DNA of 64,000 nt from Porodaedalea pini (lineage: Eukaryota; Basidiomycota; Agaricomycetes; Hymenochaetales; Hymenochaetaceae): NCBI GenBank assembly GCA_002794775.1, contig NBAY01000074.1, positions 124,001 to 188,000 of the forward strand, given 5' to 3'. The notes beneath the pieces were generated by a model. The model saw only the letters and a list, made by a program, of their open reading frames with translations, made no database searches and was not told the DNA's origin. Positions within the stretch are counted from its first letter, which is position 1, and each line of letters opens with the position of its first letter. Positions 1 to 64,000 of this stretch are shown here, in pieces. A program made the translations under genes and the position numbers.

Positions 1-163
1 CTATGTTACACTCGCCTGCAGTCTAGATGCCATGTTACTCAGTCAGAAACTCTGTGCGTTACACTCTCCGATCACTCAGCTGAAGCTCTGGGTAAGATTT
101 GGTATAGAAAGAGGACGAGACTGATAGCAAAAGACCATCAGGATCCGTCCTTTCATCGAAACA

Positions 164-1292
164 ATGCAGCAACCTACAGAACTCATTCTCCCAGACCTCA
201 TCTCTTTATGCCCATTCTCTTGGAGCGGCCCTAACCCGCTTTACTCCTCCTCCAACAGAGAGTCGACTGAGTGGATGCTCAATTATGGTATCTTCGCTGA
301 TGAAACGCGCGCGCGCTTGGACGCAACGCTCCCAGAGCTGCTGGGAGCGTATGTATATCCTTACGCTAAAGCTAAGGGCCTTCGCATTATTGGCGACTTC
401 ATTATGATCCTCTTTGCGATAGACGAGATCACCGATGTCCAGGATGCGCTCAGAGCCAGAGTTACACGCGAGACTTTTATCAAAGCTTTGACTGGAAAGT
501 CCGGTGATGATAACTCTCCTGTAAGCCTCTTTACGAAAGAGTACGTTCGGCCGCTCTCAGGTCCCGTCTTCTGTGTAATTTATGTTTCGCCGCGCTTACC
601 AACGCACTAGCTTTCTGAATCGCATGTCGGGCACCCCTGATGAAGTTCTTAAACGATTCGTGACCCATTGCATCAGCTACATGGAAGCGACCGTGAATGA
701 GGTTGATCTTCGCGGAAAAGACCTAGTGCTATCCGTCGAGGAATACACTCATCACCGCCGCGACGCTGGCGGCATCCGTCCTAGCTTTGTCCTCATCGAG
801 ATTGCGCTTGATTTAAAGCTGCCTGCAAAGGTATTCGAGGATTCAAATTTCATGCGCGTGTCTCACGCCGCAAATGACATGATATGTTGGTCGAATGTAC
901 GAAATTAACTTCTCTCTTTGAGACTGTGAGCTGATACAGGTCCCTATTAGGACATATACTCGTTTGCCATGGAGTATGCGCGAGGCATCGAAGGCGGCAG
1001 CGCCGTCACTGCCGTCATGCAAGAGAAAGGCCTTTCCTTGCAAGAAGCCGTGGATCACGTCGCAAAGCTGTGCAAGGACTTCGTGGACACGATGATCTCT
1101 TGCAAAGAGAACATACGCTCCTTTGGACCTGAGATAGACGAAAACATCAGGTTGTATATATTTGGGCTGGAGCAGTGGGTGTACGGGAATTTGATGTGGA
1201 GTCTCGACACACAGAGGTATTTTGGGGCGGAGCACGAAGAGGTCAAGCGCACGAGAATCGTGAAGCTGAAGAATCACAAATCTATGGCGTAG
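164..1292 (+). CDS. Sesquiterpene synthase (fungal class I terpene cyclase)
   Basis: Predicted to ionise and cyclise farnesyl diphosphate in the cytosol; the product cannot be told from sequence. My model has three exons: 164-540, 611-896 and 951-1292 (introns of 70 and 54 bp, GT-AG), giving 334 aa. The first metal-binding motif is D87-E-I-T-D91. Splicing exon 2 to exon 3 restores a canonical NSE motif (N221-D-I-Y-S225-F-A-M-E229), which is strong support for that intron. The RY pair typical of the family follows near the C-terminus (TQRYFG), and the protein ends in a family-like VKLKNHK tail. The first intron could also start at the GTAAG at 521, but only the donor at 541 restores frame into FLNRMSG. 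There is no P450 next to it; the nearest genes are a lipase and a glucanase, so a biosynthetic cluster is not evident here. Confidence 0.9.
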
Positions 1293-1633
1293 GTGGAGTC
1301 GGATAACAGCGCGAGCCTGTCGCGCAAATAGAGTCAGCTAGTAATACAGTTCGATTGTATCATGTACAGTACTTCGTCAACCTCGCGTTTAGTCCAATAT
1401 TAGATCAGAATAGCACTGGAATGGCGTTCAGGGTCATCAGGACAGGAGTACCTAGTGCAATTGTCAGAAAACCTGCTAGTTGTGGCTGAGCAGAACTGTC
1501 AATAGAGCAGTAGAGAAAAGCTAACGAGTCGAAGAGAAGACGATGGTTTAAAAAAAGAGAGCAATGTATGAACACAGCCACAAGGGATCGACGTCTTCCA
1601 ACCCTGAGAGGTTTTCGCGAAGACATAATCCGT

Positions 1634-2904
1634 ATGTCCATGTCCGCTTCTACCCAAACCGTCACGTACGAAGAACACTGGCTTTCCGGGCCACAGTCTA
1701 CGCGCTTTTACTACCGTACGTACTCTTCGCAGGCGCCGCGAGCGAGCCTTGTCTTCCTTCATGGGTTCATCGAACACATCGGGCGCTATTCGCATGTTTT
1801 CCCGCATTGGCAGACACGCGGCATAAACGTCTTTGCATTCGACCAGCGCGGCTTCGGACGCACCGCAGAAGACAAAGAGCACCGTAGTGCGGATAGCGCG
1901 TATGCGAAAACGAGTGGCGTGCATCAGCTGGAGGATGCGGAATGGGCTGTGTCTGAGGCGAAAGCGCGTTTCGGCTGTGAGCTGCCTATGTTCGTCATGG
2001 GTCATTCAATGGTGTGTATCGAGTGCATGTTCTCCACGGATTGTAAGCTCATGATTTTAGGGTGGTGGAATAGTCCTCGACTTCGCTACTCGCACGAAGC
2101 ACTCGCTGTCAGGCATCATCGCATCATCGCCTCTGATTCTGCAGACGAGTGCAGCCCCTAAGATTGCACGCTGGGTGGGTGGGAAGGTTGGCCTGCTCAC
2201 GCCTTATACGACCATCCCAGCCCATGTCAAGGCGGAGGTTTGTTCTTGGAAAAAGGTTATGTTTTCTCATTTGACTGGGTACTTTATCTGTCGCAGGATC
2301 TTTCGAAAGACGAGAAATGCAACGAAGCATACCTGAAGGACCCACTCATCAAGCAGAAAGGCACGCTCAGAGGCATCAGCGATATGCTCAACAGAGTGCG
2401 TCCCTATGTTGTCCTTGACCTTCCCATTTGATTTCAATGATACCCCATAGGGCGAAGAGCTCCTAAAGACACTTTGTTTGAACTGGCCTCAGAACTTACC
2501 CGTGAGATATCTTGGTGTTTTTGAATGTCTCGATACTAACGACCAAGTAGCTCCTGATTATCCACGGAACAGGCGACAAGGTCAGGACCATTTGCAGCTT
2601 ATTTGCTCGGTCGTAACTTATCAATGCGCCCTCAGGTTACATCGTACGCTGCAAGCCAGCGCTTCCATGACGCAGTCCCCGCGAAGGATAAACAAATCTC
2701 CTTGTATCCCGTACGTTCCTTAAGACTTTGTCACCGTTACTCGTCCTTTGACTGACGACGCACCGTTCAATTCGTCAGGAAGGATATCACGAGCTACATA
2801 ACGAACCCGATGGCGTCAACGACAGATTCATCAATGAGTGTATTTCTTGGGTCGAGGCACGCCTGCCTTCAGTGGGCCCATCGCCTCGGGTAGCAAGACT
2901 GTAG
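1634..2904 (+). CDS. Monoglyceride lipase-like alpha/beta hydrolase (serine aminopeptidase S33 family)
   Basis: Likely hydrolyses monoacylglycerols or related lipid esters. I assemble seven exons: 1634-2011, 2061-2237, 2297-2395, 2451-2501, 2551-2580, 2636-2710 and 2779-2904, all joining in phase 0, for 311 aa. Evidence is the oxyanion HG motif (FLHGFIEH), the nucleophile elbow GHSMGGG with Ser125 split across intron 1, Asp244 in HGTGDKV and His274 in EGYHELHNE. A TACTAAC branch point is visible at 2534-2540 before exon 5. The start at 1634 (MSMSAS) matches the usual N-terminus; an in-frame ATG at 1568 would add 22 residues with no family support. There is no signal peptide. It lies 340 bp downstream of the terpene synthase on the same strand. 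Confidence 0.88.
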
Positions 2905-4072
2905 ACGGTGCTGCCATGTCACTATTACTCTCTCCATTTTTCTATTCTTGTAATTCCATCATTCCGGGCCGTCGTTTGTTTCTGCACTTGTGCCTTTAAC
3001 TTACGCGGTAAATTTATCATATTTTCGGCTGTAAGTTTTGATCACGTGATATATTTGCTCCGATAAGGTTTTTCTTCGTCGTTGTATTTGGCTGTTACGT
3101 CTGTCGCACCTCTCAATATTATTCCCTTCCAACCGCTTAACTTGCGAACTGGATGTGTGCTAGCCTTTCAAAATCGCGACAATTAACTTAGACCATTCAG
3201 CACTCGTAATCAAGCAACTCGGAGCCCGGTTTTGGTGTAATAGCGCTTAAGGTATATTAAATCAACGATGTAAGGGTGAGCCACGCAATGCACATGTCGC
3301 CATCAATATAGTTAATTATGAAGATGCTGACCCTTGCCTTTCAGCCTCAAGAACGATAACCGTCCTTGTTGCGTCAGCCAAAATATTCTTCGTGGCACCC
3401 GATCAGCTCGCTCTGGATACGAAAGCTGGCCTAAGCTGGCCTCGCAAATTTCGTTATCGCAGAGATCAAGCGGCGAGTGCATACTCGGACTGTGAAAGAG
3501 CGTCCGTCAATTGATATAGTCGTTCCTTTCGGGCATACCCCGATTCTCTACTTCCTTGGGGAAAACATAGGATGTAATTTTAGATGTCGACACGGAGTAC
3601 AGTCATGCTGGATTGGCTTGCAAAATTCATTTTCGAAAACCTAGTCGCGCTCGCCACGTACCAATGGGTCTGTATCGCCGGATCTGCCCCCTCCTCCTAA
3701 AGTCTGAGTTGTCATCACGACTTCATCAGTATATATTCCATGCCGTTCGACGCTACTCCCTGCTCCCAGAATTCCCTCTTTGTTCCCCTGCTCGGGTCTG
3801 ACGGAGTACTGGGTCTCAAGCCTGGCTATTACCAGGTGGCTTATACCTTTGCTTTGCAACGTCTGCGGCAAACCTCGCGCAACCTTTGCTTCTTCACAAC
3901 TTATAATTGTATGCCTTCCTACACTTATATGCGTCTATTGTCGTCCATCGTCTCACTCATGAACTCGCGTGTCTTGCAGATAGCATAACTAGACATCTCA
4001 GCATTCTTCTTTCGACTATTTCTGGATCTGTCCAATTCGTGCAGTCCGTCGATCATTACGCCACAAAGTACT
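2905..4072 (+). other. Intergenic region between lipase and GH30 genes
   Basis: About 1.17 kb with only short ORFs that resemble nothing I know. It must hold the lipase 3' end and the GH30 promoter, but I cannot point to a convincing element. Confidence 0.5.
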
Positions 4073-6358
4073 ATGACGATACCCCGGACACTGCGCTTGC
4101 TCGCACTAATACTAGTTGCCAGAGACACACTTGCACAAACTATCCAAGATATCGTACGTGTTCAGCTACCGATACTTAATTTAGTCTACTCACATGCTAC
4201 ATACTGCTCTGTGATACGTCCTCAGTGGGAGACCACGTCCGACAAGAAGTCCCTTTTGAATAATCTTCCTTCATCCTCCAACGTCGACTTCGGGTCGGGT
4301 AGTGGGGGAGATGCAGAGATTAACGTTGATGAGGGCACAGTGTACCAGACCGTGTACGGATTTGGTGCGAGTCTAAGTATGTGATATACTATAATTTTAC
4401 ATGACTGTTACTGACATTAGCTTCATACGCAGCGGATGGCTCGGCATATACATTAAACAAGCTAAAGGTGAGTATCTTTAAGTCCTCGTAACGGCCTGGG
4501 GTATCAACCTCTTCCTAGACGTCGAACGCCGACTCATACTCGGCGCTGCTCAAATCTATGTTCGATGGTTAGACTGTCTTTTGCATTATTATTATCTGAT
4601 GCTTAAATAGTTTTTTTGTGCCCAGTCTCGCCGTCTGCTAACTCTGCTGGAATTAATTATATACGTGTCCCACTTGGTGCATCTGACTTCTCTGCGCATG
4701 GTTAGTCGTCTACTCCCTCAGCTCCTTCATTTCCGTCGGTTCCCTAACCAGCTTTCAAACGCAATATAGATTATAACTACAACGACAAGGAGAACGATAC
4801 TTCTCTGTCGAGTTTCAGTGTCGATGATGCTCCCTCGTATTTATTTTCTACATTACAGGACATTCAGTCTGTAAACAGTGACATCAAGATACATCTGCTT
4901 CCTTGGTCTCCTGTAAGCAATCTCTTTCTTTGTACAGCTAGCTAACCGCTAAATCGAGATATAGCCGGGATGGATGAAAGATAGCGACTCCATGAACGCT
5001 GGTAATTTCTTGGATGAGTATAGTGATCAGAGTACGTTGTTTGCAATTATCACGTACCAGGCCTTTGAAACTGAGAATCCGAAGTGGCGAACTACCTGTT
5101 GAAGAGCGCACAAGCTTTCAAATCAAAGGGATTTAACCCATACGCTATATCTATCCAGGTAAGCACTGACGCTACATGACCAAAGTCGGAATGTCGAAAC
5201 ACGTCATTATTGCTTTTTAGAATGAGCCACAAAACTCAAACCCGACCCTACCATCCACGCTATATACAACGTCTGCCCAAGCTGCGGTCGCCGTGAGCCT
5301 CCGCAAGCTGCTTGACTCGAACGGAATGAATGGTATTAAAGTTATTGGATTCGAGCATAACTGGGACAATGCAGCAACGTATGCTACGCAACTGGTATGC
5401 CCCTGCTCTTCATTCGTTTTCTCCACTTCTGGATTCCAAAGCCTTTTTTAGATGAAGGAGGATGGTGCATCGGATGCTTTTGCCGGCGTTGCATTTCATT
5501 GCTACTATGGGACCGTTGAGCAACAGGATGATTGGCATAATGCGTTCCCGGATAAGGAGCTCTACTTCACCGAGTGCACAGGTGTCCTCGGCTCAGATTG
5601 GTGGGGCGACATTCAGGTAAGCGCTGGATCAACTGATGCAAAAGGTTGTTCTAATTCCATCTCCATATAGTATTATATGAACAATATGTGCGAGCCGTCT
5701 AGATTTCAGTTTAAGCAGTTTAGACACAAACTCACTGACTTCGATAGCTTTATCGGCGGCCTTCAGCATTGGGCGCAAACTGGTCTTATGTGGAATTTTG
5801 CCCTTGATCCGGAAGGGAACCCGAAACTACCTGGCGCAACGAGCTGTACGAAAGGGTGCCGTGGTGTTATACAAATCTCGTCTGACGGAACGACACAGCT
5901 GAATCAGGAGTGTACGTGTTTCTTCTAGGTTATGCGATAACTGACTGATGGAAAGGTATTCTCCCTCCCATTTCATCTCCTAGATTACTCTATGGCGCAT
6001 GCTGCGAAAGCGATCCTCCCTGTCGACTCAAGCGGTCAGTTCGGACAACGCATACAAGTTGACGTCAACGGGGGATCGCTCACGGTTGGCGCGTATTCCA
6101 CGAAGAGCTCGTCTAATGGTACACGTTACAGTCTTGTCGTGATGAACTCGTGAGTCCACGCAGCTGTGAAAATGCACTTTAATTCCGCCTGACAAAGTGG
6201 ACAGAGGAGGAAACACTTTAAATACCTCCATCAAGTTCCAAGGGAAAACGGTATAATATTTTGCATTCCCATGCATGACGAGAAGGCTGATGGATGATCA
6301 TCTTTAGGCAGCTTACTCCTTCCCAGTCGGTTTGACTACTATGTCCTGGACCGCATGA
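4073..6358 (+). CDS. Glycoside hydrolase family 30 enzyme, probably endo-beta-1,6-glucanase type
   Basis: A secreted-type glycosidase probably acting on fungal cell-wall beta-1,6-glucan. I resolve 15 exons: 4073-4153, 4226-4376, 4433-4467, 4519-4567, 4626-4700, 4770-4912, 4965-5031, 5085-5158, 5221-5394, 5452-5616, 5671-5687, 5748-5911, 5984-6149, 6205-6250 and 6308-6358. They total exactly 486 codons (485 aa). The N-terminus is a hydrophobic leader ending near ALAQ-type residues, a weak but plausible signal peptide. Family landmarks in order are GFGASLTD, the RVPLGASDF strand, LLPWSPPGWMK, the acid/base Glu227 in NEPQNSNP, the nucleophile Glu324 in FTECTG, then LMWNFALD and CRGVIQI. The C-terminal beta-domain (RYSLVVMNSGGNT) is present. 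Exon 11 is only 17 nt but restores NNIFIGG. Substrate preference within GH30 is inference. Confidence 0.9.
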
Positions 6359-7435
6359 GCTAACATTTCTCAGGGTTTCTCGCCAGTGCTGGCAAGCCCC
6401 ATTCACCTTTCGTGTGTTGTAGTCGTCAATCTTTCAAGCTATCTTTGTTCATTGGCATTTAGAAATTATACCCTTATCTTTTTCGTATTCGAGTTATTTT
6501 CTTGTAGTGACGTAGATACCCATCATCGCAGGAGGTATGGAGCGATTTCATATTTATCTTGTAGTTACCCACGTCAACAGGATAGAGAGGGAAGGGATGA
6601 TACTTCACAGTTTGAGGAAACTGGTTCGGCTTAAAATGAGATCGTGCCATCGAAAAATCAATACGTTCATTCTCAGAGATGAGCTTCTGTGAACGAGATG
6701 CAAAGTGGAAAACCTTATAGCATGGAATGTGCAAGGCATCAAGCTAGTGCAAGTCGTTGCCGGAACTTAGAGTGAGGTCGAGTACATGTTGCATTCATGC
6801 ACTGAAGACGGCCTGCCGTCTGGATCATTCGATGAACAGCTTGCGAGTCGCTTACATATATGTTACAATTCTCGCAATCAACGACGAGACACAGGGACCT
6901 GGAATTGTGCTGAGTCCTATTAGGTCTTCTTGTATTGGCTTAATCCTGTGTGTATTGTTCTCAAAAGATTTGCTCGAAGTAGATAGGGGTGTGACAGGAA
7001 GGAGCATCACGGTGGTAGTTGTAAAGAGCGAGGGAAGTCTGAAAAAGGAGGCCACTAGTACTGACACGTGGCTAACACTAAGGATTTTAGAGCGAACCGG
7101 CGAACTCTCGGACGTGAAATTGCGTATGGAAGGTGGTGGACGGTGAGCATTAATGTCTACTGAGTATTACAGAATGCTAATGAATAAGTAGAGAAGAAGA
7201 AAATACTTCAACGAAAGATCCCAAACAACACGACGTCTGCCTTGAAAGAATGATGAAAATGCTCTACAAGTACACAAAGTCGTGTAGATTCACATGAAAA
7301 GATCACGATTTTTGAAACAAAATAGCAGGAATAATAAGTTGACGGAATAGGAAAACAATAGGAGTAAAAGAGGTTCATAGCACGCTAGAACCTGCTCTTT
7401 GCAACGAGGCATGATGCAACGCCGCGGCCGCGCAG
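6359..7435. other. Intergenic region, no supported gene
   Basis: About 1.1 kb between the convergent GH30 gene and the minus-strand disordered-protein gene. An open frame of 129 codons (6757-7146, +) starts with a non-ATG codon and shows no recognisable domain, so I do not call it. Expected content is two 3' untranslated regions. Confidence 0.5.
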
Positions 7436-8202
7436 TCATCTTCTGCGTGACTCACTTGCAGAGCGGTCTCGCGTGCGGCGCCCATCCCCTTGACCCTGTA
7501 CACGAGGCTCTCTGTCAGAGGGTCCCCGGTACTGGTAGGTTGGATATGGAGGAGGCTCGAAGGTTGCGCCAGACAACGAAGGGCGTCGCTTATGGACAGT
7601 CGGTCGTGACTTCTGTTCAAGCCAGTCAAAAATTATTCCTGTACAACGAGCAAAGAGAAAAAAATTCTGCGTACCTTTGGATTGAGAGCGTTAGGTACTT
7701 GCAGCGGTGGGCTAGGAGGAGCTGGGACGGCGGCTCGAGCAGGTGGATGCGGCTGGCGCACGGATGACATAGACATAGGATAACCTGACCCTGGAGGACC
7801 TTGAACAAACGCAGGCAAGTTCGGGTTTCGATATAGCGCCGCAGGGATGTTCAGTCGTGGAGGTGTACGGTGGTCGTGCGGAACCGAAGTCGAGTGAGAA
7901 CGAGAACGTTGGTGATGAGACGAAGACAGGGGTTCATCAACCAGAACTGGCTGTCGACTAGAATGAGAAGAGCCAGCATGAGCATACGCTGTCGATGATT
8001 GCCTCGCATAGGCACGTCCTCCTGATCCTACGCCATGATCCTGCCCGCCCAAGTCCGTCCTCGACGACTGCTGCGATGAAGTTCCCTCCTGCCGCGGAGG
8101 CTTTGGATGGCTCCTAGATGTAGCGCCTGGTTGTCGGTAGCTGTGCTGAGAGTGTTGCTGCACCCAGCGCGCGGTACGATCCAACGGAGAGTCTGGGTTC
8201 AT
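7436..8202 (-). CDS. Hypothetical Arg/Ser/Pro/His-rich disordered protein
   Basis: Function unknown. Two exons on the minus strand (8202-7675 and 7612-7436, intron 7674-7613 of 62 bp, GT-AG, phase 0) give 234 aa. The protein is low in hydrophobic residues and rich in Ser, Arg, Pro, Gln and His throughout. It has clusters such as SRSHPKPPRQ, HHQRSRSHS and a basic tail TRDRSASESRRR, so it is probably mostly disordered. There is no signal peptide and no membrane segment. SR-like and basic stretches might suit an RNA-associated or nuclear role, but that is only a guess. The splice is my inference: without it the frame runs into a short unrelated tail (SLLVVQE). Confidence 0.55.
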
Positions 8203-9692
8203 GGCGGATGGGTGTATACGAGAAAGAGAAAGAGAGGAGCGGAGCCTCTCTTTTTGTACTGCCGATCACATGGACCCCTCGTTAGAGCTTCGTTTTATGA
8301 ATAAGCTGTGCAGCTATGTGCTACAGCAGCGGGACAGTTGTACACCCCAAATACGGCTACCTGAAGGAGCTCGGACATGCGAGTTGCGGAGAAGGTGAGG
8401 CGCCGCGTAGCAACGCTCCAGGCATTTGAATCAACTCCTATCAGCCTGTTAGACGTTCTCGAAACTTGACACGGAAAGCGAATAAATAGACGGCTTTCCT
8501 AAACGGGTCCGTTGGGATGAGCCAGCAGGCCGAGAAAAGCATGGCAAGATCCTAGGAAAAGCGCCGAAAACTTTGCAGTAGAATAAAAGGCCTGTCTTGG
8601 AGTAGCACACGAGCGCATCACCTCAGCAGATGAGCTTGATGAACTTTTTTCCCGACCAAACGCGTTAAAGCTAACCTTGAGGACGTATTTGAGTTTTCTT
8701 TGCTGTGGCTCTGTGGAACTAAGCCGGTCGAGATGCGATTTGACTCTTCTTCAGAATTCCTTAGTAAAGTCATGTCTGAAAAGTATCTCGATACACGCTG
8801 TCAGGGACACCTCCGAGAGGTCCAAACTGAACATCAGAGTAGGAAATGGCTCGGGAGTTCGACCTGATCTGACTCTATTATGTATATTTATAGTCACGTG
8901 ATTCGGCTGACGTGGCTTTATTTTCAGCGACTTGCCTCTCGCGACTACGGACTGCCAGTATTGATGCTTCTGAATGTCATTTCCAAAGCAACGTCCTGAG
9001 CTTTGTCTCGTCATGTTGGGTCTACTTCACTCCATTTCGAATGTCGAAAAGGCTAGTATGTTCGTACTATCCAATTTACTTTCCTTCACTCGTGGCGATC
9101 TGATCGCATCGCTGACTCGCACGCAAGGGCCTCATTAAACAAGCAGTTCTTCCAGAAGAGCAGATAAGCGTCTATGAACAACAATAAAACACGGATAGAC
9201 TTGGACCCACGAGATTGCCATCGATATCCGCTCGTCAGTCCGAGGTGACCGTCCTACCGTGCTTGTTCTCTTCGAGGTCCATCGTTATCCCTTCTGCGAC
9301 CATCATTGGCTTTTGACGCCTGAAGCTTTTGTTCTTTGTGAAAGTCAGGTCTCAGCGCCTTTTTCGCTGCAGTTATAATCTCGAAAGAACAGAAAGGTAT
9401 CAAGTTTCTTCTCCCTCAAATCCTTCTACTCTAAAGATCATAACTTATAGTAGGCTGGACCTCGTACTTAATTCGCGCATAGCCTTTCCACCGCCTCATC
9501 TGTACACCAGCAATTGCCTATTCTGCTGTGCTCTGCTAAAAATTGAGGCTGCTGTGCGGCTGAAGACTTATCGATAAACGCCGTAGGACGATATAGCTTG
9601 GCTTCTCATCTGCCTCCTTCGCAGGAGCCATCGTACAGTCCCCCAACGCACACAATCCACCTACTTGGCTGGATCCGCATCGTCTGTCGGCC
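8203..9692. other. Intergenic region between divergent genes
   Basis: About 1.5 kb separating the divergently transcribed disordered-protein gene and the DUF6699 gene, so it should hold both promoters. I see only short ORFs. A CACGTG-like site (GTCACGTGATT) at about 8893-8903 is a possible E-box, with no other support. Confidence 0.4.
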
Positions 9693-11180
9693 ATGACGTG
9701 CGTTCTCAAAGTTCTGCGTTCCACTTTACGTCGCTTAGATTCCTCCAGGTTCACCATCCCTCATCGAGATCTTCCGATAGACGCTGTGAGGGTCACCGAC
9801 CCTGCCACTGGAGCAACATACTTGCGTCCAAGAGGTCGGTCAAAAACACTCAATACAAATTCGCATGGCGAGCCTTTGCCTGCAACATGTTCAACGCCGT
9901 TCTGCGAGCAGGCTGGTCTCCCCCATGATGAGTGCAGTGGCGGACCACACTTAAATCCGTATTACACATTACCTGCTCGTTATGTGCCAGCTGAAGGGCT
10001 CCCATCGTATTACTGCCCTGTCATCCCGTTACCCCAGACAGAGCTGGGGGTCCACTCCGGAGCGGATCAAAATGCGTTTCAAAGATGGCTACAGTCCTTC
10101 CCGTACTGGCAGATACCTCGAGAAATGCCTCCGAACTGGACGAATCCGAGTCGTTCCGAGTCGCAATATCGCCTGGGACCCATACAAATGCAATATACTC
10201 CCCGCCGTTCTGCCAATCATTTGCCGTATTTGGAGTCTATCCACCCGGTGTATGCTACGCCGCGCCGCCATCCACAGGTCGTGCTGACGCCGGTCCTGCC
10301 TGTAGCATCGCCGTGGACGAATGCACTTGGTCTTCCGAACTGCGTTCCCGACGTTGTCGAGTGGAATAACGTCAAAGGTGGCAAACTGCAATGGACACCA
10401 CATCCTTGGGTCGCACATCCGCTTCCCCATCCCGACATCCCCGCCCAGGCATTTTGGGATGCCTCCGGAAGTACTAGCGCATTGCATCCATGGCGGGGCC
10501 CTGGCGGGTGGTCGCCTAGGTCTGGATTAGATGCTGAGAGGATGTACTTGATCACGGGTGGACATCCTCTCCCTGGTATGGATCCTTACTGGACGCCGAC
10601 GCTATGGAATCCGCCGCTTTATTCTCCCCGAATTGGAGTGTATATATCGCCATGGCTCGCACCGAACCCGCGCGACGCAAATGTCCCTCACATCCTTTGG
10701 GATGCTGCCGTGGAACCGCCATACAGGATTCGTCGCTTGACGAGTCGTGGCGGCATTGTGGACTTCGCCAACACGGATTTCTTCAAGCAGTCAGCGACGT
10801 ACCCTGACGTCAAAACTCTCCAGATTCACCTTCCGCACATGAGGAACTCATGGGGACCTGTCGTCATTAATAAGGACTCGCCTATAGAGGTGGGCGATAT
10901 CTTCAATGCGGTCTGGGAGTACCTGCACAAGCCGATTACGCAGAGCGATTGGCAGGCTATTCGTGCCTCTGGCCGGCAGCGTTGCCAAAGGATAGAATAC
11001 GCCATGCTCCGACGGTGTTGGAGCGCAGCCGGCTTATATGACTATGTTGTCTCACAAGGCATCAAGCGCGTGGACCTAATGGAAGGTAATACCATATACT
11101 GGGGGACCTACCTCACCTATAACGCGGATAGCACGTGGTTCCTCACCATGGGGTTCTTGCCCCGAACCCGGACTGCCTGA
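9693..11180 (+). CDS. DUF6699-domain protein
   Basis: Function unknown; DUF6699 proteins are common in Agaricomycetes. A single uninterrupted frame encodes 495 aa. The first 300 residues are rich in Pro, Trp, Tyr and His, with many short aromatic-proline patches and no known fold. The DUF6699 domain covers roughly residues 305-485. It starts at a leader (WNPPLYSPRIGVYISPWLA), passes the VPHILWDAA and TYPDVKTLQIHLP segments, then a helical part (IEVGDIFNAVWEYLHKPIT), and ends with the characteristic GIKRVDLMEGNTIYWG and a Trp-rich strand. The ATG at 9693 is the first in frame; an upstream intron cannot be excluded. It is convergent with the reductase gene, with 263 bp between them. Confidence 0.75.
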   Translation: MTCVLKVLRSTLRRLDSSRFTIPHRDLPIDAVRVTDPATGATYLRPRGRSKTLNTNSHGEPLPATCSTPFCEQAGLPHDECSGGPHLNPYYTLPARYVPAEGLPSYYCPVIPLPQTELGVHSGADQNAFQRWLQSFPYWQIPREMPPNWTNPSRSESQYRLGPIQMQYTPRRSANHLPYLESIHPVYATPRRHPQVVLTPVLPVASPWTNALGLPNCVPDVVEWNNVKGGKLQWTPHPWVAHPLPHPDIPAQAFWDASGSTSALHPWRGPGGWSPRSGLDAERMYLITGGHPLPGMDPYWTPTLWNPPLYSPRIGVYISPWLAPNPRDANVPHILWDAAVEPPYRIRRLTSRGGIVDFANTDFFKQSATYPDVKTLQIHLPHMRNSWGPVVINKDSPIEVGDIFNAVWEYLHKPITQSDWQAIRASGRQRCQRIEYAMLRRCWSAAGLYDYVVSQGIKRVDLMEGNTIYWGTYLTYNADSTWFLTMGFLPRTRTA

Positions 11181-11443
11181 ACTAACACTCTTCATTTTCT
11201 TTCAACTTTGTTTGGGCTGTATGGGTAGAAGGATTTCTGCTTTTTGTGATCTTCTTTTATGGATTTGATGAATGACAACTCACGACAAAACACCCGATGC
11301 TCATAAGTTCTTCACGATTTCAATCGCGCCCTGAAGCTTCTTACAATACGGACACCTTTAATTCATATACCCTACATACATATTGCTGTGCCAATTTTTC
11401 GAAATAACAATTAAGTTATAAAAGAGGGCAATCTCGGTACAAA

Positions 11444-12769
11444 TCAGAACTTTGAGCCCGCTTCCTTGATTTCAGGAGTTTCTGCAATCCGGTAGACCAG
11501 CTTCTCCCCGTGCACTTCGTTGTTTTTGAGAAGTTCGAGTCCTTTTGCGACGCTTGTGATTCCACCGGGCAAGACCTTCACTCGGTTTGGTTGGAAGGGC
11601 GCCGGATTGTTGGAAGACGGAGCAAGCCACTGAGAGATCTGGCGGTAGTAGCGCGAAGCGACTGGACGAGGCATGTCAGTATATACAGATACAAATAAAT
11701 AGAGGAAAAATGTTACAGCCTTCATCTGCGCCGTAGGCAGTGTTCACTCCCGTACGCTCAGCTGTCACGCCTTGCGGCAGCTTCTTGGCCTCTTCGTCGC
11801 TCAATGCGTTCACGAAGGTGACCTTGGCCTTCCCATTTGGGGAGGTCTTTGCCAGCACGCGGGCTAGTAGTGCGGTTGATCCATCAAGGCTGACGGCGTC
11901 GTAAGCATAGGAAACGGAATGACCCGAGGCAGCAGCAACGAGCGCCGATTCCTAAATGTGGCAGAATGAAGATACGTATTCGCGTCAGACTCTGTTTCGA
12001 AACAAGTGAATCATGTTTTTCGTACAAGTGCACCACCCTTGTGCTCGCGGTAATCAACAATAACGTCGGCACCGAGACTCTTGGCGTAGTCCTTTGAAGA
12101 GCCGGCGACACCGACAACAAACAGTCCAGCGCGCTTGGCAAGCTGAACAGCGAATGCGCCAACTGAAGAAGAAGCTCCGTTTACGATGATGCCTTTCTGA
12201 TCACCTATCACGCAAAGCATTGAGTCACGGCTGAGAATTTATGACTTTCACATGCATAGAATTACCAGCAGTTGGCTTCTCTGGTATCTCTAGTCGCTTG
12301 AACAGTCCAATTGCTGCAGTCATAACGGCAAGCGGCAGAGTGGAGGCATCCTCAAATGATGTCGACTCCGGGATGGGGAACGTAATCGATGCAGGAGCGA
12401 CGGTGTACTGGGCGTACGCACCGTACTGCAAGAAGCACATAATGTTAGCCTTCAGAGCTTTACTGTTACTATTAAACTTACCTTGTTATCCCGCGTACCC
12501 ATCTTGGTGAATGCCGCCACGCGCTCCCCGCCCTTGTACTCTGTCACACCTTCTCCGACTTTCACAATGATTCCCGCGACGTCGTTTCCCTCAATAGCAG
12601 AATAACTCTCAGCCCATTGGGGTACTTTCCAGTCCTTGGGATTCGCGGCTACAGCAACATTCTGGATGAGGACCTCATTTGGTCCTGGAGAGGGAACAGG
12701 AAAGGTTTGGAGAGTGACGGAGGTCTTGGTTGAGAGGACTCCCAACTGAGTGGAAGGAATACTAGCCAT
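11444..12769 (-). CDS. Zinc-free medium-chain dehydrogenase/reductase (quinone oxidoreductase or trans-enoyl reductase type)
   Basis: Predicted NADPH-dependent reductase. Five exons on the minus strand (12769-12482, 12425-12266, 12204-12026, 11951-11717 and 11661-11444) give 359 aa with all phases consistent. The GroES-like fold spans about residues 15-130 (NEVLIQNVAVAANPKDWK, then IEGNDVAGIIVKVGEGV). The Rossmann nucleotide-binding part starts at N158-GASSSVGAFAVQLAK, the AxxGxxG-like loop of this family. No structural or catalytic zinc cysteine set is present, which fits the zinc-free branch. An upstream in-frame ATG (12880) would add 37 residues of unlikely sequence; MASIPSTQ matches the family start. 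Homologues include the enoyl reductases of polyketide clusters and general quinone reductases; the context does not decide between them. Confidence 0.88.
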
Positions 12770-13761
12770 GGTAAGATGTCGAAGGCTTGCACATGGATGC
12801 CGATCTGTTGATATACCACTGAGGGTGTCTGCTGACTGAGCATATGCATTATCTGTATTTGAAGCGTATGTCGTGCTCAAGCGGAATGAGACGGGGTGTA
12901 TGCAGCTGCTGACTAAACGAGTAAGTTACAACGTGACCTGCAGACCTGGGCACCCCCTTTTTTTTTTTTTACTTCCGCACGTGTAGTAATTAATATTTCT
13001 GTCATGATCATTATTAAGAAACAGTATAAGCTTCCCAATACGAGCTTGGGGTCCGTCAGAAAGCACATAGACAAGTAGCTGTGTAGAGAGACAAGTTCTC
13101 TACTCACATGAGAAGTTCAGGCTTCGATGAACAATCCATCGAAACACTATGTGAAGTGTCTTTGGAACATTGTCTTATACATATTTAACTTTGAACCTTA
13201 AATGTGTTGCATTTGCTGGCAGTACTAGTGCTAATGATCCAGTGAAGGTATAAAAGCATCCATCAACAACTTTGCCCATGATGAAACAAGCAATAGACCT
13301 TACACGTACAAGTTACGAGTCCGAATTCAGAGCCGCTGCTTAGCACAGTCCATGTCACAACCAGTTTGAACATGGCGCTCAGATAGCAAGAATAGTCAGA
13401 AACTAGTAAACGTTTTCAGCACAGTGCATCGGCGTTAGAGATAGTAGATGATGAACCGCTGATCCGAAGGTGAGCTCTGTCAAGATGCGGTCGTCAAAGT
13501 GCCTCAGGTTCTGTGCCACGTAGATTGTTGATCATAGCGACGAGCAATCAGGACATCAGCAACCGACCCTGCATTGTAATATGGGCTCGCATAGCAATTG
13601 AAGAGATGCGCAACAGATTGAAGTGTGGGGAAACAATGCGAGTTTGCATGTGGAACAACAGCTGTGCAAGCCTTCCGTGGTGGTCACCCGTTGGACCTGT
13701 CAAAGATTCAGCTAAGAACTGCTGTGTGCAGTACAGTAGATCCCATTGAAGATTCAGCCAG
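12770..13761. other. Boundary between gene region and repeat region
   Basis: About 1 kb with no supported gene. It includes a short C5-T12 run at 12954-12970. Sequence before 13762 does not match any repeat elsewhere in the window that I could recognise. Confidence 0.4.
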
Positions 13762-14391
13762 TGTAGAGCTGTGCCGATCATCCCATCACCACTGATCAAT
13801 CCAGAAGCACTCAAGAACCGCTTCCGATGTGTACTGATCAGTACCAGACTGAACCCGATTGGTCGTGATCGTGTCAGCAGCACATTACGAGATCTCCGAA
13901 AGCAATTTGGAACGTACCAGAGATCTTATCTGGCACAGCAGGAAAATCTGGGGTTTTCCATGAGGGAGGAGTATATCACGGAGTGTTTAGTGGGGCTCAT
14001 ATAATTTCAGCTGGAAAAGCTATATATGGACAATGAAACTAATTATAGTCATAAGCGAGAGGATGGAGTGTGGAAAGATTTGGAACCTAAGTGCACATGA
14101 CACAATAAGATCATGTGACTACTGTTTATGGAAATTAAAAATCACGTGTTATTAGGTTCCAAATCTTTTCACACTTCATCCTCTTGCTTATGACTATAAT
14201 TAGTTTCATTGCCCATATACAGCTTTTTTGGCCAAAATTATATGAGCCCCACTAAACACTCTGTGATATACTCCTCCCTCATGGAAAACCCCAGATTTTC
14301 CTGCCATGTGGGTGATCAGGGACATGGTCACATGGAGCATACAGCCAAGATGTGTACTGGACTGCAGTCCGACAATGGGAGCCACGTACCG
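13762..14391 (+). mobile_element. Truncated LTR of retrotransposon family A, split by a palindromic element
   Basis: Begins with the family A terminus TGTAGAGC and follows the U3 part of the LTR seen complete at 22146-23079. The match is interrupted at 13938-14304 by a foldback element. It then resumes with the TGGTCACATGGAGCATACAG block and stops after GGGAGCCACGTACC. The TATA box, R and U5 are missing. Confidence 0.75.
13938..14304. mobile_element. Foldback or MITE-like palindromic element
   Basis: About 367 bp made of two inverted arms, 13938-14090 and 14152-14304, that match almost base for base, around a 62-bp loop. It sits cleanly inside the family A LTR fragment, because the LTR reads on across it. 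There is no coding capacity. A clear target-site duplication is not visible (at most CA), so superfamily is undetermined. A non-autonomous DNA transposon is the simplest reading. Confidence 0.7.
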
Positions 14392-14394
14392 GAG

Positions 14395-15432
14395 GGCACC
14401 CTCACTAGCGAACACCCTCCGATGAACACATGCTCTGAGTCTCCAGTATGATATATCTATGCACCTGCACCCCCCCCCCCCCAGAAGCAGCATCCATTTA
14501 CTCCCTCATCTCTCCCCATTATCCACCCCCAATCTGGCGTCCAGGAAAACACACTCTGAAGGGACGAGCACTGAAGCGTCTCCTGAGCAAACATCTGAGA
14601 CAACTCAGGACCCCCAAATGTGGGTGCCAGTACCCACTACCCTGAACATGGGGAACAAGGGGTCTGGACACAAATCCATGACTACAAGGCCAGTGCATTG
14701 TCTCAGGGGCCGAGCGTCCAGGCGATTAAAGCACATCATAAGAGGCTAAAGGACTGGGTGGACGAATATGCAATCTCACTAGGAAGTATCTGCTCCCCCG
14801 ACTCGGACGCGGGGTGACAAGACCGTGTCTCAGCAGGACTGAGCATGTGGTCTGGGATCGGTAGATTATGACTCAGTAGCCCCAATATGTATTTAGGAAA
14901 GACGCCCATAGATAAAGAGTGGCAGTTCCCCTTTAGACTAGATTTCTTCAGTGTGACCACACCGAGTCCGAACTAATAATCTGGAACCCTCCCAAACTGT
15001 ACTCAGACAAACTGACAATGCGCTTTGGACTAGTCCCCCTCACCTTCATCACGCCCGGAAACCACTCAGACAGGGTGTGTCGCTCTTGGTCAACAACCGG
15101 TCCAATGCAGAGACATTCGGAGCATTCCTCTTTGTACTCGGTGCACCTCTGTGCCGCTTCTGTGTACCGGAGTTGGTCTGTCTGTTGCCCCTCTTGCTTA
15201 AAGGAGACACTTGCACCTTGCCTGAGGCGATTGGGGTCCCGCCTGTGGCATACTTCACTCACAGCACGCACAGTTGCCCATTATCTGGGGCCCACCGTGA
15301 GGGGGGTTTAGTGTCTCACAGACACTATTTCTGGTATCAGGAAAAGCACAGCTGCATCCTGAATCCGAGGACAATCCTCTGTGGCCATGAACAGCAATGA
15401 AGAAATCATACCACCTGCAGTACAGCAATTGG
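14395..15432. other. Unclassified repeat-like segment next to a primer-binding-site-like motif
   Basis: Holds no ORF I recognise. It has a run of ten C at 14469-14482. At 15281-15304 it carries TGGGGCCCACCGTGAGGGGG, which closely resembles the family A primer-binding site (TGGAGCCCACCACGAGGGGG at 50577). This suggests the start of the internal region of a related element, truncated by the insertion of A2 at 15433. Confidence 0.35.
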
Positions 15433-16363
15433 TGTAGATCCTGACTTAGGGGTGTCCAGGATCAGCGGTCCTTTTGGGGATGTGATTGCGTGCTCTGGGA
15501 GGTTAGGGGTTGACTGTGGTAAGATCACTTGATGTACTGGTATGCATCGGTACGCTGCGGTATGTGCCGGTACATGTTGATATTGAGAACTGAGGTCGGA
15601 AACTCCTGTCGGGTCTGTGTTTGACCAGTATAGAGTCAGTATGCGTGGGTAATCAACACCAGTACAATCCGGTTACTGTGGGTGACGAGGTTTGGATTAC
15701 AGAGTAAGAGACGAGAGATGGTTGCAAGAGACAAGATGCTAAGACAAAGATGGAATGACTACAAGGTTTACGAGAACTAAGACAAATTGCACTCAAGTTA
15801 CCCTGTCTGAGGGAGACTCTGCGGTAGACTGACTTGTCCTCTACCTACGACATGGGGTGCATATTTATACTAAGTCCAAAGATCTATCTACAGTTAATAA
15901 TTTCCATATGGGCATAATGTGCATATTGGTTGAAACATAGAGAAGTCGAAAGGAAAAGTCATAGGTCATAGAGGTGCACATAGAGAGCATAGAAATCAGA
16001 AGAACATAGGAAAAACATAAATCATGAAGAGGAAAAATGTCCACACAGCGTCCAACCATGCTGGTGCTCCACCAGAACTCAGATCATCCAATCGGTACGT
16101 GGCTCCCATTGTCAGACTGCAGTCCGGTATGTGTCTTGGCTGTAAGCTCCATGTGACTGTGTCCATGATCATCCAGATAAGATCTCTGGTATGTTCCAAA
16201 TTGCTTTTGGAGATCTTGTGATGTGTTGCTGATGCGATCACGAGGTTCTGATTCGAAACCGGACTGATCAGGTTCAGTCTGGTACTGATTGGTGCGTGTC
16301 AAAATCAGTTCTCGAACTCTTCTGGACTGATTGGCAGTGATGGGACGATTGGCATGGCTCTAC
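15433..16363 (-). repeat. 3' LTR of A2 (family A, 931 bp)
   Basis: Starts TGTAGATCC and ends GGCTCTACA on the plus strand, the mirror of the LTR at 22146-23079. The TATA-like TATAAATATGCACC lies on the minus strand near 15855-15870, fixing the sense direction. The inner side (16364 onward) is the same internal sequence found before the A1 3' LTR at 59295-59330. Confidence 0.85.
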
Positions 16364-16521
16364 ATCTCCTGGGGTGTTTAAATCATGACTGTCCCCAGTC
16401 ACGCCTTCTCTTTGTTTGATACACACAAGAAGCTTGAACACTAATCACGCATGTTGCGACACGCGAGAGGGTGTTGGGAAAGTGGTTGTACCGACAGATT
16501 TTTCTCCTGCTTCTCCCAACC

Positions 16522-18723
16522 ATGTCGTCTCCGCACCCTGACAACAGCAACAGCAACAACCATGAGGACATGCCGCCACCTCACCTGGCACACAAAGCGC
16601 CCCACGTACCAGGGTACGTCGACAATGTCGACTACATCGAGTGTGGGAAGATCATGTGGGGTGCCCATTTGATTGAAGGGCGACTGGTCAAGATCAACTG
16701 GTATGTGCGACGCTGCCTCATGCAGTATGTGAATAGTCGGGAGCACCTCTTGGAAGGCAGTCCAGGTCGTGAATGATGCAATTGGTGGAACTGGGTGGAG
16801 TGGGCATACAGCATGAAGGTGAGTCCTCGAACTCGATCAGGCATGCATACTGGGCTGATCGTACTGATACAGCGCACCCTGGAGAGCTACTACTGGCTCT
16901 ACTGGGATTGTGTGGTCCCCAGGAAGCATCACTGGGTCGTGTCTGACCTGCACGCGTACCTCCTGGTCATGCGGGTCTGGAAAGAAATGCGGTGGGCACT
17001 GGGCAGGCTCGACCAGTTCACCGCCGACCAGCTCTATGCCAAGTTTTTTGCTGACCATGAGATGGTGAACCTCATTAAGTACCGGGGCGAGGGATTTGTC
17101 ATACCAGATGTGGACTGGCCGGATGACGTACCGTACATCGGCGGAGAGCTTGAGCAGATACTCATACCCGATGGGTATGGGTATAAGTTCATCTACCCCA
17201 TGGAGCACGAGGTGCAACCATGCTTCATCGGGGTCCTGTTGGCTGTACCAGTGGCCGAGGCATTTGTTGAATGTCTCAAAATGCCTGGTCTGCCTGAGAT
17301 CGAGGAGCGCAAGAATGTGGAGGAGGAGGAAGAGTGCACTGTCCCGTGTACCGATGGTACTGTGTCTGCACAACAGCAACAGCAGATGGGTCTGCGCAAA
17401 GTCGAGGAGAGTGCAATGCATGAGGAGTCTGGTGTACCACGTACCGGTGACGCCCCATTGGCACAACAGCAACAGCAGACGGGTGCTGACAAGTGGCAAT
17501 GGCGTACCACCATCGAAGTTGCATCTGACGACGAGGACGGAACACGTACCGGACAATGCAAAGAGCCACTGCAGCAACAGCAGCAGCAACAACCCATGCC
17601 GAGCATAGCGACAAGTGTCCCGCCCCCAGTGAATGTGCCTGGGGGACTATTTTTCAAGATGGAGGTGGCCACAGAGCACGAAGCCAAGCAGCGGGCCCAA
17701 GACGAAGCCAGTCTTGCTGCCATGTTAGCTGCTCAGGAAGAGGCTTGAAAGAAGGTGGGAGCAATGCGTCAGGTGCGTGAGCACGGCCATCGGGAGAGTG
17801 GAGGAGGGGCACATCAAGCGCGTGAGTGAGGTTGTGGGGCTCCTTGCATGAAGCAACACCGGGAGCTGCTGGTTGAGGAGGAGGGGGAGCGTCTCACCCT
17901 AGCAGAGCCTGATCCTGTTCTGATGGAGGCAGAGGGTGGTGGTCTGTCATACCACCATGCAGACGAAGGGCATACCAACAGTACGTCGGGTCCCTCGGTC
18001 ACTGTATTCGACAGGGTCGAACTGGTCAACCCGGCGACTGGTTGTCTACAGTGGGTGGGGCCACTGCCGGTCCCTCTCGAGGAGATGTGCGTGAACTGCA
18101 CGCATCGGGGGAGAGTGTGCAAGGGGCAGCCCGGTAGGGCTTGCTTCCTCTGCACGGTCATCTGGCAGATGGGGTGCTTGCTGGCAACCCAGGGATGTGT
18201 GAAGGAGGTCCAGGGCGGAAAATCAGGTGGAAAGCAGAAACGCGCCACCCGCGACAACAGCGTACCACATGCTGCGCCCAAGGCACCACAGCGGCAGCAG
18301 CAGCAGCAACAGCAGTAGCAACAGCAGCAGCCATCTGTGTTGTCTGTGCTGCCTGCGCCAGCCTCTCTGATTGTGGTGGACATGCCATCCCTACTGCCTC
18401 ATGTACCAAGGCCTGCTGCCGCATGTGTACTGCAGCAGCAGAAGCAACAACAGAGGGGGCGTGCTGCCTCGCCACCCATTGCTGGGCCCAGCCGGTTCAC
18501 CGGCACATACAAGGACCCGCGTGAGCTTGTCTTGGAGCACAACTCTGAGGACGAGTTTGACCACATCATCGTGGAGCTCATGCGCAACATCTGCGAGCTC
18601 GAGCATAGCTCACGTTGTCTCGCTGCAGAGGTGACTCGTCAGGTGGCTGAAATGGCCTCAATCCATGCATGCCTTGTGGTGCTAGAGAAGGGACAGTGGG
18701 GTGCCTGTGAGCAGGAGGACTAG
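16522..18723 (+). pseudogene. Antisense accessory gene of A2: Zn2Cys6-cluster protein with polyQ
   Basis: Lies on the strand opposite to A2 gag-pol, between pol and the 3' LTR. From ATG 16522 exon 1 runs to 16818. An intron at 16819-16872 (54 bp, GTGAGT...CAG) leads to exon 2 at 16873. The same intron exists in the A1 copy. The product has an N-terminal region without known domains (VPGYVDNVDYIE, then RTLESYYWLYWD, MRVWKEMRWALG, WPDDVPYIGGELEQ), acidic stretches, several Gln runs coded by CAG/CAA, and a cysteine cluster at 18088-18177 with spacing CX2CX6CX7CX2CX7C. A helical, charged C-terminus ends at 18723. In-frame stops at 16774 and 17746 (TGA) and 18316 (TAG in a Gln run) break it. At 17746 the A1 copy has CGC, so the TGA fits decay of an Arg codon. 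A second donor (GTGAGTGAG, 17822) may mark another intron. Confidence 0.7.
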
Positions 18724-19130
18724 TCAGTACGCATCGGTACGTGTCAGTATGACTTGGTCCTGCGGGGAGAAAAAAAAGAAAAGGAAAAAGAAAAAATAAT
18801 ACAATTGTAGTAATTTATATGTATATTTTTTTTTGAATTTGGATTTTTCTTTGTTTTCTTTAAGTTTTCGGTGTGATAAAATGAAAGAAAGAAAAGAAAA
18901 GGAAAAAGAGAGATTGTCCTTAAGTGTCTGTTTGTGATTTTACTAATGTACCAAAAGGGAAATTGAAGATAGGCCATATAGTTAATGTTTTGATAATCGA
19001 GAAAGTGTTCCGTATGAAAGAATTTAAATGGTTCCATGGTCAAAATGTAAATGTGTCATAGGTGATTAAAAGATAATAAAATAAAGAGGCATTGGTACGT
19101 GTCAGTATGTGTACCGATACCTTGGATGAC
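18724..19130. promoter_or_regulatory. Convergent 3' region of A2 flanked by GTAC decamers
   Basis: An AT-rich stretch between the stop of the antisense zinc-cluster gene and the end of A2 integrase. Both ends carry short arrays of the RTACYG decamer at 10-bp spacing (18724-18753 and 19091-19130). Its position suggests it serves transcript 3' ends of two converging genes; the role of the decamers is unknown. Confidence 0.5.
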
Positions 19131-19149
19131 AAACATAATCAGAATTCAC

Positions 19150-20271
19150 GACTAGGTATCAGAGTCCGACTCAGAGCCGTCTTCTTCTACCAGGTCTTCC
19201 TTCATCACGCTATGTTTGTCATCATCCTGTCGAAGGATTTCGTCAAGGGGAACAGAAAGGTCAGAATGGGGAAAATAAGGAATGAGATGAAAAGCTGCAA
19301 CCTGAATCCGGGAAACCGATCCATCGAGTTCCAAGATGATATATGCTCCAGAACATGTCCTACGGACTATGACATACAGTCCTAAGTACCGGGCCTTCGT
19401 CTTTCAGTCCAACTCCTTTTCGATCTGGGTGTTCTGTACAAGTACGAGTCGACCAGGCTGGAAATCATAGTCCTTAATGACATGCTTATGGACTTTGGCG
19501 AACTGTCAAGCGTACTTGTGTCGAGCATCTCGAACCAACTGTGTGATCCTATCGAGGTCCGCCGGACGCTTCTGTAACTGGTGTGCCCGGGTCGCTATCA
19601 GTTCCTCGGTACGCATCGGGGAATCCAACAGCGGAGTAAGATAAGTGGCCTTGGTGAGATCGAACGGAAGTACAAGCTCGACTCCATGAACCATGTAGTA
19701 TGGCGACATACTGGTCAATTTCTGGATTGTGATGCACTCGGCCCAGAATACCGAGTAAGCGTGCTCGTGCCACTTGGATGTGTTCCCGTTGGCTGCCTTG
19801 ATCAGGGCTTCCTGGACGTTGTAGTGCCGTCATTCAACGATCCCATTGGCATGAGAGTTATACACTGAGATCTTGATGTGCGAAATGTGGTACCGATCCT
19901 GCAACCAATGAAGTGCAGCGATAAATGGAGTACCGTTATCAGTAACAAGTTCAGGACACACGCCGTACTGACACAGTAATTCCTGAAAAATGAACTGCCC
20001 TATCATGTGACCAGTCTGCTTTTGCAACAGTCGGAACTCCGGGTAACTGGACAAGGAGCACTGTGCATGCACGATGTAGTGAAAGCCTCCTGAAGCAGGC
20101 ATGTGCTTCATGTTGATGTGGATCTGGGCAAACAACATTGGTACGTCTGGTACCAATGGTGGTATCGACACTTTTGTAGTCTGGCACACCTGACAGATAT
20201 GACACATACACATGAAGTATTTGACATCTTCCAAAATCAACAGCCACCAAAACTGATCCAGCAATCGAGCA
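19150..20271 (-). pseudogene. A2 integrase core and C-terminal region
   Basis: Continues the integrase after repeat E. The minus-strand translation shows LDQFWWLLILEDVKYF, the CHICQVCQTTK half of the zinc-binding motif, and HINMKHMPASGGFHY where the first catalytic Asp is expected (here N). It then has VTDNGTPF with the second Asp and NSHANGIVE with the catalytic Glu, which is followed at once by a TGA where an Arg codon is expected. The tail ends in an acidic stretch (MKEDLVEEDGSESDSDT). Several stops make it inactive. No chromodomain is present. Confidence 0.75.
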
Positions 20272-21374
20272 TGTTGTAACACCAACCGGTTCATTGGGCA
20301 TGGAACAAGTGGAATGCACATGATGTATGTCATGAAGTTGAAGAGCCTCGACTCGGCAATTGAGCAAAGCGGTACACCCGGATCGGCGGTGATTACCTGA
20401 ACATGGAATGCACGCAACGACCAGATCGCATGCATCAGCTACTCAGACTGACCCTGGTGCACTTATCTGTGCGTGTGTCCTCTCGACCCTGCCAAAGGTT
20501 CGTTCATTTGCCTTTGTCTAACAAACATGCACCAGCCCGGCATTGGTCGTTCTGGCTCTGTACAAAGGATCCTGAAGCTCACTGATGCTACGCCAAGTCA
20601 ACACACACCGTCCCCACCTTTCAGTAGTTCAGATCATGAAGCTGCTCAAAGGAACACTCAGGAGGCTCAGTGGTAGGACAATAGAGGACTCGTCTTATTT
20701 TATTTCACCTTTCATGTTTACGCAGGACACTTGTTTAGTATTTACAGAGCGCTGAATGTTGTAGATAGGACAGCAATTCCACCCCCGAGTTTCAATGCCT
20801 AACTTTGTGTGATATCTCTCAGGACGGTCCCTAGGAACACTTCGGTGTCTCAGTGACTCAAATTGCTCACCTCGACTTCATTTTATTTGTGTTGCGCTCG
20901 TTGTGCTCGTTCTGTCCGTTCCATCTTTGCCTCATTTCCGCTTCGTTCTCGTTACCTCGACCTCGCTCCCCTCTCATCTTTTATCTTCTGATTTAGTTCT
21001 ATACATTGCCTCGCCCCCTGGCATTTCAGACGACGTCCTGTTAAGCACAGGGACCAGCCATCCATTCCGAGGACAATCCTGCTCCGAGAAGTCACACTAG
21101 TGTTAGTGCGTCTCCGCGTCTTCCAACACAGCCACTGATGATCCCCCACACATCTCGAGTGCTCCGTCGGCGCTACACTTCAAATGCTTCCCTACTAGCG
21201 CTCTCTCCCGATTCTGTTGCCCCTGACATGCCAGAACACACGCAACTCGAATCCTTCGATCTGGAACCCACGGAACTCGACCGGAACAAGGGCATTGACC
21301 CACTAGACATGTCTCCCTTGAACTCAATCATCTGATTCCCTTTTACTAACAACCGGAACTCAGTATTATCAACA
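20272..21374. mobile_element. Repeat E (probable solo LTR, about 1.1 kb)
   Basis: Interrupts A2 integrase between the zinc-binding histidine region and LDQFWW. Termini are TGTTG...CAACA, a 5-bp inverted end of LTR type. A second copy in the opposite orientation is at 60823-61921. No target-site duplication is clear, and no coding region is seen. Confidence 0.6.
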
Positions 21375-22145
21375 TACCGAGTACACTCCCTTGTGTCCGA
21401 GATCGTCGTGAGCCTGCTGAACAAGCGACCACTGACATTCTGGCTCGACAACCAACTGGGGATGCTCTCGTCGGGTCTTTCACCAAAGCCATCCTGCTCG
21501 CACAAAGAATCTGGAGGTGTACCGGACAAATGAGGGGAAGCGCTTCTCGTTGATCTCTGAGGGCTTCCTTCTGTGTTTGAGGAGGTACTGAACCAGCTCT
21601 AATTGCTTATCTCACGATTTTACTGAATCCGAGGCCAGGAACTGCTGCCTCTGAGGATCTGTGGCTGTACCAGACCCTTCCTCGACATCGGTACTCAACA
21701 CCGCTCCATACAAAAATGCATACGCCGCGTCAATCCACTCCTCATAATTGTCCTCCTCCTGTGGGTCCTCCGGCATGGCTCGCCATCTCAACAGTCCATC
21801 AGTACATGTGAATTCTGCTGCTGGTATGTGGCAAAGCTCAAAGTCGAAAAGGAGAATTCCTGCAATCCACCGGTTTATTGTCGTGTTCGGCTGTAGATCC
21901 AGATTGTTAATCATCCCTTTGACGTATGCTGCATCCATCTCGACCACCAGGAGCTTAACTCCATAAATAAACAACCTCACTGCCCTCAACGCCCTAAACA
22001 ACCCAAACAACTCGATCTTTGGCTGGGAGTATGTCACCTGTACCGAGTTCCAGTTGATCAACCCGAACTGATTAATCCTTCTCCTACTGTCTGGGTGATC
22101 CTGGCCTAACGTCCACCCTACTCCTATGATCAATGAATCCACCGC
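21375..22145 (-). pseudogene. A2 RNase H region and start of integrase
   Basis: On the minus strand, 22142-21612 encodes 176 aa of the RNase H domain (DSLIIGVGWTLGQDH, then YSQPKIELFGLFRALR and LLVVEMDAAYVKGMI, FELCHIPAAEFTCTDGLLR). It is split from the RT side by the solo LTR at 22146. Below 21612 the integrase N-terminus (QQAHDDLGHKGVYSV in another frame) leads up to repeat E. Confidence 0.75.
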
Positions 22146-23079
22146 TGTAGAGCCATGCCAATCGTCCCATCACTGCCGATCACTCCAGAAGCACTCGAGA
22201 ACTGGTTCCGACACGTACCAATCAGTACTGGACTGAATCCGATCGGTCCAGTTTTGAATCAGAACCTCGCGATCGCATCAGCAACACATTCTGGGACCTC
22301 TGAAAGCATACCAGAGCGTACCAGAGATCTTATCTGGACAACTAGGGATGTGGTCACATGGAGCATACAGCCAAGACGTGTACTGGACTGCTGTCTGATG
22401 ATGGGAGCCACGTACCAATTGGACGATCTGAGTTCTGGTGGAGTACCGGTATGGTCAGATGCGATGCAGACATTTTTCTTCATTATGATTTATGTTTTTC
22501 CTATGTTCTTCTGATTTCTATGCTCTCTATGTGCACCTCTATGACCTATGACTTTTCCTTTCGACTTCTCTATGTTTCAACCAATATGCACATTATGCCC
22601 ATATGGAAATTATTAACTGTAGATAGATCTTTGGACTTAGTATAAATATGCACCCCATGTCGTAGGTAGAGGACAAGTCAGTTCTACCACAGAGTCTCCC
22701 TCAGATAGGGTAACTTGAGTGCAATTCATCTTAGTTCTTGTCAACCTTGTAGTCGTTCCATCTTCATCTTAGCATCTCGTCTCTTGAAACCGTCTCTCGT
22801 CTCTTACTCCGTAACTCGAACCTCATTGCTCATAGTGATCACATCATACCAGTGTTGATTACCCGCATGTACCGACTCTGTACTGGTCAAGTACAGACCC
22901 AACAGGAGTTCCCAACTTTATTTCTCAATATCGACGTGTACCGGCACGTACTGAAGCATACTGACACGTACTGGTACATCGAGTGATCTCACTGCAGTCA
23001 ACCCCTAACCTCCCAGAGCAACACGATCACGTCCCCAAAAGGACCGCTGATCCTAGACACCCCTAAGTCAGGATCTACA
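22146..23079 (+). repeat. Solo LTR of family A (934 bp) inside A2 RNase H
   Basis: Starts TGTAGAGCCATGCC and ends AGGATCTACA. The A2 reading frame resumes directly on both sides. The 4-bp flanks are CCGC (left) and CTGC (right), a duplication with one CpG transition. A TATA box (TATAAATATG) at 22641 and a 40-bp decamer array at 22938-22977 lie inside. Because it is solo, the internal region was lost by LTR-LTR recombination. Confidence 0.88.
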
Positions 23080-24133
23080 CTGCTAAGATAACCACTCTGT
23101 CCAACCCATAGTCGATCATGCACAGCGCTGGGCAGTCGATAATGGCATCCTTCAGCGTGTCCATCGAATCCTGCTCTTCCGGTCCCCAATCAAATATATT
23201 GTTTTTACATGTAAGACGGGTCAACGGTTGAGCTTTCTTCACGAAATCCTTAATAAACACCCTCAACACGCCAACCGTACCAAGAAATCCCTTTACTTCC
23301 ATCACTGTTCGAAATGGGGGCCAATCCTGCACCTTCTGAACCTTTGAATCATCCAGTTTGCGTCCTTGGTATGTGAGTTTATTCCCCAAAAATATCACCG
23401 AATCAGTACATGCCTGGAATTTCTTACTGGAAAATGTACCGCCCACTTTTCTCATCCTCTGCAGCACTCAGTTCACATCACACAGGTGTTCATAGATGAA
23501 CCGGCAGATACCCAGGTTCTCAGGAATCATTTTGAACCCTCTGTCGGTACGCTTGTACTGTGTAAATCCTCCTTGCATAATCACATCGTCCGCGAATGGC
23601 TGTGCCACCTTAGGAATCTCATTGCTGAGAATAAACATGACATCTCCATGGAGAATCTGCAGCAAATTCGTATATCCCATTGGTAACACCTTCAGTTGAA
23701 ATGTACCAAGTGGGGTCTGGAATGTCATTAAGTCCTGAGATCGTTCGTCGAGCATCCACTGGTCAAAAGCCACAGCACAATCGAGTACCATGTAGCACAT
23801 GTGCCTGCTGCACGCATCCACTAGTGTCTTGATGTCCGGCGGTACAGCCGAATCTCGAATGGTCACCCCATTCAGATCCTGTAAGTCAATAATGAACTGT
23901 AAGGACGCTCCATCTTTCTTCACCACACAAAACCACCTTGACCGGTATGAGGAGTTCGATGGTTTGATAACTCCGGCGGTGATCTTTTCCCTGAGCATGT
24001 TTAGCATCCTTTCAAATATCCCAGGGGGGATCGGTATGTTCTTCCGCACCCACAGTACATGCGCCACCATCAGTATGTGTACCGGATCGAAATACATCGG
24101 ATCCAAGGTCCCTCTCTCCATCTCCGACCATGC
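23080..24133 (-). pseudogene. A2 reverse transcriptase region
   Basis: Minus-strand frames 24133-23468 and 23467-23080 encode the RT: WSEMERGTLDPMYF, the fingers (SSYRSRWFCVVKKDGASLQFIIDLQDLN), VLDCAVAFDQWML, LPMGYTNLLQILHGD and the catalytic turn QPFADDVI. The thumb and connection follow (GTFSSKKFQACTDSVIFLGNKLTYQG, then GFLGTVGVLRVFIKDF). The active-site box is FADD rather than YxDD; as far as I recall, related agaric Gypsy elements have FIDD-like boxes here. A frame break near 23467 separates the halves. Confidence 0.8.
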
Positions 24134-24405
24134 TGTGGAGATCCTGATGCCGCTGGCCTCAGAATCGGCTCTATTAGGCTCGACTCGACTCAGGACAGTC
24201 TTACAAGTATCCCCGATGCATTTCAGGACAGTTTCAGTGTTTGGCTGGATTAACTCAACGCATACAGCTTGGTTCTGCACCGGTGAGCCACTGAAGTCCA
24301 TTTTGGGTCAGGTCTGGTATTGTTCTGAGCCTCCCAAAGCTTAATTACTCATGTTCCTGAGTTCTGGCTCCGAGTTCTGGCTATTTGGTGTTGTTTGGCT
24401 AGAGC

Positions 24406-24852
24406 TGTCATGGACACTTTTTAAATTATCTTATCTTATCATTTTCTCTTATCTTATCTTATCATATCTTATCCATCCATCACTAATCACACTTATTCCT
24501 GCTTACTCATTATTCATTACGCTCCTTCTCACACTATCCTTACTCGCTGACCGATCCTATGATTTCATTATTCTATGAAGTTCCACAACGTTCTATCATC
24601 TATCCTTATGTAGTAGTTAATTCCCTGGTCCGTGCACAGCCGCTGAAGGGTATATAAGTAGGTAGTCCTCCTGTACTTATCCCCTAGTTTCGACCTGGTC
24701 AATTCTACCTGGCTACGTCCAGAAGCTATTCCTTATCTCCGCGCTGTGTCAGTTCCCCCTGGCTCACTGCTCTCTCTCTTGTCTCCCTCCTCCTCTGACT
24801 GAGTTCCGCGCGACCCGGCTACCATTTGCGTACCCGTAGTCCGTCGCTGACA
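24406..24852 (+). repeat. 5' LTR of element C (447 bp)
   Basis: TGTCATGG...GCTGACA. It holds repeated CTTAT units near its 5' end, a TATA box (TATATAAG) at 24651, and, 35 bp downstream, AGTTTCGACCT (24686-24696), the likely RNA 5' end, complementary to the PBS. Confidence 0.92.
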
Positions 24853-25707
24853 CAAGGTCGAAACTTACCCCTACCGCCTTGCGCATTCTCAGTCACCAAC
24901 GCCACGCTGGCTCTAAACATTCGCATCTCCTACCAACAACGATCTCTCTACCGCGCTACCATCTACACCTTCACCTGTACCCCGCAAATCACTCTCACCA
25001 TTGAACTATTCCTACTATCTATCATCATCACTCTCAACCCTCATCTCATCCAACAACCTCAAAACCGACCACTACCTGTCCGTAACCCCGAACTCTAGAC
25101 CAACATTCTCATCCGACGCGTCCGACGACTTGGACTGCGACCCCGACTACGATCGCTTCGACCCACACCTATTCTTAGATCGATCTCACGTGCATCGATC
25201 AGGCCGATACGTCGTTAATTCCTTACCTTCATTATTAAACTCACTCGTTTCACAACCCGCCGTCCTCTTTCTATTCGATCAACTAGCGCTCGTTTGAGAG
25301 GGGGTAACGTTGAGTCCGACCCACTCGAGAGTAGCTACCAGGCCTTGGGGGTGATCTTCGGAAAGGTCCCTTGGCGCCCGTTGGAGTCTTCACAGAGGAA
25401 GATCCGGGTTTGATCAGCAAGTGAAAGTCGACCACCACATCAGGAGTTTTGTTACAGCGCTCAATCAGACCCGCAGGCGTCCGCACCACCTGTCGGCTGG
25501 CAGTGTTGTCTCTGATTTGAGCTGGCTCCACACCCGTACGCTCGACTGCCTGGATCAGCGGCACAGCGGTGGAATACACCACCAGAAGACACTGCCGACG
25601 CTGTCCTCGCACAACTACCACCCCTGACCGACGACGACCTGGTACGCCTAGACGACGAGCTAGGAGCCCACCAACCACCCCACCCATCACCAACACCACC
25701 ACCTATC
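24853..25707 (+). other. PBS and untranslated leader of element C
   Basis: The PBS AGGTCGAAACT (24855-24865) begins two bases after the LTR. The following 840 bp have overlapping short ORFs with no family resemblance, so I read them as untranslated leader, possibly with packaging signals. Confidence 0.6.
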
Positions 25708-26793
25708 ATGGCAGAACCCCAAGCCCCAGCTGCGCCAGCAGCCGCAACTCCGACGATCTCAAACGACATGATGCAGGAGATCATCAACGCGCTACACGGC
25801 CTGGGATTACTCGCAACCCCCACGCCAGCAGCCGCAGCCGCACCTGTCCCTCCACCAACAAGCCGCAGTGGAGGAAGACATATCGCCAAACCCGAAACGT
25901 TCAACGGACGAGACTACAAGAAGTTCGAACGTGCCATCACCCTTTACGTTGAAGCTAACGCAGAGGACTTCATGAACGACAAGGACTACTTCCTTTTCGT
26001 GTTGTCGTTCATGACGGAAGGCTCGGCCGCACTCTGGGCACAGAACTTCCTGGAAAGCATCAAGATGGACGGCTATCTGATCTTTTCGCTCGTCAGTCGC
26101 CAGAAGTTTAACGAACAGCTGGAGAAAGCGTTCGGAGATCCGAACGAACGCATGAACGCCATGCAAAAATTGGATAGCTGGAAGCACACCCGAGACATCA
26201 CAGCCGACCAATTCTTCCAGCAGTTCGACATCTATCGCCGTGCGGCAGGATACAACGATGACGCAAAGAATGACGACACCCTCATCCACAAACTGACGAA
26301 AGCCTTGGATAGAGAGATCGTATACCGAATCGAAATGAGTGACACGGTCCCAACCACGTACAAAGGCTGGCAAGAAAAAGCCATTCGATTCGACAACGCT
26401 AGACGTCAGATGAAGGCCATCGAACAAATGCGCGCTGCCCCGTCCAGACCTCAGGTGCTCCCACCAAAACCTACCCAGACGTTCACACCGAGAATCCCCG
26501 AAAGACGCGATGCCACCGGAGTCACATATGGAGGCATGGGGAAGCCGATGGACGTCTCACTCGAAGAGCTGAGGAAAGCTGGACTCTGCTACTACTGCAA
26601 GGAATCTGGACATCTACAGAGGAATTGCCCGATGCAGAAGAAGGTGATAAGGGCTGTGTTGATGGGAATGGAACCCCGAGAAAGAAAAGTCTGGGCAGAC
26701 GAGACCGCGACGCTCAAGGAGTCAGACTTTGTGGAGGAAGAAGAGGAGGCGCTCTTTGAGCGGGAGTTGGATTTTGCGGAACCCCAGCAGTGA
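25708..26793 (+). CDS. Gag of chromovirus C
   Basis: 361 aa. It begins with an Ala/Pro-rich segment. The retrotransposon gag core follows at about residues 50-230 (KPETFNGRDYKKFERAITLY, ALWAQNFLE, FNEQLEKAFGDPNERMNAMQ, ITADQFFQQFDIY). A CCHC zinc knuckle sits near residue 295 (CYYCKESGHLQRNC), and the protein ends in an acidic tail. It forms the virus-like particle and binds the genomic RNA. The ATG at 25708 is in good context after the leader. The slippery heptamer GGATTTT at 26769-26775, in gag frame as G-GAT-TTT, lies 16 nt before the TGA. Confidence 0.92.
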   Translation: MAEPQAPAAPAAATPTISNDMMQEIINALHGLGLLATPTPAAAAAPVPPPTSRSGGRHIAKPETFNGRDYKKFERAITLYVEANAEDFMNDKDYFLFVLSFMTEGSAALWAQNFLESIKMDGYLIFSLVSRQKFNEQLEKAFGDPNERMNAMQKLDSWKHTRDITADQFFQQFDIYRRAAGYNDDAKNDDTLIHKLTKALDREIVYRIEMSDTVPTTYKGWQEKAIRFDNARRQMKAIEQMRAAPSRPQVLPPKPTQTFTPRIPERRDATGVTYGGMGKPMDVSLEELRKAGLCYYCKESGHLQRNCPMQKKVIRAVLMGMEPRERKVWADETATLKESDFVEEEEEALFERELDFAEPQQ

Positions 26794-29700
26794 ACACGGC
26801 ACTGACTGGGATAGGTTCAGTTTCGGTTTTTCAAACGGCCATTTTTGATAATTCTATGGACTCTGTAGATAATTTAGATAAAATACAAAAAAATGTAAAA
26901 AGCAATGCCACTCACAAAAATATTCCTTCTGTCCCTGTACCAGTAGCTAGTAGTATAGATATGCCTATATGTAACAACACGTCTGCCTCATCATCTCGTC
27001 CTACTCCTGTGTCAAAAAATCATGTAAAACCCTGTTCTGAATCTTTTAATTCTATTTCTTCCTTGGCCGGAACTGAACCGAAATCCGTGAAAAATGAAAA
27101 CTCGTCGAAACAAGCTGAGAGGAAGTCCTGGAGAGATCGCCCTGTCCCCTTTACGGCCCCATGGGTAGTACGGCGTCTCAAAGAGGATAAACTCGAAAGT
27201 GCTTTAACGACTCTCCGAGTGTGGATGAAACAGCAGAGGCATGCTGAAGCGAATGAAGAGACGGTGCGTCAAATCATTGCGCTAGAAGAACCAGATGCCG
27301 TGGCAGCTGTTAGGGACCTGAGGGGTCCGAAACGGTTCGTAAGAGGGTCTCGGGGGCAACAGCTCATGGTACCGATTCTCCTTCAAACGACCGACACCGG
27401 TAACCAGTTCAAGGTAGACGCCCTACTGGACAGTGGCTGCACTGGCTCATGTATCAACCGATCCTTCGTCGAAAAGCATCAGATCCGGACAAAAAAGACA
27501 CCTATCCCAATCCGAGTCTATAATGCTGACGGCACGCTCAACAAGGACGGTTCGATCACAGAGTTTGTGGAAATGCGCATGACGATTAAAGATCATTCGG
27601 AGCGCATCCACTTCGCGGTCACAGATCTAGGGAAAACAGATGTGTTCATCGGACATGAATGGTTAAAGCTGCACAATCCCAACATCGACTGGCAAAAATC
27701 AACGATCGAATTTGATCGATGCCCCGATGTATGCGGCTATATCCGTAGTCTAGAGGACATTGATGCAGACCCCGACGAAAACCTTGATTTGGTGGAACTT
27801 GAAGATGGCGATCAGCTCTTCCTCTTCGATTGGGACAGGTACATTAAGTCCGATCCGAGAAAAGCGCTGAAGGGCAGACAACAGGTGCTCGAGGAAGTCC
27901 CGAACTATGTCAAAGAGTTCGCGGACGTCTTCAGTGAACAGGAATTCGATCAGTTACCAGAGAGACGCCCTTGGGATCATGCTATTGAACTCAAACCGGG
28001 ATCAAAGCTCTCTGACTGTAAAATCTACCCGCTCAGCCCATCCGAACAAGTGGCACTGGACGAATTCCTCACCGAAAACTTGAGAACTGGCCGTATTCGT
28101 AACTCTCAATCTGAGATGGCATCCCCCTTCTTCTTCATAAAAAAGAAGGATGGCAAGCTTCGCCCCGTACAGGACTATCGCCGGCTCAACGAGATGACGG
28201 TTAAGAACAAATACCCGTTACCTCTAATCCAAGAGCTCATTGACAAAACGAAACAGGCGAAATTCTTCACGAAGCTTGACATACGTTGGGGTTACAATAA
28301 CATTCGGATTCGAGAGGGCGACGAGCATAAAGCCGCCTTCAGGACAAACCGCGGTCTATTCGAACCAACGGTCATGTTTTTCGGTCTCACAAACTCACCG
28401 GCAACCTTCCAAGGATTCATGAACGAGATCTTCCGAGAACTCGTCAATGATGGACACGTCATAGTCTACATGGACGACATCTTGATCTTCGCACGAACTC
28501 GCGAACATCATGACAAACTCGTCCGACAAGTCCTGGAAGTGTTGCGAGCAAACAAGTTGTTCTTAAAGCCAGAAAAGTGCAGCTTCGCTCAAGAGACCGT
28601 GAACTATCTTGGGCATATCCTCGGCAACGGACAGATTCGCATGGATCCAGCCAAAGTGGCGGGTGTAAAAGATTGGCCAGTGCCTAAGAACAAGAAAGAA
28701 CTACAGTCTTTCCTTGGGTTCTGCAACTATTACCGCCGCTTCATCCTAGCATTCAGTCACTATGCGAAGCCCTTGACAGCATTGACCGGAGATGTAGAGT
28801 GGAAGTGGGAGGTGGAGCAACAGGAGGCCTTTGAACGTCTGAAACAGAAGCTCTGTGAAGAACCTGTACTCACAGTGCCTACTGATGACGGTCAATTTCG
28901 GGTGGAGGCTGATTCGTCGCATTTCGCTAACGGCGCCATTCTGTCCCAATTCGTTGACGGAAAGTGGCATCCAATCGCATACCGATCGCAAGCGCTTAGC
29001 CAAGCAGAGCGCAATTACGAAATCTATGACAAAGAGATGTTCGCGATCATGTGCGCACTGGATGACTGGCGACAATATCTTCTAGGGGCAACGCAAACCT
29101 TCGAAATCTGGTCGGATCACCTCAACCTCCAGTATTTCCGAAAACCCCAGAAGATTAACCACCGACAAGCGAGATGGCTACAGGAGTTAGCGGACTACGA
29201 CTTCAAACTGTTCCATAAACCAGGTGCCCTGATGACTAAGGCTGACCTCCTCTCGAGACGAGCGGATCATGAGAGGGGGGAGAACGACAATATCGACATT
29301 GTTTTGCTCAAGCCGGACTTATTTGTAAACGAAACACTGCTAGAAGCGCTGGATGCAGACTTCGTTAAACGAATTAAAAGGGTACGAAACAACAGGGACA
29401 GAGCAGTTGTGAAGGCGTTAGAGCGGAAGGAACGAGAGTGGGAGGAAGAAGAAGGGTTGTTGATGTGGAAGGGCAGGATCTACGTGCCGAAAGACCACAA
29501 ACTCCGAGAAGACATCATTCGAAACCATCACGACAGCACGCTCGCAGGACACCCAGGACGCTACAAGACCCATGAGTTGATCACACGCAACTACTGGTGG
29601 CCGGGAATCCAACGAGATGTTCGAATGTATGTCGAGGGATGTGATGCGTGCCAACGTACGAAGGCACACAGAGCGAAACCGCACAATCCTCTGAACCCAA

Positions 29701-30929
29701 ACGAGATCCCGAAAGGTCCTTGGGAAATCGTCACAGCAGACCTGATCGGCGAACTACCCGAGTCCAATGGGCATAACGCAATCTGTGTCTTCGTTGACAG
29801 GTTCAGTAAACAGGTGCATGCGATCCCTACCTCAGTGAGCATAACGTCGGAAGGAATGGCGAGGCTCTACCGGGATCATGTCTTCAGGCTACACGGCATA
29901 CCGCGCAAGTTTATTCATGACAGAGGATCACAGTTCGAGTCCAAATTCATGAACGAACTATACCGGTTACTGGGCATCGAGGGAAACCCGTCAACGGCAT
30001 ATCACCCACAGACAGATGGTCAGACAGAACGGATAAACCAAGAGATTGAACAGTACCTTCGTCTCTTTGTTAACCACCATCAGTCGGACTGGGCGGAATG
30101 GCTTGCGCTAGCGGAATTCGCGTACAACGACAAAGAACAAACGTCGACAGGAGCGTCACCCTTTTTCGTCAACCATGGGAGACACCCATATAAGGGCACG
30201 AATCCTAGACGCGAATCGACCAATGAGTCTGCTAAGCAGTTTGCCGACCGGATGGCCAAGATCAGGGAGGAAACCGAATCGGCATTAAAGCATGCGGCCG
30301 AAACCATGAAGCGCTTCTATGACAGGACGAAGGGAGAATCCATCGAGTATAAACCTGGGGAAAAGGTCATGCTCGAAGGAACTCACTTAAAGACAGATCG
30401 TCCTATGAAGAAGCTGGGAGATAAACGTTATGGGCCTTTCATTGTCGAAAAGAAAATCGGCACGTCAGCATATAGACTTAAACTTCCACGTACATGGAAA
30501 AAAGTCTATCCAGTTTTCAATGAAGTGCTCCTCTCCCCATACCACAAGCCACAGTATACGTCGCAAAAGCAGGATCTTCCACCCCCGCCTGAAATCATTG
30601 ACGATGTGCCGGAATATGAGGTCGAAAAGGTTGTCGACTCCAAACTTGTGCGAGGGAAGCTCAAATACCTCGTACATTGGAAAGGGTATCCGAACGAAGA
30701 ACGCACCTGGGAGCCAATTGAGAATTTGACGAACTCTCAAGAGGCCATTGACGAATTTCATAAATCAACTCCCAGTGCTCCTCGCGCCCTCAACACCCTA
30801 GAGATGTCGCAGCTGAAGTTCCGACCCGTATTTGAAATGACGGAGCCTGAGAGACAGAAAGGAGTGGCACAGTGGTGGGCCGGTAAGTTCCAGGGTAGGG
30901 AACAAGGGCGATCGGGACGCTCGCCTTGA
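26760..30929 (+). CDS. Pol of chromovirus C: protease, RT, RNase H, integrase, chromodomain
   Basis: About 1380 aa in the -1 frame relative to gag. The frame is open from 26760 and has no ATG near its start, so expression by -1 frameshifting is likely. Domains in order, counted from the GTG at 26790: protease with LLDSGCTGS near residue 214, RT with YMDDIL near 560, RNase H with VEADSSHFANGAI near 708. The integrase has an HHCC zinc domain near 910-965 (HHDSTLAGH, CDACQRTK) and a D,D,E core (TADLIGELP near 982, IHDRGSQFES, TDGQTERINQE). The C-terminal chromodomain near 1275-1325 (YEVEKVVDSKLVRGKLKYLV, then HWKGYPNEERTWEP) probably steers integration to marked chromatin. There are no stops or frameshifts. 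Confidence 0.95.
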   Translation, partial: AGVGFCGTPAVNTALTGIGSVSVFQTAIFDNSMDSVDNLDKIQKNVKSNATHKNIPSVPVPVASSIDMPICNNTSASSSRPTPVSKNHVKPCSESFNSISSLAGTEPKSVKNENSSKQAERKSWRDRPVPFTAPWVVRRLKEDKLESALTTLRVWMKQQRHAEANEETVRQIIALEEPDAVAAVRDLRGPKRFVRGSRGQQLMVPILLQTTDTGNQFKVDALLDSGCTGSCINRSFVEKHQIRTKKTPIPIRVYNADGTLNKDGSITEFVEMRMTIKDHSERIHFAVTDLGKTDVFIGHEWLKLHNPNIDWQKSTIEFDRCPDVCGYIRSLEDIDADPDENLDLVELEDGDQLFLFDWDRYIKSDPRKALKGRQQVLEEVPNYVKEFADVFSEQEFDQLPERRPWDHAIELKPGSKLSDCKIYPLSPSEQVALDEFLTENLRTGRIRNSQSEMASPFFFIKKKDGKLRPVQDYRRLNEMTVKNKYPLPLIQELIDKTKQAKFFTKLDIRWGYNNIRIREGDEHKAAFRTNRGLFEPTVMFFGLTNSPATFQGFMNEIFRELVNDGHVIVYMDDILIFARTREHHDKLVRQVLEVLRANKLFLKPEKCSFAQETVNYLGHILGNGQIRMDPAKVAGVKDWPVPKNKKELQSFLGFCNYYRRFILAFSHYAKPLTALTGDVEWKWEVEQQEAFERLKQKLCEEPVLTVPTDDGQFRVEADSSHFANGAILSQFVDGKWHPIAYRSQALSQAERNYEIYDKEMFAIMCALDDWRQYLLGATQTFEIWSDHLNLQYFRKPQKINHRQARWLQELADYDFKLFHKPGALMTKADLLSRRADHERGENDNIDIVLLKPDLFVNETLLEALDADFVKRIKRVRNNRDRAVVKALERKEREWEEEEGLLMWKGRIYVPKDHKLREDIIRNHHDSTLAGHPGRYKTHELITRNYWWPGIQRDVRMYVEGCDACQRTKAHRAKPHNPLNPNEIPKGPWEIVTADLIGELPESNGHNAICVFVDRFSKQVHAIPTSVSITSEGMARLYRDHVFRLHGIPRKFIHDRGSQFESKFMNELYRLLGIEGNPSTAYHPQTDGQTERINQEIEQYLRLFVNHHQSDWAEWLALAEFAYNDKEQTSTGASPFFVNHGRHPYKGTNPRRESTNESAKQFADRMAKIREETESALKHAAETMKRFYDRTKGESIEYKPGEKVMLEGTHLKTDRPMKKLGDKRYGPFIVEKKIGTSAYRLKLPRTWKKVYPVFNEVLLSPYHKPQYTSQKQDLPPPPEIIDDVPEYEVEKVVDSKLVRGKLKYLVHWKGYPNEERTWEPIENLTNSQEAIDEFHKSTPSAPRALNTLEMSQLKFRPVFEMTEPERQKGVAQWWAGKFQGREQGRSGRSP

Positions 30930-30941
30930 AGGGGAGGGTCA

Positions 30942-31388
30942 TGTCATGGACACTTTTTAAATTATCTTATCTTATCATTTTCTCTTATCTTATCTTATCA
31001 TATCTTATCCATCCATCACTAATCACACTTATTCCTGCTTACTCATTATTCATTACGCTCCTTCTCACACTATCCTTACTCGCTGACCGATCCTATGATT
31101 TCATTATTCTATGAAGTTCCACAACGTTCTATCATCTATCCTTATGTAGTAGTTAATTCCCTGGTCCGTGCACAGCCGCTGAAGGGTATATAAGTAGGTA
31201 GTCCTCCTGTACTTATCCCCTAGTTTCGACCTGGTCAATTCTACCTGGCTACGTCCAGAAGCTATTCCTTATCTCCGCGCTGTGTCAGTTCCCCCTGGCT
31301 CACTGCTCTCTCTCTTGTCTCCCTCCTCCTCTGACTGAGTTCCGCGCGACCCGGCTACCATTTGCGTACCCGTAGTCCGTCGCTGACA
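30942..31388 (+). repeat. 3' LTR of element C (447 bp)
   Basis: Same sequence as the 5' LTR by eye over its whole length. Preceded by the polypurine tract AAGGGGAGGG, then followed by the AGAGC duplication. Confidence 0.92.
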
Positions 31389-32109
31389 AGAGCCTCCAGT
31401 CTGTCTTTGTGTCCTTTGTACGCCGCTCAGAGGCTCAACCCTCTGTTGGTTATTTAAACACTCATGTAAATGTCTCGAAAATACAAGTTTAGTTCCCCTG
31501 AGTCAGTCCCAGTCTTTAGTTCTCGTCTCTGTCGCCATTCAGTGTCGTTCCGTCTGTTCCATCTCGAGTCCCGTTTTCGGCCAAATCTTGCTTTCGCTAT
31601 ATTGCCCTCAGTTCTTAACCGATTCTCGAGCTCTCTTCAGATTCGTAATCTCCTCACAAATCGCTTTCGAATACTGTCTTATCCTGCACGATTCCGAGCC
31701 CGCGTCATAGAGCTACGAAAATAGCTTTTGGTTCTGGGAGTTCCGTGCATTCCGCCAGCTGCAACCAGTGCAACTGCCATATCTCCGTCACTTCTGCACC
31801 GCATCTCGAGATATTTTCAGATTCAGAATCGTCTCGACAAATCGTTTCGATTACTGTCTTCACTGGCAAGTTTCCGAGCCCGGGTTGTCAAGATCATAGT
31901 CGCTCTTTGTTCTCTGACCACATTTAGGCATGTTTTGCCGGTCATCCTTTGTACTCATGTCCCCGAGTCAACACCTAGTCCCGAGTATTCCCCTACACTT
32001 CCCTACACTTCCTGACACTATCCCCTCCATCAGACATGTTAGAGTGAACCCCCAGTGGCCAAACTCAACCAGGTCCGAGTCTGCCAGTAGACCGTACCAT
32101 CACCTTTCA

Positions 32110-32281
32110 CTGTTGGCAGACATGCCAAAGTTACCGATGAAACTAGTACCGTTCGTACCGACAGGAAAGTTTATGCAGGAAAGGCTGGACACAATGGATT
32201 TGGATCCAGGTGGATTTCTGTGGGACGAAGAGAAGAAGTTGGTGGTGAATCTGATCATGTTGCAGGAAGGGGCATTTGCGT
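32110..32281 (+). pseudogene. Inverted fragment of A2 pol between two B LTRs
   Basis: Encodes LLADMPKLPMKLVPF through LIMLQEGAFA on the plus strand, although the flanking A2 pol is on the minus strand. In A1 the same segment (about 53575-53750) lies in line between LPEEFHIV and WSETERG. So this piece has been turned around. Confidence 0.88.
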
Positions 32282-33269
32282 TGAAAGGTGATGGTACGGT
32301 CTACTGGCAGACTCGGACCTGGTTGAGTTCGGCCACTGGGGGTTCACTCTAACATGTCTGATGGAGGGGATAGTGTCAGGAAGTGTAGGGAAGTGTAGGG
32401 GAATACTTGGGACTAGGTGTTGACTCGGGGACATGAGTACAAAGGATGACTGGCAAAATGTGCCTAGATGTGGTCGGAGAACAAAGAGTGACTACGATCT
32501 TGACAACCCGGGCTCGGAAACTTGCCAGTGAAGACAGTAATCGAAACGATTTGTCGAGACGATTCTGAATCTGAAAATATCTCGAGATGCGGTGCAGAAG
32601 TGACGGAGATATGGCAGTTGCACTGGTTGCAGCTGGCGGAATGCACGGAACTCCCAGAACCAAAAGCTATTTTCGTAGCTCTATGACGCGGGCTCGGAAT
32701 CGTGCAGGATAAGACAGTATTCGAAAGCGATTTGTGAGGAGATTACGAATCTGAAGAGAGCTCGAGAATCGGTTAAGAACTGAGGGCAATATAGCGAAAG
32801 CAAGATTTGGCCGAAAACGGGACTCGAGATGGAACAGACGGAACGACACTGAATGGCGACAGAGACGAGAACTAAAGACTGGGACTGACTCAGGGGAACT
32901 AAACTTGTATTTTCGAGACATTTACATGAGTGTTTAAATAACCAACAGAGGGTTGAGCCTCTGAGCGGCGTACAAAGGACACAAAGACAGACTGGAGGCT
33001 CTAGCCAAACAACACCAAATAGCCAGAACTCGGAGCCAGAACTCAGGAACATGAGTAATTAAGCTTTGGGAGGCTCGGAACAATACCAGACCTGACCCAA
33101 AATGGACTTCAGTGGCTCACCGGTGCAGAACCAAGCTGTATGCGTTGAGTTAATCCAGCCAAACACTGAAACTGTCCTGAAATGCATCGGGGATACTTGT
33201 AAGACTGTCCTGAGTCGAGTCGAGCCTAATAGAGCCGATTCTGAGGCCAGCGGCATCAGGATCTCCACA
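32282..33269 (+). mobile_element. Family B solo LTR number 2 (988 bp)
   Basis: TGAAAGGTG...CTCCACA, in opposite orientation to B number 1 and the same length. The left flank is GCGT and the right flank is ACGG. Internal promoter orientation is uncertain; a TATTTAAA box lies on the strand reading TGTGG to TTTCA. Confidence 0.85.
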
Positions 33270-33700
33270 ACGGGTCGGGATGTCGCCTTCAAACTATATG
33301 AAACTCCTCTGGTAATACTCCTGGTACAGGATGGACCTTCTGCACCACCTGCTTGTATGCCAAAACACTTCCTTCATCCTCCATCAAATCCAACACCACC
33401 AAACCAAAAGTGTCCAAAGAAGCGTCCAAAGCAACGGTACAAGGAGATAAAAGAAAATTCAATCTCTGCGAATAAATAAATGGAGCTGAGGCATTCAAAG
33501 TAAAACTTGGGGAAACGTAATGGGAAATAGTCGAATCGGATTGATTTAGAACATTAGAAGACAATTGTTGAAAACTGTAAACGGGCTGAACGAATTGAGA
33601 ATTAATTTTGGTCTGAGAAGGGGTTGGATGATGAGATAAATACTTGGGGTCATTAAAATGCAAAGATAAAACATCTGTACACAAGCTCGGTACGTGTACC
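33270..33700 (-). pseudogene. A2 pol, protease to RT linker
   Basis: Minus-strand frame with CTDVLSLHFNDPKYL, SDSTISHYVSPS, CTVALDASLDTFG and GVLPEEFHIV. Matches A1 at about 53160-53560. It ends at B LTR number 2. Confidence 0.75.
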
Positions 33701-33767
33701 GGCAGATCAACTCCGTGGCATGTCTTGCATACCGTTGGATTCCACGCGTCTCGCTGGCACCAATGCG

Positions 33768-35945
33768 TCAGTTCCTCGACTTGTGAAAACCCAATTCTGG
33801 AGTGCGCCAGAATGCCCAGATACCGGTCGACACCTTGCTCCTATGATTCCGATCTTGGGGATCCATGATGGTTATATGCTGATCACCCGACAAGAAATCC
33901 TTCATTTCACATTTGGTAAGAGTGAAAAACGGTCGCCCCAACAATACTTCGAACAGTGCCACTGAAACCACCTGAACCTGCAACTTTAACTCCACACCCA
34001 CTACCCTGAATCTGGTGTCTTGAATCCTTCCCAACGTCGACGACTTCCCCATGTCTGCTGCTTTGAGCATCATTGCATGATCTGGATCCAAATGAATTCC
34101 TAACTTCTCCCACACATCTTCCCAAATGATACACACCACAGCCCCTTGATTGAGTATGGCTTCTGCTTCGATGGTATCCTTGATCAATACCTTAATTATG
34201 CGGATGGGAAGCACGTCGTGTGCTGCCGGTCTGGACTCCAAGAGTACCAGAGCCAACGACTCTGGTACCGCTTGGTACTCCATGACTTCACTGCCTTCCT
34301 GGTCCGACTTGATGAGATTGATGTTGCCGACCGCATACCACTTCACTGTTGTCAACTCCTTCATCTGCTGCCTCATATCTGAAGACAGAGCAAGGAGCTC
34401 CCATTGTGTCACCATTACTGCTGAGTCTAATGTCCTCGACAATACCTTCTGGACCATTGCCAGATCCTCGATTGGAGCAACATACCAGAACTGTGGCTGG
34501 TTTCCGCCTGAATTTGTCATCAATTTACTTTCCTGGGGAATATTCAGATTTCCTGCCGGCTTCAGTACGCTCAATTTTGCATTCGAGGTCATCAGTGCAT
34601 TTGCTGGGCCGGGTTTTGGTTGTACCGGTATCTCGACTCCATTGAACTTGGCTTTCTTCACCGCCAACGCTCGCTTCTTTGCCTCGTTCAGCAACATCTT
34701 ATACTGTGCCACCTCCAACTCTTCATCCGACACTTCCTCTGCAATTTCTGCCATCATTGCTGGGCCTTCTGACACTTTGGTACCCGTTGCTGTTGATGTC
34801 GCCACCTCTATGAGGTTCACCAAGGCCGTACTGGTCTCCTGATGCAGTGAATCTATCTTCTCCATCAAATTGTTACCCACCACCATGCTCAGTACGAACC
34901 CTCCATTTAGTAGCGTCACCTTTCCATTTGCATCCCTCACACACTTCCCTGCCTGGATATATTCTAGCACCTTCGGGCATGACCTAATGTAGTGGCTCGT
35001 GTCGCCACAGAACGCACACCTGGGACTCCTCTGGGACGTCGTCGCTGGTGGCAGCCTTCGTCCGAGGGACTGCACCTGAACCTGAATGTTCTTGACTGCT
35101 TCCCACACTGTACTGATATCCACTTCCTCCAACTTTACCTTTGACTGACTCGTCGGATCGGGCGCTCGAGTCATCAGTACGTCATCGAAAACCGTACTGG
35201 CCAGGATGTAGTTGGCATGCTTTACCACTAAGTTGATCATATATGGTTTGCCCAGGGATGGGTCGGGCTCCTTCATTTCTAGGTGTTGCTGCAACCCGTC
35301 CTTCAATTTGCCTGTAAAGGCTTGGACAAATGCACGTGCCGCTTCCTCTGCTGAAACGATCGAGTTATGCTCCAAATACTTCGACCTCACCATGAACTCT
35401 CTCTTATACTCTCTGAAATCCTCCCTCGACTGTATACCCTTACTCTTCCAACCCTCGATGAGCCTATTGAGGTCTTCCTGGGTGAAGCGCATGCCAGGCG
35501 CCAACCCCGGGTAAAATGCTATAATCACCTCCTTCGCTTTCATCCAATCACTTGCTCCCATACCGACACCATTGGCGGTATCCCACAGCTCAGCTACGGA
35601 ACTTGAAGTGTAATACTTTGCATACCGGATCTTCGCCACATCATCTAAGTTACAGTTGGTTGTGATATATTTGATGTCCTCGAAGTACCGAGGAAGATCC
35701 AATGGGTTGTGTCCATCAAAGAAGGGAGCATCTCTAGCTCCGCAATGTGGAGGACAGTTTGACACGATTCTAACTGGGGGTACTGGCTGTACCGGCACTA
35801 CTACGGTCGATGCCCGGGGCCGCGTAGCCTGCGTGTTAACTGAATTTGATGGAACTGACGACGTACCAACGGGCGAAGATGTCTGTCCCAGTACGGACAA
35901 ACTAGGATCAGGTAGGACAAGCTGAGCAGTATCATCTGGGTTGTC
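33768..35945 (-). pseudogene. A2 gag (main part) and protease
   Basis: An open minus-strand frame runs without a stop from the D insertion through gag into the protease. The gag core is FFDGHNPLDLPRYFEDIKYI to KEPDPSLGKPYMINLVV. A CCHC knuckle follows (CAFCGDTSHYIRSC), then a linker and a protease-like region ending VALFEVLLGRPFFTLTKCEMKDF. At the expected catalytic site the frame reads ILNQGAVV, with Asn in place of Asp. The N-terminus lies at 48326-48645, cut off by element D; the first 30 codons of the open frame above 35945 come from the D LTR. Confidence 0.8.
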
Positions 35946-36371
35946 TGTTAGGTGGGAGTCTGGGAGATGACTCGGACTGGGCAGGCCTCGGCTGACTGTC
36001 ATCTGGGATGTGCTGTACTCAAGTGGGGACTCGGGACACACTATACTCAGGCTAGGTCATCACAGAGGTAAGAGGATTAATACAAGTCTAAACTAGTACA
36101 AGGAGGATGAGTCTCACCTAGGTCGTCGCAGAGGTAAGAGGAAAAGCAGAACAAGGAGTTCATGCAATTCCTGAGACCTCTTATAGTGGCAACCGTGAGA
36201 CTATATTATCTAAGATTACATAAAGGAACAGAATGGAATGAATGAAGGTTATGTGAAAGGAGTGTGGGAAACGATTGGAAAGATGATTAAATGTAATGAA
36301 AAGGTGTGATTTAAAGGAAAAGAAATGATAAAAAGGAAAAATAAAGGAAAGGGAAAGTTTGAGTCCTGACA
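35946..36371 (-). repeat. 3' LTR of D (426 bp)
   Basis: Plus strand reads TGTTAGGTGG...GTCCTGACA. The purine-rich tract of the element (complement of 36372-36383, a run of C on this strand) abuts it. Relative to the D2 LTR it has an extra segment of roughly 66 bp bounded by two copies of a CCTCTTACCTCTGC-type unit. Confidence 0.85.
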
Positions 36372-37196
36372 TTACCCCCCCTCAAGGTTGGGTGTCCCGA
36401 CCAACCGAGATCACGGTCATCTGGTTCGGTGTCGATGAAGAGTGGACGGAATCATTGGCGAGGAATGTTGAGTCTTCGAGGAGTGCCGGGGTGTTTTTGA
36501 TAGAATTCAGCGATCGCCTCCTTTGCGTTCTCACCAAAGTCCATCTCAGGCTGCCAAGTTGGTTCGTTGTATCTGACCCACTTGACGAGGTATTGCAGTT
36601 TTCCTCGATGCAGACGTGAGTTGATGACCTCCTCGACCTCATATTCCTCCTCATTGTCGACAATCTCTGGCGGTGGCAGTGGCTGCTGCTTCTGGCCTTC
36701 GAAGGATGGTTCAATAGCAGGCTTCAGTAGAGTTTCATTGAAGACAGGGTGGACCTTTTTCCATCACTTTGGGAGCTTGAGCTTGTACGCACTTGCTCCC
36801 ACCTTGTCGACAATGTCAAAGGGACCGTACCACTTGTCCGCAAGCTTCTTTGTTGGCAAATCCATGCTGATGTTTCACCCATTGAGGAAGACCTTGTCTC
36901 CCACCTTGTACTCCACTGATGTTCCTGCTGTCCGGTCATGGTAGCGTTTCATGTCCTCAGCTGCCTTGACTAGGTTGTCTTTCGCGACGCGATGAGTCTC
37001 TTTGATGTGCTTCGCAAATTCTTCTGCCAACATGTTGGCAGAGGAGGTTCGCATTGTGTCAAAGCTTAGAGGGTGATGTCCTGTATTTGCATAGAAGGGG
37101 GACATCTTTGTCGCTGAGTGTTTGTGGTTGTTGTATGCAAACTCTGCGAGGGGAAGCCAGTCCTTCCAGTCCGATTGCTGATGGTTAACGAAGAGC
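36372..37196 (-). pseudogene. D integrase C-terminus and chromodomain
   Basis: Minus-strand translation: LRLFVNHQQSDWKDWLPLAE, YANTGHHPLSFDTMR, DMKRYHDRTAGTSVEYKVGD, then a GATKVGAS-like linker and a chromodomain in broken frames (YLVKWVRYNEPTWQPEMD-like). Continues the reading from 43341 across D2. Confidence 0.75.
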
Positions 37197-37201
37197 CTAA
37201 G

Positions 37202-37560
37202 TGTCAGAACTCGAACTTTCACCCTTTCTTTATTTCCCCTTTCCCTTTTCCTTTTCTTTTAACCACTCCTTCTTATTATCTTTAATCATCTTTCCAATCA
37301 CTTCCCACACTCCCTTCACATGACCTTCATTCGTTCCATGCCCGCTCGTTATGTAATGTTAGGTAATATAGTCTCATGGTCATTGCTATATAAGGTCTCA
37401 GGAATCACATGAACTCCTTGTTCTGCTTTTCCTCTTACCTCCGCGACGACCTAGCCTGAGTAAAGCGTGTCCCGAGTCCCTGCTCGAGTATAGCACGCCC
37501 CAGACGACAGTCAGCAGAGGCCTGCCAAGTCCGAGTCGTCTCCCGGACTCCTGCCTAACA
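37202..37560 (+). repeat. 5' LTR of D2 (359 bp)
   Basis: TGTCAGAACTCG...CTGCCTAACA. TATA box near 37387, then GTTCTGCTTTT at 37420-37430, the predicted RNA 5' end that pairs with the PBS at 37562-37572. Confidence 0.9.
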
Positions 37561-37959
37561 TAAAAGCAGAACCCCACCCAGGCTCATCCCCAGCGTACGT
37601 CGTCGCTGTCGACTCGCCTTCACTCGGTCTAGAGGAGTGCTCCCCTCAAAGGACCTGACGTGTAAACCCCCTAAACGACAACCCTCAACCCTGCCCGGAC
37701 GTTTTCGGATGTTCGTGTATTACATAATCACTCCAACTGACCTTTTCTGACCCTGGCTCTCCGGATTAGCCTCTGGTGGAGCACGCACCTGACGTGGACG
37801 TGGGTGATCAGATGAGTACAAACCTCGACGACAATCTCATTTGTGATCTCGCTCGGCTCCTACCGCCTTGTCATCAACTTCGCCGACGAACCCATTCAAC
37901 GTTGGCGTAACCCTGTATCGAACTCGCAACCCATCCCTGTTCCCCCTCCGGTCTAGTCA

Positions 37960-39362
37960 AAATATATCTCACAGAGGAACAACAGCAGGCGCTACCCTCA
38001 TTGTCGCGGTTTGACCCGGACTGCGCTTCGTACATCGTAACCGACAGCGAGAACGTCACCCACGACCTCTGGTGGAGTGACATCAGACACGCTTGGTACT
38101 TGACTAATGAGCAAGCTCAGCAAGTTCGGTGGGCACCTAGAACTCAATGTGCGCCATTATCACCGACGGTCTCAACATCGTCGGTCATCCTCCCAAGTGA
38201 ACCAGGAGGTTATCGTACGCCCCATAGAGACTCATCACCGCTGACACCTCCCGAACACCTGTCCCACACGCCCGCACCGACAATGTTGACGTCTACAGGT
38301 TTCACTCAACAACAACAACGAGAGCTTGCGGCATTAATTGCTGTGGCCTTCACTCAACAAGCGGCGAATGCCCCTGCTACGCAAACCTCGAATGCTCCGC
38401 CCCCCAACATTGATGTCGCCCGGCCACGCGAATTCGCTGGCAGTGACGATTACCTCAACTTCAAGCGTGAAGTTCTACTCTTCGTATCGGCGAACCCTAC
38501 GAGGTACCCCTTGTCGTCGAGCAAGATCTACATCGCGCTCTCCTATCTCAAGGGTGGCAACACGTCGATGTGGGTGCAGAATTACGTTCAGGAGTTCACG
38601 ATGAATGGCGTTGTGAGCTTCACGGATAGCTGGACAAGGTTCCAGGAACGACTGGATGCATCCTTCGACGACCCGAACAGAAAGGAGAAGGCATTGAAGA
38701 AGTTCCGAGAAAAGATCCAGAAGGACCTCTCTGCCGATGAGTTCTTCCAAGACCTCGACGTAATCATCAAAGCAGTGGAGCTAACAGACGATGGTGTCAT
38801 CTGCGATCGCCTAAAGTGCGCAATGAACATCGAGGTAGTCCGTGGAGTGCTAAGGTTGACGCCGGTCCCAACGAAGTACAAAGACTGGAAAAAGAAGGCC
38901 GTCGAAATCGATCGTGGCAAACAGCAGATCCACACCATCCAACGAGGCCATGCACTACCCCCCACGCGCCCACAGCAACAGCAGGCGCTGCCCATCCGTC
39001 GTCCGTTTGCAGCCCCCCACGTCAACAAGCGCGATGCGACTGACGTCACCTTTGGAGGTGCTGGTCAGCCAATGGACGTCTCGATGAACGAGGCGCAACG
39101 ACGACGCGCATGCTGGATTTGCGGCAGGCTGGACCACTTTAAGAGCAAGTGCCCACAGGGGAAGCTGATCATCCAGCGCATGCTGGAACTGATGGCGCCA
39201 GGTGAATGTCGTATCCTCGCCGACAAGCTCAGCGCAATGAAGGAATCGGCATTCGAGGAAGTCATAGACACTCGAAGGTCGACTGTGGAGGACTATGTGG
39301 AGGAAGAAGACAACGACGAAGAGGTCGTCGACTCGCAGGGTTTTGCAAAGGGTCAGGCGTAG
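37960..39362 (+). CDS. Gag of D2
   Basis: An open frame with no clear ATG at its start runs to the TAG at 39360. The N-terminal part (FDPDCASYIVTDSENVTHDL) is followed by a Pro/Ser/Gln-rich linker. The gag core comes next (RPREFAGSDDYLNFKREVLL, MWVQNYVQEF, RLDASFDDPNRKEKALKKF, LSADEFFQDLDVI), then a CCHC knuckle CWICGRLDHFKSKC and an acidic tail. About 460 aa. The heptamer GGGTTTT in phase for -1 slippage lies at about 39338-39344, 16-22 nt before the stop. The true start is uncertain. Confidence 0.8.
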
Positions 39363-42300
39363 TCATCGGGGCGACTGACCGAGAAGAACAAGGGACTTCG
39401 AATCCGGATTCGCTAAAATATAACTGACCGTCTGTACAATATGTAGATGCAAACGACGTCGATAGTTTTTCCAATTACAAAGTCCCCACCAGTGTGGACA
39501 AAAATGAGCTGTTCATGAGAGGAACTGGCGGAAGCCAGCTGGACCTTCTCCTGAATGTCGGACAAAGCGTAGCGGGCGAAGTGAGGGAGGTGGACGTGCA
39601 CGCCCTTGTGGACTCAGGGTGTACAGGATCGTGCATCGATGTGAGGTTCATCGAACGGTATGGGTTGGAGACGAAATGTTACATCCGACCCCTCGCAGTA
39701 CTCAACGCCGACGGCACGCACAACAAGGCTGGGTTGATCGAAGAATACGTCGAAGTCGAGCTCATGATCAGCCACCACAAGGAAAGGATTGTCCTTGCGG
39801 TAACGTCCCTAGCGTCGTCAAACATATTCCTGGGGTATGACTGGCTTTGACGTCATAACCCTGAGGTCGACTGGAAAACGGGTTCGATTGAATTCACTCG
39901 CTGTCCAGAGGAATGTGCGATCGAGAGGGAGCCGGTGGAGGACCTAGGCAGGGTGAAGGAGGTGGTGGAACAGATGAGGAGGGTGAGTGAGATGCGAATG
40001 GACAAGGCGTCCTGGCCCATGTACCTCAACGACTACGCCGACGTTTTCAGCGAAAAAGGCTTCGAGAAGCTGCCAGGACACCGACCCTGGGATCATGTCA
40101 TCGACTTGAAGCCCGACTTCAAACCGAGCGACTGTAAGATCTACCCGCTCACGCCAACGGAGCAACAGTCACTCAAGGACTTCCTCGATGAAAACTTGAA
40201 GTCTGGTCGCATCTGACGATCGATATTGCCCATGGCATCACCTTTCTTCTTCATTAAGAAAGCCGACAAATCGCTACACCCGATCCAGGATTACCGTAAG
40301 CTCAATGATGGTATGATCAAGAACAAGTATCCCCTCCCTCTCATCGACGAACTCGTCGACAAGGTCAAGAAAGCGAAGTACATCACTAAGCTTGACCTTC
40401 ACTGGGGGTACTACAATATCCGGATCCACGAGGGTGACGAATGGAAAGCAGCATTTCACATGAACATGGGCCTCTTCGAACCAATGGTCATGTTCTTTGG
40501 CCTTTGCAATGCGCCGGCCACGTTCCAGGCTTTTGTCAACCACATCTTCAAGGACCTGATCTACGCTAACCTGATCATCGTATACCTCAACGACATCCTA
40601 ATCCTCTCAGAAACCATCGAGGAGCATATCGACACATCGAGGCGCGTACTCCAGATCCTCTGAGAAAACGGCCTGTACCTGAAGCCAGAAAAGTGCGAAT
40701 TCGATGCCAAAGTCATCAAGTACCTCGGTCACATCATTGGCAACAGCGAGATCAGGGCTGACCCAGCGAAGACAGACACGATTGTGAACTGGCCTGTCCC
40801 ACGAAACCTCAAGGAGCTGCAACAGTTCCTCAGCATGGGAAACTGGCTGAGACGGTTTATTAAGGACTACAGCAAGGTGGTCTGACCGTTGACATCGTTA
40901 ACAGGCAAGAAGGACTGGGTATGGGAGACCGAACAGCAGGAAGCGTTCGAGGAGCTGAGACGACGTCTCTGCTCACCTCCAGTCCTAGCCATTGCCAACG
41001 ATGAAGGCCCTTTCCACGTGGAGGCGGACTCGTCAAACTTTGCACTCGGCGGCGTGTTGTTGCAGAAGCAGGAAGGAAAGTGGAGGGTGATCGCCTACAG
41101 ATCAGAGGCACTCGAACCAGTGGAACGAAACTACGAGATCTACGACAAGGAGATGCTCACAATCGTTTCAGCACTCAAGGAGTGGCAGCAGTACCTCCTT
41201 GGCGCTCGCCACAAGATCAAAATCTGGTCCAACCACGCCAACCTCACCTACTTCAGGTCAGCACAAAAGCTGAGCTATCGTCAAGCTCGCTGGTGAACCG
41301 AACTCGAAGAATTCGACTTCCACCTTGAACACAAGTCGGGGAAGACGATGGGCAAGGCCGACTTGCTGTCATGCATGGCGGGCTATGACCAGGGCAAGGA
41401 TGACAACGACGGCATCGTGTTCATCAAGGACAAGTGGCTGAACCATGGAGTAGTGCGAACATCGCGTGATGAGATGGTGGAACGAGTGGGTGAAGCACAG
41501 AGGGCGCAGGACGAGTCGGAGAGGCTGACGAACATGACGGAAGTCGACGGGTTGTGGCGGATGAAAGGCAAGATATACATTCCGTCGATGATGAAGGAGG
41601 CCATGTTACGAGAGTGCCACGACTTGGTACTGGCCGGTCATCCGGGAGCATCGAAGACAGTAGAGCTCATCCGTCGCGATTTCTGGTGGGCGTCGATGTT
41701 CTCCGACGTCCGAGCGTACGTCCAAGGATGCGACCGCTGTCAATGGACGAAAGCCTTAAGAACGTCGAGGTCGAGGCCGCTTCATCCAAACGCAGTCCCT
41801 GAAGGTCCTTGGGAAATCGTCACGGTCGACCTAATCGGAGAGCTCCTGGACTCTAAGGGACACAACGCGATCTGTGTCTTTGTGGACAGGTTCTCAAAGC
41901 AGATGCATGCAATCCTGACGACAACGAAATTGTCAGCAGAAGGTATGGCTCAGTTATACCGCGACCACGTCTTCCGTCTCCATGGCCTACCAAAGAAGAT
42001 CATCCACGACCAAGGCACGCAGTTCGATGCGTCGATGATGAAGGAGCTGTACAATCTCCTGCACATTGAAGGCAACCCATCAACCGCGTACCACCCACAA
42101 ACGGATGGTCAGATGGAACGTGTCAACCAAGAGCTCAAACAGTATCTCCGACTCTTCATTGACCATCGGCAATCAGACTGGAAAGACTGGCTCCCTCTCG
42201 CAGAGTTCGCTTACAATAACCATGAACACTTGGCGATGAAAATGTCACCCTTCTACGCGAACACCGGATGTCACGCTAAGAGCTTCGACACCGTACGAAC

Positions 42301-42976
42301 TTCCTCTGCCAACATGTTGGTGGAAGAATTCGCGAAGCACATCAAGGAGACTCATCATGTAGCAAAGGACAATCTGGTCAAGGCAGCAGAGGACATGAAG
42401 CGCTACCACGACTGGACAGCAGGGGCTCCGGTGGAGTACAAGGCTGGAGACAAGATTTTCCTCGATGGGCGAAACATCAGCACAGACTCGCCAACGAAGA
42501 AGCTAGCGGACAAGTGGTATGGTCCCTTCGAGATCGTCGACAAGGTGGGAGCGAGCGCATACAAGCTCAAGCTCCCAAAGCGATGGAAAAAGGTCCACCC
42601 GGTCTTCAATGAGGCCCTGCTGAAACCCGCAGTTGAACCGTCCTTTGAAAGTCAGAAACAACAGCCACCGCCGCCACCTGACATCGTCGACAATGAAGAA
42701 GAGTACGAGATCGAGGAAGTCCTAGACTCGTGCCTGCACCGAGGGAAGCTACAATACCTCATCAAGTGGGTTGGCTACAATGAACCGACATGGCAGCCCG
42801 AGATGGACTTTGGCGAGAACGCGAAGGAGGCGATCGCTGAATTCTATCAAAAACACCCCGGCGCCCCTCGAAAACTCGAAATTCCTCACCAACGACTTCG
42901 CCCACGCTTCATCGACACCAAGCCAGACGACCGCGATCTTGGTTGGTCGGGATGCCCAACCTTGAGGGGGGGGTAA
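39363..42976 (+). pseudogene. Pol of D2 with in-frame TGA stops
   Basis: The -1 frame relative to gag. Protease HALVDSGCTGSCI, RT with LNDILI at the catalytic turn (Asn for the first Asp of YMDD), RNase H VEADSSNFALGGV, integrase HHCC and core (VDLIGELLDSK, IHDQGTQFDAS, TDGQMERVNQE), and a chromodomain (YEIEEVLDSCLHRGKLQYLI, KWVGYNEPTWQPE). Stops are TGA at about 39415, 39848, 40214, 40661, 40883 and 41294. Most fit CGA to TGA change. From 41348 to 42976 the frame is open. It cannot make a full polyprotein without readthrough. Confidence 0.85.
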
Positions 42977-43335
42977 TGTCAGAACTTGAACTTTCACCCT
43001 TTCTTTATTTCCCCTTTCCCTTTTCCTTTTCTTTTAACCGCTCCTTCTTATTATCTTTAATCATCTTTCCAATCACTTCCCACACTCCCTTCACATGACC
43101 TTCATTCGTTCCATGCCCGCTCGTTATGTAATGTTAGGTAATATAGTCTCATGGTCATTGCTATATAAGGTCTCAGGAATCACATGAACTCCTTGTTCTG
43201 CTTTTCCTCTTACCTCCGCGACGACCTAGCCTGAGTAAAGCATGTCCCGAGTCCCCGCTCGAGTATAGCATGCCCCAGACGACAGTCAGCAGAGGCCTGC
43301 CAAGTCCGAGTCGTCTCCCGGACTCCCGCCTAACA
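42977..43335 (+). repeat. 3' LTR of D2 (359 bp)
   Basis: TGTCAGAACTTG...CCCGCCTAACA, preceded by a polypurine tract (TTGAGGGGGGGG). Same length as the 5' LTR, about six transitions apart. Confidence 0.9.
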
Positions 43336-43340
43336 CTAAG

Positions 43341-46098
43341 GTACTGTTTGAGCTCTTGGTTAATGCGTTCCATCTGTCCATCCATCTGTGGGTGATATGC
43401 TGTTGATGGGTTGCCTTCGATGTGCAGGAGTTTGCATAGCTCCTTCATCATCGACGCGTTGAACTGCATGCCATGGTCATGGATAATCTTCTTCGGTAGG
43501 CCGTGGAGGCGGAAGACGTGGTTGCAGTACAACTGAGCCATGCCTTCCACTGATAGCTTTGTCATCATTAGGATCACATGCATCTGCTTCGAGAATCTAT
43601 CCATGAAGACGCAGATCGCATTATGTCCTTTCGAGTCTGGGAGTTCTCCGATGAGATCGACTGTAACAATTTCCCAAGGACCCTCAGGGACTGCGTTCGG
43701 GTGGAGTGGCCTTGACCTTGACGCCCTCAGAGCCTTTGTTCGCTGACAGCGATCACACCCTTGGACATATGCTCGGACATCAGAGAACATTGTCGTCCAC
43801 CAGAAGTCTCGATGGACAAGCTCCACCATTTTCGATGCTCCTGGGTGTCCAGCCAGTACCAAGTCGTGACACTCTCGCAACACAGATTCCTTTATCGTTG
43901 ATGGGATGTATATCTTGCCTTTCATCCGCCATAGACCATCGACTTCTGTCATCCCCGTCGGCCTCTCCGACTCATGCTGCGCCCTCTGTGCCTCACCCAC
44001 TTGTTCCAACACCTCATCGTGTGATGTCCTCACCACCCCACAGTTCAGCCACTTCTCCTTGATGAAAATGACTCCATCATTGTCATCCTTGCCCTCATCA
44101 TAGCCTGCCTTGCGCAACAGTAGGTCTGCCTTGCCCATCATCTTCCCCGACTTGTGCTCAAGGTGGAAGTTGAATTCCTCGAGCTCTGTCTGCCAGCAAG
44201 CTTGACGATAGCTCAGTTTTTGTGCTGACCTAAAGTAGGTGAGGTTGGCATGGTCAGACCAGATCTCAATCTTGTGATGGGTGCTGAGAAGGTACTGTCT
44301 CCACTCCTTGAGTGCCAAAATGATTGCAAGCATCTCCTTGTCGTAGATCTCGTAGTTTCATTCCACTGGCAGGAGTGCTTCTGACCTGTAGGCGACCACC
44401 CTCCACTTGCCTTCCTGCTTCTGCAACAACACACCTCCAAGTGCAAAGTTTGATGAGTCCGCTTCAATGCAGAAAGGGCCCTCATCGTTCACGATGGCCA
44501 GGACTGGAGGTGAGCAGAGACGTCATCTCAACTCCTCGAACGCCTCCTGCTGTTTGGTCTCCCATACCCAGTCCTTCTTGCCTGTCAGCAATGTCAGTGG
44601 ATGGACTACCTTGCTGTAGTCCTTGATGAACTATCACAGCCAGTTGCCCATGCTGAGGAATTGTTGCAGCTGTTTGAGGTTTCATGGGACTGGCCAGTCT
44701 GTGATCGCTTCTGTCTTTGCCGGGTCAGCCCTGATCTCACCATTACCAATGATGTGGCCGAGGTACTTCACAACCTTGGCGTCGAACTCACACTTCTCCG
44801 GTTTCAGGTACAGGCCATTCTCTCGCAAGATCTGAAGGACACGTCTCGACGTCTCGATATGTTCCTCGAGAGTTTGTGAGAGAATCAGTATGTCGTCAAG
44901 GTAGACAATGATCAAGTTATCATAGATCAATCCCTTGAAGATGTGGTTGACAAAAGTCTGGAACATTGCTGGTGTGTTGCAAAGACCAAAGAACATGACT
45001 GTTGGTTCAAAGAGACCCATGTTTGTGTGAAATGCTGCCTTCCACTCATCACCTTCATGGATCCGGATGTTGTAGTATCCCCAGTGAAGGTCAAGCTTGG
45101 TGATGAACTTCGCCTTCTTGACCTTGTCAACAAGTTCGTCAATGAGGGGAAGAGGGTACTTGTTCTTGATCGTCCCCTCATTAAGCTTCCAGTAGTCCTG
45201 AATTGGGCGTAGAGACTTGTCAGCCTTCTTGATGAAGAAGAAGGGTGATGCCATCAGCAAAATCGACTTTTGTATGCAACCTGACTTCAGGTTTTCCTCA
45301 AGGAAATCCTTCAGCAACTCCTGTTCTGTTGGTGTCAGTGGATAGATCTTGCAGTTGCTAGGCTTGAAATCGGGTTTCAAGTCGATGATGTGATCCCAGG
45401 GGTGATGTTCCAGTAGCTTTTCAAAGCCTTTCTCGCTGAAGACATCGGCAAAGTCATTGAGGTATGCGGGCCAGGACGCCTTGTCCATTTGCACCTCTCT
45501 CACCCTCATCATCTCTTCCACAACCTCCTTCTTGATCACACATTCCTCTGGACAGCGGGTGAATTCAATCAAACCCGTCTTCCAGTCGACTTCTGGGTTG
45601 TGGCGTCAAAGCCAGTCATAGCCCAGGAAGATGTTTGACGACGCCAGGGATGTCACCGCAAGGACGATCCTTTCCTTGTGATGTCCAATCATTAGCTCGA
45701 TGTCGACATATCTCTCGATCAGACCAGCCTCATTGGGTGTGCTGTCCGCATTGAGCACTGCGAGGGGTCTGATGTAGCACTTGGTTTCCAACCCATAGCG
45801 CTTGATTAACTTCACATCAATGCATGATCCTGTACACCCCAAATCCACGAGGGCATGCACGTCCACCTCCCTTATCTCACCCTCCATGTTACATCCGACG
45901 TTCAGGAGGAGGTCCAGCTGGCATCCGCCAGTTCCCCTCACAAACAGTTGCTCGTACTCGCTATTCTCGTTCACACCGATGGGGACTTCGTAATTGGGAA
46001 AACCACTGACATTGTTTGCTTCTACATATTGTACAGACGGTTGGTTATATTTTAGCAGATCCGGATTTGAAGTCCCTTGTTCTTCTCGGTCAGTCACC
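43341..46098 (-). pseudogene. Pol of D, protease to integrase
   Basis: Minus-strand frames show protease HALVDLGCTGSCID (DLG instead of DSG), RT with YLDDILIL, RNase H and integrase with CDRCQRTKALR, VDLIGELPDSKGHN and IHDHGMQFNAS. Stops by TGA occur after DWL (45606), after DWPVP (44680), near 44636, 44525 and 44358. At the last two D2 has CGA. The reading ends at the D2 insertion in INQELKQYL. Confidence 0.85.
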
Positions 46099-46106
46099 CC
46101 GATGGC

Positions 46107-47340
46107 TATGCCTGACCACTCGCAAAATCCTGCGAGTCAATGACCTCTTCGTCATCTTCCTCCTCTTCCATGTAGTCCTCCACTGTCGACCTTCGAGTGT
46201 CTACGACTTCCTCAAATGCCGATTCCTTCATTGCGCCTAGCTCGTCAGCAAGGAGGCGACGTTCACTGGGTGCCATCATCTGCAGCATACGCTGCACAAT
46301 TCCCTGTCCTTGTGGGCACTTGTCCTTGAAGTGACCCAGCTGGCTGCAGATCCAGCATGTGCATCGGTGTTGCGCCTCATTCATCGAGACGTCCATCGGC
46401 TGGCCGGCACCTCCAAAAGTGATGCCAGTCACGTCACATTTGTCGACGTGGGGGGCTGCAATCTGACGGCAAGCTGGGGGTGCCTGTTGCTGCTGCTGGC
46501 GTGGTGGAAGTGGGAATGCATGGCCTCGCTGGATTGCCTGGATCTGTTGCTTGCCTCGGTCGATCTCGATGGCCTTCTTCTTCCAGGCATCATATGTTAT
46601 CAGGACCAGCGTCGACCTCAGCACTCCTCATACCACCTCAATGTTCATCGCTCATTTTAGATGGTCACAGATGATGCTGTCATCCGTCAGCCCCGCTCTT
46701 GTGATGACGATGTCGAGGTCCTGGAAGAACTTGTCAGCAGTGAGGTCCTTCTGAACCTTCGTTCAGAACTTCGCTAGCACCTTCTCCTTCCGGTTCGGGT
46801 CGTCAAACGAGGCGTCCAGGCATTCCTGGAATCTCGTCCAGCTATCAGTGAAGGTCACGATGCCTGCTGTCATTGACTCCTCCACGTAGTTCTGCACCCA
46901 TGTTGCCGCATTGCCACCCTTCAGGTAGGAGAGGGCAACGTAGATCTTACTTTCCGCTGTGGGGTATTGGCTCGGGTTTGCAGAGACGAAAAGAAGGACT
47001 TCACATTTGAAGTCTAGATAGTCATCACCGCCAGTGAATTCACGTGGCCGGGTGATGTTGATACTGGGGGTCGGGGGATTAGCTGCAGTGACCAGTGCTG
47101 GGGCATTGTTCACCTGATGGGCAAAGGCACCTGCGACGATCGCTGTGATCTGCTCCATCTGCTGCTGACTGAAACCCCCTGCTGACATCGTGGGTTCAGG
47201 TGTGGGCATTGAAGGTTCAGGGGGGGTTGGCGGTGAAGAGTCTCTACGAGTCTCGCGGTAAGGGCCTGGAGTCGGAGGCAGAAGGACCGTGGACTTCAAT
47301 GGTGCAGGTGATGATGGAGCAGCTGGAGGCCACCTCACTC
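46107..47340 (-). pseudogene. Gag of D
   Basis: Two minus-strand frames (about 47338-46763 and 46624-46107) separated by disabling changes. Gag core ITRPREFTGGDDYLDFKCEV to LDASFDDPNRKEKVL, then CCHC knuckle CWICSQLGHFKDKC. GGATTTT heptamer on the minus strand at about 46131-46125, shortly before the stop, in the same phase as in C. Confidence 0.8.
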
Positions 47341-47900
47341 TCCTTCCTTGTTTGTCTGATGAATACCAGCTGTGCCGGACTTCACTCCACCAGATATCGT
47401 GTACGACACCACTGTTGTTGGTCGCGATGTAGCTTGGTCGGTCTGGATTCCAATGTGCTGATGCAGGAAGGGCCTGTCACTGTTCGTCAGTGAGATCTAT
47501 CTTGACGACGGCAGAGGAACAGGGATGGGTTGTGCATCCAATCCAGGGTTACGCCAACGTTGAACGGGTTCGTCGGCCAAATTGATGATGAGGTGGAACG
47601 ATGCGGCAGAGATAACAATTGACAATGACGTTGATGACTGGACGCGTAACGTCACCCACATCCAGGTTAAGTGGTTCCTCCACCAAAGGGAGATGTGGAG
47701 AGCCAGGGTAAGGAAGAGTCAGTTGAAAAGTATTGCATATTACACGAATGCCCGAAAACGTCCAGGCAGGGTTGAGGGTTGTTGTTTAAGGGGTTTACAT
47801 GTCAAGTCCATCAAGTAGAGTGCTCCTCTAGACTGAGTGAAGGTGAGTTGACAGCGACGACGTACGCTGGGGATGAGCCTGGGTGGGGTTCTGCTTTTAT
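47341..47900 (-). other. PBS and leader of D
   Basis: PBS AAAAGCAGAAC on the minus strand (47899-47889), one base from the LTR, followed by a leader similar to 37573-37990 of D2. No ORF of note. Confidence 0.6.
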
Positions 47901-48325
47901 GTTAGGCAGGAGTCTGGGAGATGACTCGGACTGGGCAGGCCTCGGCTGACTGTCATCTGGGACGTGCTGTACTTGAGCGGGGACTCGGGACATGCTATAC
48001 TCAGGCTAGGTCATTGCAGAGGTAAGAGGATTAATACAAGTCTAAACTAGTACAAGGAGAACGAGTCTCACCTAGGTCGTCGCAGAGGTAAGAGGAAAAG
48101 CAGAACAAGGAGTTCATGCAATTCCTGAGACCTCTTATAGTGGCAACCGTGAGACTATATTATCTAAGATTACATAAAGGAACAGAATGGAATGAATGAA
48201 GGTTATGTGAAAGGAGTGTGGGAAACAATTGGAAAGATGATTAAATGTAACGAAAAGGTGTGATTTAAAGGAAAGGAAATGATAAAAAGGAAAAATAAAG
48301 GAAAGGGAAAGTTCAAGTCCTGACA
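47901..48325 (-). repeat. 5' LTR of D (425 bp)
   Basis: Minus-strand TGTCAGGACTTG...GCCTAACA. TATA (CTATAAGAG) near 48140-48133, and the 11-nt self-priming match (sense GTTCTGCTTTT) at 48106-48096. Confidence 0.88.
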
Positions 48326-48647
48326 TTGTTGCTCTTGAGCTTGGTTAGTGGTGACGAGCTAGTCAATGGGGCAGAGGGGACTGTTGATGGAACTGTGGAC
48401 GAGCTGATTAATGAGAAGGGAGACTGTGCTCCGGAGTTGAATGTCGTGTTAAGTTGTTCTAAGTCCAAATCAAGGTAATGCTCTACGGACTCAGAATCTG
48501 AATCCGTAGCGCACTCTTCGATACGGCATCTACGCTGCCAAGCATTAGCAGTTTGATATGGATGAGGGGGTTCAATAGTCTGCTGAGATGTCCTATGCAA
48601 CGAACATGGTGGATGTGAGGATTGCGACACGTTTAACCCCCTCATGG
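48326..48647 (-). pseudogene. A2 gag N-terminus and distal half of its PBS
   Basis: Minus strand: MRGLNVSQSSHPPCSLHRTS, then QQTIEPPHPYQTANAWQ and EHYLDLDLEQLNT, up to LTKLKSNN, where D is inserted. The ATG lies in the PBS context (CCATGAGGGGG). A1 is inserted at 48648 immediately upstream. Confidence 0.8.
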
Positions 48648-50574
48648 TGTAGAGCCATGCTGGTCATCCCATCACCGCCGATTGCTCCAGAAGCACTCGA
48701 GAACTGGTTCTGATGTGTACCAATCAGTACCAGACTGAATCCGATCGGTCCGGTTTTGAATCAGAACCCCGCAATTGCATCAGCAACACATTCTGAGACC
48801 TCCGAATGCATGACGGAACGTACCGGAGATCTTATCTGAATGATTTGGGATGCAGTCACATGGAGCATACAGCCAAGATGCATACCAGACTGCTGTCCGA
48901 CAATGGGGACCACGTACCGATTGGACGATCTGAGTTCTGGTGGAGCACCGGTATGGTCGGACGCGATGTGGATGTTTTTCTTCATTATGATTTATGTTTT
49001 TCCTATGTTCTTCTGATTTCTATGCTCTCTATGCATGCCTCTAGGACCTATGACTTTTCCTTTCGACGTCTCTAGGTTTCAACTGATATGCACATTATGC
49101 CTGTATGGAAATTATTAACTGTAGATAAATCTTTGGACTTAGTATAAATATGCACCCCATGTCGTAGGTAGAGGATAAGTCAGTTCTACTGCATAGTCTC
49201 CCTCAGATAGGGTAACTTGAGTGTGACCTGTCTTAGTTCTCGTAAAACCCATAGTCGTTCCATCTTCGTCTTAGCATCTTGTCTCTCAAAACTGTCTCTC
49301 GTCTCTTACTCCGTAACTCAAACCTCGTCGCTCATCATGATCACATTGTACCAGTGTTGATTACCTGCACGTACCGACTCCGTACCGGTGAAAGGTGACT
49401 GTACGGGTCTACTGGCAGACTCGGACCTGGTTGAGTTCGGCCACTGGGGGTTCACTCTAATGTGTCTGATGGAGGGGATAGTGTCAGGAAGTGTGGGGAA
49501 GTGTAATAGAATACTCGGGGCTAGGTGTCAACTCGAGGACATGAGTACAAAGGACGACCGGCAAAACGTGCCTAAATGCGGTCGGAGAACAAAGAGCAAC
49601 TACGATCTTGACAACCCGGGCTCGGAAACTTGCCAGTGAAGACAGGAATCGATACTATTCATCAAGACAATTCTGAATCTGAAAAGACCTCGAGACGCGA
49701 TGCAGAATTGACGGAGATATAGCAGTTGCACTGGTTGCGGCTGGCGGAACTCCCGGAACCAAAAGCTATTTTCGTAGCTCTACGACGCAGGCTCGGAATC
49801 GTGCAAGAAAAGACAGTGTTCGAAAGCGATTTTCGACGAGATTAAGAATCTGAAGAGAGCTCTGGAAACGGATAAGAACTGAGGGCGATATAGCGAAAGC
49901 AAGATTTGGCCGAAAACGGGACTCGAGATGGAACGGACGGAACGGACGGAACGACACTGAACGGCGACGGAGACGAGAACTAAAGACTGGGACTGACTCA
50001 GGGGAACTAAACTTGTATTTTTGAGACATTTACATGAGTGTTTAAATAACCATCAGAGGGTTGAGCCTCTGAGCGGCGTACAAAGGACACAAAGACAGAC
50101 CAGAGGCTCTAGCCAAACAACACCAAATAGCCGGAACTCGGAGCCGTAACTCGAGAACATGAGTAATTAAGCTTCGGGAGGCTCGGAACAATACCAGATG
50201 TGACCCAAAACGGACTTCGGTGGCTCACCGGTGCAGAACCAAGCTGTATGCGTTGAGTTAATCCAGCCAAACACTGAAACTGTCCTGAAATGCATCGGGG
50301 ATACTTGTAAGACTGTCCTGAGTCGAGTCGAACCTAATAGAGCCGATTCCAAGGCCAGCGGCATCGGGATCTCCACACCGGTCAAGTACAGAGCCAACAG
50401 GAGTACCTGACCTTAGCACTCAATATCGACGCGTACTGGCACGTACCGAAGTGTACCGACGCGTACCGGTACATTGAGTGATCTCACCGCAGTCAACCCC
50501 TAACCTCCCAGAACAATGCGATCATGTCCCCAAAAGGACCGCTGATCCCAGACACCCCTAGGTCAGGATCTACA
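48648..50574 (+). repeat. 5' LTR of A1, split by B LTR number 3
   Basis: TGTAGAGCC...GGATCTACA; 934 bp once the insertion and its duplicated 4 bp are removed. Decamer array at 50433-50472. Confidence 0.9.
49389..50377 (+). mobile_element. Family B solo LTR number 3 (989 bp)
   Basis: TGAAAGGTG...CTCCACA inserted in the A1 5' LTR with a perfect 4-bp duplication CCGG (49385-49388 and 50378-50381). Same orientation as B number 2. Confidence 0.9.
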
Positions 50575-50576
50575 AG

Positions 50577-50596
50577 TGGAGCCCACCACGAGGGGG
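50577..50596 (+). promoter_or_regulatory. Primer-binding site of A1
   Basis: TGGAGCCCACCACGAGGGGG two bases after the LTR. It starts TGG as expected for pairing with a tRNA CCA end. Unlike C and D it has no complementary match in its LTR that I can see. I cannot name the tRNA. Confidence 0.7.
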
Positions 50597-50633
50597 GTTA
50601 AACGTGTCGTGATCCTCATGTCCTCCGCGTTCG

Positions 50634-52980
50634 TTGTGTGGGACATCTCAGCAGACTATTGAACCCCCTCATCCATATCGAACCACTAATGCTTGGCAGT
50701 TTAGATGCCATATTGAAGAGCGTGCTACGGATTCAGATTCTGAGTCCATAGAGCATTACCTTGATTTGGACTTAGAACAACTTAACACGTCATTTGACTC
50801 CGGAGCGCAGTCTCCCTTCTCATTAATCAGCTCGTCCGCAGTTCCGTTGACAGTCCCCTCAGCCCCGTCGACTAGCATGTCACCACTAACCAAGCTCGAG
50901 AGCAACAACCCAGATGATACCGCTCAGCTCGTCTTACTGGATCCTAGTTTGTCCGTACCGGGACAGACGTCTTCGCCCGTTGGTACGTCGTCAGTTCCGT
51001 CAAACCCAGTTAACACACAGGCTACACAGCCCCGGACATCGACCATAGTAGCGCCGGTGCAGCCAGTACCTCCAGTTAGAATCATGTCAAACCGTCCTCC
51101 ACGTCGCAGAGCTAGAGACGCTCCCTTCTTCGGTGGACATAACCCGTTAGACCTTCCTCGGTACTTCGAGGATATCGAATATATTGCGACTGACTGCAAC
51201 TTAGACAACGTGGCGAAGATCTGGTACACGAAGTATTATGCTTCTAGTTCTGTAGCTGAGCTGTGGGATACCGCCGATGGTGTCGGTATGGGAGCGAACA
51301 ATTGGACGAAAGCGAAGGAGGCGATTATAGTGTTTTACCCAGCTTTGGCGCCTGGTGTGTGCTTCACCCGGGAAGACCTCGATAGGCTCATCGAGGGTTG
51401 GAGGAGTAAAGGAATACAGTCAAGGGAGGATTTCGGAGAATACAAGAGAGAGTTCATGGTGAGGTCGAAGTATTTGGAGCGCAATTCGATCATTTCAGCA
51501 GAGGAAGCGGCATGCGCGTTCGTCCGAGCCTTTACGAGCAAACTGAAGGATAGGTTGCAGCAACACCTAGAGATGAAGGAGCCCGACCCGTCCCTGGGCA
51601 AACCTTATATGATCAATTTGGTGGTAAAGCACATGGACTACATCTTGGCCGGTACAGTTTTCGACGACGTACCAACGACTCGAGCGCCCGACCCGACGAA
51701 TCAGTCAAAGGTAAAGTCGGAGGAAGTAGATATTGGTACGGTGTGGGAAGCGGTCAAGAACATTCAGGTTCAGGTGCAGTCACTCGGGCGAAGACCACCG
51801 CCAGCAACAACGTCCCAGAGGAGTCCCGGGTGTGCATTCTGTGGTGACACGAGCCACTACATTAGGTTGTGCCTGAAGGTGCTAGAGTATATCCAGGCAG
51901 GGAAGTGTGTGAGGGATGCGAATGGAAAGGTGACGCTACCAAACGGAGGGTTCGTACCGAGCACGGCGGTGGGTAATAATTTGATGGAGAAGATAGATTC
52001 GCTGCGTCAGGAGATCAGTATGGTCTCAGTTAACCTCATAGAGGTGGTGACATCGACAACAACGGGTACCGAGGTGTCGCAAGGCCCAGCAATGATGGCC
52101 GAGATTGTGGAAGAAGTATCAGATGAGGAGTTGGAGGTGGCGCAGTACAAAACATTGTTGAATGAAGCAAAGAAGCGAGCATCGGTGGCAAAGAAAGCCA
52201 AGTTCGATGGAGTCGAGATACCGGTACGACCGAAACCTGGTCCAGCGAACGTACTGACGACCTCGAATGCGAAATCGAGCGTATCAAAACCAGCAGGTAA
52301 CCTGAACATTCCCCAGGAGAGCAGATCGACAACGAATTTGGGCGGAAACCAGCCACAGTTCCAGTACGTCGCTCCAATCGAGGATCTGGTGACGTTTAGA
52401 AGGTATTGTCGAGGACGTTAGACTCAGCGGTAACGGTGACACAGCAGGAACTCCTCGCTCTGTCTTCAGATATGAGGCAGCAGATGAAGGAGTTGACAAC
52501 AGTGAAGCGGTACGTGGTCGGTAACGTCAATCTCGTCAAGTCGGACCAGGAAGGGAGCGAAGTTGCGGGGTACCGAGCGGTACCGGAGTCATTGGCTCCA
52601 GTTCTCTTGGAGTCCGGACCGGTGGCACACAATGTGCTTCCCATCTGCATAATTAAGGTATTGATTGAGGATGCCGTCAAAGCAGAAGCCATACTCAATC
52701 AAGGGGCGGTGGTATGCATCATTCGGGAAGACATGTGGGAGAAGTTAGGAATTCATTTGGATCCGGATCACACGATGACGCTCGAAGCCGTGGATGCAGG
52801 GAAGTCATCGACATTGGGAAGGATTCGAGATGCCAGATTCAGGATAGCGGGTGTGGATTTGAAGTTGCAGGTTCAAGTGGTTTCGGTGGCGCCATTTGAG
52901 GTATTGCTGGGACAACCGTTTTTTGCTCTTACCGAATGCAAAACAAAGGATTTCTTGTCGGGCAATCAGCATATAACCAT
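50634..52980 (+). pseudogene. Gag-protease of A1, frameshifted
   Basis: The gag frame 50634-52421 has the core FFGGHNPLDLPRYFEDIEYI to PSLGKPYMINLVV and a CCHC knuckle CAFCGDTSHYIRLC. Compared with A2, one base is missing near 52392-52396, moving the reading into another frame (52406-52980). That frame carries the protease-like region ILNQGAVVCIIREDMWEKLG to FEVLLGQPFFALTECKTKDF. As in A2, Asn replaces the expected catalytic Asp. Ends at TGA where A2 reads CAA. The initiator is unclear, since the open frame starts with TTG. Confidence 0.8.
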
Positions 52981-52989
52981 CACAGATCC

Positions 52990-55900
52990 CTGAGATCGCA
53001 ATTGCAGGAGCAAGGTGTCGACTGGTATCCAGGTGTTCTGGTGTGCTCTGGAATCAGGTTTTCACAAGTCGAGGAACTGACACATTGGTGCCGGCGAGAC
53101 GAGTGGAAACCAACGGTATGGAAGACATGCTGTGGAGTCGATCCGCCAGTACGTGTACCGAACTCGTGTACAGATGTTTTATCTTTGCATTTTAATGACC
53201 CTGATTATTTATCTCGTCGTCCAACCCCTTCTCAGACCAAAATTAATTCTCAATTTGTTCAACCCATTTACAGTTTTCAACAATTGTCCTCTAATGTTTT
53301 AAATCAATCCGATTCGACTATTTCCCGTTACGTTTCCCCGAGTTATACCTTTAATACCCCAACTCCGTTTATTTATTCGCAGAGATTGAAATTTCTTTTA
53401 TCTCCTTGTACCATTGCTTTGGATGCTTCTTTGGACACTTTTGGTTCGGTGGTGTTGGATTCGGCAGAGGATGAAGGAAGTGTTTTGGCGTACAAGCAGG
53501 TGGCGCAGAAGGTCCATCCCATTCCAGGAGTATTACCGGAGGAGTTTCATATAGTTCGAAGGCGACATCCTGACCTGTTGGCGGACATGCCAAAGTTGCC
53601 AACAAAACTGGTACCATTCGTACCAATGGGAAAGTTTACGCAGGAAAGGCTGAACGCAATGGATTTGGATCCCGGCAGATTTCTGTGGGACGAAGAGAAG
53701 AAGTTGGTGGTAAATCTGATCATGTTGCAGGAAGGAGCATTTGCATGGTCGGAGACGGAGAGAGGAACCTTGGATCCAACGTATTTCGATTCTGTACGCA
53801 TACCAATGGTGGTGCACATACCATGGGTGCGGAAGAACATACTGATCCCCCCTGGGATACTCAAAAAGACACTAAACATACTCAGGGAGAAGATCGCCAC
53901 CGGAGTTATTGAACCATCGAACTCGTCGTACCGCTCGAGGTGGTTTTGTGTGGTGAAGAAAGACGGAGCATCCTTACGGTTCATTATTGACTTACAGGAT
54001 CTGAACGGGGTGACCATTCGAGATTCGGCCATACCGCCGGACATCGAGACGCTAGTAGATGTGTGCAGCGGGCACACGTGTTACATGGTACTTGATCTCA
54101 CTGTTGCTTTTGACCAGTGGATGCTCGATGAATGGTCCCGAGACTTAACGACGTTCCAGACCCCGCTCAGTACGTTTTGACTGAAGGTGTTACCGATGGG
54201 ATACACGAATTTGCTGCAGATTCTCCATGGAGACATCACATTTATTCTCAGTGACGAGATCCCTAAGGTGGCACAGCCGTTCGCAGACGATGTGATTACG
54301 CAAGGAGGGTTTACACAGTACAAGTGTACCGACAGAGGGTTCGAAACGATTCCTGAGAACCTGGGCATCTGCTGGTTCGTCTACGAACACTTGTGCGACA
54401 TAAACCGAGTGCTGCAGAGGATGAGGAAAGTGGGTGGTACATTTTCCGGGAAGAAATTCCAGGCGTGTACTGATTTGGCGATATTTTTGGGGAATAAACT
54501 CACATACCGAGGACGCAAACTGGACAATTCAAAGGTTCAGAAAGTGTGGGATTGGCCCCCATGTCGAACAATGACCGAGGTGAAGGGATTTCTTGGTATG
54601 GTTGGTGTGTTGAGGGTATTTATTAAGGATTTCACGAAGAAAGCTCGACCATTGACCTGACTTACGTGTAAAAACAACATATTTGATTGGGGACCGGAAG
54701 AGCAGGATTTGATGGACACATTGAAGGACGCCGTTATCGACTGCCTGGCGCTGTGTGCAATTGACTATGGGTCGGACAGAGCGGTTATCTTAGTGGTGGA
54801 TTCGTTGATCATAGGAGTAGGGTGGATGTTAGGCCAGGATCACCCGGACGGTAGGAGAAGGATTAATCGGTTCGGGTCGATCAACTGGAACTCGGTACAG
54901 GCAACGTACTCCCAGCCAGAGATCAAGTTATTCGGGTTGTTTAGGGTGTTGAGGGCGGTGAGGTTGTTTATTTATGGAGTTAAGCTCCTGGTGGTCGAGA
55001 TGGACACAGCGTACGTCAAAGGGATGATTAACAATCCGGATCTACAGCCAAACACGACGATAAACCGGTGGATCACAGGAATTCTCCTTTTCGACTTCGA
55101 GCTTCGCCATGTACCGGCCGCGGAATTCACATGTACCGATGGACTGTTGAGGTGGCAAGCCACGCCAGAGGACCCACAGGAGGAAGACGACTATGAAGAG
55201 TGGATTGATGCAGCATATGCATTTTTGTATGGAGCAGTGTTGAGTACTGACATCGAAGAAGGGTCTGGTACAGCCACAGATCCTCAGGGGCAGCAGTTCC
55301 CGGCCTCGGATTTGGTGAAGTCGCAAGATAAGTGATTAGAGTTGGTTTGGTACCTCCTTGAACACGGAAGGAAGCCCTTGGAGATCGATGAGAAGCGCTT
55401 CCCCTCGTTTGTCCGGTACGCCTCCGGATTCTTCGTGCAAGCGGGACGACTTTGGTGAAAGACCCGATGAGAGCATCCCCAGTTGGTCGTTGAGCCGGAA
55501 CGCCGGTGGTCGCTTGTTCAGCAGGCTCACAACGATCTCGGACACAAGGGGGTGTACTCGGTATGCACTCGATTGCTGGATCGGTTCTGGTGGCCATCAA
55601 TTTTGGAAGACGTCAAATACTTTGTGCGTACATGTCATATCTGTCAGGTGCGCCAGACTACGAAAGTGTCGATACCACCATCGGTACTGGACGTACCAAC
55701 GTTGTTCGCCCGGATCCACATCGACATGAAGCACATGCCCGCTTCAGGAGGCTTTCACTACATCGTACATGCACGGTGCTCCTTGTCCAGTTACCCGGAG
55801 TTCCGACTGTTGTGAAAGCAGACTGGTCACATGATTGGGCAGTTCATTTTTCAGGAATTACTGTGTCGGTACGGCGTGTGTCCTGAACTCATTACCGACA

Positions 55901-56685
55901 ATGGTACTCCATTTATCGCTGCGCTTGATTGGTTGCGGGATCGGTACCACATTTCGCACATCAAGATCTCGGCGTATAATTCTCAGGCCAATGGGATCGT
56001 CAAACGACGGCATTATGATGTCCAGGAAGCCTTGATCAAGGCAGCTGACAGGAACACTTCCAAGTGGCATGAGCACGCTTACTCGGTTTTCTGGGCTGAG
56101 CACATAACAATCCAGAAATTGACCGGTATGTTGCCGTACTACATGGTTCATGGAGTCGAGCCGGTACTTCTGTTCGATCTCGCCGAGGCCACTTATCTTA
56201 CTCCGCCGTTGGATTCCCCGATGTGTACTGAGGAACTGATAGCGACCCAGGCGCGCCAGTTACAGAAGCGTCCGGTGGACCTCGATAGGATTGCGCAGTT
56301 GGTTTGAGATGCTCGACACAAGTATGCTCGACAGTTCGCCGAAGTCCATAAGCACGTCATCAAGGACTACAATTTCCAGCCCGGTCGACTCGTACTTGTA
56401 TGGAACACCCAGATCGAAAAGGAGTTGGACCGAAAGACGAAGGCCCGGTACTTAGGACCGTACGTCGTTGTCCGTAGGACACGTTCCGGAGTGTATATCA
56501 TCTCGGAACTCGATGGATCGGTTTCCTGGATTCAGGTTGCAGCTTTTCGTCTCATTCCTTACTTTCCCCATTCTGACATTTCTGTTCCCTTTGACAAAAT
56601 CCTTCGACAGGATGACAATGAACATAGCATGATGAAGGAAGATCTGGTAGAAGAAGACGGCTCTGAGTTGGACTCTGATACCTAG
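52990..56685 (+). pseudogene. Pol of A1: RT, RNase H, integrase
   Basis: In order: linker (CTDVLSLHFNDPDYLSRR), RT (SSYRSRWFCVVKKDGASLRF, FADDVITQGG), RNase H (VVDSLIIGVGWMLGQDHPDG, FELRHVPAAEFTCTDGLLR), integrase zinc domain (HNDLGHKGVYSV, CHICQVRQ), core with HIDMKHMP and ITDNGTPF, and ANGIVKRRH where the third catalytic residue should be Glu but is Lys. The tail ends MKEDLVEEDGSELDSDT. TGA stops at about 54178, 54658, 55333, 55813 and 56305 break it. Confidence 0.85.
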
Positions 56686-56699
56686 TCACGAATTCTGAT

Positions 56700-56996
56700 T
56701 ATGTTTGCCATCCAAGGTACCGGTACGCGTACCGACACGTACCGACGCCTCTTTATTTTATTATCTTTTAATCAATTATGATCCATTTATGTTTTGACCA
56801 TGGAACCGTTTTAAATTCTTTCATACGGAACACTTTCTCGATTATCGAAACATTAACTATATGGCATATCTTTGATTTCCCTTCTGGTACATTAGTGAAA
56901 TCACAAATGGACACTTAAGGACGATCTTTCTTTTTCTTTTTCTTTTTTCGTCCACAGGACCAAGTCGTACCAACACGTACCAACACGTACCGACTA
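56700..56996. promoter_or_regulatory. Convergent 3' region of A1 with decamer arrays at both ends
   Basis: AT-rich spacer between pol and the antisense gene. GTACCG decamers at 10-bp spacing at 56717-56748 and 56967-56996; the latter touches the stop codon of the antisense gene. A T-rich run with C interruptions lies at 56925-56948. Confidence 0.55.
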
Positions 56997-59175
56997 GTCC
57001 TCCTCCTCCCTAGTGACCCACTTCCCCTTCTCGAGCGCCACAAGGCATGCGTGGATTGAGGCCGCTTTGGCCGCCTGACGAGTTGCCTCCACAGCAAGAC
57101 GATGTGAGCTACACTCAAGCTCGCAGACGTCATGCACGAGCTCCACGACGACGTGGTCGAACTTGTCCTCAGAGTCGTGCTCCGAGACGAGCTTGCGCGG
57201 GTCCTTGTAGGCGCCAGCGAACCGGCTTGGCCCAGTGACAGGCGGCGAGGCAACGCGCCCCCTCTGTTGTTGCTTCTGCTGCCGCAGTATGCGTGCGGCA
57301 GTGGGCCTTGGTATGCGAGGCGGTGGGGACAGCGTGTCCACCACAATCGGAGAGGCCAGCGCAGGCAGTGCAGATGACACGGACGGCTGCTGTTGCTGCT
57401 GCTGCTGCTGCCGTGGTGCCTTGGGCACGGCGTGCGGTACACCTTCGTCGCAGGTGGCGCGTTTCTGCTTTCCACCCGACTTTCCACCCTGGACCTCCTT
57501 CGCACGTCCCTGGGTCACCAGCGAGCATCCCGTCTGCCAGACGACCGTGCAGAGGAAGCAAGCCCTACCGGGCTGCCCCTTGCACACTCTCCCCCGACGC
57601 GTGCAGTTCACGCACGTCTCCTTGAGAGGGACCGGCAGTGGCCCCGCCCACCGTAGGCGACCAGTCGCCAGGTTAACCAGTTTGACTCCATCGAACATGG
57701 TGACTGTGGGACCCAACGTACCATCAGTACGTCCCTTGTCTGCGTGGTGGTATGACAGGCCACTACTCTCAGCCTCCATCGGAACCGGATCGGGCTCCGC
57801 AGGGGTGAAACGCTCCCCCTCTTCTTCAACCCACGGCTCCCAGCATTGCTTCATGCAAGGGCCCCCACGACCTCACTCACGCGCTCGATGCGCACCTCCT
57901 CCACTCTCCCAATGGCCATGCTCATGCGCCCGTCGCATCACTTCCGCCTTCTTGCGAGCCTCCTCCTGAGCGGCTAACATGGCAGCGAGACCGGCCTCAT
58001 CTCACGCCCGCTGCTCGGCTTCGTGCTCCACGGCTGCCTCCATCTCAAAGAATAGGCCCCCAGGCACATTTGCTGGGGGCGGGACACTCATCACTGTGCT
58101 CAGTGCGGATTTTTGCTGCTGCTGTTGCTGCAGCGGCTCTTTGCGTTGTCTGGTACGCGTTGCGTCCTCGTCGTCAGATGCGATTTCGATGGTGGTATGC
58201 CATCGCCACTTGTCAGCACCCGTCTGCTGTTGCTGTTGTGCTGACAGGGCATCACTGGTACACGGTACGCTGGACTCCTCCTCATGCATCACACTCACCT
58301 CAACTTCGCGCAGACCCGTCTGCTGTTGCTGTTGTGCAGATGCGGTACTGTTGGTATGCAGGACGGCATGCTCCTCCTCCTCGATCTCACGCTCCTTGAC
58401 TTCGGGCAGACCAGGTGTTTCGAGACATTCGATGAACACCTCAACTGCTGGTACAGCTGACAGGACCCCGACGAAGCGCGGTTGCACCTCGCGCTCCACG
58501 GGGTAGGTGAACTTATACCCATACCTGTCGGGTACGAGTACACGCTCAAGCTCTCCGCCGATGTACGGTATGTCATCTGGCCAGTCCATGACCAGTACGA
58601 CAACTCCCTCACCCCAGTACTTGGTGAGGTTGACTGTCTGGTGGGCGGCAAAATACTGACCATAGAGCCGGTCAGCGGTGGGCTTGTTGAGCCCATCCAG
58701 CGCCCACCGCATCTCCTTCCAGACCCGCACAACCAGGAGGTACATCCGCAGATCAGACACGATTGGGTGGCGCTTCGCCGGCACCACGGAGTCCCAGTAG
58801 AACTGGTAGTAGCTCTCCAGGGTGTGCTATTTTGAGTCGGTCAGCTCGGTACGTGTGCTTGATTGAGTTTCGAGGACTCACCTTCATGCCATATGCCCAC
58901 TCAGCCCACTTCCACCATTCCCCGACCTCGCAACCCCGACTCCCCGCCAGTAACGTCTCCCGCCATTTCACATACCGCCCAAGGCAGCGTCGCACGTACC
59001 GGTCGATGTCGACCAGCCGTTCCTCAATCTTGCGGGTGTCCCATGTGATCTTCTCGCGCTCGACGGTGTCAACATTGTCGATGTACCCTGGTACGTGGGG
59101 TGCCTTGCATGCCAGCCGAGGCAGCACCATGTTGTGGTTGTTGCTGCTGCTGCTGTCGCGGTGTGGAGACGACAT
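56994..59175 (-). pseudogene. Antisense accessory gene of A1: Zn2Cys6-cluster protein with polyQ
   Basis: Starts at ATG 59175 on the minus strand (MSSPHRDSSSSNNH). The intron at 58881-58827 (55 bp, GTGAGT...TAG) is at the same position as in A2 and joins YGMK to HTLESYYQFYWD. Then come a conserved region (RVWKEMRWALDG, WPDDIPYIGGELERVLV), acidic and polyQ stretches, and the cysteine cluster at 57614-57525 (CX2CX6CX7CX2CX7C). A helical C-terminus (FDHVVVELVHDVCELE) ends at TAG 56994-56996. TGA near 58001 interrupts where A2 has CAA, and the frame also breaks around 57890. Conservation of the protein between A1 and A2 is high despite these breaks. The six-Cys spacing fits GAL4-type clusters; DNA binding is inferred. 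Confidence 0.72.
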
Positions 59176-59330
59176 GGTTGGAAGAAGCAGGAGAAAAACC
59201 CATCGGTACGACCACTTTTCCAATGCCCTCTCGCGTGTCTCGACATGCATGATCAGTGTGATCTTCTTGCGTGTATCAGAAGAAGAGAAGGTGTGACTGG
59301 GGACAGTCATGATTTAAATGCCCCGGGAGA

Positions 59331-60265
59331 TGTAGAGCTGTGCCGGTTGTCCCATCACCACTGATCGCTCCAGAAGCACTCGAGAACTGGTTCCGACGTG
59401 TACCAATCAGTACCGGACTGAATCCAATCGGTCCGGTTTCGAATCAGAACCCCGTGATCACATCAGCAACATGTTCCGAGACCTCCGAATGCATGACGGA
59501 ACATACCAGAGATCTTATCTGGATGATTTGGGACGTGGTCACATGGAGCATACAGCCAAGATGTGTACCGGACTGCTGTCCGACAACAGGGACCATGTAC
59601 CGATTGGACGATCTGAGTTCTGGTGGAGCACCGGTATGGTCGGACACGATGCAGACATTTTTCTTCATTATGATTTATGTTTTTTCCTATGTTCTTCTGA
59701 TTTCTATGCACTCTATGCACGACTCTATGACCTATGACTTTTCCTTTCAACTTCTCTATGTTTCAACTGATATGCATGTTATGCCCGTATGGAAATTATT
59801 AACTGTAGATAGATCTTTGGACTTAGTATAAATATGCACCCCATGTTGTAGGTAGAGGACAAGTCAGTTCTACCGCAGAGTCCCCCTCAGATAGGGTAAC
59901 TTGAGTGCGATCCATCTTAGTTCTCATAAAACCCGTAGTTGTTCTGTCCTCGTCTTAGCATCTCATCTCTCGAAACCGTCTCTCATCTCTTACTCCGTAA
60001 CTTGAACCTCGTTGCTCGTCGTGATTACATCGTACCGGTGTTGATTACCCGTGCATACTGACTCCGTACCGGTCAAGTACAGAGCCGACAGGAGTACCAG
60101 ACCTTAGCACTCGATATCAACATGTACCAGCACGTACTGAAGTGTACTGACGCGTACTGGTACGTCGAGTGATCTCACCGCAGTCAACCCCTAACCTCCC
60201 AGAGCAACGTGATCATGTCCCCAAAAGGACCGCTGATCCCAGACACCCCTAGGTCAGGATGTACA
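59331..60265 (+). repeat. 3' LTR of A1 (935 bp)
   Basis: TGTAGAGCTG...GGATGTACA. TATA at 59827, decamer array 60124-60163. Followed by the ATGG duplication and the rest of the A2 PBS. Confidence 0.9.
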
Positions 60266-60280
60266 ATGGTGGGCTCCACT

Positions 60281-61921
60281 TGTAGATCCTGACTTAGGGG
60301 TGTCTAGGATCAGCGGTCCTTTTGGGGACGTGATCGCGTTCTCTGGGAGGTTAGGGGTTGACTGCGGTAAGATCACTCAATGTACCGGTATGCATTGGTA
60401 CACTGTGGTATGTGCCAGTACATGTCGATATCAAGAACTGAGGTCAGGAACTCCTGTCGGGTCTGTGTTTGACCGGTATGGAGTCGGTATGCATGGGTAA
60501 TCAACACCGGTACAATCTGGTTACTGTGGGCAACGAGGTTCGGATTATGGAGTAAGAGACGAGAGATGGTTGTGAGAGACAAGATGCTAAGATGAAGACA
60601 GAATGACTATGAGGTTTACGAGAACTAAGACAAATTGCACTCAAGTTACCCTGTCTGAGGGAGACTCTGCAGTAGACTGACTTGTCCTCTACCTACGACA
60701 TGGGGTGCATATTTATACTAAGTCCAAAGATCTATCTACAGTTAATAATTTCCATATGGGCATAATGTGCATATTGGTTGAAACATAGAGAAGTCGAAAG
60801 GAAAAGTCATAGGTCATAGAGGTGCTGATAATACTGAGTTCCGGTTGTTAGTAAAAGGGAATCAGATGATTGAGTTCAAGGGAGACATGTCTAGTGGGTC
60901 AATACCCTCATTCTGGTCGAGTTTTGTGGGTTCCAGATTGAAGGATTTGAGTTGCGTGCATTCCGGTGTGTCAGGGGAAATGGAATCGGCAGAGTGCACT
61001 AGTAGGGAAGTGTTTGAAGTGTAGCACCGACAGAGCACTTGAGATGTGTGGGGATCATTGGTGGCTGTGTTGGAAGATGCAGAGACATGCTAACACTAGT
61101 GCAACTTCTTGGAGCAGGATTGTCCTCAGAATGGATGGCTGGTCCCTGTGCTTAACAGGACGTCATCTGGAATGCCAGGGGGTGAGGCAATGTATGGAAC
61201 TAAATCAGAAGATAAAAGACAAGAGGGGGGTGAGGTTGAGGTAACAAGAATGAAGCAGAAACAAGGCAAAGATGGAACAGATGGAATGAGCGCAATGAGC
61301 GCAACACAAATAAAATGAAGTCGAGGTGAGTGATTCGAGTCACTAAGGCACCAAAGTGTTCCTAGGGACCATCCTGAGAGATATCACACGAAGTTAGGTG
61401 TCAAAACTCGGGGGTGGAATTGCTGTCCTATCTACAACATTCAGTGCTCTATAAATACTAAACAAGTGTCCTGCGTAAACATGAAAGGTGAAATAAAATA
61501 AGATGAGTCCTCTATTGTCCTACCACTGAGTCTCCTGAGTGTTCCTTTGAGCGGCTCCATGATCCGAACTACTGAAAGGCAGGGACGGCGTGTGTTGACT
61601 TGGTGTAGCGTCGGTGAGCTTCAGGAGCCTTTGTACAGAGCTGGAATGACCAATGCCAAGCTGGTGCATGTTCGTTAGACAAAGGCAAATGAACGAACCT
61701 TTGGCAGGGTTGAGAGGACACACGCACAGATAAGTGCACTGGGGTCAGTCTGAGTAGCTGATGCGTGCAATCTGGTCGTTGTGTGTGTTCCATGTTCAGG
61801 TAATCACCGCCGATCTGGGTGTACCACTTTGCTTGATTGCTGAGTCGAGGCTCTTTGACTTCGTGACGTACATCGCATGTGTTCTGCTCGTTCTGTGCCC
61901 AATGAACCAGTTGGTGTTACA
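60281..61921 (-). repeat. Chimeric LTR between A2 and A4: family A part joined to repeat E
   Basis: 60281-60822 follows the family A LTR from TGTAGATCC (U5, R, TATA side). At 60823 it changes to repeat E (TGCTGATAATAC...GGTGTTACA, to 61921) instead of the family A U3. What follows (TCTCCTCGGGCATTTTAAAC) is the internal sequence normally found inside a family A 3' LTR (compare 16364). So one hybrid LTR appears shared between A2 and a further element A4. Confidence 0.65.
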
Positions 61922-64000
61922 TCTCCTCGGGCATTTTAAACAGTGACTGTCCCTAGTCACTCCATCCTTCTGAATCCTCTCGTGTTTGTGGGATAAGGCA
62001 TTGTATGTTGGCCTCGTGTGGTCCGCACCCTCTCTCTCACCCTCATCCATCACAACATCAAAATGTCATTTTACCAGCTTGGCATTTCAGCAGAGCGCTT
62101 CCAGGCGATGGCGCAGCTCAAGCAAGCGGTTCGGGAATGGGAGCGAGGCATCCTCGAGCGGTGGATGGAGTTCCCAATCCAGTCATTGATGCCAGAGGTA
62201 GTACATGCCTGGGTAGTCAGCTTGGCCGAATTTGACATGAGTATTAACGTTCACCATGAGTGACTCTATCCCTGACGCTTTCGTTTAGCACATGCGGTCT
62301 GAGCTTCATCGCCGTATGACCGAGGTTCATCATCTTGACATGTGGACTCATCTGCCAGAGAGTCGCTGGCAGCAGATGCACGACTACCTGAATGTGGCAA
62401 GGGATCACTACGGGATGCAGGATAATGAGACCATGCACGCCCTGGCTGATGCAGCAATAGCTGCAGAAATGGTGGTGACAGCATGAAATGAACCTGGGAG
62501 TACGGAGTTGGACCGGGAGTTGGCTGCATTTGATCAGCATGAACGAGTTCATCAGGCTAGTGAGACTGAGCGGCTTGATGAGCTGATTTGGTTTGGACAG
62601 CAGTCTCTCCCCATATCGTTGATGCGGCGCAGCATGTCTGCCTAACCAACAGCGCCTGATCTTGGGTCTCCTGGCAGAAGTGATCTGGCTGGTTCCACTT
62701 GGACAAGAAACACACAACAGGTGGAACTGGCAGAATGGGCACAACGAGCAGAACAGATGGAATGACTGCAACAAGCATGACAGATGAGATCTGGTCCTGA
62801 TGAAACTGATCTACCAATCGAGGACGATCAGAGTGATGCATCTTGTACTTCTTCGATGCGGGCATGGGTGAAAAAGGAGTTGGCAACTTGTGCTGCTGCC
62901 CACGCCCATCGTCATCCAGTTATTCCTCCTTGGGCACCAAGCGAAGAGTCAACTTGGATGGTCATCAACAAGAGTCCTGCTAGTCCTCCACCTGGTTGTC
63001 GTGGGGAATCAGATTACGGGGGAAACGGCTCAGACTCAACTGTTCGTGGCTTGTGGGGTCAATCCATGAGTGCTGCTTTGGGCGACTACAGCAACAGCAG
63101 CAGTAACAAGGGTCAGGTTGACGATGGTGAAGATGATGAGGACAAAGACAAGGATGTTGACGATGATGCCGAAGGAAGCAGCGATGAAGGAAGCGACGAC
63201 GAGGAGGCCGAGGAAGACAAGGACAACAGCAACAGCAACAACATCAATTCTGCTGGTTGTAATCCATGCCGGATGCAAGGTATAGAGTGCACTGGGACTC
63301 CTGGGAAGGTGTGCACAAATTGTCGGAAGCTTCAGATTAGGTGCAAGCTGTTGACGCATGGCTGGGCAATGAACTGTGTCATGCATGAGTGGGTTGCGCA
63401 GGCTCCGCCTCCTTGATCACAGTCAGCTGCTGGGTCATCTTCGAGACCTGCTACGAGCGTGGCACCAAGTACTCCAGTGAGACTGCCTCCTGGAGTGTCG
63501 ACGAGGGCTCCTGCGAGAGCATCAATGAGAGCGTCGACAAGGCCATCAACAGGTCCAGTGACAGCTGGGCCTAGTCATCTGGCTTGTCCTAGTGTTGGGG
63601 TCAGCTCATTTGATGACAGGGTTGAGGAACTGTCTGTTCACTCGTCAGAGGCGGAGTTGGATTGGGAGTTGTCTGTCCTGGGTCAGGACGCTCGCATGCT
63701 GGAACACACTGCTTCAGAGCTGGAGTGGCAGGCGGTGTTGCTGCAAGATAGAGCAGCCACCATGCAGTCTAATGTCGTGTCGATGCAGCGGGCTCAGGAG
63801 TCTAGATGGGGTCAGGAAGAAGGCTTGGGGAAAGGAAAGGGGAAGGGAAAAGTGAGGTAGAGTCGGGATGTGTGGAATGCACACAATGCATGCAATGCAC
63901 GAGACCCTTTATTTAGTCAAAAAAAGAAAACAGAAAAAGAAAAAAAAATTGTACTTCTATAGTTTGTTTCTGAATTAAATGTTTTCTGAGTTTTGTGTTA
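61922..64000 (-). mobile_element. Internal 3' region of a further A-type element (A4), runs off the window
   Basis: Begins with the same LTR-proximal internal block as A1 and A2 (GTGACTGTCCCTAGTCAC). It carries a diverged opposite-strand zinc-cluster gene in the same place. The gag-pol of A4 would lie beyond 64000. Confidence 0.6.
62062..63860 (+). pseudogene. Antisense accessory gene of A4: diverged Zn2Cys6-cluster protein
   Basis: Begins near ATG 62062 (MSFYQLGISAERFQAMAQLK). A probable intron lies near 62243-62288, then HMRSELHRRMTEVHH. After stops near 62484 and 62643, an open frame 62784-63416 holds a Ser-rich part and a long Asp/Glu stretch (EDDEDKDKDVDDDAEGSSDE). The cysteine cluster at 63258-63344 has the exact spacing CX2CX6CX7CX2CX6C. 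One TGA at 63414 separates a Ser/Pro/Thr-rich part and a helical C-terminus (FDDRVEELSVHSSEAELDWE) ending in a GKGKGKGK basic tail. The N-terminal domain differs from A1 and A2, so the cluster and overall plan are the conserved part. Exons are uncertain. Confidence 0.6.

Follow-up and report, generated by a model that had tools for sequence, protein, structure and literature searches.

An antisense six-cysteine gene between pol and the 3' LTR of Gypsy-type retroelements in Porodaedalea pini

Introduction

Extra genes that run against gag and pol are already known from LTR elements of plants and from a few retroviruses. The closest described systems are the antisense ORFs of plant Gypsy elements, namely gene23 of maize Grande, that of rice RIRE2 and that of Retand with its TRP28. 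According to the parts of these sources accessible to us, the gene23 product is nuclear and its gene is transcribed from its own upstream promoter, TRP28 is thought to bind DNA, and the role of the antisense genes of Grande and Retand is unknown (PMC7264820, PMC11963269). The other systems to be compared are HBZ of HTLV-1 and the APH proteins of HTLV-2 to 4; as described in the accessible part of one source, their antisense gene is expressed from the 3' LTR as spliced transcripts, and the nuclear regulator that it encodes lowers the output of the 5' LTR (PMC10186651). Within the portion of it available to us, the main text of the 2011 survey 'LTR Retrotransposons in Fungi' (PMC3248453) contains none of the terms antisense, zinc, extra ORF or opposite strand. 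A literature search, which covered titles and the beginnings of abstracts and left subscription papers mostly outside, returned no fungal element that carries a zinc-cluster gene in antisense; as evidence of absence this is weak, and within these sources we found no precedent for a fungal six-cysteine case.

The gene reported here has a position like that of the plant aORF-3R, in that it is linked to 101 of 120 pol ends and lies inside the LTRs of a complete element. It differs from the plant antisense ORFs in its fungal host and in carrying a six-cysteine cluster instead of TRP28, the hallmark of Retand, whose model (PF04195) gave no match at E <=10 in five antisense proteins. It also has introns in three subfamilies, whereas the word "intron" is absent from the main texts of PMC7264820 and PMC11963269 as far as these are accessible to us, and selection on it has been measured.

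Results

The stretch of DNA analysed here, hereafter the window, is 64 kb long and holds three Gypsy-type elements (A2, A1 and A4), in each of which a spliced six-cysteine gene lies antisense to gag-pol, between pol and the 3' LTR. The A2 gene, which was aligned with 15 other copies, occupies 16522..18723 on the + strand (ATG at 16522; exon 1, 16522-16818; a 54-nt GT-AG intron, 16819-16872; exon 2, 16873-18723; stop codon, 18721-18723) and carries its six-cysteine motif, CVNCTHRGRVCKGQPGRACFLCTVIWQMGC, at 18088..18177; the end of pol (integrase C-terminal part, with two in-frame stops) lies at 19155..19814 and the 3' LTR, which begins TGTAGA, at 15433..16364, both on the - strand. The A1 gene occupies 56994..59175 on the - strand, from an ATG at 59175 to a stop that ends at 56994, with exon 1 at 59175-58882, a 55-nt intron at 58881-58827, exon 2 at 58826-56994 and the motif CVNCTRRGRVCKGQPGRACFLCTVVWQTGC at 57525..57614. 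The A4 gene, a member of the B subfamily, lies on the + strand at 62063..63860 (ATG at 62063; exon 1, 62063-62236; a 52-nt intron, 62237-62288; exon 2, 62289-63860; stop codon, 63858-63860), with the motif CNPCRMQGIECTGTPGKVCTNCRKLQIRC at 63258..63344. All three copies are pseudogenes, each broken by premature stops: four in-frame ones in A2 (16774, 17746, 17827 and 18316), two in A1 (58004 and 57875) and five in A4 (62484, 62643, 62763, 62778 and 63414).

The original prediction had assigned these genes to three A-type elements. Their place and strand hold for all three, but A4 is not A-type, because its pol end, just outside the window, shares 58% identity with the A-type query, which puts it in a lower identity tier. 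The GT-AG intron of 54-55 bp said to be common to A1 and A2 is confirmed, and A4 has an intron too, whose donor reads AT and is thus lost as a splice donor. The cluster with GAL4-like spacing was recovered in all three genes, and a scan of six frames for C-x2-C-x6-C-x5..16-C-x2-C-x6..9-C in stop-free stretches of >=40 aa gave three occurrences in the window, which are these same genes; the polyQ stretches and the helical C-terminus proposed earlier are likewise present in the reading frame, the latter as a long helix.

A1 is a complete insertion and spans 48648..60265 on the + strand from LTR to LTR, flanked by ATGG at either end; a match of four bases by itself has a 1 in 256 chance. Its 5' LTR (TGTAGA...TCTACA) lies at 48648-49392 plus 50371-50574, being interrupted at 49393-50370, and its 3' LTR (TGTAGA...TGTACA) at 59331..60265, both on the + strand. 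Gag is a stop-to-stop frame at 50613..52421 with a CX2CX4HX4C knuckle read by eye, and it is followed at 52400..56682 by the remains of pol (protease, RT, RNase H and an integrase read by eye). Both are on the + strand and the antisense gene is on the - strand, all inside the LTRs. A1 agrees with Ty3/Gypsy elements in its LTRs, which run TG...CA and have a short target-site duplication, and in its gene order, gag and then protease-RT-RNase H-integrase (the place of the integrase by eye). The Pfam protease model Asp_protease_2 and the RNase H models reach their cut-offs; RT (16.8 of 29.6 bits) and SH3_Tf2-1 (12.4 of 30 bits) stay below theirs. Over 935 sites the two LTRs show 90 transitions and 8 transversions, a pattern that suggests methylation-type decay of these elements.

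The linkage of the gene to pol was followed through the genome (53.3 Mb in 201 contigs). The cluster part of A2 gave at least 43 matches, the A4 gene at least 36, the C1 gene at least 70, the L060-type gene at least 24 (20 of them weak and around the cluster alone) and the L059-type gene at least 1, all these counts being lower bounds in which split genes are counted more than once. A pol-end query gave at least 141 matches in three identity tiers, and the linkage set consists of the 120 that cover >=140 query residues, the 21 shorter ones being excluded. An antisense gene follows on the opposite strand within 4 kb downstream in 101 of these 120 pol ends: 28 of 36 in the A tier, 20 of 21 in the B tier and 53 of 63 in the C tier, in which two links scored as C1 are really L060-type genes weakly matched by the C1 query and one pol end has a B gene. 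Seen from the gene, 134 of 154 hits (43 A, 36 B, 70 C1 and 5 of other types, two of which overlap C1 hits) are followed on their 3' side, at a distance of up to 6 kb, by a pol match on the opposite strand, and none has one on the same strand. The spacing between gene and pol is nearly constant within each subfamily (mostly 815-845 in A, 829-876 in B and 283-331 in C1, with outliers). The antisense gene belongs to the element and is conserved in position and strand across subfamilies; similar genes are found in this position in three numerous subfamilies and in two smaller types, so that the A copies do not represent a single chance capture.

For 19 pol ends no gene hit was obtained. Among them are a contig edge (C72), two C1-type ends, relatives designated D1 and D2, and an element on C13 into which other elements are inserted. 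The last of these (L057, G000:C13:501740-506840) has a B-type pol end, downstream of which lie an opposite-strand A-type gag-like ORF and two non-LTR reverse transcriptase-like ORFs, identified by eye (ORF coordinates + 3182-4423 and - 3-2390), and is a nest of insertions.

Homology between the A and B proteins extends from the cluster as far as the C-terminal helix (97%, E 1.3e-10, 170 columns), and the L060 type matches C1 around the cluster (95%, E 6e-8). Matches confined to the cluster region were obtained for C1 with B (E 0.002, probability 13%), with L059 (E 0.013, probability 3.4%) and, weakly, with A (E 0.009, probability 4.5%). In an integrase tree of 23 sequences, A groups with B and C1 with L060 and L059, D2 stands apart, and D1 is placed beside A and B with a support of 0.95. 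The six-cysteine gene was not found in the 3' flanks of three D1 elements (L064-L066), nor did the query searches of the genome return a hit to it in D2 relatives. Given these placements and search results for D1 and D2, a single ancient gain with subsequent losses and more than one gain are both possible histories.

Other antisense ORFs were seen after pol in this genome. In the D1 elements L064 and L066 they follow pol directly (in L064 at ~133-820, - strand), contain no six-cysteine motif and are two copies 97.9% identical to each other. L094 (G000:C2:2142600-2144900) has a chromodomain-type Gypsy pol end at + 2-665 (SH3_Tf2-1, 79 bits; chromodomain read by eye) and then a different antisense ORF at - 917-1309, which shares 32% identity with the antisense ORF at - 444-938 in the D1 element L065; judged by this likeness, the predicted ORFs of L094 and L065 form a second family of antisense genes in this genome. 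The L059 antisense ORF (723-1415, - strand, G000:C113) occurs once in the genome and adjoins a pol end whose open frame is 1203 aa long, with one TGA within the match; its six-cysteine cluster leads directly into a leucine-zipper-like helix (bZIP_2, 16.2 bits, cut-off 22.3).

The introns are conserved beyond the window. The A intron (GTGAGT...RCTGAY...AG, phase 0) is present in 15 of 15 aligned loci that cover the site, L011 being outside this number as it is without the intron stretch. The B intron (51-52 nt, phase 0) has a GT donor in four of seven loci and an AT donor in the other three, A4 included. C1 has at least two introns, with limits set by reading, whose GT and AG are kept in 3/3 loci, and one of them lies just before the cluster exon. 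Copies with open frames exist as well. Exon 2 is open over 609-617 aa in 8 of the 30 A-type loci fetched, and these same eight, among 16 aligned A copies, have neither a stop nor a frameshift-like gap; one unbroken A copy predicts a protein of 715 aa. The six-cysteine motif stands in an open stretch of >100 aa in 28/30 A loci and 6/7 B loci (L010, L019 and L055 are the ones outside this count) and is present in all 9 C1 sequences read.

For the selection analysis, 16 of the 30 A loci, those aligned over their full length, were used. Their median pairwise dN/dS is 0.417 in frame, as against 0.860, 0.863, 0.886 and 0.936 in other frames and 0.479 in the reverse frame that shares third positions. 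Omega was estimated for internal branches and tips by parsimony on a tree, with CpG transitions, non-CpG transitions and transversions kept apart. On internal branches it is 0.32 for transversions (20 S, 24 N; binomial p 3e-4), 0.42 for non-CpG transitions (81 S, 69 N; binomial p 1e-7) and 0.80 for CpG transitions; on the tips the respective values are 0.63, 0.60 (p 6e-4) and 1.10 (p 0.17), and CpG transitions make up 932 of the 1192 single-base codon changes counted there. The possibility that third-position CpG decay produces the low dN/dS as an artefact was rejected, since the signal sits in the non-CpG classes. The reverse frame, rev2, also gives 0.42 for internal non-CpG transitions (0.75 for internal transversions), an apparent constraint that arises because it shares third positions with the gene, and it accumulates 39 stop changes versus 10 in the true frame. 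For pieces of the other two subfamilies, mostly picked for open frames, which hides stops, omega of non-CpG transitions is 0.33 internally (24 S, 16 N) and 0.27 on tips in C1 (9 sequences; transversions 0.51, too few for judgement), and 0.59 internally and 0.41 on tips in B (6 pieces; transversions 0.82 and 0.65); because of these values the case for selection in B is weaker. The antisense gene is under purifying selection while the element copies, and it decays after insertion.

These results bear on three rival explanations. That the window copies are all broken would fit a chance ORF or one accidental capture, a reading that we consider next to impossible: it is refuted by the genome-wide linkage of gene and pol, and the selection on the frame, visible in dN/dS and the branch omegas, argues against it too, as does the homology of A and B. 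The original prediction had named two outcomes that would count against it, homologous elements lacking the gene at this place with the A copies as one chance capture, and a dN/dS near 1 together with no antisense transcript; neither holds, because the in-frame value in A is 0.417 with an internal omega of 0.32-0.42 outside CpG sites, and the A copies are not one such capture. It is also conceivable, and very unlikely in our judgement, that the functional product is the antisense RNA and not a protein, with copy number controlled by an antisense transcript or small RNA. A regulatory role of antisense transcripts in some retroelements is discussed in the accessible part of one source (PMC7264820), but purifying selection that follows codon phase argues against this, as does the fact that 12 of the 16 aligned A copies have no frameshift-like gap despite their differences in length. 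The main rival, which we regard as unlikely, is an anti-silencing or chromatin factor that would bind element DNA and relieve host methylation or heterochromatin, instead of acting on transcription like a classical activator or repressor. The copies decay mostly by CpG transitions (932 of 1192 on tips, alongside the 90 transitions and 8 transversions between the A1 LTRs), so that they are probably methylated by the host and a factor of this kind would be an advantage, and element-encoded anti-silencing proteins are known in plant VANDAL transposons; however, CpG decay is the sole pointer in this direction, and the five antisense proteins scanned show no Pfam domain at cut-off.

The protein predicted by the gene has about 700 aa and consists, in this order, of an N-terminal part, polyQ and acidic stretches, the six-cysteine cluster (in one A copy of 715 residues, at about 502-531), a basic patch, which is KRKR in A, and a long C-terminal helix. 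Zn2Cys6 proteins follow the spacing C-x2-C-x6-C-x5..12-C-x2-C-x6..9-C, and all types agree with it, with x7 in the middle in A and B, x8 in C1 and L059, and x8 in the middle and x7 at the end in L060. A Pfam scan of five antisense proteins found no domain at cut-off; for Zn_clus (PF00172), with a cut-off of 21 bits, B and C1 reach 10.6 bits, and A, L060 and L059 give no match. A match of B to TFIIA (E 7e-4, 20.1 bits) is below the cut-off of 36.2 and spans the repeat-rich middle. AlphaFold models are poor (mean pLDDT 39.6 for A and 46.2 for B); they have short helices at both CxxC pairs, with a pLDDT of ~39-49 at the cluster, and are more confident at the middle helix of A and at the C-terminal helices (~60-89 for the C-terminal helix). 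Among solved structures there was no convincing relative (two matches for A at E 0.91 and 8.4; none at E <=10 for B and C1), a protein library that may hold few fungi gave none for whole A, B residues 1-250 or A residues 370-450, and a scan of viral contigs returned no relative either. We describe the predicted protein as six-cysteine and zinc-cluster-like and do not call it a Zn_clus member, because the profile cut-off is not reached and the models have low confidence at the cluster.

The original prediction had regarded the gene as captured from the host. A captured zinc-cluster transcription factor that still acts on host genes would agree with the Zn2Cys6 spacing, and Zn2Cys6 regulators are numerous in fungi, yet we judge this distinctly unlikely. 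The element genes stay below the PF00172 cut-off, and the 28 genome places that PF00172 does match include, by coordinates, no hit of the A, B or C1 gene. Among the 20 of 154 gene hits without pol within 6 kb, none was clearly a solitary host relative; five of these were fetched (L002, L008, L024, L026 and L029), and an A-type pol lies 8.9 kb from L002 and 7.6 kb from L026, while L002 and L029 keep the LTR-side palindrome block described below. The library, with its possibly few fungi, gave no relative. An origin by capture from the host was thus not borne out, with the Zn_clus cut-off unreached and no host relative seen. The 28 Zn_clus matches over cut-off in this genome compare with none in 14 control genomes and, like the short introns, point to a fungal source. 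Some recur at identical scores, 27.1 bits at G000:C64:151287, C64:155563 and C88:374, each with TAG, and 26.8 bits at G000:C44:322601 and C136:56732, which looks as if other repeated elements carried zinc-cluster genes too.

Between the 3' LTR and the antisense ATG lie two sequence signals. A2 has TATA-like TTTAAAT at 16377..16383 and the palindrome TGACTGTCCCCAGTCA at 16386..16401, both on the + strand; in A1 the palindrome is at 59294..59309 on the - strand, with TTTAAAT at 59318-59312, and in A4 it is TGACTGTCCCTAGTCA at 61944..61959 on the + strand. TTTAAAT and TGACTGTCCCYAGTCA occur in this interval in 16/16 aligned A loci, and TTTTAAA with the same palindrome in 7/7 B loci. At <=2 mismatches the palindrome has 3 matches in the window versus 0.25 expected, and its 18-nt version has 53 in the genome versus 0 for a reversed control. 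In 43 of these 53 cases a same-strand A or B gene hit follows no more than 4.5 kb downstream; in ten it does not. Of these ten, the copy at C2:893613 retains the LTR-edge block, and no six-cysteine ORF was found when its region was read. The other nine copies for which no such gene hit was recognised are at G000:C3:1709774, C7:803470, C13:541249, C17:538387, C30:483787, C35:109853, C48:328586, C65:90502 and C169:15807. No such palindrome was found ahead of the C1 gene or ahead of the start presumed for the L060 type. The palindrome is a candidate operator, or else a candidate structural signal beside the polypurine tract; because it was not found upstream of C1 and L060, and no A or B gene was recognised beside 10 of the 53, it may have a different function in cis, for example in priming beside the polypurine tract.

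Discussion

The explanation that we favour, and hold to be reasonably probable, is that an accessory gene of a Gypsy-type clade, antisense between pol and the 3' LTR, encodes a dimeric nuclear regulator of the element. The gene would be transcribed from its own promoter beside the 3' LTR, with its TATA-like TTTAAA and pyrimidine-rich leader, and since this transcription would be antisense, the intron would escape the splicing of genomic RNA. The protein would enter the nucleus, perhaps with the help of the KRKR patch that follows the cluster in A, would dimerise by its C-terminal helix and would bind element DNA, possibly at the palindrome GTGACT(N6)AGTCAC beside its own start, and could thereby tune transcription of the element as antisense HBZ does for HTLV-1. 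Most likely, to go by this analogy, it works like HBZ and is unrelated to it, the function being one that we infer.

A broader proposal, in which our confidence is evenly divided, is that a fungal Gypsy clade independently evolved the deltaretrovirus plan, that is, a nuclear regulator that binds DNA and is encoded by a spliced antisense gene close to the LTR, and that the interval between pol and the 3' LTR serves as a standing site for antisense genes. In the A, B, C1, L059 and L060 types this interval encodes the six-cysteine protein; in a D1 element type and a chromodomain-type Gypsy element it holds an unrelated antisense ORF that the two share.

What use antisense genes are to retroelements becomes a testable question in culturable organisms, given that the present case offers 101 linked pol ends, measured purifying selection, conserved introns and, in two subfamilies, a candidate DNA target. 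It is also a warning for annotators, in that some "hypothetical" six-cysteine proteins in such genomes may be genes of retroelements.

Compared with GAL4-type Zn2Cys6 proteins (PF00172), the predicted protein has six cysteines of similar spacing, polyQ and acidic stretches and a long C-terminal helix. It is unlike them in that the PF00172 cut-off is not reached, in that its antisense gene adjoins a retroelement pol, and in that its cluster lies at about residues 502-531 of 715, whereas GAL4-type clusters usually stand near the N-terminus. The elements themselves resemble fungal Ty3/Gypsy elements, as described in the accessible part of the 2011 survey, in their LTRs, gag and protease-RT-RNase H-integrase order (PMC3248453). 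With HBZ and the APH proteins the comparison is one of plan: HBZ has a bZIP where the protein here has a six-cysteine cluster (no bZIP match was obtained in the A, B, C1 and L060 proteins, and L059 has the weak bZIP_2 match below cut-off), and the introns and, in A and B, the TATA-like box are seen here in DNA. Taken together, the analogy suggests that fungal retroelements evolved an antisense regulator of their own, much as some human retroviruses did.
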